Below are positions 1 to 64,000 of a stretch of 64,000 nt of DNA, one piece after another. The position numbers were made by a program, and so were the translations under genes. The stretch comes from Phoenix dactylifera. Lineage: Eukaryota > Streptophyta > Magnoliopsida > Arecales > Arecaceae. The stretch is taken from positions 21,731,674 to 21,795,673 of the forward strand of contig NC_052400.1 of the NCBI RefSeq assembly GCF_009389715.1, given 5' to 3'. Position 1 is the stretch's first letter; each line of letters starts with the position of its first letter. The notes below the pieces were generated by a model. It had not been told where the DNA came from. It worked only from the letters and a program-made list of their open reading frames with translations, and did no database searches.

Positions 1-1564
1 TGCCGGCGATGGGCCTGTTGTCGCCCGGATTTTCGGTTGGTGCGACATTCTCCGCCGGCCTCCTTTCCTCAGGTCGGTTCCTCACGAACCGGTTGAGTAC
101 TCCCCGTCGGATGAGCGCTTCTATCTCATCCCGGAGTTGGTAGCAGTCCTCCGTGTCGTGCCCACGATCTCGGTGGAAGCGGCAATACTTCCTGGGATTC
201 CGGGGGAGTCCCGTGTCTCGCATAGGAGGCGGGGGTCGGAAGAAGTCCCGACCCTCGATTTCCATCAGGATTTCGGCCCGGGGAGCGTTGACGGGTGTGT
301 AGTTCTCGTACTTTTCCGGGTACGTCCGAGGCCGTGGTGGGGACCTCGGCTGAGGGGGGGTCCTTTGCTGAGATCGCCTCTGCTGTCGGGGCGGACTTCT
401 CAGTTTGGGGAGGTTCTTCTTTCGGCGGGGGGATCGGCTCCTTTGTCGGCCGCGCTCCTCGCGGCGTTTCTTCTGCTTCTTCGAGGCGGGCTCAATTGCC
501 CCCCGCCTGGATGCAACTGCCTCCTCGGCCTTGGCATACTTCCGGGCTCGGGCCAACATTTCAGTGAAGTCGGCCGGGAAGCTCTTCTCGATGGAGAAGA
601 GGAATCGGTAGGAGCGAACCCCAGTCTTCAGAGCCGACATAGCTATCGACTGGTCTAGCTCGCGAACCTCCCATGTGGCGGCGGTGAAGCGGTCCAGGTA
701 CTCCTTGAGGGACTCCCCCTCTTTCTGTTTGATGTCGAGAAGGGAGTCCGACGTCCGTTGCTGGCGCCGGCTGGCAGCGAAGTTGGTGGCGAACTGCCTG
801 CCGAGCTGCTCAAAAGAGGACACCGTATTCGGCTTCAGCCCAGAAAACCAAAGCCGAGCGATCCCTCGGAGGGTCGCTGGAAAGGCCTTGCAGAGTATGG
901 CCTCCGAGGACCCTTGCAGGGCCATGAGGGCCCGATAGCTCTCTAGATGGTCGAGAGGGTCAGTCGTCCCGTTGTAGGGTTCCACTTGAGGCATTTTGAA
1001 CCTCGCGGGAACCGGCTCATCCTCGATCTGGCGGGAGAAGGGGGACTTAGTAGTGAACTCAAAGTCTCCCTCTTGTCTTGCCTTCTTGCTGTGGAGCGCC
1101 GCAATCTGGCGCTCCAGATGCTCAACTTTCCGGTCGAGCTCCCCCACTCGTGGAATTGTCGCCGTGGTTTGCGCCGGCTCACGGTGGTCTGGGGCTGACT
1201 CCGCCTCAGAAAGCTGGGGCCTCCGGTCGAAGCCTTTTCCCGGTGACTCCCTCCGGGGGGAAGCTCGTTCTTCGTTGTTGGCTCTGGAGGAGCCATGCAA
1301 GTTTTGGCTTGGGAAAACCGGGCCGTTGGGGAGACACTCCGGCGGGGCCTGAGCCCGTGGGGGGAGCGTAGGTAAGGCTTCCTCGCGCCGCAGACTCTGA
1401 ACGGCGGCGGCCAGGGCCTGGACTTGCTGTACCAAGGCGTCAAACTGTTCCGGCTGGACCTGAGGAACCGGGTCCGCCGGAGTTGGAGAATTCTGGACAG
1501 AGTGTCCAGGACTTTGCGGGGGACGCCGGAAGGCGTTAGAGGCTCCCTTACTTCTCAACTTCAT
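1..1564 (-). CDS. gag: Gypsy gag polyprotein, partial (C-terminal end beyond the window)
   Basis: The frame starts at the ATG at 1564 (minus), about 33 bases inside the LTR end, and appears open across the visible ~1.5 kb. The N-terminal third is rich in P, Q and R. A coiled-coil-like stretch (LDRKVEHLERQIAAL) follows. The Retrotrans_gag capsid domain comes next, with MPQVEPYNGTTDPLDHLESY near 1000-930 and YRFLFSIEKSFPADFTEMLA near 610-555. A strongly basic, arginine-rich linker and a CRFHRDRGHDTEDCYQLRDE segment near 195-120 complete the visible part. This is the usual order for plant Gypsy gag. It is a retroelement fossil; no host role is proposed. Confidence 0.85.
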   Translation of the reverse strand, partial: MKLRSKGASNAFRRPPQSPGHSVQNSPTPADPVPQVQPEQFDALVQQVQALAAAVQSLRREEALPTLPPRAQAPPECLPNGPVFPSQNLHGSSRANNEERASPRRESPGKGFDRRPQLSEAESAPDHREPAQTTATIPRVGELDRKVEHLERQIAALHSKKARQEGDFEFTTKSPFSRQIEDEPVPARFKMPQVEPYNGTTDPLDHLESYRALMALQGSSEAILCKAFPATLRGIARLWFSGLKPNTVSSFEQLGRQFATNFAASRRQQRTSDSLLDIKQKEGESLKEYLDRFTAATWEVRELDQSIAMSALKTGVRSYRFLFSIEKSFPADFTEMLARARKYAKAEEAVASRRGAIEPASKKQKKRREERGRQRSRSPRRKKNLPKLRSPPRQQRRSQQRTPPQPRSPPRPRTYPEKYENYTPVNAPRAEILMEIEGRDFFRPPPPMRDTGLPRNPRKYCRFHRDRGHDTEDCYQLRDEIEALIRRGVLNRFVRNRPEERRPAENVAPTENPGDNRPIAG

Positions 1565-1597
1565 GACTGCTACTCGGTCCCTTCCTCTAGCGCCAAC

Positions 1598-2550
1598 TGT
1601 TGCTGGAAATTGGACCCGGGGGCAATCTTCGGTCGAGGAGAGGGAGCGGCGAGTTCTCACGGCGGGGCGGCGGTCCGTCGGCGGGCGGCGTCCTCCGTCT
1701 GGGGCGGTCGGAGAGAAGGGACGGCTGGTTCATGCGGCGAGGCGACGATCCGTCAGCTGGCGGCGTCCTCCGTCTGGGTGCCTGCACACGAGCCGGTGGC
1801 CGGGTTTTTCGGCGCCGGCCCTCCGACACTCAAGTCAGGGAGGGGGCAAATAGTGTAGAAAGGAGATAAACAGTGTCAGTAGAGTGCATCAATCTTCCAA
1901 CCCCCTCCTGAGAGGCCAAGGCTCCCTTTTATAGGCGGAGGTCGGTTTACCTGCGATGTAACAAGGCGAAGCCGTAGTACGGCTCGGCATGTCGTTCGGG
2001 TCGGCGCACGGTCAGGCGGATCATTGCACTGATGTCGGCGGTGAGGGCGTCGTACAGCCCGAATTAGCACGCTATCAGGCGAATTATTGCATTGGTGTCG
2101 GAGGTATGGCCGAGATCGGAGACTTATCATAGTTGACTAGACTCTGCTGGGCTGATTTGCCGTGGAGAGCTGAGAGTCCGTAGATGATAGGAGCCATGCG
2201 CATTTATTGTGGAGTGAGCCGGAGATCCGCATTTATTGTGGAGTAAGCCGGAGATCCGCATTTATTGTGGAGTAAGCCGGAGAGTTACAGCGACCATGCG
2301 CAATAAATGCCAGAGGGGCGTCAGGGTATGGTCCTCGGCCAGACCTCAGAGGCGCACGGCCGTAGTAGGTGGCTGACAAGAGTAGACCTCGAACATCGGG
2401 ATTTTTCTTAGGTCGGAGGTCTCGAGGTCGGTCGTCTTGAGGTCGGGCGTTCCGAAGTCGGACGCCGACTTCGGCCGTCCGGGGTCGGAAATTGTACGGC
2501 TTCTTAGGGGCATTTATGTCATTTGGGAAAAAATCTTATTCCCCCCAACA
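1598..2550 (-). repeat. 5' LTR of the Gypsy element (953 bp)
   Basis: Bounded by TGTTGGGG and AGCAACA (minus strand). A TATA box (CTATAAAAGG, minus, 1926-1935) divides U3 from R/U5. U3 contains three 29-bp tandem units (CGCATTTATTGTGGAGT...) at 2199-2285 and a run of AGGTCGG-type words at 2400-2490. U5 contains a repeated GACGGAGGACGCCGCC motif near 1690-1775. Immediately inside is GTTGGCGCTAGAGGAAGG (1597-1580, minus), the position and TGGCGC start expected of a tRNA primer site; the tRNA species is not identified. Confidence 0.85.
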
Positions 2551-4200
2551 GGCACCCTGCCGTTAAATGAAGTCGGAGCCGTGCCGTTAATGATGACAGC
2601 AGAATGAGATAAGATGGTTCGAATCAAAAGGAAGATATCGATCTTTTTAATGATCAGGAGGAACCCTGGTTTTTAGTGGCTCCAAATCCGATGCAGCGAT
2701 CACTATACACGGATCCAATCCATCCAAGCGGTTCATGGGAATGATTCAGAAATTGGAACGACAAATAGATAAAACCGCACTCCAGCGTATGCAGGGCCCC
2801 AGAGTGACTGGATCCGGATCCCACGTGTCTTGCCGCCCTGGAGGGCATCGGTTTAGACGCATAGCATGATCCATCGTATCCTAACTGACCGTCCGGAGTC
2901 AAGTGGACACGACAGATGACGCCGATGATGATGTGTTGGACAACGTGAATGCATGGTATGGATGATCATGACGATGGGCTCTGGCGATCGGATCATTGAG
3001 ATCCCAAAGTTGGGCACCACGCTCGCGGCCGGAATTTTTTCTAAAATTTTTGGTAGCGTATTATACTCCGTTTACCAGGGCTTCCCGTACCTTCTCTCCT
3101 CTCTCCTGCTTTTGCAGCTTTTGCTAAAAAGTAACGCTACTGAGACGCGGTCCCCGGCTGGCTGGCGGGCGGCGGCAACCGCATGTACGGTTATCGGCGT
3201 GTCAAGTTCCCGTTGGATTTGCCGATATTCATATACCCAAATCAAAAAAATTATTGTTTAGATTCAAAGTTAAATCAGAACCTAATGAAATTTTTATGTC
3301 CATATTGTAAAAAGGTTCGGATAGCGTGGACCGGCTTTGAGGTTTGGACCCAGAATATTACTTTGTTAATCATAAAATAAAAACAAAGTACCGTTATAAA
3401 ATAGATGTCACCCACTTCTAATATTCCTATCATTATTTGGGTACTGTATTTACTTTTTTTTTAAGACTTCTATATTACTTATCTAGAGAAAAATTAAATA
3501 TGCTCTACCTAACTTTTCTTTGACTTATGCTAGCATTATCCACTTGTGGAACGTTTTTAAATATCATATAGGGTTTTCCGATCTGATTATAAAATGTGAA
3601 GCAATATATATATATATATATAGATAAATAGAATGATGATAGAAGGAAAATAAACATTACAACCTATTTTTATTACGAGAAAACGTGCAATGCCAATAAA
3701 CCTATGATAGAGTATTTATATAATGACCATGGAATCCCATATTAGTTATAGAACTAATTCCTGTAATTATGAAACCCATATCAAAAGATGCGGGATGCAA
3801 AAATATATCGATAGAAAAATGTTTTGCCTTAAAAGGTAGTGCCTGCACCTAAGAAGGTGCGGAGAAAGCAAAAGTAAAAAATATCGGCTATATAAAAATC
3901 AAAACTAAAAAAAGGGTCATACATTTTACTATTACTTTTATTTCCTACATATTCACATAGTTAGAATATATGAAGAATAAAAAAAATATAATAATCAACT
4001 TTAATATAAAGATTAAATCATAAAAAATATATTGTAAAAAGATTATAGGTGACATAGATAGGATCATAGGACTTTAGTAGAACAAGATGGTTGCATTGTT
4101 ACTGCTCTCCACTTGATTATTTTCTTTTACGATTAAAATGAAAAAATAATAGATGCACAAATGTGAATACATGCATATATTGGTATATTTATATGTACGA
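2551..4200. other. Intergenic, no gene seen
   Basis: Moderately GC-rich up to about 3200, then strongly AT-rich. It contains a short (TA)n run at 3605-3622. No protein family, RNA gene or bounded transposon was recognised. The short open frames here have no supporting motif or splice structure. Confidence 0.5.
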
Positions 4201-4204
4201 GTAT

Positions 4205-5040
4205 TATTGTCACCAAATTCTGAACCGAGTTTCTCTGAGGTCGGTGAGAACCAAAGAGAAGCGAGGTCGGGTGAGACCAAAATAAGAAAAAGTTGATTGC
4301 TGCCGAGGCTAATTTGCAAGAAGTCCACTTGCGGAAATATTTCCGACGAGGACCCTCCGATGTTTAATTTAAAATAGAAGGGCAAGAGTGTGGAAGGAAG
4401 AAAATCTATAGATTGGAATCTCCAAATGAACTTATCTTAGGTTCTCCGGGCTACTCCTTTATATTGGGTAGAATACAGATCTGTTATCTGAGTGGGTGCA
4501 GCATGCCTTATCTGTATGGTAACGGTCACCTGCATGTTAACCACATGGTAACCGTTTCGCTTGAGCGCACACGACAGTAATCACGCCGATCATGTATTAA
4601 TTGCGGTGTCACCAAAACTGCTGGTCTTTATTAGCATGAGCAGGGTGGCACTTCGATTTTCACAGAAATTGTTTATCTTGATAAGAACCGAGGTCAAGAT
4701 GTCGATTATTGCCCCATCAAGTATGTATTGTTAGGGGTAAAATGGATCACTCAAAGCACATGGTCAAATCGCCGGCACTTGATGACGAACGTGACGACAG
4801 CAAGCATATTCTCAGCAGTCCCGACCTCAGAGTGCTCGACCTCAAAGCGCCCGATTTCAGAGCGCTCGGTCTTGGCATCGATGACCACAGAGCTCACGAC
4901 TTCGATCTCGGCATGATTTTGGCAGCCATAGTCTCGGCAGAGTTAAGCATGATCGACCTCGAGGCCAAGAAAGATCCAATCAAAGGAAGAAGGAGACCTC
5001 CCCACTACACCGAAAATCAAGTTCCCCACTACTCTGAGTT
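4205..5040 (-). repeat. LTR-like remnant, probably an old solo LTR or LTR fragment
   Basis: On the minus strand this reads like an LTR: GAGGTCGG-type words, then a TATA box (CAATATAAAGGA, about 4455-4467), then a U5-like stretch ending with CGGAAATATTTCCG near 4335. The word content resembles the Gypsy LTR at 1598-2550. No convincing paired ends or target-site duplication were found, so the borders are approximate and the identity is an inference. A T-run at 5039-5060 marks the right edge. Confidence 0.4.
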
Positions 5041-5060
5041 TTTTTTTTTTGTTTTTTTTG

Positions 5061-8000
5061 GCGCTATACTTCGAGTCTAATTTACAAATCCAAACTTTTT
5101 CCGGTAATTCATCAAATTTACTCTCTGCCCCGTGAAGTCCAATCATCTTTTCGCCGCGATTTCCGCTTCAATCGAGCCGTTAATACTTCAAACAGTACAA
5201 GAACGGGCGGCGCTGCTTGGCCGGCTTAGGAAGGAAACCACCACCCCTATCCCATCCTGTCCCATTCGTTACCTTACCTACTGAAGTCCTCGGGGACGAT
5301 AAGGGGCGTTAAAAAAATATTAGAACGGAATGGATGGTTACAGGTGATGTCTGATGACAACACGAACGGAGGAGGTTGTTGGCATGGACTGTGGACGGAT
5401 TGTTTGGAATGAAACTGCTATCCTCGTCATACGAGAGCTGGGATGGAGGATCACATGATCCACCGACACGTGTATATTGGAGAGCCAACCACCATCCGTC
5501 CTCTAATCTCTCGGCACGTTGTTTTGGCTTTGGACCGGTCGCTGTGGGCTGTGGGCTGTGGGGATTGGGTGGCGGGTGCCGTCTCGTTCCGGAAAGCGCA
5601 GCAGCCTCACGTCATCTCACCCGAGGATCTAATGTGGGTTTAATACGCTGGGCGGCGGAGGGAGGAGGACTCCAGCTCTCTGCCCGCTGGCATTTGGAGG
5701 CTTCTGCTTTAGTTTTCCGCTGACCGCCGTTGCCTCGTCCCAAAGGGTAGCCCGAACTTCGGGAACTTTGGGAACTTCTATTAGAGCTTAAGGACTGCAA
5801 ATTGGTAGCTAGAATGTCTTGGAATGGAACCAGAGTTGGGATCAAACAATTGAACACAATCCCTGGACCTTTTATAGAGCTTCGAATTTTTCCAATTTTC
5901 ACCGATAGGACTTGACGGCCAAGGTCCATGGGATCCTTACGATCATTTCTATAAAAAGAACAGAAATAAAAATAGCTATTACAACTTTTGAGGGAAGACG
6001 GCATGTTTGTCTCGCTTGCATCACCAAAGATCGGATGGTCTTGCAGTTGCACTGCAAGGTATATCTCTCCAATGATTGTTTTTTGAAAAAGATATGCAAA
6101 TCTTTTTTAATATAGATATCTTATAATTTGTATAAATCTATAAGAAGAATTGCTATTGGTATTTTTATTTTTATTTTATCCAGAAAATTAGCAAAAAAAA
6201 TAGATGGTGGTAGAGATGGTAGCAAAAATTTGTAATATGCAACTTGAATAAAACAAAATCCTCGTTGGACCTGAAAATTAACTTTTGAGGTTTTTCTTGG
6301 CACAAAGTAAATGTATGTGCAGCACCAAATTATTATTGTAATATCTTTTTTTAATGCTAGCTATTATTGCAGCGATACCCCGTTATAGTGCTATAACTTA
6401 TCTAAGATTCTGAAAAATGTTGAATATTGTGTTGCCTTGCTAACGTTGGTAACATTTAAGCAATGATACATGATAGTCAATATATGTAGAATAACAATCT
6501 GTTAGTTTTCTATAAACATATATATATTTTTTTGACAACCAAAATGCATACGATTCAAGTGATACTACAGGATAGTCAAAATGCGAGAAAGAACAATCTT
6601 TTAGTTTTGTATAAATATATACATATTTGATTGACAGTCAAAATGCATTTTATAAAGAAATAGAAAGGAGGCTGAAAGTTAATGATTAGCATTTTAAATA
6701 GAGATGGCCTCCAATGAATAAAAATAAAGAGAGGTAAAATGAGTCATGCAACGTTTTATTCACGCTATTCTTAGTGGCAAACAACGACCTCGTGGTCCTG
6801 CATTTCTTATATTACATCATTATTACATTCATAATGGACCACCAATTGGCTGACGTTTTCATTGCCCTGCTGCAAGTCAATCTTTCATTGTATGAACACA
6901 TGTTTTTTTTTTCCTGATTCGTACCATTCTGTTGTCACGATTTGCACCATTCTCTTTCATCGAGAATATGAGCTGCTCAGCACTAAATGGAACCCTTTGT
7001 ATTTGGACTCTCTTGTGGGAATGGGCAACCCCCATCTGACGAAAGTTATTATGCGAATCATTTTATTTAATCATCTTATCTTTTTTTGTAATATATAATT
7101 TATCAAAGATAGAACCTACATGCAAGCCTCAAGCGTTACGACGGCTAGGCGTGTTCACAGCATTGATTGGTTGTTATGTTAGCTGAGCTCATTAGCTTCA
7201 GAATTCACTAATTTAGCTATAATTCTGCAACGAGAAATAATTAGCAGTAATTTATTCAAGAATTAGAAGAATCTTGGATCGTCGATGAATTGATTAGCCG
7301 ATTAAACTGCGACACAAGTATCTCAGGAATTGATGGCGAGCTGTGGCTTAATTGGTGCATGAGAAACCAAAGCTCCTGAATTTTGAAACGGACGCCTGGG
7401 ATTTGATGATAGTCAGGGGAGCGTTGGAGCCGGGAACCTTCTAGAGGGAATGATCCAACCGTCCGATTTTCTCAGTCGGGAGATGACGTGGCCGGTACCT
7501 TTCATGGGGACGCGGTGTGCCAGCGGGCCTCGGCGCCGACGGTTCAGCCGTGTGGGCCGTGACGCGTGGGCCCACTCACATGCGGGATCGCTCCCTTCTC
7601 CCAATTTCTCATCCCGAGGGCCCACGCCAACTTATACCTTCTCCCCTAATTTATTTAAAAAACAAACAAGAGCAGAACCCCTCAACGTGGCCATCACCAT
7701 CCATGCCAAATGGCCAGTCCCATCCGGCCATCTATCGGAATTAATCCGAAGGACAAGGTGACATAATACGAGGACAATTTAGTTATCCATATATTTTTTT
7801 TAATTTCTTTTAAGCCGCAGATGAAAGACGACTGCAACCCTGTTTCCGCGGTCCGGGCCTGCGCCTTTGAAATATTTAAGCAGTTAGTTCCACGTTGGGG
7901 GACCATCGCGATTAAATTAAATTAAAAACACCGCCGGCGAAGACGTAAAATTCGGGTAGCCGTTTCGGTAGCGTAGTTTTGGGGTTCGTTCATGCCCGGT

Positions 8001-8400
8001 TATCTTACCGCCAATGTATTGTTCAGTCCCGTGAATAATAAATTTCAATCTCCTCCGAAGATTAAAAAAAAAATAAAAAAAAAATTCTTCCTTCGTTATT
8101 CCAATCTTCCCCTTGCCGAGTTTGAACGCACATAAAGTTCAAAACGGGATCATGAAGCCTCTCCATTTGAGCTCACCGCTCGCTTTTATCTTCATACCTC
8201 TAATTTTTAAATAAGATAAGCAGCATTCCTCCCCACTTTCCATGGTCGCATATCAGTTCAAACAAATCATGGTGCGCGGAATATCACCGCGAGCGAGCGC
8301 ATCGCAAAATTTTTATTTTTAAAATTTAAAAAAAGACAAAAGGAAGTAATAATAAATTCAAAATATCTGTATTTATGAACCATGAGAAGCAGAGGCCAGG
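5061..8400. other. Intergenic and distal upstream region of LRX, no gene seen
   Basis: Mixed composition: GC-rich at 5150-5760 and 7390-7760, AT-rich between. A CACGTG G-box core occurs near 5466. No motif supports any of the short frames. The segment 5750-6060 has a sharper composition than its neighbours and could be an old insertion, but I could not identify it. Confidence 0.45.
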
Positions 8401-8685
8401 AATAGTCAGTCGCGTAGAGATTAGAGGACTGAGCGTGGCCGTTCGAAGCATCTCTACGCTTCCTTAGAAAACGCTCTCATCGTGGGTGGGTTTTGAGCTG
8501 GGGTTTAGCTGTCTCTCCTTAGACTCTCTAGTGTTTATGTTTATCCCTCCTCCCTCTCCCCTCAAAAAACCCGTAGAAGCGAGGAAAAAAAAAAAAAAAA
8601 CATAGCAGCCCACCACTGTACTCATCGTCCCTTCTTTCCTTCCCCCATTCTTTGAAACTGCAGCACTTAGGAAGAAGAGGATGAG
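8400..8685 (+). promoter_or_regulatory. LRX proximal promoter and 5' leader
   Basis: Pyrimidine-rich DNA (CTCTCCTTAGACTCTCT, then TCCCTCCTCCCTCTCCCC) followed by a run of about 17 A at 8584-8602 and a CT-rich leader to the ATG. It looks like a plant 5'UTR. No clear TATA box was located, so the start of transcription is not fixed. Confidence 0.4.
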
Positions 8686-10755
8686 ATGAAGAAAAGCGGT
8701 AGATCACAACGTCTCCATCACCTGGTCTTATTTCTCCTCTGTTTCGCTGGCTCGGCGTTTGGGTTCTCGAGCCATGGGCTGACGGACGCGGAGGCCGGAT
8801 TCATCCGGCAGCGGCAGCTCCTCTACTACCGGGACGAGTTCGGGGACCGGGGGGAGTACGTGACCGTGGACCCGTCGCTCAACTTCCCCAACTCCCATCT
8901 CCGGGACGCCTACATTGCCCTCCAGGCCTGGAAGCTGGCCATCATCTCCGACCCCCTCAACCTCACCGCCAACTGGGTCGGATCAAACGTCTGCAACTAC
9001 ACCGGCGTCTACTGCGCACCGCTCCCCTCCGACCCCCACCTCACCGTCGTCGCCGGCATCGACCTCAACCACGGCGACATCGCCGGCTACCTCCCCGAGG
9101 AGCTCGGCCTCCTAACTGATCTCGCCCTCTTCCACATCAACTCCAACCGCTTCTGCGGCACGGTCCCCCACAAGTTCGAATGCCTGCACCTCCTCTTCGA
9201 GCTCGATCTCAGCAACAACCGCTTCGCCGGCAAGTTCCCGGACGTCGTCCTCGGCCTACCTTCTCTCAAGTTCCTCGATCTTCGGTTCAACGAGTTCGAG
9301 GGGGGCGTCCCCAAGGCCCTCTTCGACAAGGATCTCGACGCCATCTTCATCAACCACAACCGCTTCGCCTTTGACATCCCCGACAACTTCGGCAACTCCC
9401 CCGTCTCCGTCATCGTCCTCGCCAACAACCGCTTCCGGGGATGCGTCCCGGCCAGCCTCGGCAAAATGTCCAGGACCCTCAACGAGATCATCCTTCTCAA
9501 CAACGGCCTCCGGTCTTGCCTCCCACCCGAGATCGGCCTCCTCAAGGACCTCACCGTCTTCGATGTCAGCTTCAACCAGCTCGTCGGGCCTCTGCCGGAC
9601 TCCATCGGATGGATGCTCAGCCTCGAGCAGCTGGATGTCGCACACAACCTCCTCTCCGGCCAGATCCCGACCTCTATCTGCACCCTGCCCCGCCTTCAGA
9701 ACTTCACCTTCTCTTATAACTTCTTCACAGGAGAGCCGCCGGTGTGCCTGAAGGTGCCGTCGTTCGACGACCGGAGGAACTGCCTGCCCGGCCGGCCGGC
9801 GCAGAGATCCGCGGCGCAATGCAAGTCCTTCTTGTCCCATCCCGTGGACTGCAACTCCTTCCGGTGCGCGCCGTTCGTGCCGGCGAGCCCTCCCCCGCCG
9901 CCTCCTTCGCCGCCTCCACCTCCAGTTTACTCCCCACCACCACCATCGCCGCCGCCGCCGTCCCCATCTCCTCCACCGCCTTCTCCGCCACCACCGTCTC
10001 CGTCCCCGCCGCCTCCTTCCCCACCTCCACCATCTCCGTCTCCGCCACCACCCTCTCCACCTCCTCCATCCCCATGCCCGCCGCCTCCTCCACCACCGCC
10101 TTCGCCACCTCCGCCCGTCTACTGCGTTCGGTCTCCGCCACCTCCGCCGCCCAACTCGCCGCCGCCTCCCAGCCCGCATTATTCTCCACCGCCTCCTTAC
10201 CCGTCTCCACCACCACGTCAAGCTTCGCCGCCTCCGCCACCTCATTCCCCGCCACCACCTGTTTATTATTACCCATCACCGCCACCACCGCGAATGTTCT
10301 CGCCACCTCCACCACCTAATTCACCTCCCCCTCCACCACCATGTATTGAGCCACCGCCGCCACCATCACCACCTCCATGCATAGAACCGCCGCCGCCACC
10401 TTCTCCACCACCGCCAACACCGGTATACTATGCTTCTCCACCACCGCCACCGTCACCGTCTCCACCACCACCACCTGTCCACTATGAGCCTCCACCATCT
10501 CCTTCACCTCCACCACCTTCGCCACCTTACCATTATACATCACCACCACCGCCCCCACCTATGCCTTCGTCTCCACCACCCTCAAAACCATGTGAAACTC
10601 CACCACCACCACCTTCCCCTCCACCCCCTAAACCCTGTGAGACTCCACCATCACCACCACCATCTTCGCCAGCACCCACCCCTCTATACGAAGGCCCATT
10701 GCCACCTGTTGTTGGAATCTCATATGCATCACCTCCTCCTCCTCCGTTCTATTGA
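8686..10755 (+). CDS. LRX: Leucine-rich repeat extensin-like protein (LRX3/4/5 type), 689 aa, single exon
   Basis: Extracellular wall protein. In this family the LRR domain binds RALF peptides and the extensin domain anchors the protein in the wall, linking wall state to FERONIA-type receptor signalling. Seen here: a signal peptide (about 1-26, hydrophobic LVLFLLCFAGSAFG); a conserved pre-LRR segment with LQAWK and NVCNYTGVYC; about ten LRRs (about 115-365) of the LDLSNNRFAGKFP type; a cysteine-rich hinge (about 370-400); and a proline-rich extensin domain (about 400-689) with SPPPP blocks and tyrosine motifs such as PVYYYPSPPPP and YHYTSPPPPP. The C-terminus (YEGPLPP...GISYASPPPPPFY) is typical of vegetative LRX3/4/5. 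The start is the first ATG of an open frame directly before the signal peptide. The absence of introns fits the family. The frame is whole, and codon use is very GC-rich through the LRR part. Confidence 0.96.
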   Translation: MKKSGRSQRLHHLVLFLLCFAGSAFGFSSHGLTDAEAGFIRQRQLLYYRDEFGDRGEYVTVDPSLNFPNSHLRDAYIALQAWKLAIISDPLNLTANWVGSNVCNYTGVYCAPLPSDPHLTVVAGIDLNHGDIAGYLPEELGLLTDLALFHINSNRFCGTVPHKFECLHLLFELDLSNNRFAGKFPDVVLGLPSLKFLDLRFNEFEGGVPKALFDKDLDAIFINHNRFAFDIPDNFGNSPVSVIVLANNRFRGCVPASLGKMSRTLNEIILLNNGLRSCLPPEIGLLKDLTVFDVSFNQLVGPLPDSIGWMLSLEQLDVAHNLLSGQIPTSICTLPRLQNFTFSYNFFTGEPPVCLKVPSFDDRRNCLPGRPAQRSAAQCKSFLSHPVDCNSFRCAPFVPASPPPPPPSPPPPPVYSPPPPSPPPPSPSPPPPSPPPPSPSPPPPSPPPPSPSPPPPSPPPPSPCPPPPPPPPSPPPPVYCVRSPPPPPPNSPPPPSPHYSPPPPYPSPPPRQASPPPPPHSPPPPVYYYPSPPPPRMFSPPPPPNSPPPPPPCIEPPPPPSPPPCIEPPPPPSPPPPTPVYYASPPPPPSPSPPPPPVHYEPPPSPSPPPPSPPYHYTSPPPPPPMPSSPPPSKPCETPPPPPSPPPPKPCETPPSPPPSSPAPTPLYEGPLPPVVGISYASPPPPPFY

Positions 10756-12500
10756 TTCTTTTGAGAATTGTTCTCCCCACCCTCCTCCCACCCTCCATTG
10801 TTAAAGAAGAAAGAATGTATTTTGGATTCTCGTCATGCTTGTTGTCCATTGAATCTCCTATGTTTTTGTTCCTCTCGCTACCTCTGTTGTTGACTACCCT
10901 CTGATGGAGGGGGGAAAACACTCGACACAAACCATTCATCATGGTGATGAAGAAGAGATCGAGAACACATGGAGAAGGGAGAGGCAGGGGATTGGGGGGA
11001 AATCTCTCCATATTAATTATATCTGCATTGTGAATAAATGGCTGAGAGAGAGTACATCAGAGAGCAAATGCTGGGAAAATCAATGTATAGAGACCATGAG
11101 TTTCAAGAACAAGTGGATTAAATTGTGGTATTATCCCCCTCCTACTATACTTTGCTCTTTTCCTTCATTTATATATGGTGATCATTACTTATGAATTCTT
11201 CAAGCTCTGTCTTGGCTATCATCCAATCTCGTCTTTAATCTTTTCCTCTTACTCTGCTTTTCTTTGCCCTATACTTCTGTAGACAGCCGTTTTCTTCTTG
11301 CATAATGAGATAAATTGTTTGCTGTTCACTCTCAATATTTGTACCATCCTGCCGTTCCTTGCCATTGCATGGCCGGCCTTAGTTATTGTTTTTCTGTGTT
11401 ATTTAGGACTTGGAATGGGTTTCTATCTGTTTGCTACTTTATTTTTTACGTATTGTTGAGTCGTACCAGATTACTAGTAGTTTAGATCTCTAACCATAAC
11501 AAGCGGCATGATTTCATGATTTCTGAAACTTTTAAGCTAATCATGCTTTCAATGAAGGAAGAAGGCTCCTTCCAGGCAATTTTCCCGGCCAAGAGTCAAT
11601 GACTGACTGATTCAAGTTGAAGCCGTTTTAACCTGCCGCCACATCGAGTGGAATAGCCGGAAAGCAGGCGGAGATTACTCGTTTCTAAAACAAATTGGAA
11701 TAAAAAAAGTCAGTGAGTTCACTTTTTATTAGGTCTAGTTTACCTTCCCAGATTCTAGTAAGAAGTCCACCACCCCCGCTTTTATGCGGTAATCCCCGGC
11801 AAAGCCTCTGATTGTATAAGAGGTCCATGTGGGGGGTTTCGACGTTGGGATTCATCCATTCGTTGGATCGCGATCTCTTGGTGATATTGATTGAATGCTC
11901 GTTGACCGGTCTTCCCTCTTTTCTCTATTAGCTATCGAGATTAGCTGTTTGTTATGTCGGATCGCGCTTCCGTTCGCTTCTTATCTTCAAATCTTTCTCC
12001 ATCGTTACTTGGAGTTAACCACCGTTCTAGCTATTTGCGCCAAGGGCATGGTTTGCTGTTCCCATATTCTTGTGGGTCCCTTGACTTTGGACGGGCCTCT
12101 TCGTTTCTCTTCGCAGGTAACCGAGCACAAGCGACAAGCGTCTCCTTCTTTGTGCCAATTTATTATCAGAATATTATTAAAAAATGATGGGTTGAAGAAA
12201 AGCCAAGGAAACATTGGTGAATTGATGTTTCTGATAGGAATCACGGGAAAAAGCTAAAAGCTACGGTCGCTTTTTTTTGTTGGGTTACACTCACGGGTAT
12301 TTGGAGGCCAGCTAATTAAAGGGTCACCATGTTCTGGGTGGTTGAGGAGCAAGAACTCATCAATTGAATATCCTTAAATGTGCAATTAAATTGGGTTCTT
12401 TCATTCCCACGTTCAAAGCGGTTGACATGGGATCTTAGCTTTGGACGTGACTTGACAAATTCGTTGGCAATTTGGAAGCGGCGAGTGCCAAACGGTGATG
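10756..12500. other. LRX 3' flank and intergenic DNA
   Basis: About the first 300 bases are the likely 3'UTR. The rest is AT-rich intergenic sequence with no recognised gene, RNA or bounded repeat. Confidence 0.4.
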
Positions 12501-12504
12501 AGGC

Positions 12505-12890
12505 TCGTTGGTTATGATGCTCTTTGGAGAGCTGCAGCTTCATGGAAAGAGAATTTTTATATGGCTGGTCGCAAGAAATAAATTGCATACAAGAAAAGTA
12601 TTATCAAAAAAAGTGGAATGGAAGCTCAGGATGCTTTTCTTTAGTAATCAAGTGGAGATTGTTAACTATTTGCTTCTCCATTGCCCATTTATCAAGCAGA
12701 TATGGAGGAAAATTAAGAAAAAAAAAATCAAATTCAGAGGGTTTTCTCCTTTTGTGAAAAAAAATATTTTGGACTAGTTGGAGGAGAAAAAGACTTGGTA
12801 AATCTTTGAAACGATAAGCTACTCCGTGCAATGTGGTGGACTTTGTGGAAGGGAAGGAACAATAGAAATTTCTTGCAAAAGTCGTAGTTA
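12505..12890 (+). mobile_element. LINE (non-LTR) fragment: reverse-transcriptase zinc-binding domain
   Basis: Translation gives the hallmark order of the zf-RVT domain found after the reverse transcriptase in plant L1-type LINEs: RIFIWLVARNKLHTRKVL, a spacer, LLHCPFIKQIWRKI, then about 60 bases on, in another frame, MWWTLWKGRNNRNF (the usual W..W..RN.R.F end). The expected first cysteine pair is lost, the frame shifts and stops interrupt the end. It is therefore a decayed, 5'-truncated copy. The borders are approximate and no target-site duplication was found. Confidence 0.65.
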
Positions 12891-14791
12891 TTGCTGTTTT
12901 GCGTATTTTCAAAGATCTGGACTTGTTTGGGTAATTCTAAATGCATATCTTCCTCGGTGAGGTAAAGTGGCCGCACGAGAAGCTAATTTCTAATAAAATA
13001 TTTTGTCAACTTATCCCCCTCTCCTTTTCTTTCATTTCAATCCAGCTGCTTGAGAAGGAGGATTTGGATGATGGGGATTTATATCCATAAGGGCGGTGGC
13101 GCCCCATGTCATGGTGATGGCGAAGGATCACGAGGTCATGGACAATACTGTTTTCAGAGTAACTGGTGAGGATGGTGAACGCAGCCTTACATCGGTCCCT
13201 GGTGAAGAGGAGACGGAGGAGGTTACTGATGATGCCGGAGGCACGGCGGCTAGTCTTGCAGCCGAAGGGATAATGATGCAGCTGGCTATGCTTATGCAAG
13301 AGCAATGTAAGCAGCCGATGTACCACAAAAAAAAGGTAGGATCATAAATAGGAGAAGAAGAGGAAAAAGAAAGGAGTTAATAACGGTTGGGGATGCATGC
13401 TTTAAAATTTATGCAGATGGATGGAAGGAAGAGGTTGAAGTGCTTTAAAATATGTGCAGGATACGATCCAATGGTTGACAATGTAAAAAAAGATCGGTCA
13501 TTCCTTTGTGGGAAAGATACAATCTGAGGAGCCTACCTGTGGAGATAATATAATTAAGGAAACCATGAAGAAAGATTAATGGAGCTTATTCAATTATGGC
13601 TCGATATGTTCTGGTTTGCTTCCTCCTTTTTGGAGGACATCCCTCAAGAGTTCTCTCCTCGCTTGAATTTCTTTTTTTAAAATTTTAAGCCATCTTAGAT
13701 CTCGTATTAGAGCTGCAATTTATATTTGAGAATTTAGCTCTAAATAGAATTGAGTAAGAAGAAGATGAGAAAGAAAGGGGAAGAGCTAAAGCTAAGGGAT
13801 CCAAAGCTAAAATTAAGAGAATGGAAGAATGAAGTTGAGAGAGCTTGAAAAAAAGTTCTGATTCTCTCCCACCGATGGTGGAGTTTGAACTTTTTTTAAT
13901 TGGAGAAAAGTGAAGCTCATGCCAAGTAGTATTCTAAGATTGCCTTAAGAAGAGAGCTACGACTTAATGCTTGGTTCAAAGAAATGGGATGTTCTTTCCT
14001 AAATGATGGCTAGGAGTGTACTCTTTTAACTCCAGGAATGAAAGTTGGTTAGAACTCAAAAATATCAAAAATATTTATTTTTTTACTATTTTTAAAAATA
14101 AAGTTAAGATCCGGGCGAATAATTAACCCCTATGTTTTATAAGAGGAGTTAGTGCAATGCATCAAAAGACATCAGATCATAGCCGAACACCCCACATACC
14201 CCATTCCTCATAGGGGATGAAATTAATTGGCATTATATATTTTTTGATAAATCTAAACTTGAAAAAGGTAGTGATCCTGTTGATTAAGAGTTTGGTGGAA
14301 AAGCAATGGATTAAACTTAGATTTACCTTTTTCCAGTGATAATTTAGGTTTGCCTTCACTGGCTATACAGACAGGTGTTCATCTAGTTATTAGTTGCTAT
14401 CTCCAGATTTGGCAGAACTAATTAAGCTTTGTCATAAGATTCTCAAGTCCAGTAGTATACCTATGTGATTAAAAGTTATTAGGGGCACATTTAAACTAAC
14501 CCCCCTCCAAAAACCAGGAAAAGAATAAGCTCTTCCATATTTAAATATAAATCCCTTTTCTGTAGTTGCACTTAATCCCTGAAATCTTGTAACTTATTTC
14601 TTTTTAATCCCTGAGGTTAATAAGAGTTAAACAAAATATTCCTTATTGATCTCTCTAACATTGTTAGTTTACTATATTGTGAACAATTTTATCCTTGGGT
14701 TTGCTCTCTCTCTCTCTCCTCAATGCCTAAACTAAACCCAACCTGAGTTTCCCAATTCTCATCCTCTCGTTTAGCAATAAAAAAAAGAAAA

Positions 14792-14794
<3 letters not shown>

Positions 14795-14860
<66 letters not shown>
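14795..14860. repeat. (AG)33 microsatellite
   Basis: An uninterrupted AG dinucleotide run of about 66 bp, read directly. It is likely to be length-polymorphic. Confidence 0.98.
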
Positions 14861-14861
<1 letters not shown>

Positions 14862-16392
14862 ACTACAACAGGTAGCTTAACTGTTTGGGCTAACTTTATA
14901 TGAAGTCTAGGTTTGCTAACACAAAATAATGACATATGTGATTATTTATGCCATATTACAAGAATGAATTCTAACACATTGGTCCGGTATGGAGTTTTAA
15001 GATTGGTTTGCTAATTTGGTTGTGTAGATCATCATCACATGTATTAGTACCATTGAAGCTTATCCCAGTTTTGAAATTTTTTTTTAGAAAATTGATGTTA
15101 AATTAGCCATCAATATAAAACATAAGTAAAATTATAAAACAGATTCAAATGAATACTTATGAATATTGGATGTCAGTTTGAAAAATACCGGAGATGGCCT
15201 TGAGTATAAATACTTGGCCATTTGAGATTTATGAAACCAAATCTGGGATAGGACTAAGACTATACGAATGATTTATGCAAGCTCAACTTCATTCTGTTAT
15301 GTATCGAAGATCACTCATCTAGCTGGATGTGCAAGACTCAATCCTTCAATTTTTGCTGCATGTTTTCTTAACAAAATTCTATTTAAATTGGTAATAAAAA
15401 TAGTAGCCAGATGCCACTAATATATAATTTTAAGTGGCCATGAATATGGTTCAATTACAGCAATTGAGGTTGATCACTGAATTTCAAACACACAACATAT
15501 TCTTTAGTTAGGCGATGTTGCAGATGAAATGTTACTTCTTGTAAATTGCCTGTATCATTTTGAGGAAAACAATCTAAACCTCTTTGTTCTTGTGGGCTGT
15601 TGCATTTAGAGCATGTTAAGAAACAACAAGGTTAATTTTAGCCTCCTTGGTGATCATATACACCTCCCAATCAAAGATTGTAGATTTTGAGTCTTAAATG
15701 GTGCCCACCTAGTCTTTAGACTTGAATAATGATGATGATAATGAGGAGAAGGTGCGGTTTAAGTCCAGTATTTGCTTAGTTGTCCGACAAAACTTCTAGT
15801 TTACATGTATGAAAATTATAGTCTTGTCAGAAAACATTAAATATGATAATGATAGTGGTGGTGGTGGAGAAAAAAAAAGAAGCTACGAATCTCTTCTCAA
15901 AATGCATCAATATGCTCCGAAAAGAATCATTTTAACATTTCTACTTACGTATCCTCGACCATGATTAGAACCCGAATATAATAATTTGATTAAATGTTGA
16001 ATATAATCATGTCCACTTTAGCGTGGATATGAAATCATTAAACCAATTCATCCTTCGTGGATCCATATCTCAAGGTTTCGTCTAGAAAGCAATCGAAGCT
16101 GCTTGACCGTTGGCAACCATTTTATATGCTCGAAACCTGCATGAGACTTAACAAGGAGACTATAACTTACACGAATTTTTGGCAGTTGCCACCCAGCATT
16201 GTCTTTTTCCACTTTTCCCCCCGTCAAGATGCCATTATTTTACGTCTACCAAAAATATACCAGCTTTTATACACCCGGTCTTCCGTGTCCATAAAAACAA
16301 TAAGAAATCAAAATTCTAACAATAAAAAACAAGGATCACATGGCACGGTTTATGCTAGCTAAAAATACACGCACACACAATATATCTAAATT

Positions 16393-16422
16393 TATATCTA
16401 TATCTATATCTATATCTATATA
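16393..16422. repeat. (TATATC)n hexamer microsatellite
   Basis: Four to five copies of TATATC read directly. Confidence 0.85.
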
Positions 16423-16984
16423 TACATATAGATTTTTTTTTTCTTGACATGGTATGTTCTGCTAAGGCTAAGGCTGATTAAAGAATAAGCATTCAGTTTT
16501 GGGTAAGGCTGAAGTCCATCAATGATTTCAACAAACAATAATTAAGAGTGTCATCTGAGTTCATGGATGCATTAGGAAGATATCGTTTTCCTAGTTGTGC
16601 TGATTAAAGATATACAACTGCCATCGACCTATGGCTTTCAAATAAAAGAAAGAAAAAAAAAAATCCCTTTCATATGTGGCCATTTCAATCTCCAGATGGC
16701 AGCAGGGAAGCATGGAGGAGCCATCTGGGCCTAGGCCTATACAGATTTCAGAACAGATCCCCAATGGAAAACAAAAAGCTGATCCAAGCCCCATAAAATT
16801 TGGATCCGGCCGCCTATGCCTCGCCCTTTTTTTGATGGACGATCCGAGACATCTGATCTCATCGGAGGCCAATATCTACTGTCCCTGTTTGAAGCGGCAG
16901 TAACACTTAACGGCCGAGATAAGCTACGGGTGGATTAGGGGACTAGGGCTAGATGAAGATTATTAGGTTCCCGTTCCCCCATTT

Positions 16985-17179
16985 CTTTGATCTTTTTGAT
17001 ATATTGGGGCTCTAAACTGGGGGAATATAGATATCAGAAAAATCCAGAACATCAATCCCCGTCGCTTCGACTCGAGATTTTTTCTCATTTTTTCGCCATC
17101 GCTCTCTCTCTCTTAGCTATCAAGGGAAGACGGAAGACAAACCCTAACCCAAAGTGTCGGTTCCGTCTATAGATTTGAG
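16985..17179 (+). other. NUP50: NUP50 non-coding first exon (5' leader)
   Basis: A CT-rich plant leader (CGCTCTCTCTCTCTTAGC, then AAACCCTAACCC) ending at ATTTGAG|GTAAATC, a good splice donor at 17180. It lies about 3.3 kb upstream of the NUP50 start codon with no open coding frame. Assignment to NUP50 is by position, orientation and the acceptors just upstream of the ATG (TTTTGCAG at about 20340, TATTGCAG at about 20382). The transcription start is approximate. Confidence 0.55.
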
Positions 17180-20100
17180 GTAAATCTTTACCTCCCCGTT
17201 GCATCCCATCCTTAATTTCTGTATCGGTGAAGTTTGGATTGTTTTTTTCTTCTTTCTTATTTGGATTTGTGCCTGTAATTTCTTTTCGTAATCAAATGGC
17301 TGTCAAAGTGTCTTCAATCCATAGCAAATCGATATAGATTTTCGCCCTTTTGGATGATCTTTAAAAACCTGTATCTGATTTGTTGAGAATGAGCTCAAGA
17401 ATGGGATGAAACCCCAAGTACTGGAAACCCCAAATGTTCGCATAACTTTCTTTGTTCCAGATATAGCTATGTCTGTGTACTATTAGAGTAATATATGCTA
17501 GGATTTTAGCTTGCAGTGCAGGAAACGACTCATCGGGGTGAATCCCTCTCTTGATTGATGGGTCAGGCGGTCAAGAATCGAAATACTTTTCCTAGTTTTA
17601 TTTGCTAAAGTTTTTTCTTTTTTATTGATCATTTTTTAGAAATTTTTCGTTCTTCCTTAGATGGCTTTTATTTTATGTGTTAGATATGATGAGGAAAGAT
17701 TCTGGTCTGGGCATTTCTGGATCTAAATTATCTGTTCTTCATCTATGAATGCTCTAAGTTTCAATGGACATAATGAGTTAAGGTTTTGCAAATTTTGGGT
17801 AACTTCCACTGTGTTGAGTGATGTTCTTTAGATTTGTTCCCCTTGATCCTGAATTCTTCTTTGGATTTGGTTTTTTGAGTCCTTGTAGCAGTGCCATCCA
17901 AATACTATTTTGTTCAACATGGCATTTGAAGATGTCAACCTAATACCTTGCTTCTCAAAAACTGTATTTAAACATGAGTCAATAAGTAAATCTCAATTAG
18001 CATATGCATCTGGTCACTTATCCATGTAGAACTCTTTGTTTGGTTTTTTCCTTCTTCTCCCTTTCTTTCCCACGTGTTTTTGCTTTTTTTTTTTTGTGTG
18101 TGTGTGTGTGTTTGTGTTTGAATTGTAAAGTAATATGTACTGCTTATGTGTTTTGATCTGTTGTATGCATATATTTATTTGGGTTTCCATTGGGAAACTA
18201 GTTTTAGGCTGTTTAATACAGAGACATCATGTGGTCCTACATCATAACAAAAACTTTTGCATTGCAAGTCACTGGGTTTCTGAAATTTAAATACTATGTA
18301 GAGCTTCGTTTAACAAGTCACGGTGGGGTTATAGCTTGCATTTGTATGCCATCAGGGTTGAAAGATACATTATAATTTTAATTTCATGCAACTGACCTTT
18401 TCTTTTCCCTAAATGCATCATCTGCCCTCCTGAAAAAATGGGCTTCCTCATTGTTGTACCATAATTATACTCTGGCAAGCAGCTGTTCCTACAATGTTGG
18501 ATAGAGTACTACCTCCCTCCCTCTCCCTCTCTAATAATATTCTTTCTAGCATCTAACAAACTGTGCTTGTATCATGATCAAATATATATATATCACTTGT
18601 CATCAAGAGATAATAAGTGGAAATTCCTGTGATAAACATAGATTTAGTAAAAACTTTGATGTTCAGGAAATACTAATGTCTCCTTTATTAGTTTGTGAAA
18701 TCTCAACATGGATTTTTATATTGCCATACTCATGCTTGTTGCGTGCTTTTCTTTCCTAGATGTTTTAAATTTGGGGTTTCTGCAAGTTTGGGCGATTTAC
18801 ATTTGTGCAATTACTTGGTTTTTGGCTTACTAGTAGTTCAGTAGTCCTCCTTTGGTGATTTTCAATAACGGAACATCCATACTTACGATTTTTTTCCCAA
18901 GCTATCAAATCTTTACAAAGCAGAAGGCAAATAGGTTATCCATTGCACATTAGCTATAGTTCTGTCGATCCGGATAGTAATTTTACTCATGAAAATTTAT
19001 CATGATCCAAAAATAGACCATGTAGCAATCCAGGCTGTATGAGATCCTTCCTTCGCACATCCTGATTGGCTGCAAAGGATGAAAGTCCGAGGTTATAGGT
19101 TCTAATAAATTCCGTTTTGGATTAATTGTCATCTTACCTTAATATTCCTGCTTGTTATATGAACATGCAGGTTAGAATGGCTAAATTACACCTTATGTTT
19201 ATTCTTCACAAGTATCATTACTAACATATGAGCAGGGAGTTATCTTTTGTACTGTCTGTTAGGCTGTGAGTCTGCAGTTGGTGAGGGATATTTAGTATTT
19301 GTATGGGTGGTGGGGCTCTGACTCGATGAAGCTGTATTGAAAGTAGTCACTATTGCTGCATGACCTGCCAGTTCTAGTGCTTATATTGGCTGGTGAAGGC
19401 CAACACTCCTTCCTGCAGACCTATATCTGAGGTGAAGAAAATATTTCAGACCAGTAGCTGTGGCAGCATCTGTCTTGTCCGTAAGAAGCAGCTTAATCAA
19501 GGAAACTCACTTTAGTGTCAATTATTTTTGCTCTTTTGGAGTGTTCTGTTGAGATATACTGATTTCCAATCAGAGTCATTTCGATCTCCTTAAATTTATT
19601 GCAGTGAAAAATGAAATTTATATCTTGCAATCTCTTTAGGGTTACAGTTCCAAGAATGAGTTAAGACTGGTGGTCTATCTGGTTTGCTACTACCTGTAAG
19701 AATCATGTGGATTTATCAGGCAAAGGTCTTCCTTCTTCCCGTCAATCATTTATTGTTGTTGTAGTTGATTTCTTTTGTTGTTAATTTTACACCACTTAAG
19801 ATTAGATGCATCTGTTTTCATTATGTCTCCTCTGTCTAGAGAAAGTGGTTCTTGTTGTATTAAGATGACGCTTTGTTATACTTGGGTGTCTATTGCATTG
19901 ACTAAATTTCTTTCTAGTTTCATTCCATCTTGTTGCTTTATTGGAAGAGCTTATGATTTCTCCAGTCTTTGTTAGTGCTTCTTTATGTAAATTGTCTTAC
20001 TAATGATGATTCCTTCTGTTTCTCACATTTACTTGAAAACCAGTTTCCTTCTCTGCCAAAACTTAAAGAGTCCAGTTTATATTACCATTCATCAACATGA

Positions 20101-20340
20101 AAGAATGCTGCACATATATTAATGAAACTGCTACCAGTACTTTGTGCTTTGTAGAAACCTACATGTAGCTGCATAGTTCTTTAAATATTTTTGGTGTATC
20201 AATTCATTTTGAGGCATCAATATTTGCATTTTCTTTTCCTCCTTGTGTCTGTTGCTATATGCCCTTTGAGAGGGAAAGAAGAAAACCTGTCTAGCTTAGT
20301 TTTATTTTTAATTGGTTCGGTTCGTATTCTCATTTTGCAG
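17180..20340 (+). other. Large intron in the NUP50 5'UTR
   Basis: About 3.1 kb, T-rich as plant introns are, with GTAAAT at the start and TTCTCATTTTGCAG at the proposed end. Inside are a (GT)n run near 18097-18112 and a CT run near 18516-18530. No transposon or RNA gene was recognised. Long first introns in plant 5'UTRs often raise expression, but that role is only an inference here. Confidence 0.5.
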
Positions 20341-20459
20341 TTATATCACAAAAGGTGATTTATGTTGGTCCACATATTGCAGGAGTTATCTTCTACTATC
20401 CCTACCTTAATCTTTCATATTTCTTTTGATAAGACATTGTCAATATCGTGTTCATCTAA

Positions 20460-21794
20460 ATGGGGGATGCAGAAAGTGCCCTTCCTTCATCCAAGAAGAG
20501 AGTTGCTGGTAGACAACTCTCTAAGGATAATCCTGATCCAGATGATGATGCTCCTGAGCCAGAGATGGGCACTTTCGAAAGAGCCAGTGATGAAGTGATG
20601 GCAACCAGGAGAATTGTCAAGGTTCGGCGCCAGCAACCTGCAACATCTACTGGTTCCAATCCTTTTGCTGGTGTTCGCTTGGTTCCTCCAACCGATTCCA
20701 GTGCAAAAATAACTAGCCCTGCTGACCAGCCTCAAACTGGTGCTGATACAACAGCCTCAGAAGAACAAAACAGTAATAATGAAAAGATTGGAAAATCTGG
20801 TGAAGAAGATAAGAAAATTGAAAGAAGAGCTGTAGTGAATGAAACAGAGGGGACGGGAGAGAATAACAGGAAGTCAGCAGAAGACATTGCTGATATGTCA
20901 GCAGCCAAGAGTGATGAAGAGGTCAAAAGTGATACAAAAGAAGAGGTAAGTCAACCAGTGGAAATGGGTAAGGAAGTGAAAAATGGAGGAAAAGAAGCTG
21001 AGAAAGAAGCTCAAGCAGCAGCAGTTGAGGAAGAAGGGAAAGAAACTGAGAAAAAGGCCGGTGGTGATGCTGAAAAGGCAGTTGGAGAAGAAATTGAGAA
21101 AGAAAAGCAGGAAAATGAACAGAAAGTTACCACTATGCCAGCTGGATCTTTTAGTTCGTTTCAACAGTTGTCTAGTAGCCAAAATGCATTTACGGGGCTT
21201 GCAGGAACTGGCTTTTCGAGCTCTTCATTTTCCTTTGGTTCAATTGCCAAAGAAGGATCTACATTTGGTGCTAATTCTGGATCTCTTTTTGGGCTTACCA
21301 ACAACGGGGGTTCTTCTTCATCATTGCTTGGTACTGCACTGGATGCTTCTAAAAGTGACAAATTTTCCATGCAGGAGGTGCCCATCGAGACAGGTGAAGA
21401 GAATGAGAAGGCAGTGTTCATTGCTGATGCTATATTGTACGAGTATTTGGATGGAGGGTGGAAGGAAAGGGGAAAGGGAGAGCTTAAAGTGAATGTCTCT
21501 TTATCTGATGCTGAAAAGGCAAGGGTTATTATGAGGTCTAGGGGTAACTACAGGCTGATCTTGAATGCAAGCCTTTACCCAGACATGTCGCTCACTAGTA
21601 TGGATAAAAGAGGCCTAACTTTTGCTTGTGCGAATAGTGCTGGCGAAGGAAAGAATGCTCTCACCACATTTGCTCTGAAATTCAAGGACAGCAGTATGGT
21701 GGAAGAGTTCCGAGGGGTGGTCACAGCACACAAAGGAAAGAAGGACCCTGTTCTGAAGACACCTGAGAATTCCCCCAAGGCATCTGATGATTGA
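20460..21794 (+). CDS. NUP50: Nuclear pore complex protein NUP50 with RanBP1 domain, 444 aa
   Basis: A nucleoplasmic basket nucleoporin that, in its family, helps release cargo from importin alpha and binds Ran-GTP. Domains seen: an N-terminal plant NUP50 block (about 1-80) with SKKRVAGRQLSKDNP, GTFERASDEVMATRRIVKV and NPFAGVRL; a long acidic/lysine-rich linker (about 90-220), probably coiled or disordered; a Phe-Gly/Ser-rich stretch (about 225-290) with SFSFGSI, STFGAN and SLFGL; and a RanBP1-type domain (about 308-435) with ADAILYEYLDGGWKERGKGELKV, RVIMRSRGNYRLILNA, GLTFACAN and TFALKFKD. The ATG is the first in frame and gives the conserved MGDAES-type N-terminus. All coding sequence lies in one exon. 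A GTAAGT inside codons near 20945 could act as a cryptic donor, but the frame reads through it. The frame is whole. Confidence 0.96.
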   Translation: MGDAESALPSSKKRVAGRQLSKDNPDPDDDAPEPEMGTFERASDEVMATRRIVKVRRQQPATSTGSNPFAGVRLVPPTDSSAKITSPADQPQTGADTTASEEQNSNNEKIGKSGEEDKKIERRAVVNETEGTGENNRKSAEDIADMSAAKSDEEVKSDTKEEVSQPVEMGKEVKNGGKEAEKEAQAAAVEEEGKETEKKAGGDAEKAVGEEIEKEKQENEQKVTTMPAGSFSSFQQLSSSQNAFTGLAGTGFSSSSFSFGSIAKEGSTFGANSGSLFGLTNNGGSSSSLLGTALDASKSDKFSMQEVPIETGEENEKAVFIADAILYEYLDGGWKERGKGELKVNVSLSDAEKARVIMRSRGNYRLILNASLYPDMSLTSMDKRGLTFACANSAGEGKNALTTFALKFKDSSMVEEFRGVVTAHKGKKDPVLKTPENSPKASDD

Positions 21795-23300
21795 AATGGT
21801 AGATGGCAGTGCGAAAATGTTAATTTCCTGGAAAGAATCACCTGGGTTCAGTGTTGCTGGAACGATTTCTCAAATTTTGGTTGTGGTCTCGGTAAGATGT
21901 CTCATTATATGGTTGAGCTTTAAGCAGTAGGGCCAAAACTTATCTAGTTAAACGCCAGTCTTTGACAGACTGATTCAACTTTTTATGTAATTTCTAGAAG
22001 AGGACCTCAAAGTTATGGTTCCTATTGCAGTGTTGTTGCATCTCAATTTTTTGTCTTGCCATGGCTCATAATGTTTACTATTTTAAATTTCAAATGGGAC
22101 CAAAAGTAACACCAGATATAGTTCTTCTGATGAACTGCATCTATTCGGAAAATTAGGAACTGATTTGCATGATTTTCTTTACCCTTGAGCATGCGTGGTT
22201 TGATAAGCCTTGGAATTAGTCTATGATAACTGCGATGATAAACTCAGGAGGATAAGTGGTTCGTGTTTTATGCTTTTAAAAGGATCATGTCTCAGACAGA
22301 AGGAAGCATTACATTTTTCCTGCCTGTGCTGAGGACGCAATACTGTATGTTGCTGTATTTGTTGGTATTATGACAAATTAATATTTATAAGGTATTTAAT
22401 ACCATACTTAACCAAATATTATGGAATGACGGGTCCAATCTGGTTTTAAGTGCTGTCAAGTGAATTTGGTTTGAAAAGGGTTGTTTAAATAATTTCCTTT
22501 TACTTGAATGCATTTCAATATTGGGTTGCCCTTCAGTTCGGCTCTTTAGCGACCAAGCTTTACCCAAGATCTGAATACGGTTCCTGAAATTAAACCTTGG
22601 CAACTTCCCTCTTCATACAGGCTCTTTTGAGGTTATGGAAAATTTTCAAAGGCTTCTTTTTTCTTGGTTGCTAAACCTTAAATTGTCATGATTGGTGGAG
22701 GCCTCTTTAACTGAGAACTTGCTCTCTAGGTTTTAATTTAGGTCCTCTTTCATGGTCATCTTGGCTGGAAATCAACCCCAATACTATAGTTGGTATTAGG
22801 GCGACTCCAGCCATAGTCTCCTGCTCAATCTGGTGCACTGGTGACCTGAATGGCCAGTGCCTATTTTAATGAGAAAGTTGTAGGTGATGAATTTAGTAAA
22901 TATCGTATGTATCACTATCTTTTGTCAGAGAGAGACGTTGAATGGGCACTTGATACAATATGCTGTTTGATCAATATTTTGAGCATAACCCCCACACCCT
23001 CCCCCCTTTTATGCGTTTCTAGTTATATAAATGGTCATGTGCCTTGTATCTTATGTATTAACAACCAATTAATGATTATAAATACTTTTTTGAATTTGAC
23101 CATGGTGAATATAATCTTGTTATTTTTTTTGATCACCAGTGCTCGAGTCCGAGAAAGGACGGATGCTTTTACTTGCTTCATGTCATATTTCTCTTTTCCT
23201 AAGATTCAGAAGGATGAAATGTTTAACCACTGGATATGTCCCACGACAGGATTTAGTAAATGAAGAAGTCAAAGTACTAGTTATGTCATGCTTTGTAGTT

Positions 23301-23376
<76 letters not shown>

Positions 23377-24127
23377 TATCTGTGATTGTGATCCATAATA
23401 TCTTCCGCGGCATCCAAATTTTAGTAGGTTGATGCTTTTATCCGATGTGCGACTGTTTATTCTAACTATGGTTAAATCATCATCATAGCTAGAGTTCAAT
23501 TCATAGGCATGGTGACTGCAATTCCGTTGGCAACCTAATTAGTGGATGAAACGGGGGAAAACCTAAAAAGGGGGCTTTTATATCTGAAGTTTTGGGTGCT
23601 GAAGCACCATGAGTATCACAATTTTTTCGGTCAAGATGCATATTATGGTTCTCTGGGTGCATGGTGTGCCTTGTTGGTTTCGTGAATAGTGTGATGTTGA
23701 CATGTGATCGGATTATGACATGGCTCGATGAGTCCATAGAGGATTAAGCTCACGGATTACTTGCATTGGTTTTTTTGTCTGATTGAGCTGAGCATAGCAA
23801 AGGTCGGTTTTCATCTTTTTATGTGACATGGTATTCTTGGCATAGCTTGGTAACTCCTGCTCCATGTAAAAATCGCGTCCGTTGAGGTTGGTTTTGCATG
23901 GCTTTTTATCTTCATTTTTTCTGGAATCAGCTCTATTTCAAATAAAGATCGATGCAGTTAATATTTAGCAGCAAGCAGTGGTCCATCATAGTAGGGACTG
24001 CCATTTCAGGAAACATCTTGATCTAAATATTAATATTTTTGTGTGAAATTCAAAGACGATTTAACATTACTATCTATGATAAAATCGTTCATATACCTCG
24101 TCGAACATTGATATAATGGTTCTTGTC
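21795..24127. other. NUP50 3' flank and intergenic DNA
   Basis: The first ~300 bases are probably the 3'UTR. The rest holds no recognised gene. The long (AT)n array at 23301-23375 lies inside. Confidence 0.4.
23301..23375. repeat. (AT)n microsatellite
   Basis: About 75 bp of alternating TA read directly; self-complementary and prone to length change. Confidence 0.97.
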
Positions 24128-24626
24128 TCATAGGAGCCCCCACCCTCTGGCCATCTGAAGGTAAATTTCGATGAAAGTATGTCTGGTGGCGTGGACGATG
24201 CAGGTGTAGAATTTATGATCAGGAGTTATAATTCAAGGCTGATTGCGGTGGGTGGAGCATGGGAAGGCATTACCTATGTGAGACAGATGTTAAGGACAGA
24301 GCGCATTCTACTTGAAGGAGACTCAGCCATAGTGATCAATTGGATTCGTCTCGAGAAGCCGAGGAGGGAGACAATCCTCTGTTGCGCGATATCTAGGAGA
24401 CGGTGGGCGACTTCAGAGCCTTTCAGACAGTACATGTATACTGTGAAGTGAACAGGACTGCGAATTGGGCGCCTCATTTGCTGTGCAACATTCCGACGAG
24501 TTTCTCTGGATACACCAAAGGGTTCTTCTTCATTGCTTTATCATTTTTTGTTTCTGTATTATGTTAGCTATACTCCAGCTAGAGTAGTGTAAGCAGTGAT
24601 TGTAACCAAAAAAAAAAAAAAAAAAG
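24128..24626 (+). mobile_element. LINE 3' fragment with RNase H domain and poly-A tail
   Basis: Translation gives a plant RVT_3/RNase H-like pattern: HLKVNFDESMSGG with GVEFMIRSYNSRLI, then RILLEGDSAIVINWI (the conserved E-GDS), and in another frame CEVNRTANWAPHLL, where the usual ending is VYREANxxADWLA. It ends with GATTGTAACC followed by about 18 A (24608-24625), the normal 3' end of an L1-type LINE. The frame is broken once near 24380, so it is dead. The 5' end is truncated, and no clear target-site duplication was seen. Confidence 0.72.
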
Positions 24627-25500
24627 GTACAACCAATGTTTACAGCGCCAACAAGTTCAGTTCTATAATGTGGGACTTCACAAATATACTTGGTGTGTGA
24701 CAAAAAATTTTGGCGGTCCGTAATATCTTTTGTAGGTGGCATCTTTTCTTTTTTAGTACACTTTGATTGAATGCTTAATGTCCTATCACACGCAAAGCTT
24801 TGGTCTTGTGCGCTGCCATTTTGTTGATTCCATCACTTTAGATGCTTTTTACTCTGTATCCATTGTCACCAATCCTTCTTCGCTTCCAAATCTGTGGAAT
24901 CTTTATAAATCTTTCAGTGTCAGGACCTAATTAGCCCAACCCAACCCGGCCCCATCGATTTGGGTCTGGTTCTGAGCCGGCGCTCCCTTCAAGCGAAGTT
25001 TCACTCGGTTCACCCGATCCCCAGCAGGGCCAGGACAAGGCCCAGAGATGTTATTGGCCGACCTACTACTGTCTCAAGTCGGCCTCATGCATCGTGGGTG
25101 CTTGGCGCACAAAAGGCGCCACGTCACGTTGTCGCCGCATCCGGTATCCTCCTTTCTTTGGCTTGACGAAGGTTGTTTGGAACTGGTCGCAGTGCACGTA
25201 AGAGGTTACGGATTTTCCTTTCTCCTTTTAGCTGTGGCTTGCAAGTAACGAGGGATGAAGGAGGTGCCTTCGCTTCATAGTTGTTGCCCGAACTCTCTCG
25301 TACTACTAAGGATATGATCCATGGATCAGACGGTCATGATGGCGTCAAAAGATAGGGCAATATATTGATTTTTTGCTTCATGGCTTTACATGGGGGTGTG
25401 CGTCTTTTGCGCGTCACAGCGGCCAGATTCCTGGAACTGCGGGGTCCATGAGATGGACGTTCTCTGATTGGGGCGATCCCGCCTCCTTGGTGTATGAGAT
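24627..25500. other. Intergenic DNA, no gene seen
   Basis: GC content rises from about 24900, approaching the leader at 25.5 kb. No motif-bearing frame was found. Confidence 0.4.
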
Positions 25501-25525
25501 ACGCCGTGGAGTGGCCTCCGCGGTC

Positions 25526-25535
25526 CTATAAATAG
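25526..25535 (+). promoter_or_regulatory. TATA box of an orphan leader exon
   Basis: CTATAAATAG, a near-perfect plant TATA box, sits in GC-rich DNA about 30 bases before a plausible start of transcription near 25560. Confidence 0.6.
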
Positions 25536-25559
25536 AGGCCGCCCCGCAAGTAACTCGAG

Positions 25560-25830
25560 GGGGGCAAAGGGAGCCAGTCTTCTTTTTAACTTCACGATAG
25601 GTTCCCACCGGCAACAGAAAGGCATGCGGCGGGAAAAAGAAGGAAACCCCCACCACCACCACCACCACCACCATCTCCTCCTCTTCTGAAAAGTGAAGCC
25701 ATCGCTCGCCTCTTCTCTCTCCTTCTCTTTCTTTATCCCTCAGGTCTAAGAAGACGAAGTGCCGGTGGGGAACGGAGCGGAGCTTCTTGAAGAAGAGTCG
25801 CCGAGGCGGACGAATCGGGAACCATCAGAG
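25560..25830 (+). other. Orphan 5' leader exon with a spliced donor and a histidine-run uORF
   Basis: Downstream of the TATA box is a typical CT-rich leader ending CATCAGAG|GTAAGTTC, a strong donor at 25831. It holds a 21-codon upstream ORF (25624-25689) with eight consecutive histidines from a CAC/CAT run. I could not assign coding exons between 25831 and 27885. Either this is a distant alternative leader of the SERINC gene at 27891 (a pyrimidine-rich acceptor region lies at 27780-27850), or the gene is non-coding or decayed. Confidence 0.45.
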
Positions 25831-27800
25831 GTAAGTTCTTGTTCTCAGATCTCGCATTTTTCTCAACATTCGTGTCGAAATCAGGATCAGTTCTCTTCCG
25901 GTGCGCATTCAGTTCTTTCTCATTTCAGAGATCAAGAATCTGTTTTCTTGTTTCTTTTTTTTTTTCCTTGCAACCTACCGATCTTCCTCCGAGATTCTTT
26001 CTTGCTGTTGAGGGACCAATTGATCCAGGCTTAAATTAAATTCAGGGTTCTTTCTTGTTTCGTTAGACCCCCTTTTACTTTTTCTTGCTTCCATAGGAAA
26101 TCTTGTTTTTTTTCGATTTATAGCGGATCTTGATCTTAACGTGAACTTCAGGAAGCCATTATATTGTTATGGTTCGAAGAATGCGGAAAGCTTTTTTCGT
26201 TATTTTCTTGCCTTCTTTTTTTTTCTTTTTTTTTGGTGAAAATTTTCTTGCCTTCATGTGAAGTCTTACCATGCCCCCTAATCGACTAGAAAATTAAATT
26301 AAATTAAATTAAATTAAACCACCGATCCTGGCCAAAGAAACCGAACAAAATAGTTTGATCTATTAAATTAGTAAAAAAATGGCCAAGGGAAAGTGAGAGT
26401 CTTTTTCTCTTTCTACATAAGTATATTTCAGTCTCTCGTTCACTCTTTTATATTTTTATCCACAAGATAAAGAAAAAGCTCTCTCTCGCGGCTGTTTAAT
26501 TCTTTTTAGGTTAATCATGAAAGGTTATGCCGTCAGGTTCTTTCTTTCTTTATCCATTTATATTTTTCTTTATTTTTAAAGTTCGATATGGTGTTGCGTA
26601 TGGTCGTTTCTTTTTAATAGCAATAACAATCAATGGATCAAAACAGAAGGTACGCTAAAGAATTTAAATCCGTTGGACTAATGCGGAATGAACGGATGGA
26701 TTTCGTTCGAACATACACGGGCAACAAGTGGTCCTACTACTGATTGGGTGACTGTCGTTGTCCAGTTCGGATGGTCCTCCACGAATGGTCCACTTGAACA
26801 AGTTGCCAAGTTTGTTCGGTGGGCCTCAGGGACTAGTTTAACCAGATTCGTGTGAAAAAAATGATTGATCTGCTTTCCCAACGTCAACAGATCTCAAAGC
26901 ATTTCGAATTTTCTTTCACTGCACAGATTTTGAAGGAGCCATTGTGCAATCCAACAGTTCAGATGGCGAAAGAAGGTAAAGAAGATACAACCCGAACCCG
27001 TTTAACTAATGTGTATATATCTTGCCTACGGGAAAAAACAGGGAAAACGAAGCTACAGGGAAAACCCGTTTAGGCCGAGCTGGTTGCCGTCTGATGAAGA
27101 CCAAGACCAAGAATCAGAGAGCAATAGGGCTCCGATACGTTCATTGCAGGGAACTTCTACACATACTACATAAAAATAAATTTAAGAAATCCTGCAGGGA
27201 ATTTACAAAGCACTCGACCACTCTGCAAAAATTTAATACACGGTAGGTGGTAGCATCATAGGATTGATCAAAATCTTGATACTTGGTGCGCCTTGTCCTT
27301 TTTTGTAGATGATTACATGTGGGCTGTAAGATGTGTCTCAGCAATTTGATTTTGTTAGGACTTAAAATTGGTTTAATAGAGCAAGTATTACATGTATAGG
27401 AATTCTCCCTAGAAGTTCTTATAGTGAATGCCCAAATGTTGTTATGAAATACTTTGGTATTTATAGAGGCTTAGGAACCACGTAAAGGGGCAATTTTTGT
27501 TTTCTAATAGTAGAAGATAGCCTGGGACAGAAATTTATGATAACCGGCTTAATTCATATTATATTGTTGTAATCATTCCGGGAACGTTATAACAAGTAGT
27601 TTCTGAGGATGCAACGTGCTGGGAACCGATCTGCTCCTCCCCTCTCTCCCAGTCTCCACAGACTTGAAATAAGATAGAGCTTTCTCTGCAGAGAAGACTG
27701 TCTCAAGAGATGTGGCTGGATTCTGAGTTAACTAGCGTGACGTACGAACCACCTCCCTTCCTCTCTTCCATGCAACGCCTTAACCAATCCCATCCTTCTT
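25831..27800. other. Intergenic DNA or leader intron
   Basis: T-rich after 25831, with a pentanucleotide (AAATT)n run at 26291-26318. No coding exon was recognised. A short exon-like piece near 26950-26975 (CAG|ATGGCGAAAGAAG|GTAAAG) has splice-like borders but encodes nothing identifiable. Confidence 0.35.
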
Positions 27801-27823
27801 CGCGTCTCTTTCCCCTCCCCCGC

Positions 27824-27836
27824 TTCTTATATATTA
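27824..27836 (+). promoter_or_regulatory. TATA-like box of the SERINC gene
   Basis: CTTATATATTAAG follows a CT-rich promoter about 55 bases before the start codon, which would place the transcription start near 27855 and give a leader of about 35 bases. Confidence 0.5.
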
Positions 27837-27890
27837 AGCGCTGCGTTGCGTAGGCTAGTTGCGTCGCACGTCCGAGGATACGTAAATGTC

Positions 27891-30800
27891 ATGACGAACG
27901 AGGCAATGGAGGACCCCGGCGTCAGCAGCAGGGAGAGGTACGCTCGATTCATGGAGAACTCATGTTGCACCCACTTCTGCATCGGGCCCAACCCCTTCAT
28001 GGCCCGGTTCGTGTACGCCCTCCTCTTCCTCCTTGCCAGCCTCCTGGCCTGGGCCATCCGAGACTACGGCCGCTCTGCCATCTCCGAGTTCCAGCGTACG
28101 CACCTCTCCTCGATCCGCCTCTTTTTCTCCATTGCATGGCGCATGGAGATTTTTCAGACACTTTTCTTGGATTTTAATCTATGCAGGATTAAATGGCTGC
28201 CACGGTGCTCGTTACTGCTTGGGAGCAGAAGGTGTGCTCCGCATTAGCTTTGGTTGCTCCGTATCCTTCGTAAAATTACTAAATGTTGCTTAGGACTGTG
28301 GAATATAATGGCTATAAGCTAAAAATTCAAAATTCGATGCCCCAACATGGTCATTTTCCCTCTTACACAAGAACTGAGCTGGAGTTCCATTAAAAATGAA
28401 ATAGTAATGTATAATTTGGAACCCTGGTGAGGGTTCTCGTAGACCAGATCTCTCTTTGTGCCATTGCAGGGATTCTTCCATTTTTGTCCTACCTCTGATG
28501 CTGAAATCTGTCGAACATGTCTATGGACATGCCTAAACCCCATGGATGATTCTTAACTTTGGAAAGTCATTCTTCTTTGTCATGTTTCTCTCGACGGCTG
28601 GCACGAAGAAGTTGGACGATCCTCGGAATTCATGGCACTCTGAGTGGTGGCCTGCCAAGATCATCATGTGGATGGGTTTCATAGCAGTGCCATTCTTCAT
28701 ACCTTCTGCATTTATCCAGCTCTACGGTTGGTTTCAGTTGTGTGTTTTGATTATTTACAATTAATATTTTTGATTCCTTTACTTGCTTTTGCTGATTCTG
28801 AATACTTGTTGATTTTTCAGGGAAGATTGCACACTTTGGTGCCGGGTAACAAGGCCTACTTTCATTCTGATATTCTTCTTTCTTTATGTTATAGGACTAA
28901 TGAGCTATCCAATTGTAGTTTACAAAATCCTATGGAGAATATTATACTTCAATGATTTCTTTTCAGGGCATTTCTTCTGATTCAACTTGTCAGTGTTATC
29001 AGTTTCATTACGTGGTTGAATGACTGTTGCCGGTCTGAGAAAAGATGGTACATCTACTCGCACACCAACTATGCTTTGTACTTCTAATAGGCTGGAGATT
29101 TTCTGTCCTGCCGTAAACTTACTTCTACACACGGAGAAATTAAATAAGTATTTTTTGATTCTACATCCAAAAAGTATTTTGTAATTCTAGTTTAAACCAA
29201 TAATCCATAAACATTAAAACATGCAATTTGGACTATACTCAAATTTAATTGACCTCTAGTGGGAAGCTCCATCATTTTATTTTTTTAACATTGTTTTAGA
29301 AGCATGTTTGAATGGAATTGTGTTATGTATTATGTGGCATACCATGAGAAAGTTTTTTATTGACGACTCTTGAAGGAAAAGAGAAAAGCTGATGAACAAA
29401 TTGAAGGTCCTTCAGGATGTAAAGATGATAGACTTTGTAAAGCCCTCATATGGGGGGAAAATTCTTATACTAGAATAGCATAATTTGTGGCAAGTCCATT
29501 TGAATATAATGCAAATGGGATCATCATCTATATGAAGTTTAACACAAAATATGGGAATATTACATATGAAGCAGGATTCTGTTCTTTGGACGGAAGACTT
29601 GTATCAGTAGTCATTGCTGAGTAGGATGTACTTCTTGGAAGTAGTGCTAGGAGTGGTATTCTTCTGTTAATTGATTTACCCAGGAGACAAGTGGCTCAGA
29701 GCATGAATGATGCCTGGAAAAGCATCATTTAGTAATGTGGTAAACTCAAGATGTAGAATTACAACTTCATATTATCAATCATGATTATAGAGAGTATGTT
29801 AATGCAATTTCACATAAGAATCTAACCATATCTTATCAGTTTATCTGAATTGTGGAATCAAATCTTTATCATGCATATGGACTGGATGGTTGTCAATCAG
29901 AATTTAGGTCAATAAAACACCAATATAGTTACCATGAGGTATATGTTATTGCTGTACATATGTATACATGTGCATATATGTACATGCATACGTGCATGCA
30001 TACATACACCCACATAGGTGTTTGTGTGTTTTTGGACAGCGTATATAACCAAGAATGATGTTTACTGGGCAGCGCAAAACTGATCAACCACAAATGTTTC
30101 ATATAGATTTTGAGATTGCTAGCATTACGAATGTTCTTATTGAATTTGCAGGTGAATAGGTTAATAATCTTAATCGCCAAAAATTGATGATAATAATTTC
30201 ATTTTCAGAGAGTCTGTAGGCATTATATTTGTTTTGCATCTCATGCATGAGTCAGGTGCAGATTGATCGAGGTGCATTTTTGTTACCTTTCATATAGTAG
30301 CTCTACATCTTCTGTTTTAAATCTGACTATGAAGATACATGACCTGCAGCCCCATTCAAGTACCGATACTCTCCATTGCTGCATATGTTGCTTCCATTTT
30401 GGGAATTGTCTTGATGTATGTGTGGTATGCATCAAAGCCAACTTGTAGTCTTAACATCCTCTTTATCACTTTGACCCTCGTGCTACTACAACTCATGACC
30501 TTTGTCTCACTGCACCCGAAGGTAAATCGACGTTCATTTCACCGAATGCAAAGTAGTTCATCTATACTGGCTCTTTCGTCCCTTCTTAGAGCTAAGTATG
30601 TCGTTTTTGATATAGGTGAAAGGAGGATTCCTGTCACCTGGGCTGATGGGAATGTATATTGTGTTTCTTTGCTGGAGCGCAATCAGGAGGTAAATTTTAT
30701 GAGCAATTTGGTTTCACAGCTTTTCCCTTAAGATTGTTTTGCAGCTACTAGAAAACTAAGTTGTGCTACATTTTCCATTCATAGCTTCACTGAGTAGATT

Positions 30801-33800
30801 CTGTTACAATCATGATCTTTCCGTTCACAATGACAGTGAGCCACAGACCGAAGTTTGCAACCAAAAAGCACAAGCTGCAACAAGTGCAGACTGGCTCACA
30901 ATCACGGTAATTTTTCAAAACATTTCATTTCATGCTAATTAGCATAGAGGACTGACAAACTGCATATTTAGATATTTCAAAATTTTTAGATGCTCTTAAA
31001 TATATGAAATACTGCAGATTCCAGTGCTGGCAGGGGTGATTACTATGTTATTAAGCGATCGAAACATTAAAACAACCTTTTCTGTGACTCTTGTCTTAAA
31101 AAAAATAGTTTAGCACCAAAATCTGACATTCTAGGATTGTAAGAGGAAAAACCAAGGTTGAGAATGTCCAAAATAATTATCATGCTAATAGATCCTAGAA
31201 TATTTCCAGATATACAATCTAAGTAATTTTTTTCAGAATCTGCTGCTTCCATTTTTGAGAAATAGAATATTTTGCTTCTTGCTAAATGTTTGAGCAATTC
31301 CAGAATTATAACTTACTCTTGGATATGTAATATATCACGGATATTCATGATGCAATGAATTACCTCTTTTTCCCCTAACTCCATATTAAAAGTATCAGGT
31401 TGCCACTAAGTTTGATATTCCAGGTATCTCCAGAGAAACTGTGGTGTCATGTGGTAGGTTCAAGGGAGCAATATGGGTTAAGAACACTAGTAGAACCCTT
31501 AACTAAGTTTCTTGGTGTTACTACAACTCCAGACTTCTGCGTGATCTGTCAGTGCCATTTGGTAGTTTTATGAGCAATTGAACCTCTAGGCAGAGGTTGG
31601 TTCTTCTGATTACAGATCAGTTTCCAGACATTAGCATCCACGTCTTTTGCATTATGGAAAATCTCAATGTTTGATTGGGCATTCTGAAAAGGAGAAAATT
31701 TATAATTATATTAATGACTGAAAAGTGAGTAAGAAACTAAAAGTAATCAAAACATGACAATGGATATGAGAGATTTTAAAAAAAATTATAACAATTCATA
31801 ATATGTTCATGAAAAACATCATTTATTTGTATAACTTTTCATAAATTCATAAAAGCATTATTTTCTTTCCTTCATCAAGTCAGTATTATTCAGGAAAAAA
31901 TGATGAACATTTTGAGAATAATTGAACATTTGTTCAATAAGTTGAAGAATTTTGTTAGTGCAATATCATTATTACTGTGGTCTCCTATTCTTAACTGAGT
32001 TTATAATAAATTGACGTGATTGTCATCTATTATGAATACATTGCTTATGGATGCAAGCATCTGGATAGTCTGATCTGAGCTTGATTTATGGACAGAGCTT
32101 TGTTATTGCTGTATTTGTCGTAGTCATGGCAACATTTTCAACAGGAATAGATTCCAAATGCTTTCAGGTGCACTTCACTAACATTGCCCTTGCTTTTTCA
32201 TTGGCTGGCTATTTGTTCAAGTCACTATATGTGTTTCTAAATGACTGTTCACTATTACTCAATGCAGTTCAAGAGGACTCGAGCAGAATCAGAAGATGAT
32301 GTTCCATATGGGTATGGATTTTTCCATTTTGTTTTTGCTATGGGGGGGATGTACTTTGCAATGCTATTCATCGGCTGGAATGCACATAAAACCATGCAGA
32401 AGTAAGTTTTCATATCACTACACTAGATCTCTAAGCATTCATTCTAGATACTGATGAATATTCTACGTACAGGGTATTGATAAATGTCCATCCATGTTTT
32501 TATGCTGCTATAAATATTCATTATCCTAATTCATTGATTATGAATCATTGTTTATAATCTTGGTATGATCATTGTTATCTCCATCACTTAGCTTCATCTA
32601 TAACATCTTCAATGTATGACTAATGTATGTGGAAGAGTCCACTTATCTATCCATTTCATGTTCTTCCTAAAAAGTTGCTTGGCAAAGCTTAATGGCAACA
32701 ATCTTGCTGCCAAATCACAAGTTCTGATGCCTCACAAGATTCTGAATGGAACTGTAATCATAATTGAAAGACTCATGCCTGTTATTTAGGATTGTGTATC
32801 TGACATTATTTTCCATGTGTTCCTATGGAAGGATCATGTTTTCCATTGCCTGCTTAAAATCTTTCTCATGTCATTTTTCTCTGGATATCCTCCACATTCG
32901 GTCACTCACAAACTCAATCCCATGTTCTAACCAGATCTGCCTCTAACCTTAACTCTCATACGTATAATACATTGTGATGGTACACGTTACTAACTGAAGT
33001 TTTACTGATTTCACCCTTTAACTTTTGAAGAATGTACAATATTTCTGTCTTTGTCCCATCAGTTCTGTTAATTCCCACAAATGATACTTCAAGCGAGCAA
33101 AATGTCATGTTGGTTGTCACATCTTGACTGGAAATTTCGGTTTTGTAGAAATGGAAAATGGAAAAAGAACCTGGAAATCTAAGGAATAAATGAATGCAAG
33201 ATGACCGTAATCATGTATATATTATTTTTGAATGAGCATTTTTCGCATTTATAAAAAGATACACAAGGAAGCAAAAAGTCAAGGAGATAGCAAGTTAAAA
33301 AATGATATATGTTCATATTTCGATGCATTTTTATCCAACTTAACTATATATATAGCATCTTTTCTCTTTTTAATTTACAGATGGACAATAGATGTTGGAT
33401 GGGCCAGTACTTGGGTCAGACTTGTGAATGAGTGGCTAGCAACACTTATTTATGGTAAGTACTAAATCATTATATACATTAAAGAATTCTCTCTCCACTG
33501 GAAACTATAGGTTTGGTTGCTGATCTCTCTTATTTGCTGCTTATCATCCATGCCGCTATCTGTTAAGTTATATAGGTAATCTGATAATCCCGTAAATTAT
33601 CATGCTAAGGTTCTGTTTATGGTGTGTTTTCTTGCACCAAAATCTGTGGAAAAAAGAAAAATAAAAATAAGATTTTATTTCATGGAAAAGGAAATGTTTA
33701 CCAAAAAACTATTTACAAGTTTTCTAACTTTATTAATTTTCTAATAAAACAAACAAATAGAAAATTTGATATTCCAAGAAATATAAGTTTTTCAAGCAAC

Positions 33801-34686
33801 TTTCCTTGCAAACAAATATATCCTTAGTTGCTAAGTTAAAAAGGGAAAATAGAACAGTTTTCACTGTCCAGGATTTGCAACTATATTTTAAGAAAATAAG
33901 TAGGAAATACAGCGCCAGCATTTTCTTCACAATTCCTAAATATTTTCTCTTTATTTGGGTAGAATTTTGTGAGAAAAATATAAAAAAAAAGGGTTTCTGG
34001 ATGGATCAACACGTCCTCATGGCTTGCTGGCCTGCCTCAGGGTAAAATGGGCCGAAGCTACTAGTGTCACCGTGCAAGGGTTAACGGTATTATGGTCCCA
34101 TTAAACAACCGTAGCTGTTTCTTACCTCAACATATTTCCGGCTGTTGGTTCTTCAAAAAAGAGCAATTAACATCCAAGCATATTTCAGACATTTTTTTTT
34201 GGTTCCATTGTAGTTTGTATAGCGGAGATTCAATTTCCAATCTGTTAAAAAGCTTACAGCAAAGTCCAATCTCAAAAATTAACTGGGTATGAGATCGGAT
34301 TTCTCATTTGCTTTCAAATTCTGCCCTAAGCAATATCTCGTCTCTTACTTTTAGGAGAACATAAATGGATGCCGTCTTTTTATTTATTTTTGCGGTGTTT
34401 TATGTGTGTGTTGGTACCTTAGAAGCGGTCATCTAGACAACTTTTGAGCTAGTGACATTATGAGGTAGGAGTGTTTGAACAGCAGACTCAGGGCAGTGCC
34501 CTGCTTCGGTAATTGGTTTGATTTTCGGTACACCATTGTCCTTGTATTGGCTGATGAACATATAAATATCTCCCATCTGAGAAGCATAACGGCACTGCCT
34601 GGTACATGGCAGCCCCATATCTAATGTAACCTATTTTAACGGTGTTTGCAGTTTGGAGGCAGTTTAGAAGAGCACAAGGCGAGTAG
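27891..34686 (+). CDS. SERINC: SERINC/TMS1 family membrane protein, 391 aa, 12 exons
   Basis: A multi-pass endomembrane protein; the family was named for serine incorporation into lipids, and its biochemical role in plants is unsettled. Exons (all GT-AG): 27891-28095, 28187-28260, 28567-28726, 28821-28845, 28967-29047, 30350-30521, 30616-30689, 30837-30906, 32096-32167, 32268-32401, 33381-33454, 34652-34686. They total 1,176 bases. The product matches the family throughout: ENSCCTHFCIGPNPFMARFVY, GCHGARYCLGAEGVLRIS, FFFVMFLST, RNSWHSEWWPAKI, IAHFGAG, SFITWLNDCC, LMYVWYASKPTCSLNI, MTFVSLHPKV, FLCWSAIRSEPQTEVCNQK, ATFSTGIDSKCFQ, YGYGFFHFVFA and KWTIDVGWASTWVRLVNEWLA. Ten or eleven membrane helices are expected. 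A second in-frame ATG at 27906 could also serve. The last exon gives VWRQFRRAQGE, unlike the hydrophobic WMLVAP-type end of relatives. Exon phases agree at every junction. Confidence 0.93.
29048..30349 (+). other. SERINC intron 5 (1.3 kb)
   Basis: An AT-rich intron with a purine/pyrimidine alternating stretch of TACATG/CATGCA words at 29955-30010. No identified element. Confidence 0.6.
30907..32095 (+). other. SERINC intron 8 (1.2 kb)
   Basis: AT-rich. Nothing recognised inside. Confidence 0.6.
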
Positions 34687-35479
34687 AATCCACATGATTA
34701 TGAGGAAAAGGTTCTTGATTCCTGGATTTCTATGTCTCCATTCATGTCGTGTACAGCAAAATACCAATTCATCATGCAGCATTCCATAATCCCACAGTTC
34801 AATTCTCGCTGAAGATACAGATCAGTTGAAGAATCTCAATGGCAATTTCAAAGTATATTTGCCACCCTAGGATTTCTATAGAAGAGCATCCTAATCAAGC
34901 AAAAGCTCGTGCTGTAAAATTTTCCTCGTTTCTTTACCAATATTTGATGGATCCTGTTGGATTACATAATAGAAGATCAAGATTCTTTAGAAAGCAAGTA
35001 AAAAAATTCAGTACGTCACCAAGTAATTGGCACACCCTGGATCATGAGTCCTAAGTCAAATACAAAATATGAAATGCTCATTAAGCAACATGACATGCAG
35101 CATCGGGTGACCAAGAAATGTCTGTGTCCCAGTAAATATACGCCTTTAGCAAAATTAGTTTTAGGATTAAAAGATAGCAAAATATTTGAAGTGTGAATAA
35201 CAAAGAGAACAATGTTATATGTGACATTACTAATAACAACTCTTTATCAAACAATGAATGCTCACAATCAAGAGCAACCAGAATCTGGCTGAAAGCCTAA
35301 ACAATATTTTATCATTTACATTTGATATGCAGATAACTCCATATATATTCAAAGCTATTTGATACAAATATAACAAACAAATATTCAAAGATGATATGCT
35401 ATTGGCGCGGACTCCACTCTACCAGCATAATATATTTATCATACATACATATACATATACACATATGTATATATATATG

Positions 35480-35567
<88 letters not shown>

Positions 35568-36052
35568 GCTCCCTTTCCTGCAATCAGAAAATATTTGCCT
35601 TTTTCTTCCTTACATGCTAGTTCTACTTGAAAACTGAAACTTCCTGTCCTACCACACTGGCCGCATACTCGAAATCATCCTACTAGGGCTGACAGTTCTT
35701 CAATACTTAGCCAGAGGATTCGGTGAAACTTCTGTAGGCCATGAATGGTTATATTTTTGCTAGCATAAATAGCAATCAGTAGTTTCACTTCTCATGTCTA
35801 TCTGAAATGATTTCCTCCAGCAGGAGCAAAAGAATTTGAATGATGAGCCATGGTCTGTACTGCCAAAAGCAGCAACCTCACTGCCAAGACTTACAATTCC
35901 TTGATGTCTGCATTGGTATGCAAAAGGTTCATATAGCTTGGGAAAAAAGTTTTTTTTTTTTTTTTTTTCATGAGAAAGGTTGTCTAGGTTACAACCCAAG
36001 CAATATTGTACACAAACACCTTCACAAGTCCATGATAATACAGATTAAAGGG
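34687..36052. other. SERINC 3' flank and intergenic DNA
   Basis: The first few hundred bases are probably the 3'UTR. The (AT)n array at 35461-35562 follows. No other gene is seen. Confidence 0.4.
35461..35562. repeat. (AT)n microsatellite, about 100 bp
   Basis: Alternating AT with three GTAT interruptions in its first part, preceded by CATA repeats from 35440. Read directly. Confidence 0.97.
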
Positions 36053-36460
36053 CATAATGCAGTTAAGGTGGCAAGTCCCAAACCTGATCTTTTAGTTCAC
36101 CATGATGCTTTCAGTTTCAGGATAAGATATTTTATTTAGAATACTAGAAGGTCCTATGAAAGAAAGTTAGGAACCAAGATGTCAAATAATTTGTATTTGA
36201 CTAGGTAAGGCAGCCACTCTATTAATTATGATCAAGAAAGCTTTGAAGCAATACAAAAAACACAATGCAGTTGAGGTGGCTAGTTCGAAATTTGATATTT
36301 TATTTCACTATGCTCCATTTCCACTTTTAGGATCTAATATTCTATTTAGATGGTTTTATGAAACAAGGTTGGTAACCGAGGTTTCAAATTGTTAGTATTC
36401 AAACTAGGTAAAGAAATTATACTATCAATTGTGACCAGGAAAGCTTGGAAGTGATACAAA
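36053..36460. repeat. Diverged tandem duplication, unit about 208 bp
   Basis: Two units align end to end. Both start CA[T/C]AATGCAGTT[A/G]AGGTGGC (36053 and 36261), both contain a TCA[T/C]TATG.. / TAT[T]TAGA core and ACTAGGTAA, and both end AAGC[T]T[T/G]GAAG..ATACAAA. The copies are clearly related but well diverged, so the duplication is old. No known element is recognised. Confidence 0.7.
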
Positions 36461-36564
36461 TATCACCATCAAACCAAAGTGCAACGAATGTGATATAATC
36501 AATTTCCATGTGCAGCAAGCAGATCAGCTTGTTGAAATATATAATAATATGATTTAGTAGGTGG

Positions 36565-37122
36565 TGTTGTGGGAATAAAGAGTCTCGAACTTAATCCCAC
36601 ATCGGCTAGGTAGCGGAAAGGTCTGTGCCTTAAATGGAGGGAGACACTCTTTCCCTTGCGAGGCGCCTTTTGTGGGGCAAAACCGTCTCGGGGCGGAAGA
36701 GACTATGAAACCCCTCCCTAGAGCGGATAATACCTCGCGAGGGACGCAGCCGTTCTTCTGCCTACATCCGATTGGGACTGAGATCTGAGGTCGGGGGATA
36801 CCCTCGACCTCATCAATGGTGCTTTCGTTGAGAGCCCTTGACCCCGACACAGACCTTTCCGCTAGGGAGGCTGTGTTGTGGGAATAAAGGGTCTCGAACT
36901 TAGTCCCACATCGGCTAAGTAGCGAAAAGGTCTATGCCTTAATGGAGGGGGAAACTCTTTCCCTTGCGAGGCGCCTTTTGTGGGGCAAAACCGTCTCGGA
37001 GCGGAAGAGACTATGAAACCCTCCCCAGAGCGGACAATATCTCGCGAGGAACGCAGCTGTTCTTCTGCCTACATCCGGTTGGGACTGAGATCTGAGGTCG
37101 GGGGATACCCTCGACCTCATCA
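36565..37122 (+). mobile_element. TRIM (terminal-repeat retrotransposon in miniature), complete, 558 bp
   Basis: Two direct LTRs, 36565-36815 (251 bp) and 36874-37122 (249 bp), both starting TGTTGTGGGAATAAAG and ending GACCTCATCA, flank a 58-bp interior. The interior starts ATGGTGCTTTCGTTGAGAGC, the position and style of a primer site, and ends with purine-rich GCTAGGGAGGCTG, a plausible polypurine tract. A perfect 5-bp target-site duplication GGTGG flanks it (36560-36564 and 37123-37127). It has no coding capacity, as expected for TRIMs, which are moved by other elements. The LTRs differ at roughly 6% of positions, mostly transitions, which suggests an age of a few million years. Confidence 0.92.
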
Positions 37123-37127
37123 GGTGG

Positions 37128-37716
37128 ATGATCTGAATTTTGCAGATTATGGATCTGGACATGATAAAACACTTATTCGCTTCAATTTTAATGGATGGAT
37201 GATCTATAAATTTTTATAATATTTTGCATGTCTTGTAATTAGCTCGAATGATTATTGAAGAGCAAAGAAATAACAGATAATTATCAAAAGTCTTACACCA
37301 TCGAAACCATATCGTTAGGTACATGTTGAGATGTGATGCTTGGAAACAGTTGCATCATCTATGGACCTGATTTTTGTTCCTGGCATTAGCAACATTTAGA
37401 AAGAGAGGCTATTCTAAGATATCTAGAGTGGCAAATTTAAAGGATATGGTACAACTTTACTTGGAGATGCGGATGATAGTTAGGATGGTTGCTGTGATGG
37501 TATCTGTCGCGGGGAAGGAGTTACAAAGCTGCAACTGCATAGTAGGTTTCGTAGAGCAATGTTTTGTACTGACCCTTGATAAGATGCCATAGATGGGAAC
37601 TACATCACAAAAAAAAAGAGAGTTAAATCACATAGATATTTGACAATAACTGGATATGAATTTCTTCAGCCATCATATAGCACCAATAAAACCAAGTGTC
37701 ATGCATTCAAAAGGAG
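37128..37716. other. Intergenic DNA, no gene seen
   Basis: AT-rich. One 72-codon frame at 37374-37592 has no family signature. Confidence 0.4.
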
Positions 37717-38500
37717 GTTAAGTGCCTGTGTTTCTTAAGTCTTGACAAAATTGAGACTAGGCATGCTCCATTAAGACTGGACTTGCTGCCTGTCGCGAAT
37801 CATCACCACATACAGCTAAAAATTAGTTGTTTTCAGTGGCATTATAGACTGTAGGTATTCCAAATTGATAAAAATAAAACAAAGGGCTATCGGTGTTTCA
37901 ACTGAAAGATATAACAGAATACCATCAAGACATCATTGATGAGTCGTTAAATACTTGCTGAATCCAAGAAAGCCAACGATGCTTACTGGATTAAACAGAA
38001 CCATGGGAGGATCAAATCGTTCACTGACAGTTCTTTCTTCAGGTCAATTAATAATTGTTGTAAAAAAATCCTTAAATTTTCTGAGCTAGATGTACAGCAG
38101 AACAAAAAACAGAACTAGACCCATGACTTTCTCCTCTGTTAAGTGCCTGCATTTCTTGACCACAATGGGATTTTGCTTCTGATGCGAATCACCCATGGAG
38201 TTAATATTGAGTTGTTTTCAATGGCATTGCAGGTATTCCAGATTGATCAGAATAAATTTGTAATGAACAGAGGGCCATTGGTTTTCCAATTGAAAGAAAT
38301 AGATAGCAAAATGACATTGAGACACTGCAAGGGAATAGTTCAATACTTCCTGGAATCAAGAGAAGTAATGATGCTTACTGGATTAAACAGGGAAGATCAA
38401 ACCGTTCACTTGACCACTTTTATATTCAGGTCAACAACAACAGATGTTTACAGCAATCCGTGAATTTCCCAAGCTAGTAGTATAACAGACAAACAGAATA
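37717..38500. repeat. Diverged tandem duplication, period about 421 bp
   Basis: Units 37717-38115 and 38138-38500 share GTTAAGTGCCTG at the start, TTGTTTTCA[G/A]TGGCATT, GGTATTCCA.ATTGAT.A.AATAAA, GATGCTTACTGGATTAAACAG, GATCAAA.CGTTCACT, TTCAGGTCAA and a closing ACAGA.CAAA.AACAGAA. They lie about 420 bases apart. They are old copies with indels; no protein or known repeat family is evident. Confidence 0.75.
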
Positions 38501-40204
38501 TTTGGGGTTGAAAGCCAGCAAACAGAACAGTTACAGTGCAATGCTCGGAGAATCTGTGAATAATAGAACAATAATTTGCAAGTTACAGTTTCTAATAAGC
38601 AATAATGCTTATTAGAATAATTTTGCAATAATGCTTAGTTTTTTTTAACATCTATGCTAGACCATGCCGCATTAAACCCATTCAGAATAAGATTGTAAAA
38701 CATTAAAATGAAAATCTAAAACATTTACCACTATGACAAGTCACCATAGTTCCGAATGAATTAAAATTCAATCAAGACTTACGAGTAATTCTAAAAACGG
38801 ACCAGAAGGGTTGGTGCTTCATCAGGTTATACAAGTTAACGCCCCTGCCAGAGCATGTGATTATGCACTGCTAAACTGCTGATTTTCGGCATTCTTTTAA
38901 ACGCGGTCTACAGATGCTGGAAAAAGCGAATCAGTTGAAAATGTGATTTGTGAAATCTCGACTTATACTACCACAACATTTATAAAAAAATATAAAATTA
39001 TAAGGAAATCATATCAAATCAGAATTTTTTTTATGATTTTCTCATTTCCTCTCATGCGCTATCCCCTCTTCTCAATTATAAACAAACTCCGTGGACAGAA
39101 ATTTCCAGGTACAATTAAATGCGACTAAAATTGCTATATATGCATTAATTGCTGGTCTAGTAAGGGACTCTAGGTTTTCTTGCTTCTAGAATAGTTGTTT
39201 GTGCATAATTTTAGATACTCATTGTAATCACAGAAACTTCTCAGATTAATTTATTGCCGAGAATTTTCCAATTACTTAATGCTGCCCTGTTACCTCTTCC
39301 ATTCCAGTATCATTCAAATGGGTTGGTGCAATTCACATGGGTTTTCCAATTAGATGTGCCATGCCAATGCCATGGTGGCTGAGGAACTGTTAGATAAACG
39401 AGCGGCACGTAGTAGCATCGTTTTCCCATGCTAATGATTAATAAAACAATGTAGAAATGCTAGTGAGCTTTGGGTTAGGGTTTCACTCTCCACACCCCAC
39501 CCTAAATCTGTCAATCAACAGAACATCATGTGACTTTTCTTCTTCTTTTTTTTTGGGGTACAAAGAACATCATGTGATTTACATAACATGAAAGAAGTGA
39601 GAAATCTCCGACTATATACGTGAGCATTCTTTCTATCCGAACAATTCAGCCAATCACGGATTCACGTATTCATATCTCTGATTATCAAAACCTTTTTTCC
39701 CTATAATCTCGGATTTGTTCGCATCACAAGATTACGTTTCTGTTCTTCTTTTCAAGATGAGGCTTCAAAATGAAGAATATTACGTAGAACATTTATCCAC
39801 GAAAGAAAAGAAGAAATACCAGACTATTGCAATTAATGCATCTCCGGTTCGCATGAAGCATCAGCAGCCCTCGGATTATCATTTCGTTCTTCTCATCCTC
39901 TTTCATCCGGCTGGCCATTTTCTCCTCAGATTTGCCCCTCTCTCCCTCTAGTTTTCCTAATCACCGTCGATATCCGGGTCTAAAATAAGGAAAAGAAACG
40001 CGAAAAATAAGCTTAAACTCAGTAATGCCATTCAGATCACCAAAGAAACCGCAAATAAAATGGATATCATCAATTCAACACAACAAGAACATCTGCATTC
40101 CAGGAGCAATTCAAGAATTCAAGAATGGATCGCCAAGATCCACGGCATATAGTCATCGAAGAAAACCTAGACGACATACGAGCGAAGAAAGGGAAAGATC
40201 ATAC
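38501..40204. other. Intergenic DNA, possibly intron of a minus-strand transcript
   Basis: No recognised coding exon on either strand. It lies downstream (minus sense) of the leader at 40205-40445. Confidence 0.35.
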
Positions 40205-40445
40205 CTCGTTCGATCTCCAACGAAGGATTCAGAGAGGGGGAGCTAGGAAATGCAAATGCGGCGATGGCAGAAGAAAGAGAGAACGAAAAGCTGCATCGAT
40301 TTGCTAAGAGATCCCTGGGTTTTCTTTTCTCTCCGCAGGGTTCGGAGACAAGGAATATTTGTACAGCAAAAACTCTGGCTCTTTTTCTGCTCTTCCTCGA
40401 ATAGGTTGAGAGAAGGCGGTGGGAGGGAAAAGCCTTTCGCTCTCG
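40205..40445 (-). other. Minus-strand 5' leader exon of an unidentified transcript
   Basis: On the minus strand this is a CT-rich leader typical of plants (TTCGTTCTCTCTTTCTTCTGCC and similar) ending GAACGAG|GTATGATC, a good splice donor (intron begins at 40204). A TATA box lies about 30 bases upstream. No coding exons were found further along the minus strand down to 34.7 kb, so the transcript may be non-coding or the gene decayed. The start of transcription is approximate. Confidence 0.45.
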
Positions 40446-40471
40446 TCCTCCGCGGTGATTTACAGCAAGTT

Positions 40472-40483
40472 TTTTTATAAACA
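40472..40483 (-). promoter_or_regulatory. TATA box for the minus-strand leader
   Basis: GTTTATAAAAAA on the minus strand, correctly spaced from the CT-rich leader at 40205-40445. Confidence 0.5.
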
Positions 40484-40606
40484 TAGCCGGTTTTGACGGT
40501 GGAAGACGGGCTGTTGCCGGACCAAGGATGGTACGGCCCAACTTCTGGAAGTCATTTAACAAATTAACATTATTACCAAAATGCCCCGGCAAATGAACGG
40601 CATGAT

Positions 40607-40901
40607 GTACGGATCAGATGGTCAGCAATGAAAGCCTCTGCTTGCAATAATACACGACGCAGAACTTGACGGTGGTACTTACTAGCAAACGGTACTTTCA
40701 CAAAACCGATACGTTTCGTGGCACGTGTCGTCGGATGGGGTTCTGTATATGGCGTACGGGATCAGATGGTCAGCAATCAAAGCCTCCGCTTACAACGATA
40801 CACGATACAGAACTTGACGGTGGTGCTCACCAGCAAACGGTACTTTCACTAAACCGATACGTTTCGTGCCACGTGTCGTCTGATGGGGTAATGTAGATGG
40901 C
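40607..40901. repeat. Tandem duplication (period about 147 bp) carrying G-box/ABRE motifs
   Basis: Two adjacent copies starting GTACG(G)GATCAGATGGTCAGCAA (40607 and 40754), with a third start (GTACGG) at 40902. Each copy contains GATACGTTTCGTG.CACGTGTCGTC, that is a CACGTG G-box overlapping ACGTGTC, an ABRE-type core. The array lies about 120-430 bases upstream of the minus-strand TATA box, so it could be a duplicated promoter module. The copies are roughly 85-90% identical by eye. Confidence 0.8.
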
Positions 40902-41127
40902 GTACGGACGGTGCGTTCTCTGTGATTTTGCGTCAAGGTGGCTACAGTCCTTCCGACGGAGGGAGGGGAAACCTTGTTGTCGCCAGGATTCCTCTGAGAT
41001 TCTAGATTCCCGTTGCGGGTTAAGAGCGTGAGAGCCGCTGCGATGGAATCTGGATGCAGGTCCCGTTTTGGCGGCCTAGGTTGGTCGTAAACGTAATATA
41101 GAAATTAGACACTGTTTGCTTGTCTGG

Positions 41128-41480
41128 TTTTTTTTTTTTTTTTCCTACTATTCCATAAGACTCATACTAAATGAGTACAGACATAATTAAAAAAATAGTA
41201 CACCTCAAAAAGCACTAGGCATTCTTGTCTCACTCATCCATAGATATCCTCCTAAATAATTGACAATAAAAGACGTCATCCAATTAGCAACATCATTACT
41301 TCTATAAAAAAAATGTGCCTCATCTGTATGGTCAACCCAGCACAAATCATGATCCGCATATCTTACAATAATGGATGGTGATCATTAATCTCTTCTAAAG
41401 TTTGCAGTATTTATCCAACAAATGCCGCAGAGACGTCCTCTAAAAGGACAGTATTTACATGCCATCTGTTTCATTAACAA
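41128..41480 (-). mobile_element. LINE 3' fragment (RNase H end) with poly-A tail, minus strand
   Basis: Minus-strand translation includes HTDEAHFFYRSNDVANWMTSF, the degenerate C-terminal end of a plant LINE RNase H domain (compare Y-R-E-A-N-x-x-A-D-W-L-A). A run of 16 A (41143-41128 on the minus strand) follows, as at a LINE 3' end. It is 5'-truncated and broken by stops. The left border on the element side is approximate. Confidence 0.55.
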
Positions 41481-42754
41481 TTTTTTTTTTTTTCCTTTCC
41501 TTCTTTTCGCAGGGGCGGCCGGGTGGGTTCGCATTTATTAAATCCAGTGTTGGAAGAGCATGCTGACATTTATAAGTACGTTGTCTTTGACGACAGAAAA
41601 ATATTATATATCGTCATGTGCTTTCGGACGGAAGATGAGCATACTTTGGATTAGAAGACTCCAAAATGGATATAAATCCGCCGTACGGGCAGAGAATCAC
41701 TTCCTATTTTCAATCAAGATGAAGTATTCCATCATGTAACCAGCATAGCTTAAGAATCTTCCATTGTGAACCAATGGATAAGGAGAAACTATAAAACAAA
41801 GGTTGATTTATTATAAAAGTTAAAATTTAGAAGTGGTAGCTAAGTAACCAAAAAATATTAGTCTAATGTATATGGATGAATCCAACCAGGGGGAAGCCGT
41901 CCTCGTCAATCTAGCTGTTTATTTTTGCGTGGGGTAAACATGAGTTGTGCCATGGTATCTTAGAAAAATCTCTCAAGAATGTTACTCGTTATCATGCACC
42001 ATTCACATAGATTTGTTATCTGGCACGTTTCATGATATGAATGCAAAGGGAACAACATGAGTATAACACGCCATCATAGCGATCTAAGTTATACTTTTGA
42101 GTTACTGAAATATTTCTGTAAACAAATTGGTTTTATTGTTCTCACTAGCTAGACATAAAAATTAAAACCATAGGAAGGCAATGATTTGCTCAAAATGCTT
42201 CAAAGGCTATAGTTGAGGTATGTGTAATGGAATTCAGCTAGGTAGGAAGAATATTGATTCGAAGTGATTTCAAATTCATTACCAATAAAAAGAAAGAGCC
42301 TTCTTATAATACGTTTAAGGTATTATGAAAAATTAAAGTTAAAGCTTTTTGGACGTTGTTCTTTTTCTTAGTTATGCAACATATCTTTTCTTTTTTTTGA
42401 TTAAAAAATATATTTTATACTACTGGAAACATTGCTTGAATCTGGGTCTATGGTACCGACCTCAAAAATTTAATCAATTATACTACTCGTTAGAGTTTAA
42501 TTAACACACATATGGAATATAAAAGCCTTGAGACCAGCTTCATGCCTCTCGCCTCAAGACTTCACCTTTTATTCTGAAATTTATTCTAGAGGCTTCTTGA
42601 TAGCAACCTTTGTGAAGCCGCGAATTTGGGATTTGTTTAATTTTTTTAATGCAACTATGTTTGTGTTTTTTTTTCACTCAATGGTTTCTAAGCGCGACGC
42701 TAACTGAATATATTGTTTTTTGTTTCAAATTGGGCCACTGCGCTACCAACAATT
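41481..42754. other. Intergenic DNA, no gene seen
   Basis: AT-rich. The segment 42200-42350 encodes a short stretch (GRILIRSDFKFITN) faintly like an RNase H core, too weak to call. Confidence 0.35.
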
Positions 42755-43107
42755 CAGAAAATAAGTCCTCCGAAACGAGGCCTCCTCGATTATCTTAGAG
42801 GGTGACTCTGCCACCGTCGTTAGTTGGATCCAAAGGAACCCGAATGGAGGAGGGGTACACTTCTTATTTCAAGATATTTGGGACATGGTGCGTAATACAG
42901 TAGCCTTTCAGATTAAACATATATACCAAGAGGCCAACGGGGCAGTGGATTGGATGGCAGTGTATGTGGCGAGCCACTTGAAGACACCTTATGAGCAGAA
43001 GAAGAGAAATTGCCTGGGGCACTGTGTGACTTATTGTTTGTTGATTTTACTGGGTGTATTTGTTCTCGTAGTATATGAAATATCCGTTTTTAGCAACAAA
43101 AAAAAAA
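42755..43107 (+). mobile_element. LINE 3' fragment with RNase H domain and short poly-A tail
   Basis: Translation gives EGDSATVVSWIQRNPNGGG, then FQDIWDMVRNTVAF, then HIYQEANGAVDWMAVYVASH, the second half of a plant LINE RNase H domain in the right order and mostly open. It ends TTTTTAGCAAC followed by about 10 A at 43098-43107. It is truncated on the 5' side, like the similar copies at 24.1 kb and 41.1 kb. Confidence 0.72.
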
Positions 43108-43730
43108 TCGAGGCCTCCTCTCAATTCCCAAAACACTCTTCTTATTTTTTAAAAAAAGAAAAAATATTGTCTTAGCCTAGTCCGACCTTAAAAAAATCGA
43201 ATAGGGTGAGGCTTCGTCCAAATACCTTCGGGCCTGGTCCGAGTTTGGTTGACTCGAGGGCTACTGCATTGACATCCTATTGTGTGTTCGCCACCTTCTT
43301 CTACCACCAATTTCGTACTGATACTTGGTACATGTGGTGTGCCGGTATTTAGTATGCCAAATTTTTTTTATATTATACTATATCGATATTATATTAGTAT
43401 GATACTGGTATAAGTTTGAGTACGATTCCAAGCCTTTCGAACCACTCAATAACACACTGCCAGCGACCGCCCGGAGAAACTCCTCCACCCCTGCTGCCAT
43501 TCCCAATACCGTGCGTTGCTGAACTCCTCTTCTCCACCACAGCGCTCCCTGCTTCTCTTGCGTTCGAGCTTGCGAAAGAAGTTAATGGTAGGCGTACGCG
43601 AATCCGATTTTATTTGTATGCGATTCACCCGCGATAGCGTTCGCAGGGGTGCCCATCATTACGTAATTGAACGCCGAAACTAGTGCGTTCATACCAGCTC
43701 GCTAGCCAGACCGGCTCAAAGTCAGCCCCA
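43108..43730. other. Intergenic DNA upstream of the UTR transporter gene
   Basis: No gene recognised; AT-rich to about 43440, then more GC-rich promoter-like DNA. Confidence 0.4.
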
Positions 43731-43779
43731 CAGGTGCCACGTCGAGAGAACCAATAAGGACCCAAGTTCCACCAGTTTG

Positions 43780-43798
43780 CCAATCAGTTTTTGCCACG
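43780..43798 (+). promoter_or_regulatory. ER stress response element (ERSE), perfect CCAAT-N9-CCACG
   Basis: CCAAT (43780-43784), nine bases, then CCACG (43794-43798). This is the exact ERSE consensus recognised by NF-Y plus bZIP factors in the unfolded protein response. It sits 174 bases before the start codon of the UDP-sugar transporter. A second ACGT element, CCACGTCG (43737-43744, reverse CGACGTGG, close to a UPR bZIP site), and another CCAAT (43751-43755) lie just upstream. Arabidopsis UTR1 and UTR3 are known ER-stress-induced genes, so the site fits its gene. Confidence 0.75.
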
Positions 43799-43971
43799 TA
43801 TGAAATTGACGTTTCTCCAACTTCCCGTCCACCGCGTAAATGTACCCTCCGCCACCGCCCTTGCCCTTCCTCGAGTGCTCCTCTCGCACAATCCCGCACT
43901 GCTCCCTTTCTCCCCTGCCCCATCCTCAGATATCGCTCCGCGGAGAAATCCCGCGGCCAGATCCCGGGAAA

Positions 43972-46900
43972 ATGGAAGCCTACGGCGGCGGCGGCGTTGG
44001 GCGCGTCTTGCTGCTGGCCTTCTGCATCGCTGGCATCTGGTCCGCTTACATAACCCAAGGCGTCCTCCAGGAAACCGTGTATGTTTTCCTTCGGATTTCC
44101 GAGTCTTTTTTTTTTTTTGCTTAATTTTCTTCCGACTTCTTCTTGAATTTCAAAACATACAAACACACACACACACACACAAGGAGCTTGGAATTGAGAG
44201 TCCAGGTAGGGTTTCTAATGGGATGTAGTCCTTGCGATCAGATCCACCAAGCGATTCGGACCGGATGGGAAGCGGTTCGAGCACCTGTCCTTCCTAAATC
44301 TCGCCCAAAATGTTGTTTGTTTGATCTGGTCATTCATAAGTAAGCGATTTGAAAGCTGAATGATTATATAGATTGGCGATGTGTTGAAGGATTTATTCGT
44401 TGGTACTGTTCTGTTCTTGTCCAATGGATCAGTGATAAAGCTATGGTCGAGAAGCTCGGCAGGGGGCGCTCCATGGTGGAGCTATTGGAGTGCGAGCATC
44501 ACCAACACCATTGGTCCTGCGATGGGGATTGAAGCATTAAAATACATTAGCTATCCGGCCCAGGTATCTTTAGATTTTTTTTCCCTGCCTCCTTGATTTC
44601 AAATTTCAGTATTATCTTTTAAACTGCGACGATGCCAGCATGCTTGCAACTTTTGAATGGGGTTTTGGTTTGTAGGTGTAATACCGAGAAACTGACAATT
44701 AACAAATTGATTGATTCGTAGCTTCCCAAGTTGGTCATATTCTGCATGATACTGTTTAACACTCCAGGTTTAGATTAAAGGAAAAAAAATCATATGCTTT
44801 CATTTCCATACTAAGTCTCAGCCATAGTTGGTGAGCTGAATTGCAATCAATGGTTGTTATTTAGATATTTGCACATGGATCCTGGAACTGTTTTCAGCTA
44901 CCATAAGTGGTCGCAGAAGTTAATGACATACAATGCTTTCTGTTTATTACTTATCATAGCTCTGTTTTCAAAGACCGATCCTTACATCTCCTGGTTGGAC
45001 CATGCAATGGTGTTTGTCTTTGGCATAATGTATAATTCCTTATTTTGGCAATCAGCAATTCCTGTGTCTTTTCGATCTACTTTGCGTAGCATCACAACCT
45101 TTTTATTTATCACATTTTGGGAGCTCATAGAGCTAATGTGATAGCCAAGCATTTGGCTATCCTACACTTCTTTGACTAAGCAACAATGCATGTTCTGGTT
45201 TCTTTGCATGTGTTGCAGCAGTTTGTTGTGATGGTTAAGCAATTGTTTTGGGGATATCTACTACATATCAAAATGTTGCTATTCTTTTTCTTCAGTGAGA
45301 GAGCTGCAATTTTGCCATGTTATCTTCTTATTTGGCATGTTTATTTGGTATCTTATACTCATATTTTTTGATGGCTTTGCCACCAGTAAGCTTGAGAAGC
45401 ATAATCCTATAATTGAATACTTTCTTCTGTAAGGGCGTACAATGTTAGCATGGGACGAATGAGCAGAAAAAAAGGCAGTTAGATTTTCATTTTTAGGAAC
45501 ATGCAGCATATAGCCATGAGTTTGTTTGTCGCAATTTGTTGGGAATAGCATATATGACTGATTTTATTACATAATTTGACTATGCAAACAAACCACTTTG
45601 TTGGGAAATTTGCATGTGAATTTTGCTGGCTAATACCTATGAGCAAAATGAAAATGAAGGTGGTCCTAATGTTGTTTACTTCATGTGTAAACAGGTTCTT
45701 GCAAAATCCTCAAAGATGATTCCTGGTGAGTTAACTCTCCTATTTTTCCCTGACTATGTGCAATCATGCATCTACACAGTTAGGAAAAGAATCATGCTTG
45801 TACCAGGTGTAACATTTTGAATTTGACTCGCAGTTCTCCAATACTTGTATATGCTAAGGGATAATCCTACATAATATGCATGGTTACACTAAATATTGTC
45901 CAATGATAAATAAACCAGGAAATGATGATATTTACAGGGAAATGTGACTAAATTGTTAGTCATTGAATTACATGAAAATGCGATCTGCATAATGAGTAGG
46001 GATTGCTGTCCAAACTTTGCATGCAGGGGCACACCTAATAGCTCAATCAAGACATTTTCCAACTCCAATCTACAGCGTCATATAAACATGCCATTTAACC
46101 TATATAGAAGTTTTAATTTCACATGTTGATTTGATAGAATTTTAGATGCAAGGCTTTTTAAGGAAAAAAGTAAGGCAGTAGCAAAGATGGATGGTTCACT
46201 ATGTCATACTAGTGTTTTCCCTTTGATTCAATTTCTTAGATGGCATATTTAATTGAAAAATAGAAGAGGTGAATTGATTGCTTCTGTACAAGGTATGGGA
46301 AGATTTTGCTTTATCCGGAAACCTCTTTTGGGAGATATTGCTTTGATTGAGTACATCATGCATGTAACTAATTATAATTTCACAAGAACAGCCACACACA
46401 CACACACAACTATATACATTTTCTAAAGTATTTAAGGTGTGAAATTGGGGGTAACCTCTTCCTCTCATCCTAGATCTTTAAAAAAAGCAAGACAGTTCTC
46501 TCCCCTCCCCCGTTACACACACAAACACACCCACTCATTTATATTTCAGCTAGTTTGTTATGCGAGGATATCATGATTAAAGGTGAAATCAATCTACAAA
46601 TTCAACCAAAATCACCTAATGTAAAGATGTGAAGTAATGTTGGCGATTGCCTTGTTTAGTCAAGTACATATTATAGGTTTCATTTATCTATTGTGTACAA
46701 GTAGGTCATTAACTTGTCAGTGTCACTGTCTGATGTACATTATAATTCTTGATATAAAGAGATGTGTGAAGGCGATTTTGAGCTGACAACCCTATAATAG
46801 ACTTAGATCATTTTAGTGGCTAACTCCCTATTTATTGTTCAACAATCATATATAATCATTTTATAACTTCATTGTCCCTGTTCTTCACCCTTATATCCAT

Positions 46901-49900
46901 TGTCTTTATTAACCCTCCATCAAACCACCAAAAAGTTAGTGAAGGCCTTTTTTATTATTTCTTTGTCCCCCTCTGACCCTCTTTCTCCCTCTTTCTTTGC
47001 ATGCACCCACAGACACTAGACCTAATTTATGAGTTTTACAAAACTTTATAAGCCTAACTTTTCAATCTTTCATATCAAATACATAATGATAGTACAAATC
47101 AACACCTAGGAAGTTGATGCCCAGCCAGCCAGCTTATGGTGAAAATCACCTGCTGATCGTTAAAAGCGTACTTCCTAATACTAGGAAATGAATGTTTGGC
47201 TGGCTATAAAATTGGTAAAGAATTCTTAATTAAAATTATTTCATCCCTAACCACAGATGAAGAACAGCTAACCATCAGGTGTTTGTGAAGGAATTCGACC
47301 CCATGACCCATTTGGCAGCAAACATGATAATGGTAAAAGAGTAATGTCGGAAGCATTCTGCAATTTGCTTGGATATTTATGAAGAACAAGATAATTTAGG
47401 TGAATTACAATATTGAGGTTCAACCTACTCTTTGGCCTATCCTTCATAACCTCAGTCGCCTTTGAACAACCCCTAAACAGAGCCTCTCTCTCTCTCTCAC
47501 ACACACACACACAAATCTAAGTGAATTTTGGTGTCTAATTAATATCTTGCATCTAAATCTTCTTTAGAATATCTGCTTTTGGTACTTTATTGTCTTGTTA
47601 GTAATTTTGTCAATAATTTCTACTCATTATTGCAAATAGCTTCCTTAGTTGCTGTTTGCTCTTGCTTTCTTTTATCCCCTACTCTCCGAAGGACTTGGAT
47701 AACTCAAGAATACATGACTTCTATCTTTTTAGAAGAAATAGCCAAATGTATTAGGAAATCATTGAGTCGGTGAAAGACCCAAGTCTAATGGAGTTGCTCC
47801 AAGCAAAATAAATCCTAGTAGATCTAACTGCTTTAGCAGTCGACTCACCTGCTATGTTAGATTTTCTATGCATATGAGCGAGTGTTTGTTCAATGACCTC
47901 CCTTTATCTTATAAATAGTATTAAATGATGGCCCTAACAGGGTCATCGAGGCAACTAAGTATATGCACATGAGGTGAGACAGCTACTCAGAAATTTGGAG
48001 TTCTTCCTGGCATGATTAGTATAGCAATAGCTTACTGGTGCAGTAGGCTGTGCTCTAGTCTTACTAATTTGCTTCTTATCAAGCTTAATGATATGATTAC
48101 ATCTGTACCACTTAGAAAAGGGGGATCGATCCCATTGGTCTGGACTTGCACCCGTCCAATTATCCAGAAGCTTCCAGTTCATTTGTTCTACATCAGGAAT
48201 CTGCTTGTTTTTGTTTTAAATAGATTCTTCCATATACCCCACAAATTCCTTAATGCCTTTTCTTTTGGTTCAGCTGTGCAAAAGACATGTTAAACTATCA
48301 GTTCTAGATTCTGTTTTTACCACCAAAAGTCGCCATAATACACTGGAATTCTGACTACTTGAGAAGCTTAATATACTTCTGGAAAGCTCATTTTTTTTCC
48401 TCAAATTTTAATAAGCAAAATTTTTTCCAATTTCTTAATCCTTTCATTTAAACACAGTTTGGTTTAGTTTAGCATAATACTGGATTCAGTAGCAAACTTC
48501 AACAATCTGATCCATGTTCCACCATCAACCACCAAGCTGCTTGTTATATTTGAAGTACGTGATGAGCAGGTTGGAATAACTTTAGTTCTGATCTGATGGT
48601 AGAGATAACATCATTTAGAGGAAGATATTATCTACTCTAGAATTAGATCTTTAAAAAAAATAATGATTGAATAAGAAAAAAGAAATTATTGATCAACAAG
48701 AAAAGGTCTAAAATAACTAAGATTACTGAAGGCCTTTAGTGGGAAAAATTGTCTTTCTGTTGTCCCATGCAATACAGGAACTGGCTGTAGATCCATTTTC
48801 TGTTTGTGATTTTTGTATTTGAGTTTTCAAGCAGTGCGGACTGACTGGTGACCAATCAAGCAGATACATTGACAAGAGCCTTTGATCATGTTATTCAAAA
48901 CACCTTCCATTCTAGGAGTCAAAGCATATAATGGACTAAATGTTTTAGAGTAGTTAAATTGAATTTACGAACGTTTGTTGCTGTTGCTGGTTGTTCATCT
49001 ATTTAGAGTTGTATGGATATCTGAATGGTTAAATTCACTGAATTAAGCAGCACACTAGAATGATGATTATCCTGGCTAACCAAATACATTCTTGGCCTAC
49101 AGTCATGGTGATGGGTGCTCTTGTTTATGGTATCAAATACACAATTCCAGAGTACATATGCACCTTCCTTGTTGCTGGAGGGGTATCAGCATTTGCACTT
49201 TCAAAGGTAGAAGTTACCCTCTTTATACTACGAAGAAAATATAAACAGAACGCCTATATTGCAATGCCATCACACAGATATATCTACATCATGCCTTTGT
49301 CTTTTACCAATTTCCACGTGGAATGGAATGTCATGCTTAATCTTTCGGCTTATGGACCTCAAAATTTGGTTTATAGAATTTGATGCACTAATGCAAGCAT
49401 GTCTCTGGCCAATGCATTACTGTGATCCATTGCAGACCAGCTCAAAGACTATAAACAAGCTTGCTCATCCAAACGCTCCTCTTGGTTATGGGCTCTGCTT
49501 TTTAAACTTAGCATTTGATGGCTTCACAAATGCTACCCAGGATTCTATAACTGCGAGGTAATTCCAGTTCTTCAGAACCCAAATCTGACACCCCCCTCCC
49601 TTTCTTAAAATCATCCTCCCATGTAGCATAATTTACACAGACTAGCATGGGAAACCACACTATGAACAAATTCAGATCCTTAAGATCTCCTACTTTCTGA
49701 CAGGTACCCGAAGACCACTGCCTGGGATATAATGCTGGGAATGAATTTATGGGGCACCGTCTATAATGTTGTGTATATGTTTGGCTGCCCACATGCAATT
49801 GGTTTTAAGGCCGTGCAGTTTTGCAGAGAACACCCAGAGGCAGCATGGGACATCCTCATCTACTGCCTCTGTGGGGCTGTTGGGCAGAATTTCATTTTCC

Positions 49901-50112
49901 TGACCATAAGCTGCTTCGGCTCACTTGTCAACACAACCATCACGACCACCCGCAAGTTTGTGAGCATTGTGGTGTCCTCCTTGCTAAGTGGCAATCCCTT
50001 GTCCTTGAAGCAATGGGGAAGTGTCTTGATGGTCTTCTCAGGGCTCTCCTTTCAAATCTTTCTCAAATGGAGGAAGCTACAGAGGATACAAAAGAAGAAA
50101 AAAAGTGCATGA
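43972..50112 (+). CDS. UTR3: UDP-galactose/UDP-glucose transporter, UTR1/UTR3 clade (SLC35B1-like), 333 aa, 7 exons
   Basis: A nucleotide-sugar transporter; the Arabidopsis relatives bring UDP-glucose into the ER for glycoprotein quality control. Exons (all GT-AG, phases consistent): 43972-44078, 44242-44339, 44433-44563, 45695-45725, 49103-49206, 49436-49557, 49704-50112, totalling 1,002 bases. Family blocks seen in order: LLLAFCIAGIWSAYITQGVLQET, KRFGPDGKRFEHLSFLNLAQ, GGAPWWSYWSASITNTIGPAMG, ALKYISYPAQVLAKSSKMIP, EYICTFLVAGGVSAFAL, NAPLGYGLCFLNLAFDGFTN, YPKTTAWDIMLGMNLWGT, WDILIYCLCGAVGQNFIFLTI, NTTITTTRKFVSIVVSSLLSG and QWGSVLMVFSGL. About 8-10 helices. The C-terminus KKKKSA has lysines at -3 and -4, a KKXX ER-retrieval signal. 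The length matches the family (about 331-333). The start is the ATG opening a conserved N-terminus. The 3.4-kb intron 4 is unusually long. Confidence 0.95.
45726..49102 (+). other. Intron 4 of the UTR transporter gene (3.4 kb)
   Basis: Separates a 31-bp microexon from exon 5. AT-rich, with several short (CA)n runs (46392-46408, 47499-47513). No transposon could be delimited. Confidence 0.6.
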
Positions 50113-52220
50113 GATAGTCTCGTCCTTGGCTTCTGATATAGCCCTTCCCCCCCGTTTATTGCGGGTTAAGCCTAAAATGGCTTTGCTGGCTCCTCGATTT
50201 TAGTTAGATTTACGTTGATAAGTAATTTAATTGTTACATGTTACAGTTGTATTTTTACTATTAATTCAATTACAAGTGAATTCTTTATGATCTCCTATGG
50301 AGGCCCAATACACGCCAATCCTTAACCAATGCGTGTTTTGCTTCTTGTCAATCATCTTTCATTTTGGGTCTCAAGTTTCATCTCGTTCCCACAAATGGAG
50401 CTGTTTTCTTAATTGTCGGGTCTTTATTGTACCAATATATCAGTTTTGACATCTGTATGGATGTGGCCATCAACTGTATTATTTAACTGAAAAGGCATTT
50501 GTATTTTTTGTGGTTGAAACAATCCTTCTGTATTTCGATACATGTTTTTTTATCTACGTTCTGAAATGTTTGCAGAAACATATGGCCCAAACAATCCAAT
50601 CAACTTGTATGCCTACATATGATAAATCACTGCAATCAGATGATGTCTGGACTAACCCCATGAGTTGACAAACGTCTCATGGTTGGCAAGAAAGTCCTAG
50701 TATAATTTTTGGACTAATTTCTTAATAGAAAACCATCAGAACATGATCTCTTAAACTCTTTTTCTTTATCGACCGGTGGGCTTCGGTCCACGAACACACT
50801 TCCGCAACGCAAAGAGCAAGCAAACTGTGGGTGAAAAATTGCGTAAAAGGATGACAAGGTAAATTATAATTATCAACTAAATGAAATTTCATTTACATAG
50901 AAAAAGGATCCTCTATAATTCTTTAAAAATAATATCTAACCTTCTCTCTGAAAAAACAAGAATGTCTAATCAAATATCTCTCTGGTAGTTTCTTTCTTTT
51001 GGAATTCACATATTATCTATTCAAAGCAGGGAATCGAATATAACAAAGGACACTTCCCATCCTAACCCTGTTTCCTGAGATGATGCATGCAGCTCATATC
51101 ATTATAGCTCTTATTGGTGCTCTCTCTATGCTCCTCATCCGTAGAAACTGGTAGCTGGGTTTTTGGTAGCTGCTGCTCATAATCCTTGCCACATTGTGTT
51201 GAGAGACTGGTGGGAACCTGAAACACTTCCCGTAGAGATACCTTTGTCAACGACAACGATTCCTACATTCGGTGGAGCATCAGCGTCTCGATCTCCTTGC
51301 TTGCTGCTTCTCTCACCTTTTCATCTCATTAAGGACACCATAACAATTCAAACAAATACCAGGCTTGCATCTCCATGTCAGTAAAAAGCTGGTTCTCCCA
51401 TCTTCGTTTGTAGTGGTAGCTGTGGATTCTTTGTCAGCGGGTTGTCAGCACGCATCGATTTAGAGGATGACATTGGTGCTGTTTCTAGCAATAATGTTGC
51501 ATGGTAGGGCCTTCCCATGGACCTTGTTCTAATGATAATGCACGACTAGGTTATCGTTGGATGGATAAATTAATGAAGCCGATGAAGTATTGTATTTAAA
51601 AAGCAAGTTCCAACAAGTATTCTCAAAATAATAATAATAATAATAAACAAGTGCCAACAAGAAACTCAGATAACTCTAGACAGTTGTTATGAGATTATGA
51701 CAACAAATTCAGTAGATGCATTACCAACATTAGTTGGCAGCTCATCCATCATAACATTATAAAACCTCTCAATAATAAACAACAACTTCATGTCATCATA
51801 AGGTCTGAAGCGATAATGTCAATACGAGGTCCGAAGTGACAATGTCAACAACCTTCTTTCCAAAAATGTTCGCTTCGTCCAATACAGTGACAATTAACAC
51901 AAGCTCAAGCATATCCGAATTCCCATACTATGATGTCCCTTGTTTTGGCCTGTAATATACCCATTGAGCCAAGCTACCCTGCATAGGTGCTAACCATATC
52001 ACAATTGGCAGTATCTAAGGTCTCAACATAAGTGCTAGCCAAGATCACAATCCACAATATCTGAAGTCCCATAAAAGTTGTAGAACAAGCCAGCTTCCAA
52101 TCTTCCCTCAATATCAATAATGCACTGCTTGCTAGCTCCAAGACGAGTTCCTCTCACTTTGCATGAATCCTCGCGTCCAGGAACGAGTGTCCCTCATGAG
52201 CCTCACGCTCCGAGACATTT
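50113..52220. other. 3' flank and intergenic DNA, no gene seen
   Basis: About the first 250 bases are probably 3'UTR. A short (ATA)n run lies near 51629-51647. The rest is unassigned. Confidence 0.4.
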
Positions 52221-52224
52221 TTGC

Positions 52225-52395
52225 GTTCGGCATTTCATCGGACATCTGGCGGTCAACGACAACTGCACTGGCTCCAGCTGATGCAGAGACCAGGCAGTTG
52301 TTATTTTTGGGTTCGGCATTTCATCAGACATCTGGCGATCGACGACTACTGCACTGGCTCCAGCTAACGCAGAGAGAAGGCAGTTGTTCGAATGC
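52225..52395. repeat. Tandem duplication, unit 86 bp
   Basis: GTTCGGCATTTCATC starts at 52225 and again at 52311. Both units continue ACATCTGGCG.TC.ACGAC.ACTGCACTGG and end AGGCAGTTGTT, differing at about ten positions. Not a recognised family. Confidence 0.85.
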
Positions 52396-53120
52396 CGGAG
52401 AGGACGGAAGACAGGGGCTGGCCGGAGGTAAGAGCCGTTGAACGGAGGAGCAGAGCTTCTCTCTCCGTCCCTATCTCTCTTTCTTCGTCCAACTCGGGGA
52501 AAAAGATGGACAAACGCGAACCATAAGGGGGTTTACCCTCCGAACTATGGGGAGGACGGAGGAGAGCTCAGGGAAGGGGCTGGACGGACGTGCGGGCCGG
52601 TAGAGGGAGAGGAGCGTAGCTTCTCTCTCCCTCCCCTCGCTCTTCCTCTCGAGGCCAAGATGGACGGACGCGTAAGTGGTTTTACAATACGGTGAAGGAA
52701 GGCCTCGAGTCCGAACCATCGGAACTTCTCCCGTCTCCGCGTCGTTATCGAGCAGGTTCTGATCTAAAAGACCACTTCGCAACAGTCCAGCGCGCGAAAG
52801 ATACAACACGATCCCAAGCGTCATTGCAAGCGTCACTGTTTATCTACTCGTAAGTGGTACAAAGGCCTCTAAGAGTTGGGGTGCGGTTGCGATGCGAAGA
52901 CCACGCACTCACGCACCCGTCTCCGTCCGGAGAAGCTGGTCCCCAAGGTAACTCTTTCCCGTCACCGCAAACGTCACCCTTCCCTTGCCCCTCGCTCTAT
53001 TAAAGTCACTGCCCTCCGGCCGGGTCTCGCCACATCCACAATCCTCTCGATCCTTTCTGTCTTGACTAGAAATTATTAATTAATTGTTCCAAAGCTTTGA
53101 TCCCTCGCGAACTAGTAGGA
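52396..53120 (+). promoter_or_regulatory. Upstream region of the UGT75 gene
   Basis: GC-rich DNA with inverted and repeated CTTCTCTCTCC words near 52450 and 52620. A weak TATA-like TCTATTAAAG lies near 52996-53005, about 115 bases before the ATG. No upstream coding exon seen. Confidence 0.35.
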
Positions 53121-54545
53121 ATGGAGCAACGCCAACAGCATTTCCTTGTAGTGACCTACCCAGCCCAAGGCCATATCAACCCGTCTCTCCACCTGGCCAA
53201 GCGCCTCGCCCAAACCACCGGCCGTCGCGTCACCTTCTCCACCGCCATCTCCGCTCACCGCCGCATGTTTCCGTCCTTGGCCAAACCCGACGAGGAAGTG
53301 GAAGATGGCCTCCTCTCCTACGTCCCCTTCTCCGACGGCTACGACACTGGGTTCAAAGCCGACACCGACGGCAACCTCGATGACTTCATGTCCCAATTCA
53401 AACTTGTCGGGACCAGAACTCTTTCTGGCATTGTCCACGACCTCCCTGCACGAGACCGCCCCGTATCTTGCATAATCTACAGCATCTTAATGTCATGGGC
53501 CGCCGATGTGGCACGTGATCATGGTATCCCCTCTGTCCTCTACTGGATTCAGCCAGCCACTGTCTTCACCACGTACTACCACTACTTCCATGGCTATGAG
53601 GAGCTGATAACCTCCCACGGTCACGACCCACTGTTTACGGTTGACCTACCAGGGCTGCCACCGCTCCAAAATCGTGACCTCCCGTCCTTCTTAACCGTCA
53701 CCAGTTCCGACGACCCCTACCGTCCTATCTTCGTCGGGGTAAGAGAGACATTTGATACACTGGACCGGGAGGAGAAGACCTCAAAGCCAAGAGTTTTCTT
53801 GAACACCTTCAACAAACTGGAGGCTGATGCGATCAAGGCCATCGGCAACTTGGACCTCATCCCGATAGGGCCTCTGCTGCCGTCCCTTTCTTCAGATGGC
53901 CAGAATTCAAAAGACACCGTCTCCGGTGGCGATCTTTTCGAAGCCGATGAGAAGGGATACATGGAGTGGCTGGACTCGAAGCCGGAGAAATCGGTGGTGT
54001 ACGTAGCATTTGGGAGCATGTCGGTGATAAAGAAGCGGCAATTGGAAGAAATCTTGTGGGGATTAAAGGAAAGCGGGAGGCCTTATCTTTGGGTGGTGCG
54101 GAAGGACAACAGAGGGGAAGGCGTCGAGCTGGAGGATGGAGAGAATGGGATGGTGGTGGAATGGTGCTCCCAGGTCAAAGTGCTCTCCCACCCATCGGTC
54201 GGGTGCTTCGTGACACACTGCGGGTGGAACTCCACATTGGAGAGCTTGATATGCGGGGTTCCAACGATTGGGGTGCCGCAATGGACAGACCAAGGGACGA
54301 ACGCAAGACTGATAGAGGTGTGGGGGACTGGGGTGAGAAGTGAGGTTGACAGATCACAAGGACTGTTAGAGGGGAGCGAGTTGAAGAGGTGTTTGGAGGT
54401 GGTGATGGGGGAGGGAGAGAGAGGGGTGGAAATTAGGAGGAAGGCAACGATGTGGAGGGACAAAGCGCGGGAGGCCATACGTGAAGGTGGGTCGTCCGAT
54501 AGGAATCTGAAGACTTTCGTGGAGGAGTTCGCGAACAAGTACTGA
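53121..54545 (+). CDS. UGT75: UDP-glycosyltransferase, UGT75 family (crocetin/anthocyanidin 5-O type), 474 aa, intronless
   Basis: Family 1 enzyme that transfers glucose from UDP-glucose to a small plant metabolite in the cytosol. Within UGT75, known acceptors include anthocyanins, crocetin, hormones and phenolic acids, so the substrate here is open. Seen: the N-terminal acceptor domain with catalytic His18 in VVTYPAQGHINPSLHLAKRL; the UGT75-style ILMSWAADVARDHGIPSVLYWIQPAT; a linker with YMEWLDSKPEKSVVYVAFGS; and the PSPG box (about 345-388) with WCSQVKVLSHPSVGCFVTHCGWNSTLES and ending QWTDQGTNA, whose D-Q end fits UDP-glucose. The ATG at 53121 opens the conserved MEQxxxHFLVV start. The absence of introns is usual for this group. 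The frame is whole and the length normal. Confidence 0.94.
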   Translation: MEQRQQHFLVVTYPAQGHINPSLHLAKRLAQTTGRRVTFSTAISAHRRMFPSLAKPDEEVEDGLLSYVPFSDGYDTGFKADTDGNLDDFMSQFKLVGTRTLSGIVHDLPARDRPVSCIIYSILMSWAADVARDHGIPSVLYWIQPATVFTTYYHYFHGYEELITSHGHDPLFTVDLPGLPPLQNRDLPSFLTVTSSDDPYRPIFVGVRETFDTLDREEKTSKPRVFLNTFNKLEADAIKAIGNLDLIPIGPLLPSLSSDGQNSKDTVSGGDLFEADEKGYMEWLDSKPEKSVVYVAFGSMSVIKKRQLEEILWGLKESGRPYLWVVRKDNRGEGVELEDGENGMVVEWCSQVKVLSHPSVGCFVTHCGWNSTLESLICGVPTIGVPQWTDQGTNARLIEVWGTGVRSEVDRSQGLLEGSELKRCLEVVMGEGERGVEIRRKATMWRDKAREAIREGGSSDRNLKTFVEEFANKY

Positions 54546-55318
54546 AAATGTCAGTCTTGTCCGAATTATTTTGTCGGGCAGCAAGTTAGATTCTATTCTT
54601 ATTATTATTATTGTAGTCCACGGGATTGAGTCGCGTCCGAATTATTGTTGTTGTCGTTGTAGTTCTTTTTTATATGTAGTCCATCGGATTGAGTCTCGGT
54701 AGAAAAATATTAAGAGTCAAACTATGATAATAAAATAATTGGACTGTTAACTTCTTTTTAAGAAGCAAACTTGAATTGCTTATTCCAATTTATCACACGT
54801 GTCAAAATTAATTATTTCGTTGTTTACTTAATGTAGCTGTTGGTATCTTTTCACCCAAAGTTGCATTTGAATCCTACTACTCAATTTAACTTGAATTGTG
54901 GCTATTTCTATATTTAAATATTCATTAAGCAATAGCAGGCGTCACCGAGTCAGCACATGGCATGAACTATTCAATCAGTATATGGTAGGACCATTTGCTT
55001 CCTCTACCCCTCCATTCAATTGATCGCCACGCGAATAATCTATGATCAAAATGGAACCTCTAGTATAGATTGAAGAGGATCTGAACTCTCTTGCCATAGT
55101 AATTGATATCTTAGATCATCTGTGTCCTATAAACAGAATACAGTTAATTACTATGTCCCGTATTTTCAATCGCTCGGATTATGAGGCAAATGTGTTCTAT
55201 AACAGCTTCTTTTGTCGTGTCATCCATTTTTGATTAATTTGATTTTCAAGTTTTATATCAATTACCTTCCGGCTTTAGACTAACATAGATCATGACCTAG
55301 TCTAAGACTAACAAAATT
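54546..55318. other. UGT75 3' flank and intergenic DNA
   Basis: AT-rich; no gene seen. A short (ATT)n run lies at 54596-54613, in the likely 3'UTR. Confidence 0.4.
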
Positions 55319-55540
55319 CCACGCGTAAGCCCATGGAGGCTATTCCACAGATATGTTAGTGGATGTTATCTCATGCGTAAACTCATAGAAGCTATCCCAC
55401 GTGTAAGCCCATGAAGGCTATCTCATGTGCATTATGTATAAACTCGTAAAAGCTATCCCATGCGTAAGCCCATGGACATTATCCTACGTGTAAGCCCATA
55501 GATGCTATCCTACGCATAAGCTCGTAGAGGTTATCCCATG
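55319..55540. repeat. Minisatellite, 26-bp unit, about eight diverged copies
   Basis: Units follow the pattern CCACGCGTAAGCCCATGGAG + GCTATC, with starts at about 55319, 55345, 55371, 55397, 55423 (carrying a small insertion), 55458, 55484 and 55510. Copies differ at several positions each, so the array is old. Read directly. Confidence 0.88.
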
Positions 55541-56048
55541 ATTAGGTTAGTCCAAACTATATCTTATCCGTCTGAATTATATGTTACTCTTGTCAAATCA
55601 GTTTTCACTTACATAGTGCATCTTTTTTAAATTCAAGGTATCTTGTTCACATAATTATGTTTTCAATATCTAATACATATAATAACTATCCAAATATATT
55701 TATACTAGAACTTATATACAATATACCATTACATGCCAAACTAAATTTATCGATGTAAATATCACGATACAAATCCAGTGGTACAAACCAATAGATATAT
55801 ATACATTTGGTGACCAAGTACAGAAATTCTTACCTCTATCACAATTTGACTAAATACAACAATCACTGAGCCACTTCACGATCTACGATCTAGGGTGTAA
55901 AGTATCCTGTTCATGACCTTCTTGTGCAGATTACTCTCTCTACAGAATCAAACTCAATTATAAAAAAAAATAGACTAGTAACCTAGACCGCCTACCAGCA
56001 TCAGCTAGTGGTCCATCACTTGGTCCCCTGAGTCCCTACTACCACTGA
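55541..56048. other. Intergenic DNA to the left of the CACTA element
   Basis: AT-rich to about 55960. With the CACTA removed, this joins directly to the sequence at 63204 onward. No gene seen. Confidence 0.4.
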
Positions 56049-56084
56049 CACTACAAAAGAAGGAATAACTCCCGACGGTTTTTT

Positions 56085-56485
56085 TTGCCTCTACCGACGC
56101 TTATAAGCGTCGGCGAATTCCTAGCCCACGCTACACAAAGCGTGGGTCAGACGTCGGGCAGGTGGGCGTGGGTCGGGTTTAACCCGACGCGTTAAAAAAG
56201 CGTCGTCGGTCTTTGCCGACGCTTTTAAGCGTCGTTCCTTTTATAAGACGCCGACGCTTATAAGCGTCGGTGATAACGGTTGGTTAGGCCGACGCTTAGA
56301 AGCGTCGTTAAAGGCGTGCCAGTTTACGTTCCGGTTGTGCGTGGGTCGGGTTTAACCGGTCTATGCCGACGCTTTTAAGCGTCGTTCGTTTTCTAAGACG
56401 CCGACGCTTATAAGCGTCGTTAAAGGCGTGCCAATAGTTTACGTTCCGGATGCTTTTCCCGACGCTTATAAGCGTCGGCATTAAA
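56085..56485. repeat. Left subterminal repeat array of the CACTA element
   Basis: About eight to ten palindromic units of the form CCGACGCTTATAAGCGTCGG, with centre variants TTTTAA and TTAGAA. Two further inverted pairs are present: CCCACGC...GCGTGGG at about 56133-56154 and CGGGTTTAACCCG at about 56177-56189. Such subterminal motifs are the binding sites of the TNPA-type accessory protein in known CACTA elements. Confidence 0.88.
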
Positions 56486-56668
56486 TTTTTTTTTTAAAAA
56501 AATTTATGAAAGTAATTTTTAAGTACTCTGTGTACATTAAATTCTAACAAAACAATAGAAACAAATACACTGAATCACATATATAACAAAATACGAGTCA
56601 CAAACAAGAACTTTGATTACATTCATATTATCATATTTGATTACATTGTACTTCAAAAACATTCTAAA

Positions 56669-56739
56669 AACATACAAGTCAAATTCCTACGTACACAATC
56701 TACAATATATGTATCAAGGGTCGGCATCATCATCTCTAC
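56669..56739. repeat. Copy A of a direct repeat flanking the captured block
   Basis: This 71-bp sequence (AACATACAAGTCAAATTCC ... TCGGCATCATCATCTCTAC) recurs at 58404-58472 and differs only by a 2-base AT indel. Copy B abuts the 3' end of the accessory gene, so copy A looks like a duplicate of its 3' flank. Confidence 0.92.
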
Positions 56740-56741
56740 AA

Positions 56742-56816
56742 TATTGTCATTAAGCTTGGGGCGAGCCCAGTCAACCAAGCTCTGCTCCTTGCTCGGGCGA
56801 GTCTTGTCCACAGACC
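56742..56816 (-). pseudogene. Captured receptor-like cytoplasmic kinase fragment, distal part
   Basis: Minus-strand translation reads SVDKTRPSKEQSLVDWARPKLNDN, the stretch after kinase subdomain X typical of RLCK-VII (PBL/RIPK-like) protein kinases. It continues directly from the other kinase piece at 58115-58198, from which about 1.3 kb of other captured sequence separates it. A partial second copy of CTCCTTGCTCGGGCGAGT lies at about 56849-56866. It is not a working gene. Confidence 0.82.
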
Positions 56817-57281
56817 AGAGTCTTCTTAAGCTCTGCTCTGCTCCGCTCCTTGCTCGGGCGAGTATTGTCATTAAACATTCTAAAAGATATTGAAAGAATT
56901 CTTGCGACTGCAACAACAAAAATTACCATTTATTGGGTTAGATTATATAATAATAGAAAGTGTGTGCTGCAAAACTACAATGAGCCTTGAGGAAGTAGGG
57001 TTCTAAGAGTCATAAAACATTAAGTAATCTCCACGAACGTAACATTCACAAATTCACATGCTAACCTGTCAGCTATAGTAAAACAATTATAAGATTATCG
57101 GGTTATCGATTTCTATTGCATTAATACAGGCAGCTTAATACAATAAAAATATAAAAATCCTGTGAATGCGAGATTCCAAAGGCTTTGGTCTGTACCAAAT
57201 GGAACAGATAAAATAAAGAATGTCCATAATGTTGGTAACAAAGCAGAACATGAAATAAAAAGATATTAGGGGATCATGTAC

Positions 57282-58075
57282 CTTCAAGGAACCAACAGTA
57301 GCATTTTGAGGAATCTCAACAAAAAGTTCTGGCACCTTGAAGGACTTGATGCTAAGTTTCACTGAAAGAAAAGGACAGTACACCTCAGAACCTTGTCATA
57401 TCAGGGTCAAAACAAAATGAACCAAGTCAAAGATTTAACAGGCATCATTATTTCAGGTTGCTTATTATATACCTTGGTAATCTCCTGATTCACATGATGA
57501 TTTTTGACCTGTTGCTGAGGATAATGCACCATTCGCTGCAAAAGCTATGTTATTATTTCAAAATTCAAAGTACTACCAAAAAGGTCGGAAGGTAGGTAGC
57601 ACGTGTAAGTAGCTTAAACGATACCAACCTCCATGTAAAGTTACTGGTGAATCACTTGCTTCTACTTTGATGCCACCCTTTCCAGGTGAATTTGTATGGC
57701 CTGGAGAATAAAAACGTTAACAGACATCAAGAACTGTGTATGGTAAAATGTTGAAGAAAACAATATTAAACCAATGTAATTGGATGCATTCAATGCATTA
57801 ATACATTTTACTATGCACAGGACTTCGAAAATTATAGAAGTGCTCGGTCATGGCCAAGGAAAACCAACTCTAGTTTCAACTGTTATGCAACATGTTATAT
57901 GGGAACATAGGGTGAGGTTCAATCTAAATATGCATCAAGAAACAATATGATCAATAAATTGAAAATGGTATCAAGTGATCCGTACGTACAAAGTCGTCCA
58001 TAAATGCCAATCTGTAGTGATCCTGGGACAAGCTGGCAATCACAAAGCATAAGCCCTGCCTCCATGCCTGTTCCA
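57282..58075 (-). pseudogene. Captured telomere-repeat-binding protein (TRFL/TRP type) fragment, introns kept
   Basis: Minus-strand exon-like pieces in order: LCDCQLVPGSLQIGIYGRL (about 58060-58000); GHTNSPGKGGIKVEASDSP (about 57705-57640); NGALSSATGQKSSCESGDYQ (about 57540-57475); and VKLSIKSFKVPELFVEIPQN + ATVGSLK (about 57365-57282), ending at a GTACAT donor. The last is the start of the ubiquitin-like domain that plant telomere-repeat-binding proteins carry ahead of their Myb/telobox domain, which is absent here. Because introns remain, the source was genomic DNA and not mRNA. It is a fragment only. Confidence 0.75.
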
Positions 58076-58114
58076 TTCAGAAAAAAGATTGATACAATCA
58101 GAAAATATAGAATA

Positions 58115-58198
58115 TCTTGTCCACAGACCGGCGTCCTGTTAAGAGCTCAAGAAGGACAACCCCGAAGCTGTAGACATCACTCCTAGCTGTCAAGTGAC
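58115..58198 (-). pseudogene. Captured receptor-like cytoplasmic kinase fragment, proximal part
   Basis: After a splice acceptor (GAGCAG, minus, at 58199) comes [20 protein letters not shown] followed by TGRRSVDK, kinase subdomains IX-X of an RLCK-VII kinase. It stops matching exactly at GGTCTGTGGACAAGA (58129-58115), where the TRFL segment begins. The same 15 bases occur at the start of the distal kinase piece (56816-56802). Confidence 0.85.
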
Positions 58199-58403
58199 CT
58201 GCTCATAGAATAAAATATGATTCAAAATGAACTCACAGCAATTAATTAGAAAAGCAAATGAATGGATGTTGCATTCCATTCTAACAATGAAGGAAAGCGG
58301 AAGAAGGCACATAGGTTTTGATAGATTCTACTTATCATGTTGCTCAAAAAAGATCTCATGATGATCATACAAGATTAATCAAAGGAATCTCCAAAATTTT
58401 AAG

Positions 58404-58472
58404 AACATACAAGTCAAATTCCTACGTACACAATCTACAATATGTATCAAGGGTCGGCATCATCATCTCTAC
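58404..58472. repeat. Copy B of the direct repeat flanking the captured block
   Basis: A 69-bp near-identical copy of 56669-56739, lying about 115 bases beyond the stop codon of the accessory gene (minus sense). Confidence 0.92.
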
Positions 58473-58587
58473 GAGTAGATGAAGTATCATCAACCTACAA
58501 AAAAAAAATATTTTAGAAACTAAAAATACGAAAGTCATCACGCTCATACAAGAATACATTATAATTACATAAAATATTCAAATAGAT

Positions 58588-60287
58588 TTAGTTATGTACC
58601 GGAGGAGCAAATCTCTGCAAAAAGGATGAAATATGGTCAAGCTGATCTTGCAAAGATTGTATCTTCAACTCTTGGCTCTGCTTCAACTCCTCCATATCGG
58701 TCCTATGACTCTGACTCATCTCCTCTATCCTTGTCTCATATGACTGCTTTATCTGTGCCATCTCTGCCTTCAGACTACAAACCTCTGCAGTGCTACTACC
58801 TTGTCTAGCATCTTGGGTATATCGGCTCACTGCAGACAACTGAGTGGGGGTAACTCCAACACCATAACCCCTCACTCGACCATAACGTTCTGGGCCCATT
58901 AATTCGGTATAGACTTGAGCCTCGACGCGACTGGCCGCATCGGATGATGATGACTCCCCGACACGCTCTGAAATAAGAGTTGTAGCTCTTTCCTATATAT
59001 CTCTCAAAAAAAAATGTCACATTAATATTTAAAAAAAATTAAATTTTTTTAAAAAAATATTCTGAACAAAGCAAAAATGAATACATACAACTATATCTCT
59101 CGACTCGTCCCGGACAAAGCTGCCATCTCGGTGAGTGTGGGTCATCTTATAAAACTCTACCTCACCAGGCTCCCTTCCATGCTCTACTATCTACACATAC
59201 GGAAAGTATATTGGCAAACTATATATTATGATACGTGCTATATATTAGTAAAATTTCAAATAGTTTCAAAAGAACTTACGAATTCATTTCTACGTCTCGC
59301 ATAACTCTTCGAGCCTGAAGTATGAGGAACTGCTTGAGATGCTCATGCAGCTCTGCCAATATTAGAATATGTCTGCCAAAATAAAAGCACACAGTATAAT
59401 ATGATTCAATGTATATATTTGCAATCTATATTAATAATAAAGATAATATAAAATATTGAAACAATATACGTGACCTGTTCTTTTTCAGAAAATCAGTAGT
59501 GAACAAGCTCCCTCCACTGCTGAGGGTATACATCAGGAGGAGTCACACGAGCAACCTCGTCCTCTGTCATACCCTCGTGCTTGAAGTCCGTCTTCAATTT
59601 TGCTTTATATTCTTTCCATTTGCGATTGAGGGACTTTAGCACCCAATCATGGCTCTCTGGAGGGAGTACAAACTTACCCTACAACAAGATTCAGAATGTT
59701 ATAATAATATTAAACATCTAAAATAAAATTATGATACTAAGCAAATTAATATACAGGAGGTGTCGAATTAAAAAGAATAAATTCAATTCATTACCTGTAT
59801 AAGTCTAAGAAGCTCAACCTTATACGAAGGAAGCATGTCATTCCACTTCGTATAGTTGAGTGGACACAGCTGACCCTTGCGTGCAACCGATCCTAAAAAG
59901 CTTGATAGTAGACTTCCAGCTCTATTGATAGGCTGCCCCAATTCGTTGCATCGGATGATGATCTTCTCACCCGGAGGAAGCTTCCACACATCCTTTGCTT
60001 GAGTGGGTCCCCGTCTCGTCCTCACCGTCCCTTGTCCATCTATTAAAATTAAATAAAATATGTCTTAAAAAGTTGAAGACAAATATGAACATAAAATATG
60101 AACTTTAAATCGAATTATCCTGGATCCGGAGCTCATCCTCCGGGCAATCAGCAGGAGGCTCGCGCTGAGATCCTGACTCGTGCTGCTGATGCTCACATGG
60201 CTGCTGGGACTGTAGGGACTGATCAGAAGTAGATCCCATCTGAGAATGCTGGAACTCCACATCTCTAAATCGTCTCCCTCGGGGCAT
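58588..60287 (-). pseudogene. CACTA accessory protein gene (Ptta/En/Spm plant transposase, TNPA-like), broken
   Basis: Minus-strand exons: A from ATG 60287 to about 60110 (Ser/Gln-rich MPRGRRFRDVEFQHSQMG); B 60039-59795 (RRGPTQAKDVWKLPPGEKI, CNELGQPINRAGSLLSSFLG); C 59678-59475 (GKFVLPPESHDWVLKSLNRK, YPQQWRELVHY); D 59372-59280 (HTSGSKSYARRRNEF); E 59190-59089 (EHGREPGEVEFYKMTHTHRD); F 58992-58588 (coiled coil of KAEMAQIKQSYETRIEEMSQ type, stop at 58590). This is the standard layout of the plant En/Spm accessory protein, which binds subterminal repeats. Two in-frame TGA codons interrupt it: one in C at 59495-59493, where relatives have Trp, and one in D at 59345-59343. The exon A donor is not recognisable. 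The gene is therefore inactive as read. Confidence 0.85.
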
Positions 60288-62586
60288 ATTATTACCTGGT
60301 ATCTGTATTAAATATCTGTATTCAGAAATGACACCACAGTTGGAGAGCATACAGAAATGATATCTGTATTCAAGATGAAGGATATATGTAAATGCAAGTG
60401 GGCAGCACATACTATGCTACATGGCCCGTTGGCCTCCCATCTGTCACTTACGGTCATCTTTTAAACTAGCAAAGACAACAAAGGTAGCAACACACCAAAT
60501 ATAAATACAGACCAACCCCTTATATTAATTCTCCTTGTCTCGTATTGCTGGAAAGAGAGATTGGCACAAAGAGAGATTGGCACAATTCATCTTTGGATTT
60601 TTCTTTTATCTCGTATTTAGGCAGACAAGATTAGGGTTTTATTTTCCATATTGAGATGATCCTAGGTTTTAGCATTGCTTTGGCTAATTGTTTCTAATTA
60701 CTAATTCAAAAAGGAGGATCCATTTGATATATTGACATTCCATTTTTAATAAATAAATAACATATATCTTTAAAAAAGGAAAACTCCCAGCTTAACAAAT
60801 CCAATCTCCAATTATCAAGACCATTAAAAGAATATAGATGGTTTGAATACAACCACTAATGCAGGTAGCGACCTGAACCTCAACAACTAATAAGATATTT
60901 TTGACGCCACAAAATTATGTAACACAGCCTCTCACATGCCTCTCTGTTGTCCTCAGTATACCTGATAGAACAATCATATCATATACACTCTATACCGGTA
61001 GAATCCCCAGTCTGAAACAAAGACAACTAAAAAGCTTAAATCAAAATTCTCTGACAGATCTGCTGATGAAGGGAAATTCCTCCAAAGAAATAAAGCTTGT
61101 AAACTTCTAAAGGGGAAAACAACAGAAAGAGGAAAAAACAACAGGCACTCTTAGGCATGACAACCTCAACCGGAGAAGCTGTCACATCCATCAATAAGAA
61201 TGCTAATAGCACTACCATAGACAACAGATGATTCCTCACCTTGAATCTGTCATCTCCGGTTCACCTGACATGGGAGAAGCAAAAATTGTAGGAACCTAGA
61301 ACAAGCCCTAACAATCAGACCTCAGGAAGACCGTGGCACTGTAGGTCCTCAAGAACAGAGCCAACCAATACATGGAACTCTGCAACCTACATCAGTTCTA
61401 CCCCAGCTGAGGAAACGGTAAACAACAAGAATACCAAGACAAATCCAATCTGCACTACAGCAACAATCATCACTGAGTAGTAGTGCTGCCCAGCTTCTCT
61501 TTCTCAATCTCTACTCTTCTCTGATCAGCATGTTGAGCTATGCCACTGGCAAGTGCTTGATAGTGGAAGTCCAAGGTCTGCATTAGGCTCTGGAACCATC
61601 TATATTCATTAACAATTTGATAAATTGTTAATGAGAAAGTAGATCAAATTCATGCATTGCTTTCCAGTGCTATGCGATTCTACAGATTGTATAAAACTCC
61701 ATTATGCCCCATCTATTGCTAATAATTAAGAAGTCAATAAATGCTTTTCACTACTATTTTTAATAAATAAATAGTACTCTTTATTATTGGTGACATAGTT
61801 GAAAATAACTTCCTAATTTTTTTGGATCTCTCTATGAAAATAAAATAAAGAGAATATATTTCCTATTCCTTAGTTATCCTAACTTATTTGCAAGGACTCT
61901 TCAATCAAATTAGCAATTTTAAAGATCTTAACAAATTGACTCTGCTTTTAGGGTTTTAAAAATCATGTATCAGTGACTAGTATTCTTTTTCTTAAGTGAG
62001 TATTAGGATACAGAGTGTATAACATGTGGTTTTAATTAAAAAGTGAAAGATAATATTGGATGGAATTCAGAGGGTATTTTTACTTGTACAATTAGAAGGG
62101 ATGGAATTCAGCCTCTTACAATCTCAGATACAATTATTTATTTTAGAAATTACGTAAATGGCAGATGCCTAACTCTAGTTATAAAACTTAAAAAGAATGC
62201 AGAAATATATATATATTTTTTTTCCTGACGGCTTACAGGTCTTTCATTGGTACAACCAATAAAATTAAAAAAAAAATTGATGGAGAGGAAAAAGAACAAT
62301 CTCATAAATCTTCCAGATTTATTTTAAATATTTAATTAATCTTCCAGATTAATTAAATATTTTTATCTTCCAGATGCAGTTTTCAAGCAGTTACTCAATG
62401 CGGTGGGGGATCATTTTCCATTGTATTCAATTTCTAGGTTATTTTGATACCCATATATGTGTATTTCTGCTCATTTTGATACCCACTATTTCCAAAATTT
62501 CAGAAACTAAATATTACCTTAAACCTTTAAGATTTAGCCCTCTAACGTCAAAAATCTAACGTAAAGAAAATTAAAGATTAGGTCTC
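60288..62586 (-). other. Interior of the CACTA element without recognised transposase
   Basis: AT-rich DNA between the leader exon and the coding exons of the accessory gene. I searched both strands by eye for TNP2 motifs (N-terminal CPCxxC-type and DDE segments) and saw none. A tandem CTTCCAGATT repeat lies at 62309-62371 (three copies). Confidence 0.5.
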
Positions 62587-62945
62587 ACCTTGATGATGGC
62601 TTCAACAACTTAGCTTTTTCCCCGTCACCTTCTTCTCCAAAGCACCCACCAGCGATGACGAGGCGGCAACTGACGAGGCTCCGTTGAGAGGAGGAGAAGA
62701 GGGAGACAGCGGAAGGAGGAGGCGGAAAATGAGAAAATAGAGAAAAAGAGGGGATGGGAGGCGCCGGTGTTGGGTGGTCGGAGAGAGGAGAGGCGGTGGA
62801 ATGAAGGCCGCGCGAGGGGGGAAAGAGCGCGAGGGACGGAGGGAGAGAGAAAGGCGGTGGCCGTCGGACGTCGCTCGGCGCCGGAGAGGAGAGGAGGGAG
62901 GAGGAGAGGAGCTAGGGCTTGATTCGATCGGGATGTAAAATGAGG
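62587..62945 (-). other. GC-rich promoter/leader of the CACTA accessory gene
   Basis: On the minus strand this is a CT-rich, GC-rich leader (AATCAAGCCCTAGCTCC, then many CTCCTCTCC words) ending CATCATCAAG|GTGAGACC at about 62588, a good splice donor. It probably supplies the first non-coding exon of the accessory gene. It lies next to the right subterminal array, the usual promoter site in CACTA elements. Confidence 0.55.
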
Positions 62946-62984
62946 AGGAAGGGGCCGGCCGCTTGGTTTTGTTGTTAATTTGGC

Positions 62985-63185
62985 TTTTGACGACGCTTAT
63001 TAGCGTCGTTTTATCTTGGGACTATGACGACGCTAATAAGCGTCGGCTATTACAACGACGCTTTTGTGCGTCGTCTTTTCTTGAGAATTACCGACGCTTA
63101 ACTAAAGCGTCGGCATATTTTGGCGGGGAACCCTTTTTTCCCGACGCTTCTCCCTAGCGTCGGGAAAAAAGCGTCGGGAAAGGCC
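62985..63185. repeat. Right subterminal repeat array of the CACTA element
   Basis: About six units of the GACGACGCTTATTAGCGTCG / CCGACGC...GCGTCGG type, the counterpart of the left array at 56085-56485. Confidence 0.88.
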
Positions 63186-63205
63186 AATTTTTTTGTAGTG
63201 TGAAC

Positions 63206-64000
63206 AAGGTCAACTAGAGAGAAAAAATGAGGAAAATGAAAGAAAGAGAAAATAGAGAGAGAAATGAAGATAGGAGAGAGAAAAGAGACAAGAGGAAAGA
63301 AGAGAGAGAAACTCCTCTCTCTTCTCTTTTTCATGAATGGGGAAGTTCATCTTCCCCTTCTTTCCCCATTCCTCCCCACCCCTGCAAAAAAAAGGTTGGC
63401 AGCCATGGTGGCCCAGACACCCACCTGACGACGGCCACAACCCTAGCCAAATCTAGCGGTTGGTGGCGGCAAAATAGTGGAAGAAGAAGATGGAAACAGG
63501 GCACCCATATTTTGGATGATTTTTCGGCAATTTTCATGGCTAGAAGAAAGAAGAAGATAAGGGGTTCTATCTCAATTCGGCGACACTTACTCTCAAAAAT
63601 CAGAGGAGAAAACCCGAAGAAGAGCTTGGGATCAGCGGCAAAATCTCGGTTATTCATTAATGGAACTCAAAGGAGGGGGGGAGTGGTCTTAAATAGGCGA
63701 AGACCTTATCCGGCTTGTGTTTGGATCCCCGTATAATTTCCAATTTTCGGTGTGATCGAGGAGGAAGAAGACGCTCGGCCAGAGCCTTCCTCCCTTCCTC
63801 CCTCACATGCAGTGCACATGAGTCTTGGGCCTGGCCTCTTCGGGCCAACCCTCTAGCCCAAAGCTATGGGCTATTACAGAGTATATCGCTAGGACCAAGT
63901 GGCATCCGTAACAAAAACCCCTTCTACTTCTTACTGCACGTGAGTCTTGGGCCTGGCCTCTTCGGGCCAGCCCACTAGCCCAAAGCTATGGGCTATTATA
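63206..64000 (-). repeat. LTR-like sequence cut by the right window edge (low certainty)
   Basis: On the minus strand: a 65-bp direct repeat (below), a TATA-like CTATTTAAGACC near 63690, then CT-rich leader DNA. The order resembles U3-R-U5 of a retroelement LTR, but no paired LTR, primer site or target-site duplication is visible, so a gene promoter is not excluded. Confidence 0.3.
63814..64000. repeat. 65-bp direct repeat, copies 122 bp apart
   Basis: 63814-63878 and 63936-64000 share GCAC[A/G]TGAGTCTTGGGCC, TGGCCTCTTCGGGCCA and AGCCCAAAGCTATGGGCTAT, differing at about five positions. The second copy runs to the window edge. Each copy contains the inverted words GGCCTGGCC and AGCCCAAAGCTATGGGCT. 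Confidence 0.9.

Follow-up and report, generated by a model that had tools for sequence, protein, structure and literature searches.

A CACTA transposon in the genome of the date palm (Phoenix dactylifera) carries fragments of three host genes nested in one another: part of a telomere-repeat-binding (TRFL/TRP) gene lies inside part of a second gene, here called gene 2, and gene 2 lies inside part of a kinase gene. The same genome holds the three donor loci, copies of the element for each stage of nesting, and copies that spread later with different internal deletions. We consider it very probable that the fragments were acquired by successive captures (kinase, gene 2, TRFL) immediately behind the stop codon of a tnpA-like gene, through repair-linked template switching, a mechanism that we infer from its end products.

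Structure of the element

The window, a stretch of 64,000 nucleotides at C9:21,731,674-21,795,673, belongs to the Phoenix dactylifera assembly (773.1 Mb, 2391 sequences). On C4 of this assembly, the frames at 24,051,178-24,054,765, where the date palm gene VIRESCENS is located according to PMC10673830, include what was recognised by eye as R2R3-MYB repeat sequence. The element occupies positions 56049-63200 of the window (7152 bp; minus strand, after its tnpA-like gene). Its terminal inverted repeats start with CACTA: the left end at 56049 is CACTACAAAAG, and positions 63188-63200 on the minus strand are CACTACAAAAAAA. At the other end stands TTTTTGTAGTG, the final letters of the element being TTTTTTTGTAGTG. 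A target-site duplication, TGA, flanks it on both sides (56046-56048 on the left, 63201-63203 on the right). The palindromic subterminal repeat CGACGCTTNTAAGCGTCG is found at both ends, on the left at 56093-56477 and, in diverged form, on the right at 62991-63073, with 20 strand-matches at 10 sites against a mean of 0.02 in shuffles. Membership of the CACTA (En/Spm) superfamily is confirmed by the CACTA ends, the 3-bp target-site duplication and the subterminal repeats, and the sequence-only reading, made before the present analysis, had rightly placed its telomere-binding fragment inside such an element. The two other copies with an identified right end also have 3-bp duplications, TTA in L012 and ATA in L023.

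Twenty-two loci of 10 kb were fetched. In 15 of them the first 22 element bases are identical and the flanks differ; the remaining seven (L011, L015, L016, L026, L027, L029 and L030) hold donors or gene relatives. The date palm family is probably non-autonomous; on the right side of the window copy, of L013 and of L023, no open reading frame is of TnpD size, judged by frame length. Positions 60747-62838, which have no match at E<=1e-8 in L009-L030 (several of which end before the right end), could contain an additional insertion. A short tandem-like array (55316-55564) with a unit around CGTGTAAGCCCATGGAGGCTATCC lies close to the left end of the element, and 1.5 kb to the left is a long open frame (53070-54545), presumably resembling a plant glycosyltransferase (HCGWNSTLES motif).

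The gene at 58447-60302 (minus strand), whose exons were read by eye and whose last exon (58447-58494) has the stop codon at its end, is taken by us to be tnpA-like from its resemblance to plant En/Spm TnpA-type proteins. Pfam scans of its exons gave no match at E<=1, nor at E<=0.1. Exons read in this way contain in-frame stops in the window copy; the stop near 59345 is absent in 10 of the 11 other copies aligned, its site not being found in L009. The last tnpA exon and the 3' UTR are present twice, as a duplication of about 80 bp. The original 3' end (56658-56739, minus strand) lies on one side of the captured block and the second copy (58393-58472, minus strand) on the far side, with the whole block between them. 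All captured fragments have the orientation of tnpA and lie downstream of its stop codon.

Captured fragments and their donors

The host-gene fragments between the element ends come from three donor loci and include intron sequence. The outermost is the kinase piece. Its upstream part (58117-58392, minus strand) consists of an intron and an exon and differs at 3 of 276 positions from the donor at C12:4,304,346-4,304,690 (L033), which continues past the captured piece. The kinase exon is split by gene 2: 58117-58198 closes with ...RRSVDK, and 56740-56830 resumes with TRPSKEQSLVDWARPKLNDN. The downstream part as a whole (56740-56880, minus strand) comprises this rest of the exon and a patchwork filler at about 56823-56885, made of kinase and 3' UTR pieces. 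The match of the kinase piece to PF07714 (E=8.9e-5, 22.3 bits) is just under the cut-off of 23.1; we assume that the fragment derives from a receptor-like cytoplasmic kinase gene.

Gene 2 is likewise present in two parts on the minus strand. The upstream part (57689-58116) matches the locus at C14:3.417 Mb (L015) with 97.2% identity over 430 bp, and the downstream part (56881-57085) with 99%. The donor L015 contains both halves together with 134 bp absent from the window; the same 134 bp, replaced by TRFL in the window, are present in L012, L013 and L014. L015 appears degenerate, and the exon-like piece of gene 2 in the window (57990-58067) has lost two bases relative to it. A relative of gene 2 on C10 (L026) is 76-86% identical. 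L027 (G000:C10:348000-357999) nearly duplicates L026 at a distance of 84 kb, its gene-2 relative including a stretch that is unreadable, and is possibly a local duplication or an assembly artefact. Neither gene 2 nor the side-branch insert described below has a Pfam match.

The innermost fragment, the TRFL segment, consists of three exons and two introns (57082/57086-57688, minus strand) and corresponds to C13:11,959,070-11,959,677. Exon A (57629-57700) is chimeric, beginning with a splice acceptor and a few bases of gene 2 and continuing as TRFL; exon B (57473-57535) matches the donor exon; exon C (57282-57361) encodes the first part of the ubiquitin-like (UBL) domain. All three, on the minus strand, have GT/AG sites, and one shared frame stays open through them. 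The 27 residues of exon C alone match PF23603 (Ubiquitin_TPR1) at profile positions 2-28 with E=1.5e-13. The sequence-only reading had described exon-like pieces with splice-like borders on the minus strand, the last of them encoding the beginning of the ubiquitin-like domain of TRFL, and this is what we find.

Identity between the C13 locus and the window copy is 99.2% over 597 bp, both introns included; there are 4 substitutions in 603 bp and one missing base. The donor extends beyond the captured piece on both sides. It has a long exon upstream, the other half of the UBL domain (PF23603 positions 29-68, E=3.8e-19) and a Myb-like start, which at E=0.035 does not reach the Pfam cut-off; its further downstream exon has no Pfam match. 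With 28 of the 69 UBL profile positions and the Myb region absent, the feature in the window counts as a piece of a TRFL gene, not as such a gene itself. Two substitutions are common to all element copies that cover those sites. At one of them the element copies share the base of the ancient duplicate L016, so that change probably arose in the donor after copying.

The claim that intron-bearing genomic DNA of a telomere-binding gene had been copied into the element is thus borne out by the donor on C13 (TRFL locus at 11.96 Mb), found with matching introns by the search of the same genome that had been recommended. Two outcomes had been named as speaking against it, namely no TRFL hit, or a segment normal to the whole family with no host donor; the TRFL match and the donor exist, and so do family members without the segment. 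The count of four TRFL exons holds for three of them. The 5'-most piece, 57990-58067, matches the C14 locus, where equating it with the fourth piece is our reading, as that piece was described without exon coordinates. A four-exon TRFL capture is ruled out, the fourth piece being gene 2 (C14:3.417 Mb). The range proposed, 57282-58075, overlaps the TRFL segment, yet starts about 200 bp inside it and ends about 390 bp beyond it. That TRFL is the innermost of three nested captures had been missed.

A search of the genome with PF23603 gave 13 matches (15 of 15 candidates scored). Four loci have both halves of the profile, and five CACTA copies have just the first. Since there are more transposon copies with the first UBL exon than loci with two halves, exon-based counts of this family would be inflated in date palm, and annotators of its telomere-binding genes should treat transposon-borne first UBL exons with caution.

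Copies at successive stages

Elements with the kinase piece only, uninterrupted and with a tnpA 3' end on each side, occur in at least 11 places. The best 40 of 371 candidates were scored in the survey of this stage, and its counts are lower bounds. For 2 of the 11 (L032 and L035) the inner structure, between their own tnpA 3' copies, was confirmed in fetched sequence. Kinase together with gene 2 is present in three copies, L012-L014. All three fragments occur together in 8 places (12 of 12 candidates scored). The CACTA left end is seen and the flanks differ at each of the eight; the right end was read in the window copy only. The captured TRFL copy has thus moved with the element to several places.

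The length of the TRFL piece varies among these places. It is 1491 bp on C8, and the match of L010 to the donor covers query positions 20-1510 of 1521. On C121, C118 and C16 (2.004 Mb) 314 bp are present; at C4:19.39 Mb and C14:20.38 Mb 92 bp are left and the UBL exon is gone. The window and C13:3.259 Mb have a common shortened upstream TRFL border. Overall, seven of the eight copies have lost part of the piece.

A side branch of four copies (L022-L025) leaves gene 2 within a different insert of 1.2 kb, situated at the same spot of the element; L028 is a deleted relative. The insert (L022:5732-6938; also in L023, L024 and L025) has exon-like stretches ending in ...KKKLKSSKSN and a stop, in the direction of tnpA. 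The stage classes leave out, for example, copies on C40, C4:22.98 Mb (L036), C6 and C176 and two on C1.

Borders, divergence and mosaicism

At the border of TRFL and gene 2 (57082-57085) the microhomology TGTT is found, and at that of kinase and gene 2, GA. The automated check found microhomology at 2 of 5 borders and 2-3 unassigned bases at the other 3, and we claim no significance for this; we think that the proxy parents are at fault for the three. One of these three is the upstream border between gene 2 and TRFL in L010, for which a 2-bp filler is one reading and TTC microhomology accompanied by the loss of 3 bp is the other. At the return border of gene 2 the order is gene 2, 13 bases of 3' UTR, 12 of kinase tail, 19 of kinase exon, scraps, and kinase exon again, in pieces so short that chance can partly explain them.

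Differences from the donors number 3 in 276 and 5 in 87 for the kinase (27 donor positions overlap), 12 in 629 for gene 2 and 13 in 1470 for TRFL in L010. The comparison of gene 2 with TRFL gives P=0.076, and that of kinase and gene 2 pooled with TRFL gives P=0.020, 27 kinase positions being counted twice. Going in the same direction, these divergences would weakly support the nesting order. If palms are assumed to change at 2.6e-9 per site and year, the 13 differences in 1470 positions between L010 and the donor would correspond to about 1.7 million years, an age on which we do not rely.

The tnpA block (58329-60302), when the window is compared with 11 other copies, is a mosaic of divergent tracts. 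Differences from the window peak at 59600-59800 in L012 and L013 (15 of 200) and at 58600-59600 in L014 and L017. In the four-gamete test, 1397 of 4656 pairs are incompatible (97 informative sites, 12 copies). Incompatibility between neighbouring sites is 0.112 against a permutation mean of 0.300, and 0 of 1000 permutations were as low. The element copies are recombinant mosaics, and because of this a single-tree dating of the CACTA family would mislead.

Origin and possible consequences of the captures

How cut-and-paste transposons acquire host genes is still debated. As the stage copies and all three donors are found in one genome, the order of events, the borders and the losses are directly readable here. 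In the first step, we suggest, a piece of the receptor-like cytoplasmic kinase gene on C12 was copied in, and about 80 bp of the tnpA 3' end were doubled around it. A piece of the unrelated gene-2 locus (C14) would then have been copied into the kinase piece, and about 1.49 kb of the C13 TRFL gene into the gene-2 piece; the TRFL insert would later have shrunk to about 0.6 kb in the window copy. At each capture, repair synthesis on a broken or excised element might have switched to a host gene and returned at short homologies. Such template changes would lead at times to a sister element and at times to a host gene. We read the microhomology and patchwork at the borders, together with the mosaic copies, as traces of template switching during repair. 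The subsequent spread was presumably driven by transposase supplied in trans.

The published Pack-CACTA model offers another route. If elements inserted in tandem on either side of a host segment lose their facing ends and move jointly, element sequence is expected to be doubled on both sides of the kinase piece, as it is, and the duplication of about 80 bp would be parental overlap. Fusion of two neighbours around the kinase gene would account for this outer duplication just as well. Captures 2 and 3 fit poorly: gene 2 lies inside the kinase piece, TRFL lies inside gene 2 in exchange for 134 bp, no element sequence adjoins TRFL, and what adjoins gene 2 is a kinase/UTR patchwork. Fusion would moreover require close double insertions at three donor loci. 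The two inner captures are thus hard to account for by fusion of neighbouring elements, and we regard this origin of the nest as unlikely next to successive template switching.

There are several conceivable consequences of the captured exons. Because they lie downstream of tnpA in its own orientation, read-through transcripts would be in sense, and the suggestion of antisense RNA made in the sequence-only reading is not supported. At most, then, the captured exons would be transcribed in sense within tnpA read-through RNA. The TRFL exons are most likely without protein function: with a UBL domain that stops after 28 of its 69 positions, no Myb region and seven of the eight copies shortened, a role as protein is improbable. 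Small RNA matching the TRFL parent, also put forward earlier, is possible judging from the identity between the two.

Sense orientation is common to 4 of 4 fragments (kinase, gene 2, TRFL and the side-branch insert, the fourth by its exon-like reading), for which chance gives 1 in 16. One could speculate that the tnpA 3' end is a preferred site for repeated insertion of host exons in sense, where a spliceable chain grows and its read-through RNA touches telomere-binding and kinase genes; we find this distinctly doubtful.

It is quite improbable, in our opinion, that the gene-2 acceptor and TRFL exons A-B-C serve as exons of a chimera, joined by splicing to tnpA or to genes close to insertion sites. 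The GT/AG sites are intact, the three exons are open in one frame, and the fragments of Tgm-Express1 are spliced likewise (PMC1947982). The window tnpA, as read by eye, carries in-frame stops, however, and a UBL domain cut at this point does not give a whole domain.

Very improbable is also a regulatory cargo, in which exons were kept since read-through or small RNA silences, or threatens, the TRFL, kinase or gene-2 parents; the idea of epigenetic conflict is discussed in PMC8978399. Exact matches to the donor locus are found for 462 of 580 24-mers of the TRFL piece, including all 97 of 97 in exons B and C (20 of 37 in exon A). The captured fragments are in tnpA sense, eight TRFL copies exist, and copies with the first UBL exon only (five) outnumber the loci with both halves (four). 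Against this, the shortening of TRFL in 7 of 8 copies, two of which retain 92 bp and no UBL exon, resembles drift, and the gene-2 exon of the window is two bases short.

Finally, that the segment is a TRFL pseudogene or local duplication hit by a CACTA insertion has proximity alone in its favour and is practically excluded, since the segment, whole or partial and with common borders, is found at 8 places with differing flanks, each time beside one and the same CACTA left end. A simple pseudogene or a chance similarity is ruled out by the PF23603 match, the donor and these eight places.

Comparison with known systems

Gene capture by CACTA elements is already known; what is notable is a well resolved nest, three fragments deep, with its stages and donors in one genome. 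No earlier report of this date palm element was among the matches listed in our literature search, where most subscription journals lay outside the scope and the term 'cacta' was confounded by Cactaceae. The captured TRFL exons resemble TRFL/TRP1-type proteins in their PF23603 match and are unlike them in the truncated UBL domain and the lack of a Myb region. As to the strict criterion for a Pack-CACTA element, no transposase homology, the date palm element has a tnpA-like gene recognised by resemblance and without a Pfam match.

Tgm-Express1 of soybean is a CACTA element with five host-gene fragments, and splicing of its cargo is documented (PMC1947982). Both elements hold a number of host-gene fragments in which exons and introns are retained. 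In date palm, unlike in soybean, the fragments are nested, the intermediates are found in the same genome and the tnpA-like gene is kept. Pack-CACTA and other Pack-TYPE elements are, similarly, elements with terminal inverted repeats that copy and spread host coding DNA, and the model given in PMC8903248 and PMC13317346 is fusion of neighbouring elements. It fits the two inner captures in date palm poorly, and here the tnpA-like gene remains.

For maize Ds2 and Ds-l4, errors of break-repair replication were suggested as the cause of capture (PMC3260210). There too, intron-bearing gene fragments were copied from another chromosome; these elements belong to the hAT superfamily, and the captures described are single. 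Animal Pack-TIRs show microhomology at breakpoints, for which gap filling or fork-switching followed by transposition was proposed (PMC8277862). Some of the date palm borders share such microhomology, in a plant element and with three successive captures. In CACTA elements of Chenopodium (PMC8978399), host-gene fragments are likewise placed outside the coding part of the element; there the captured genes are upstream of ORF1, whereas in date palm they are downstream of the tnpA-like gene.
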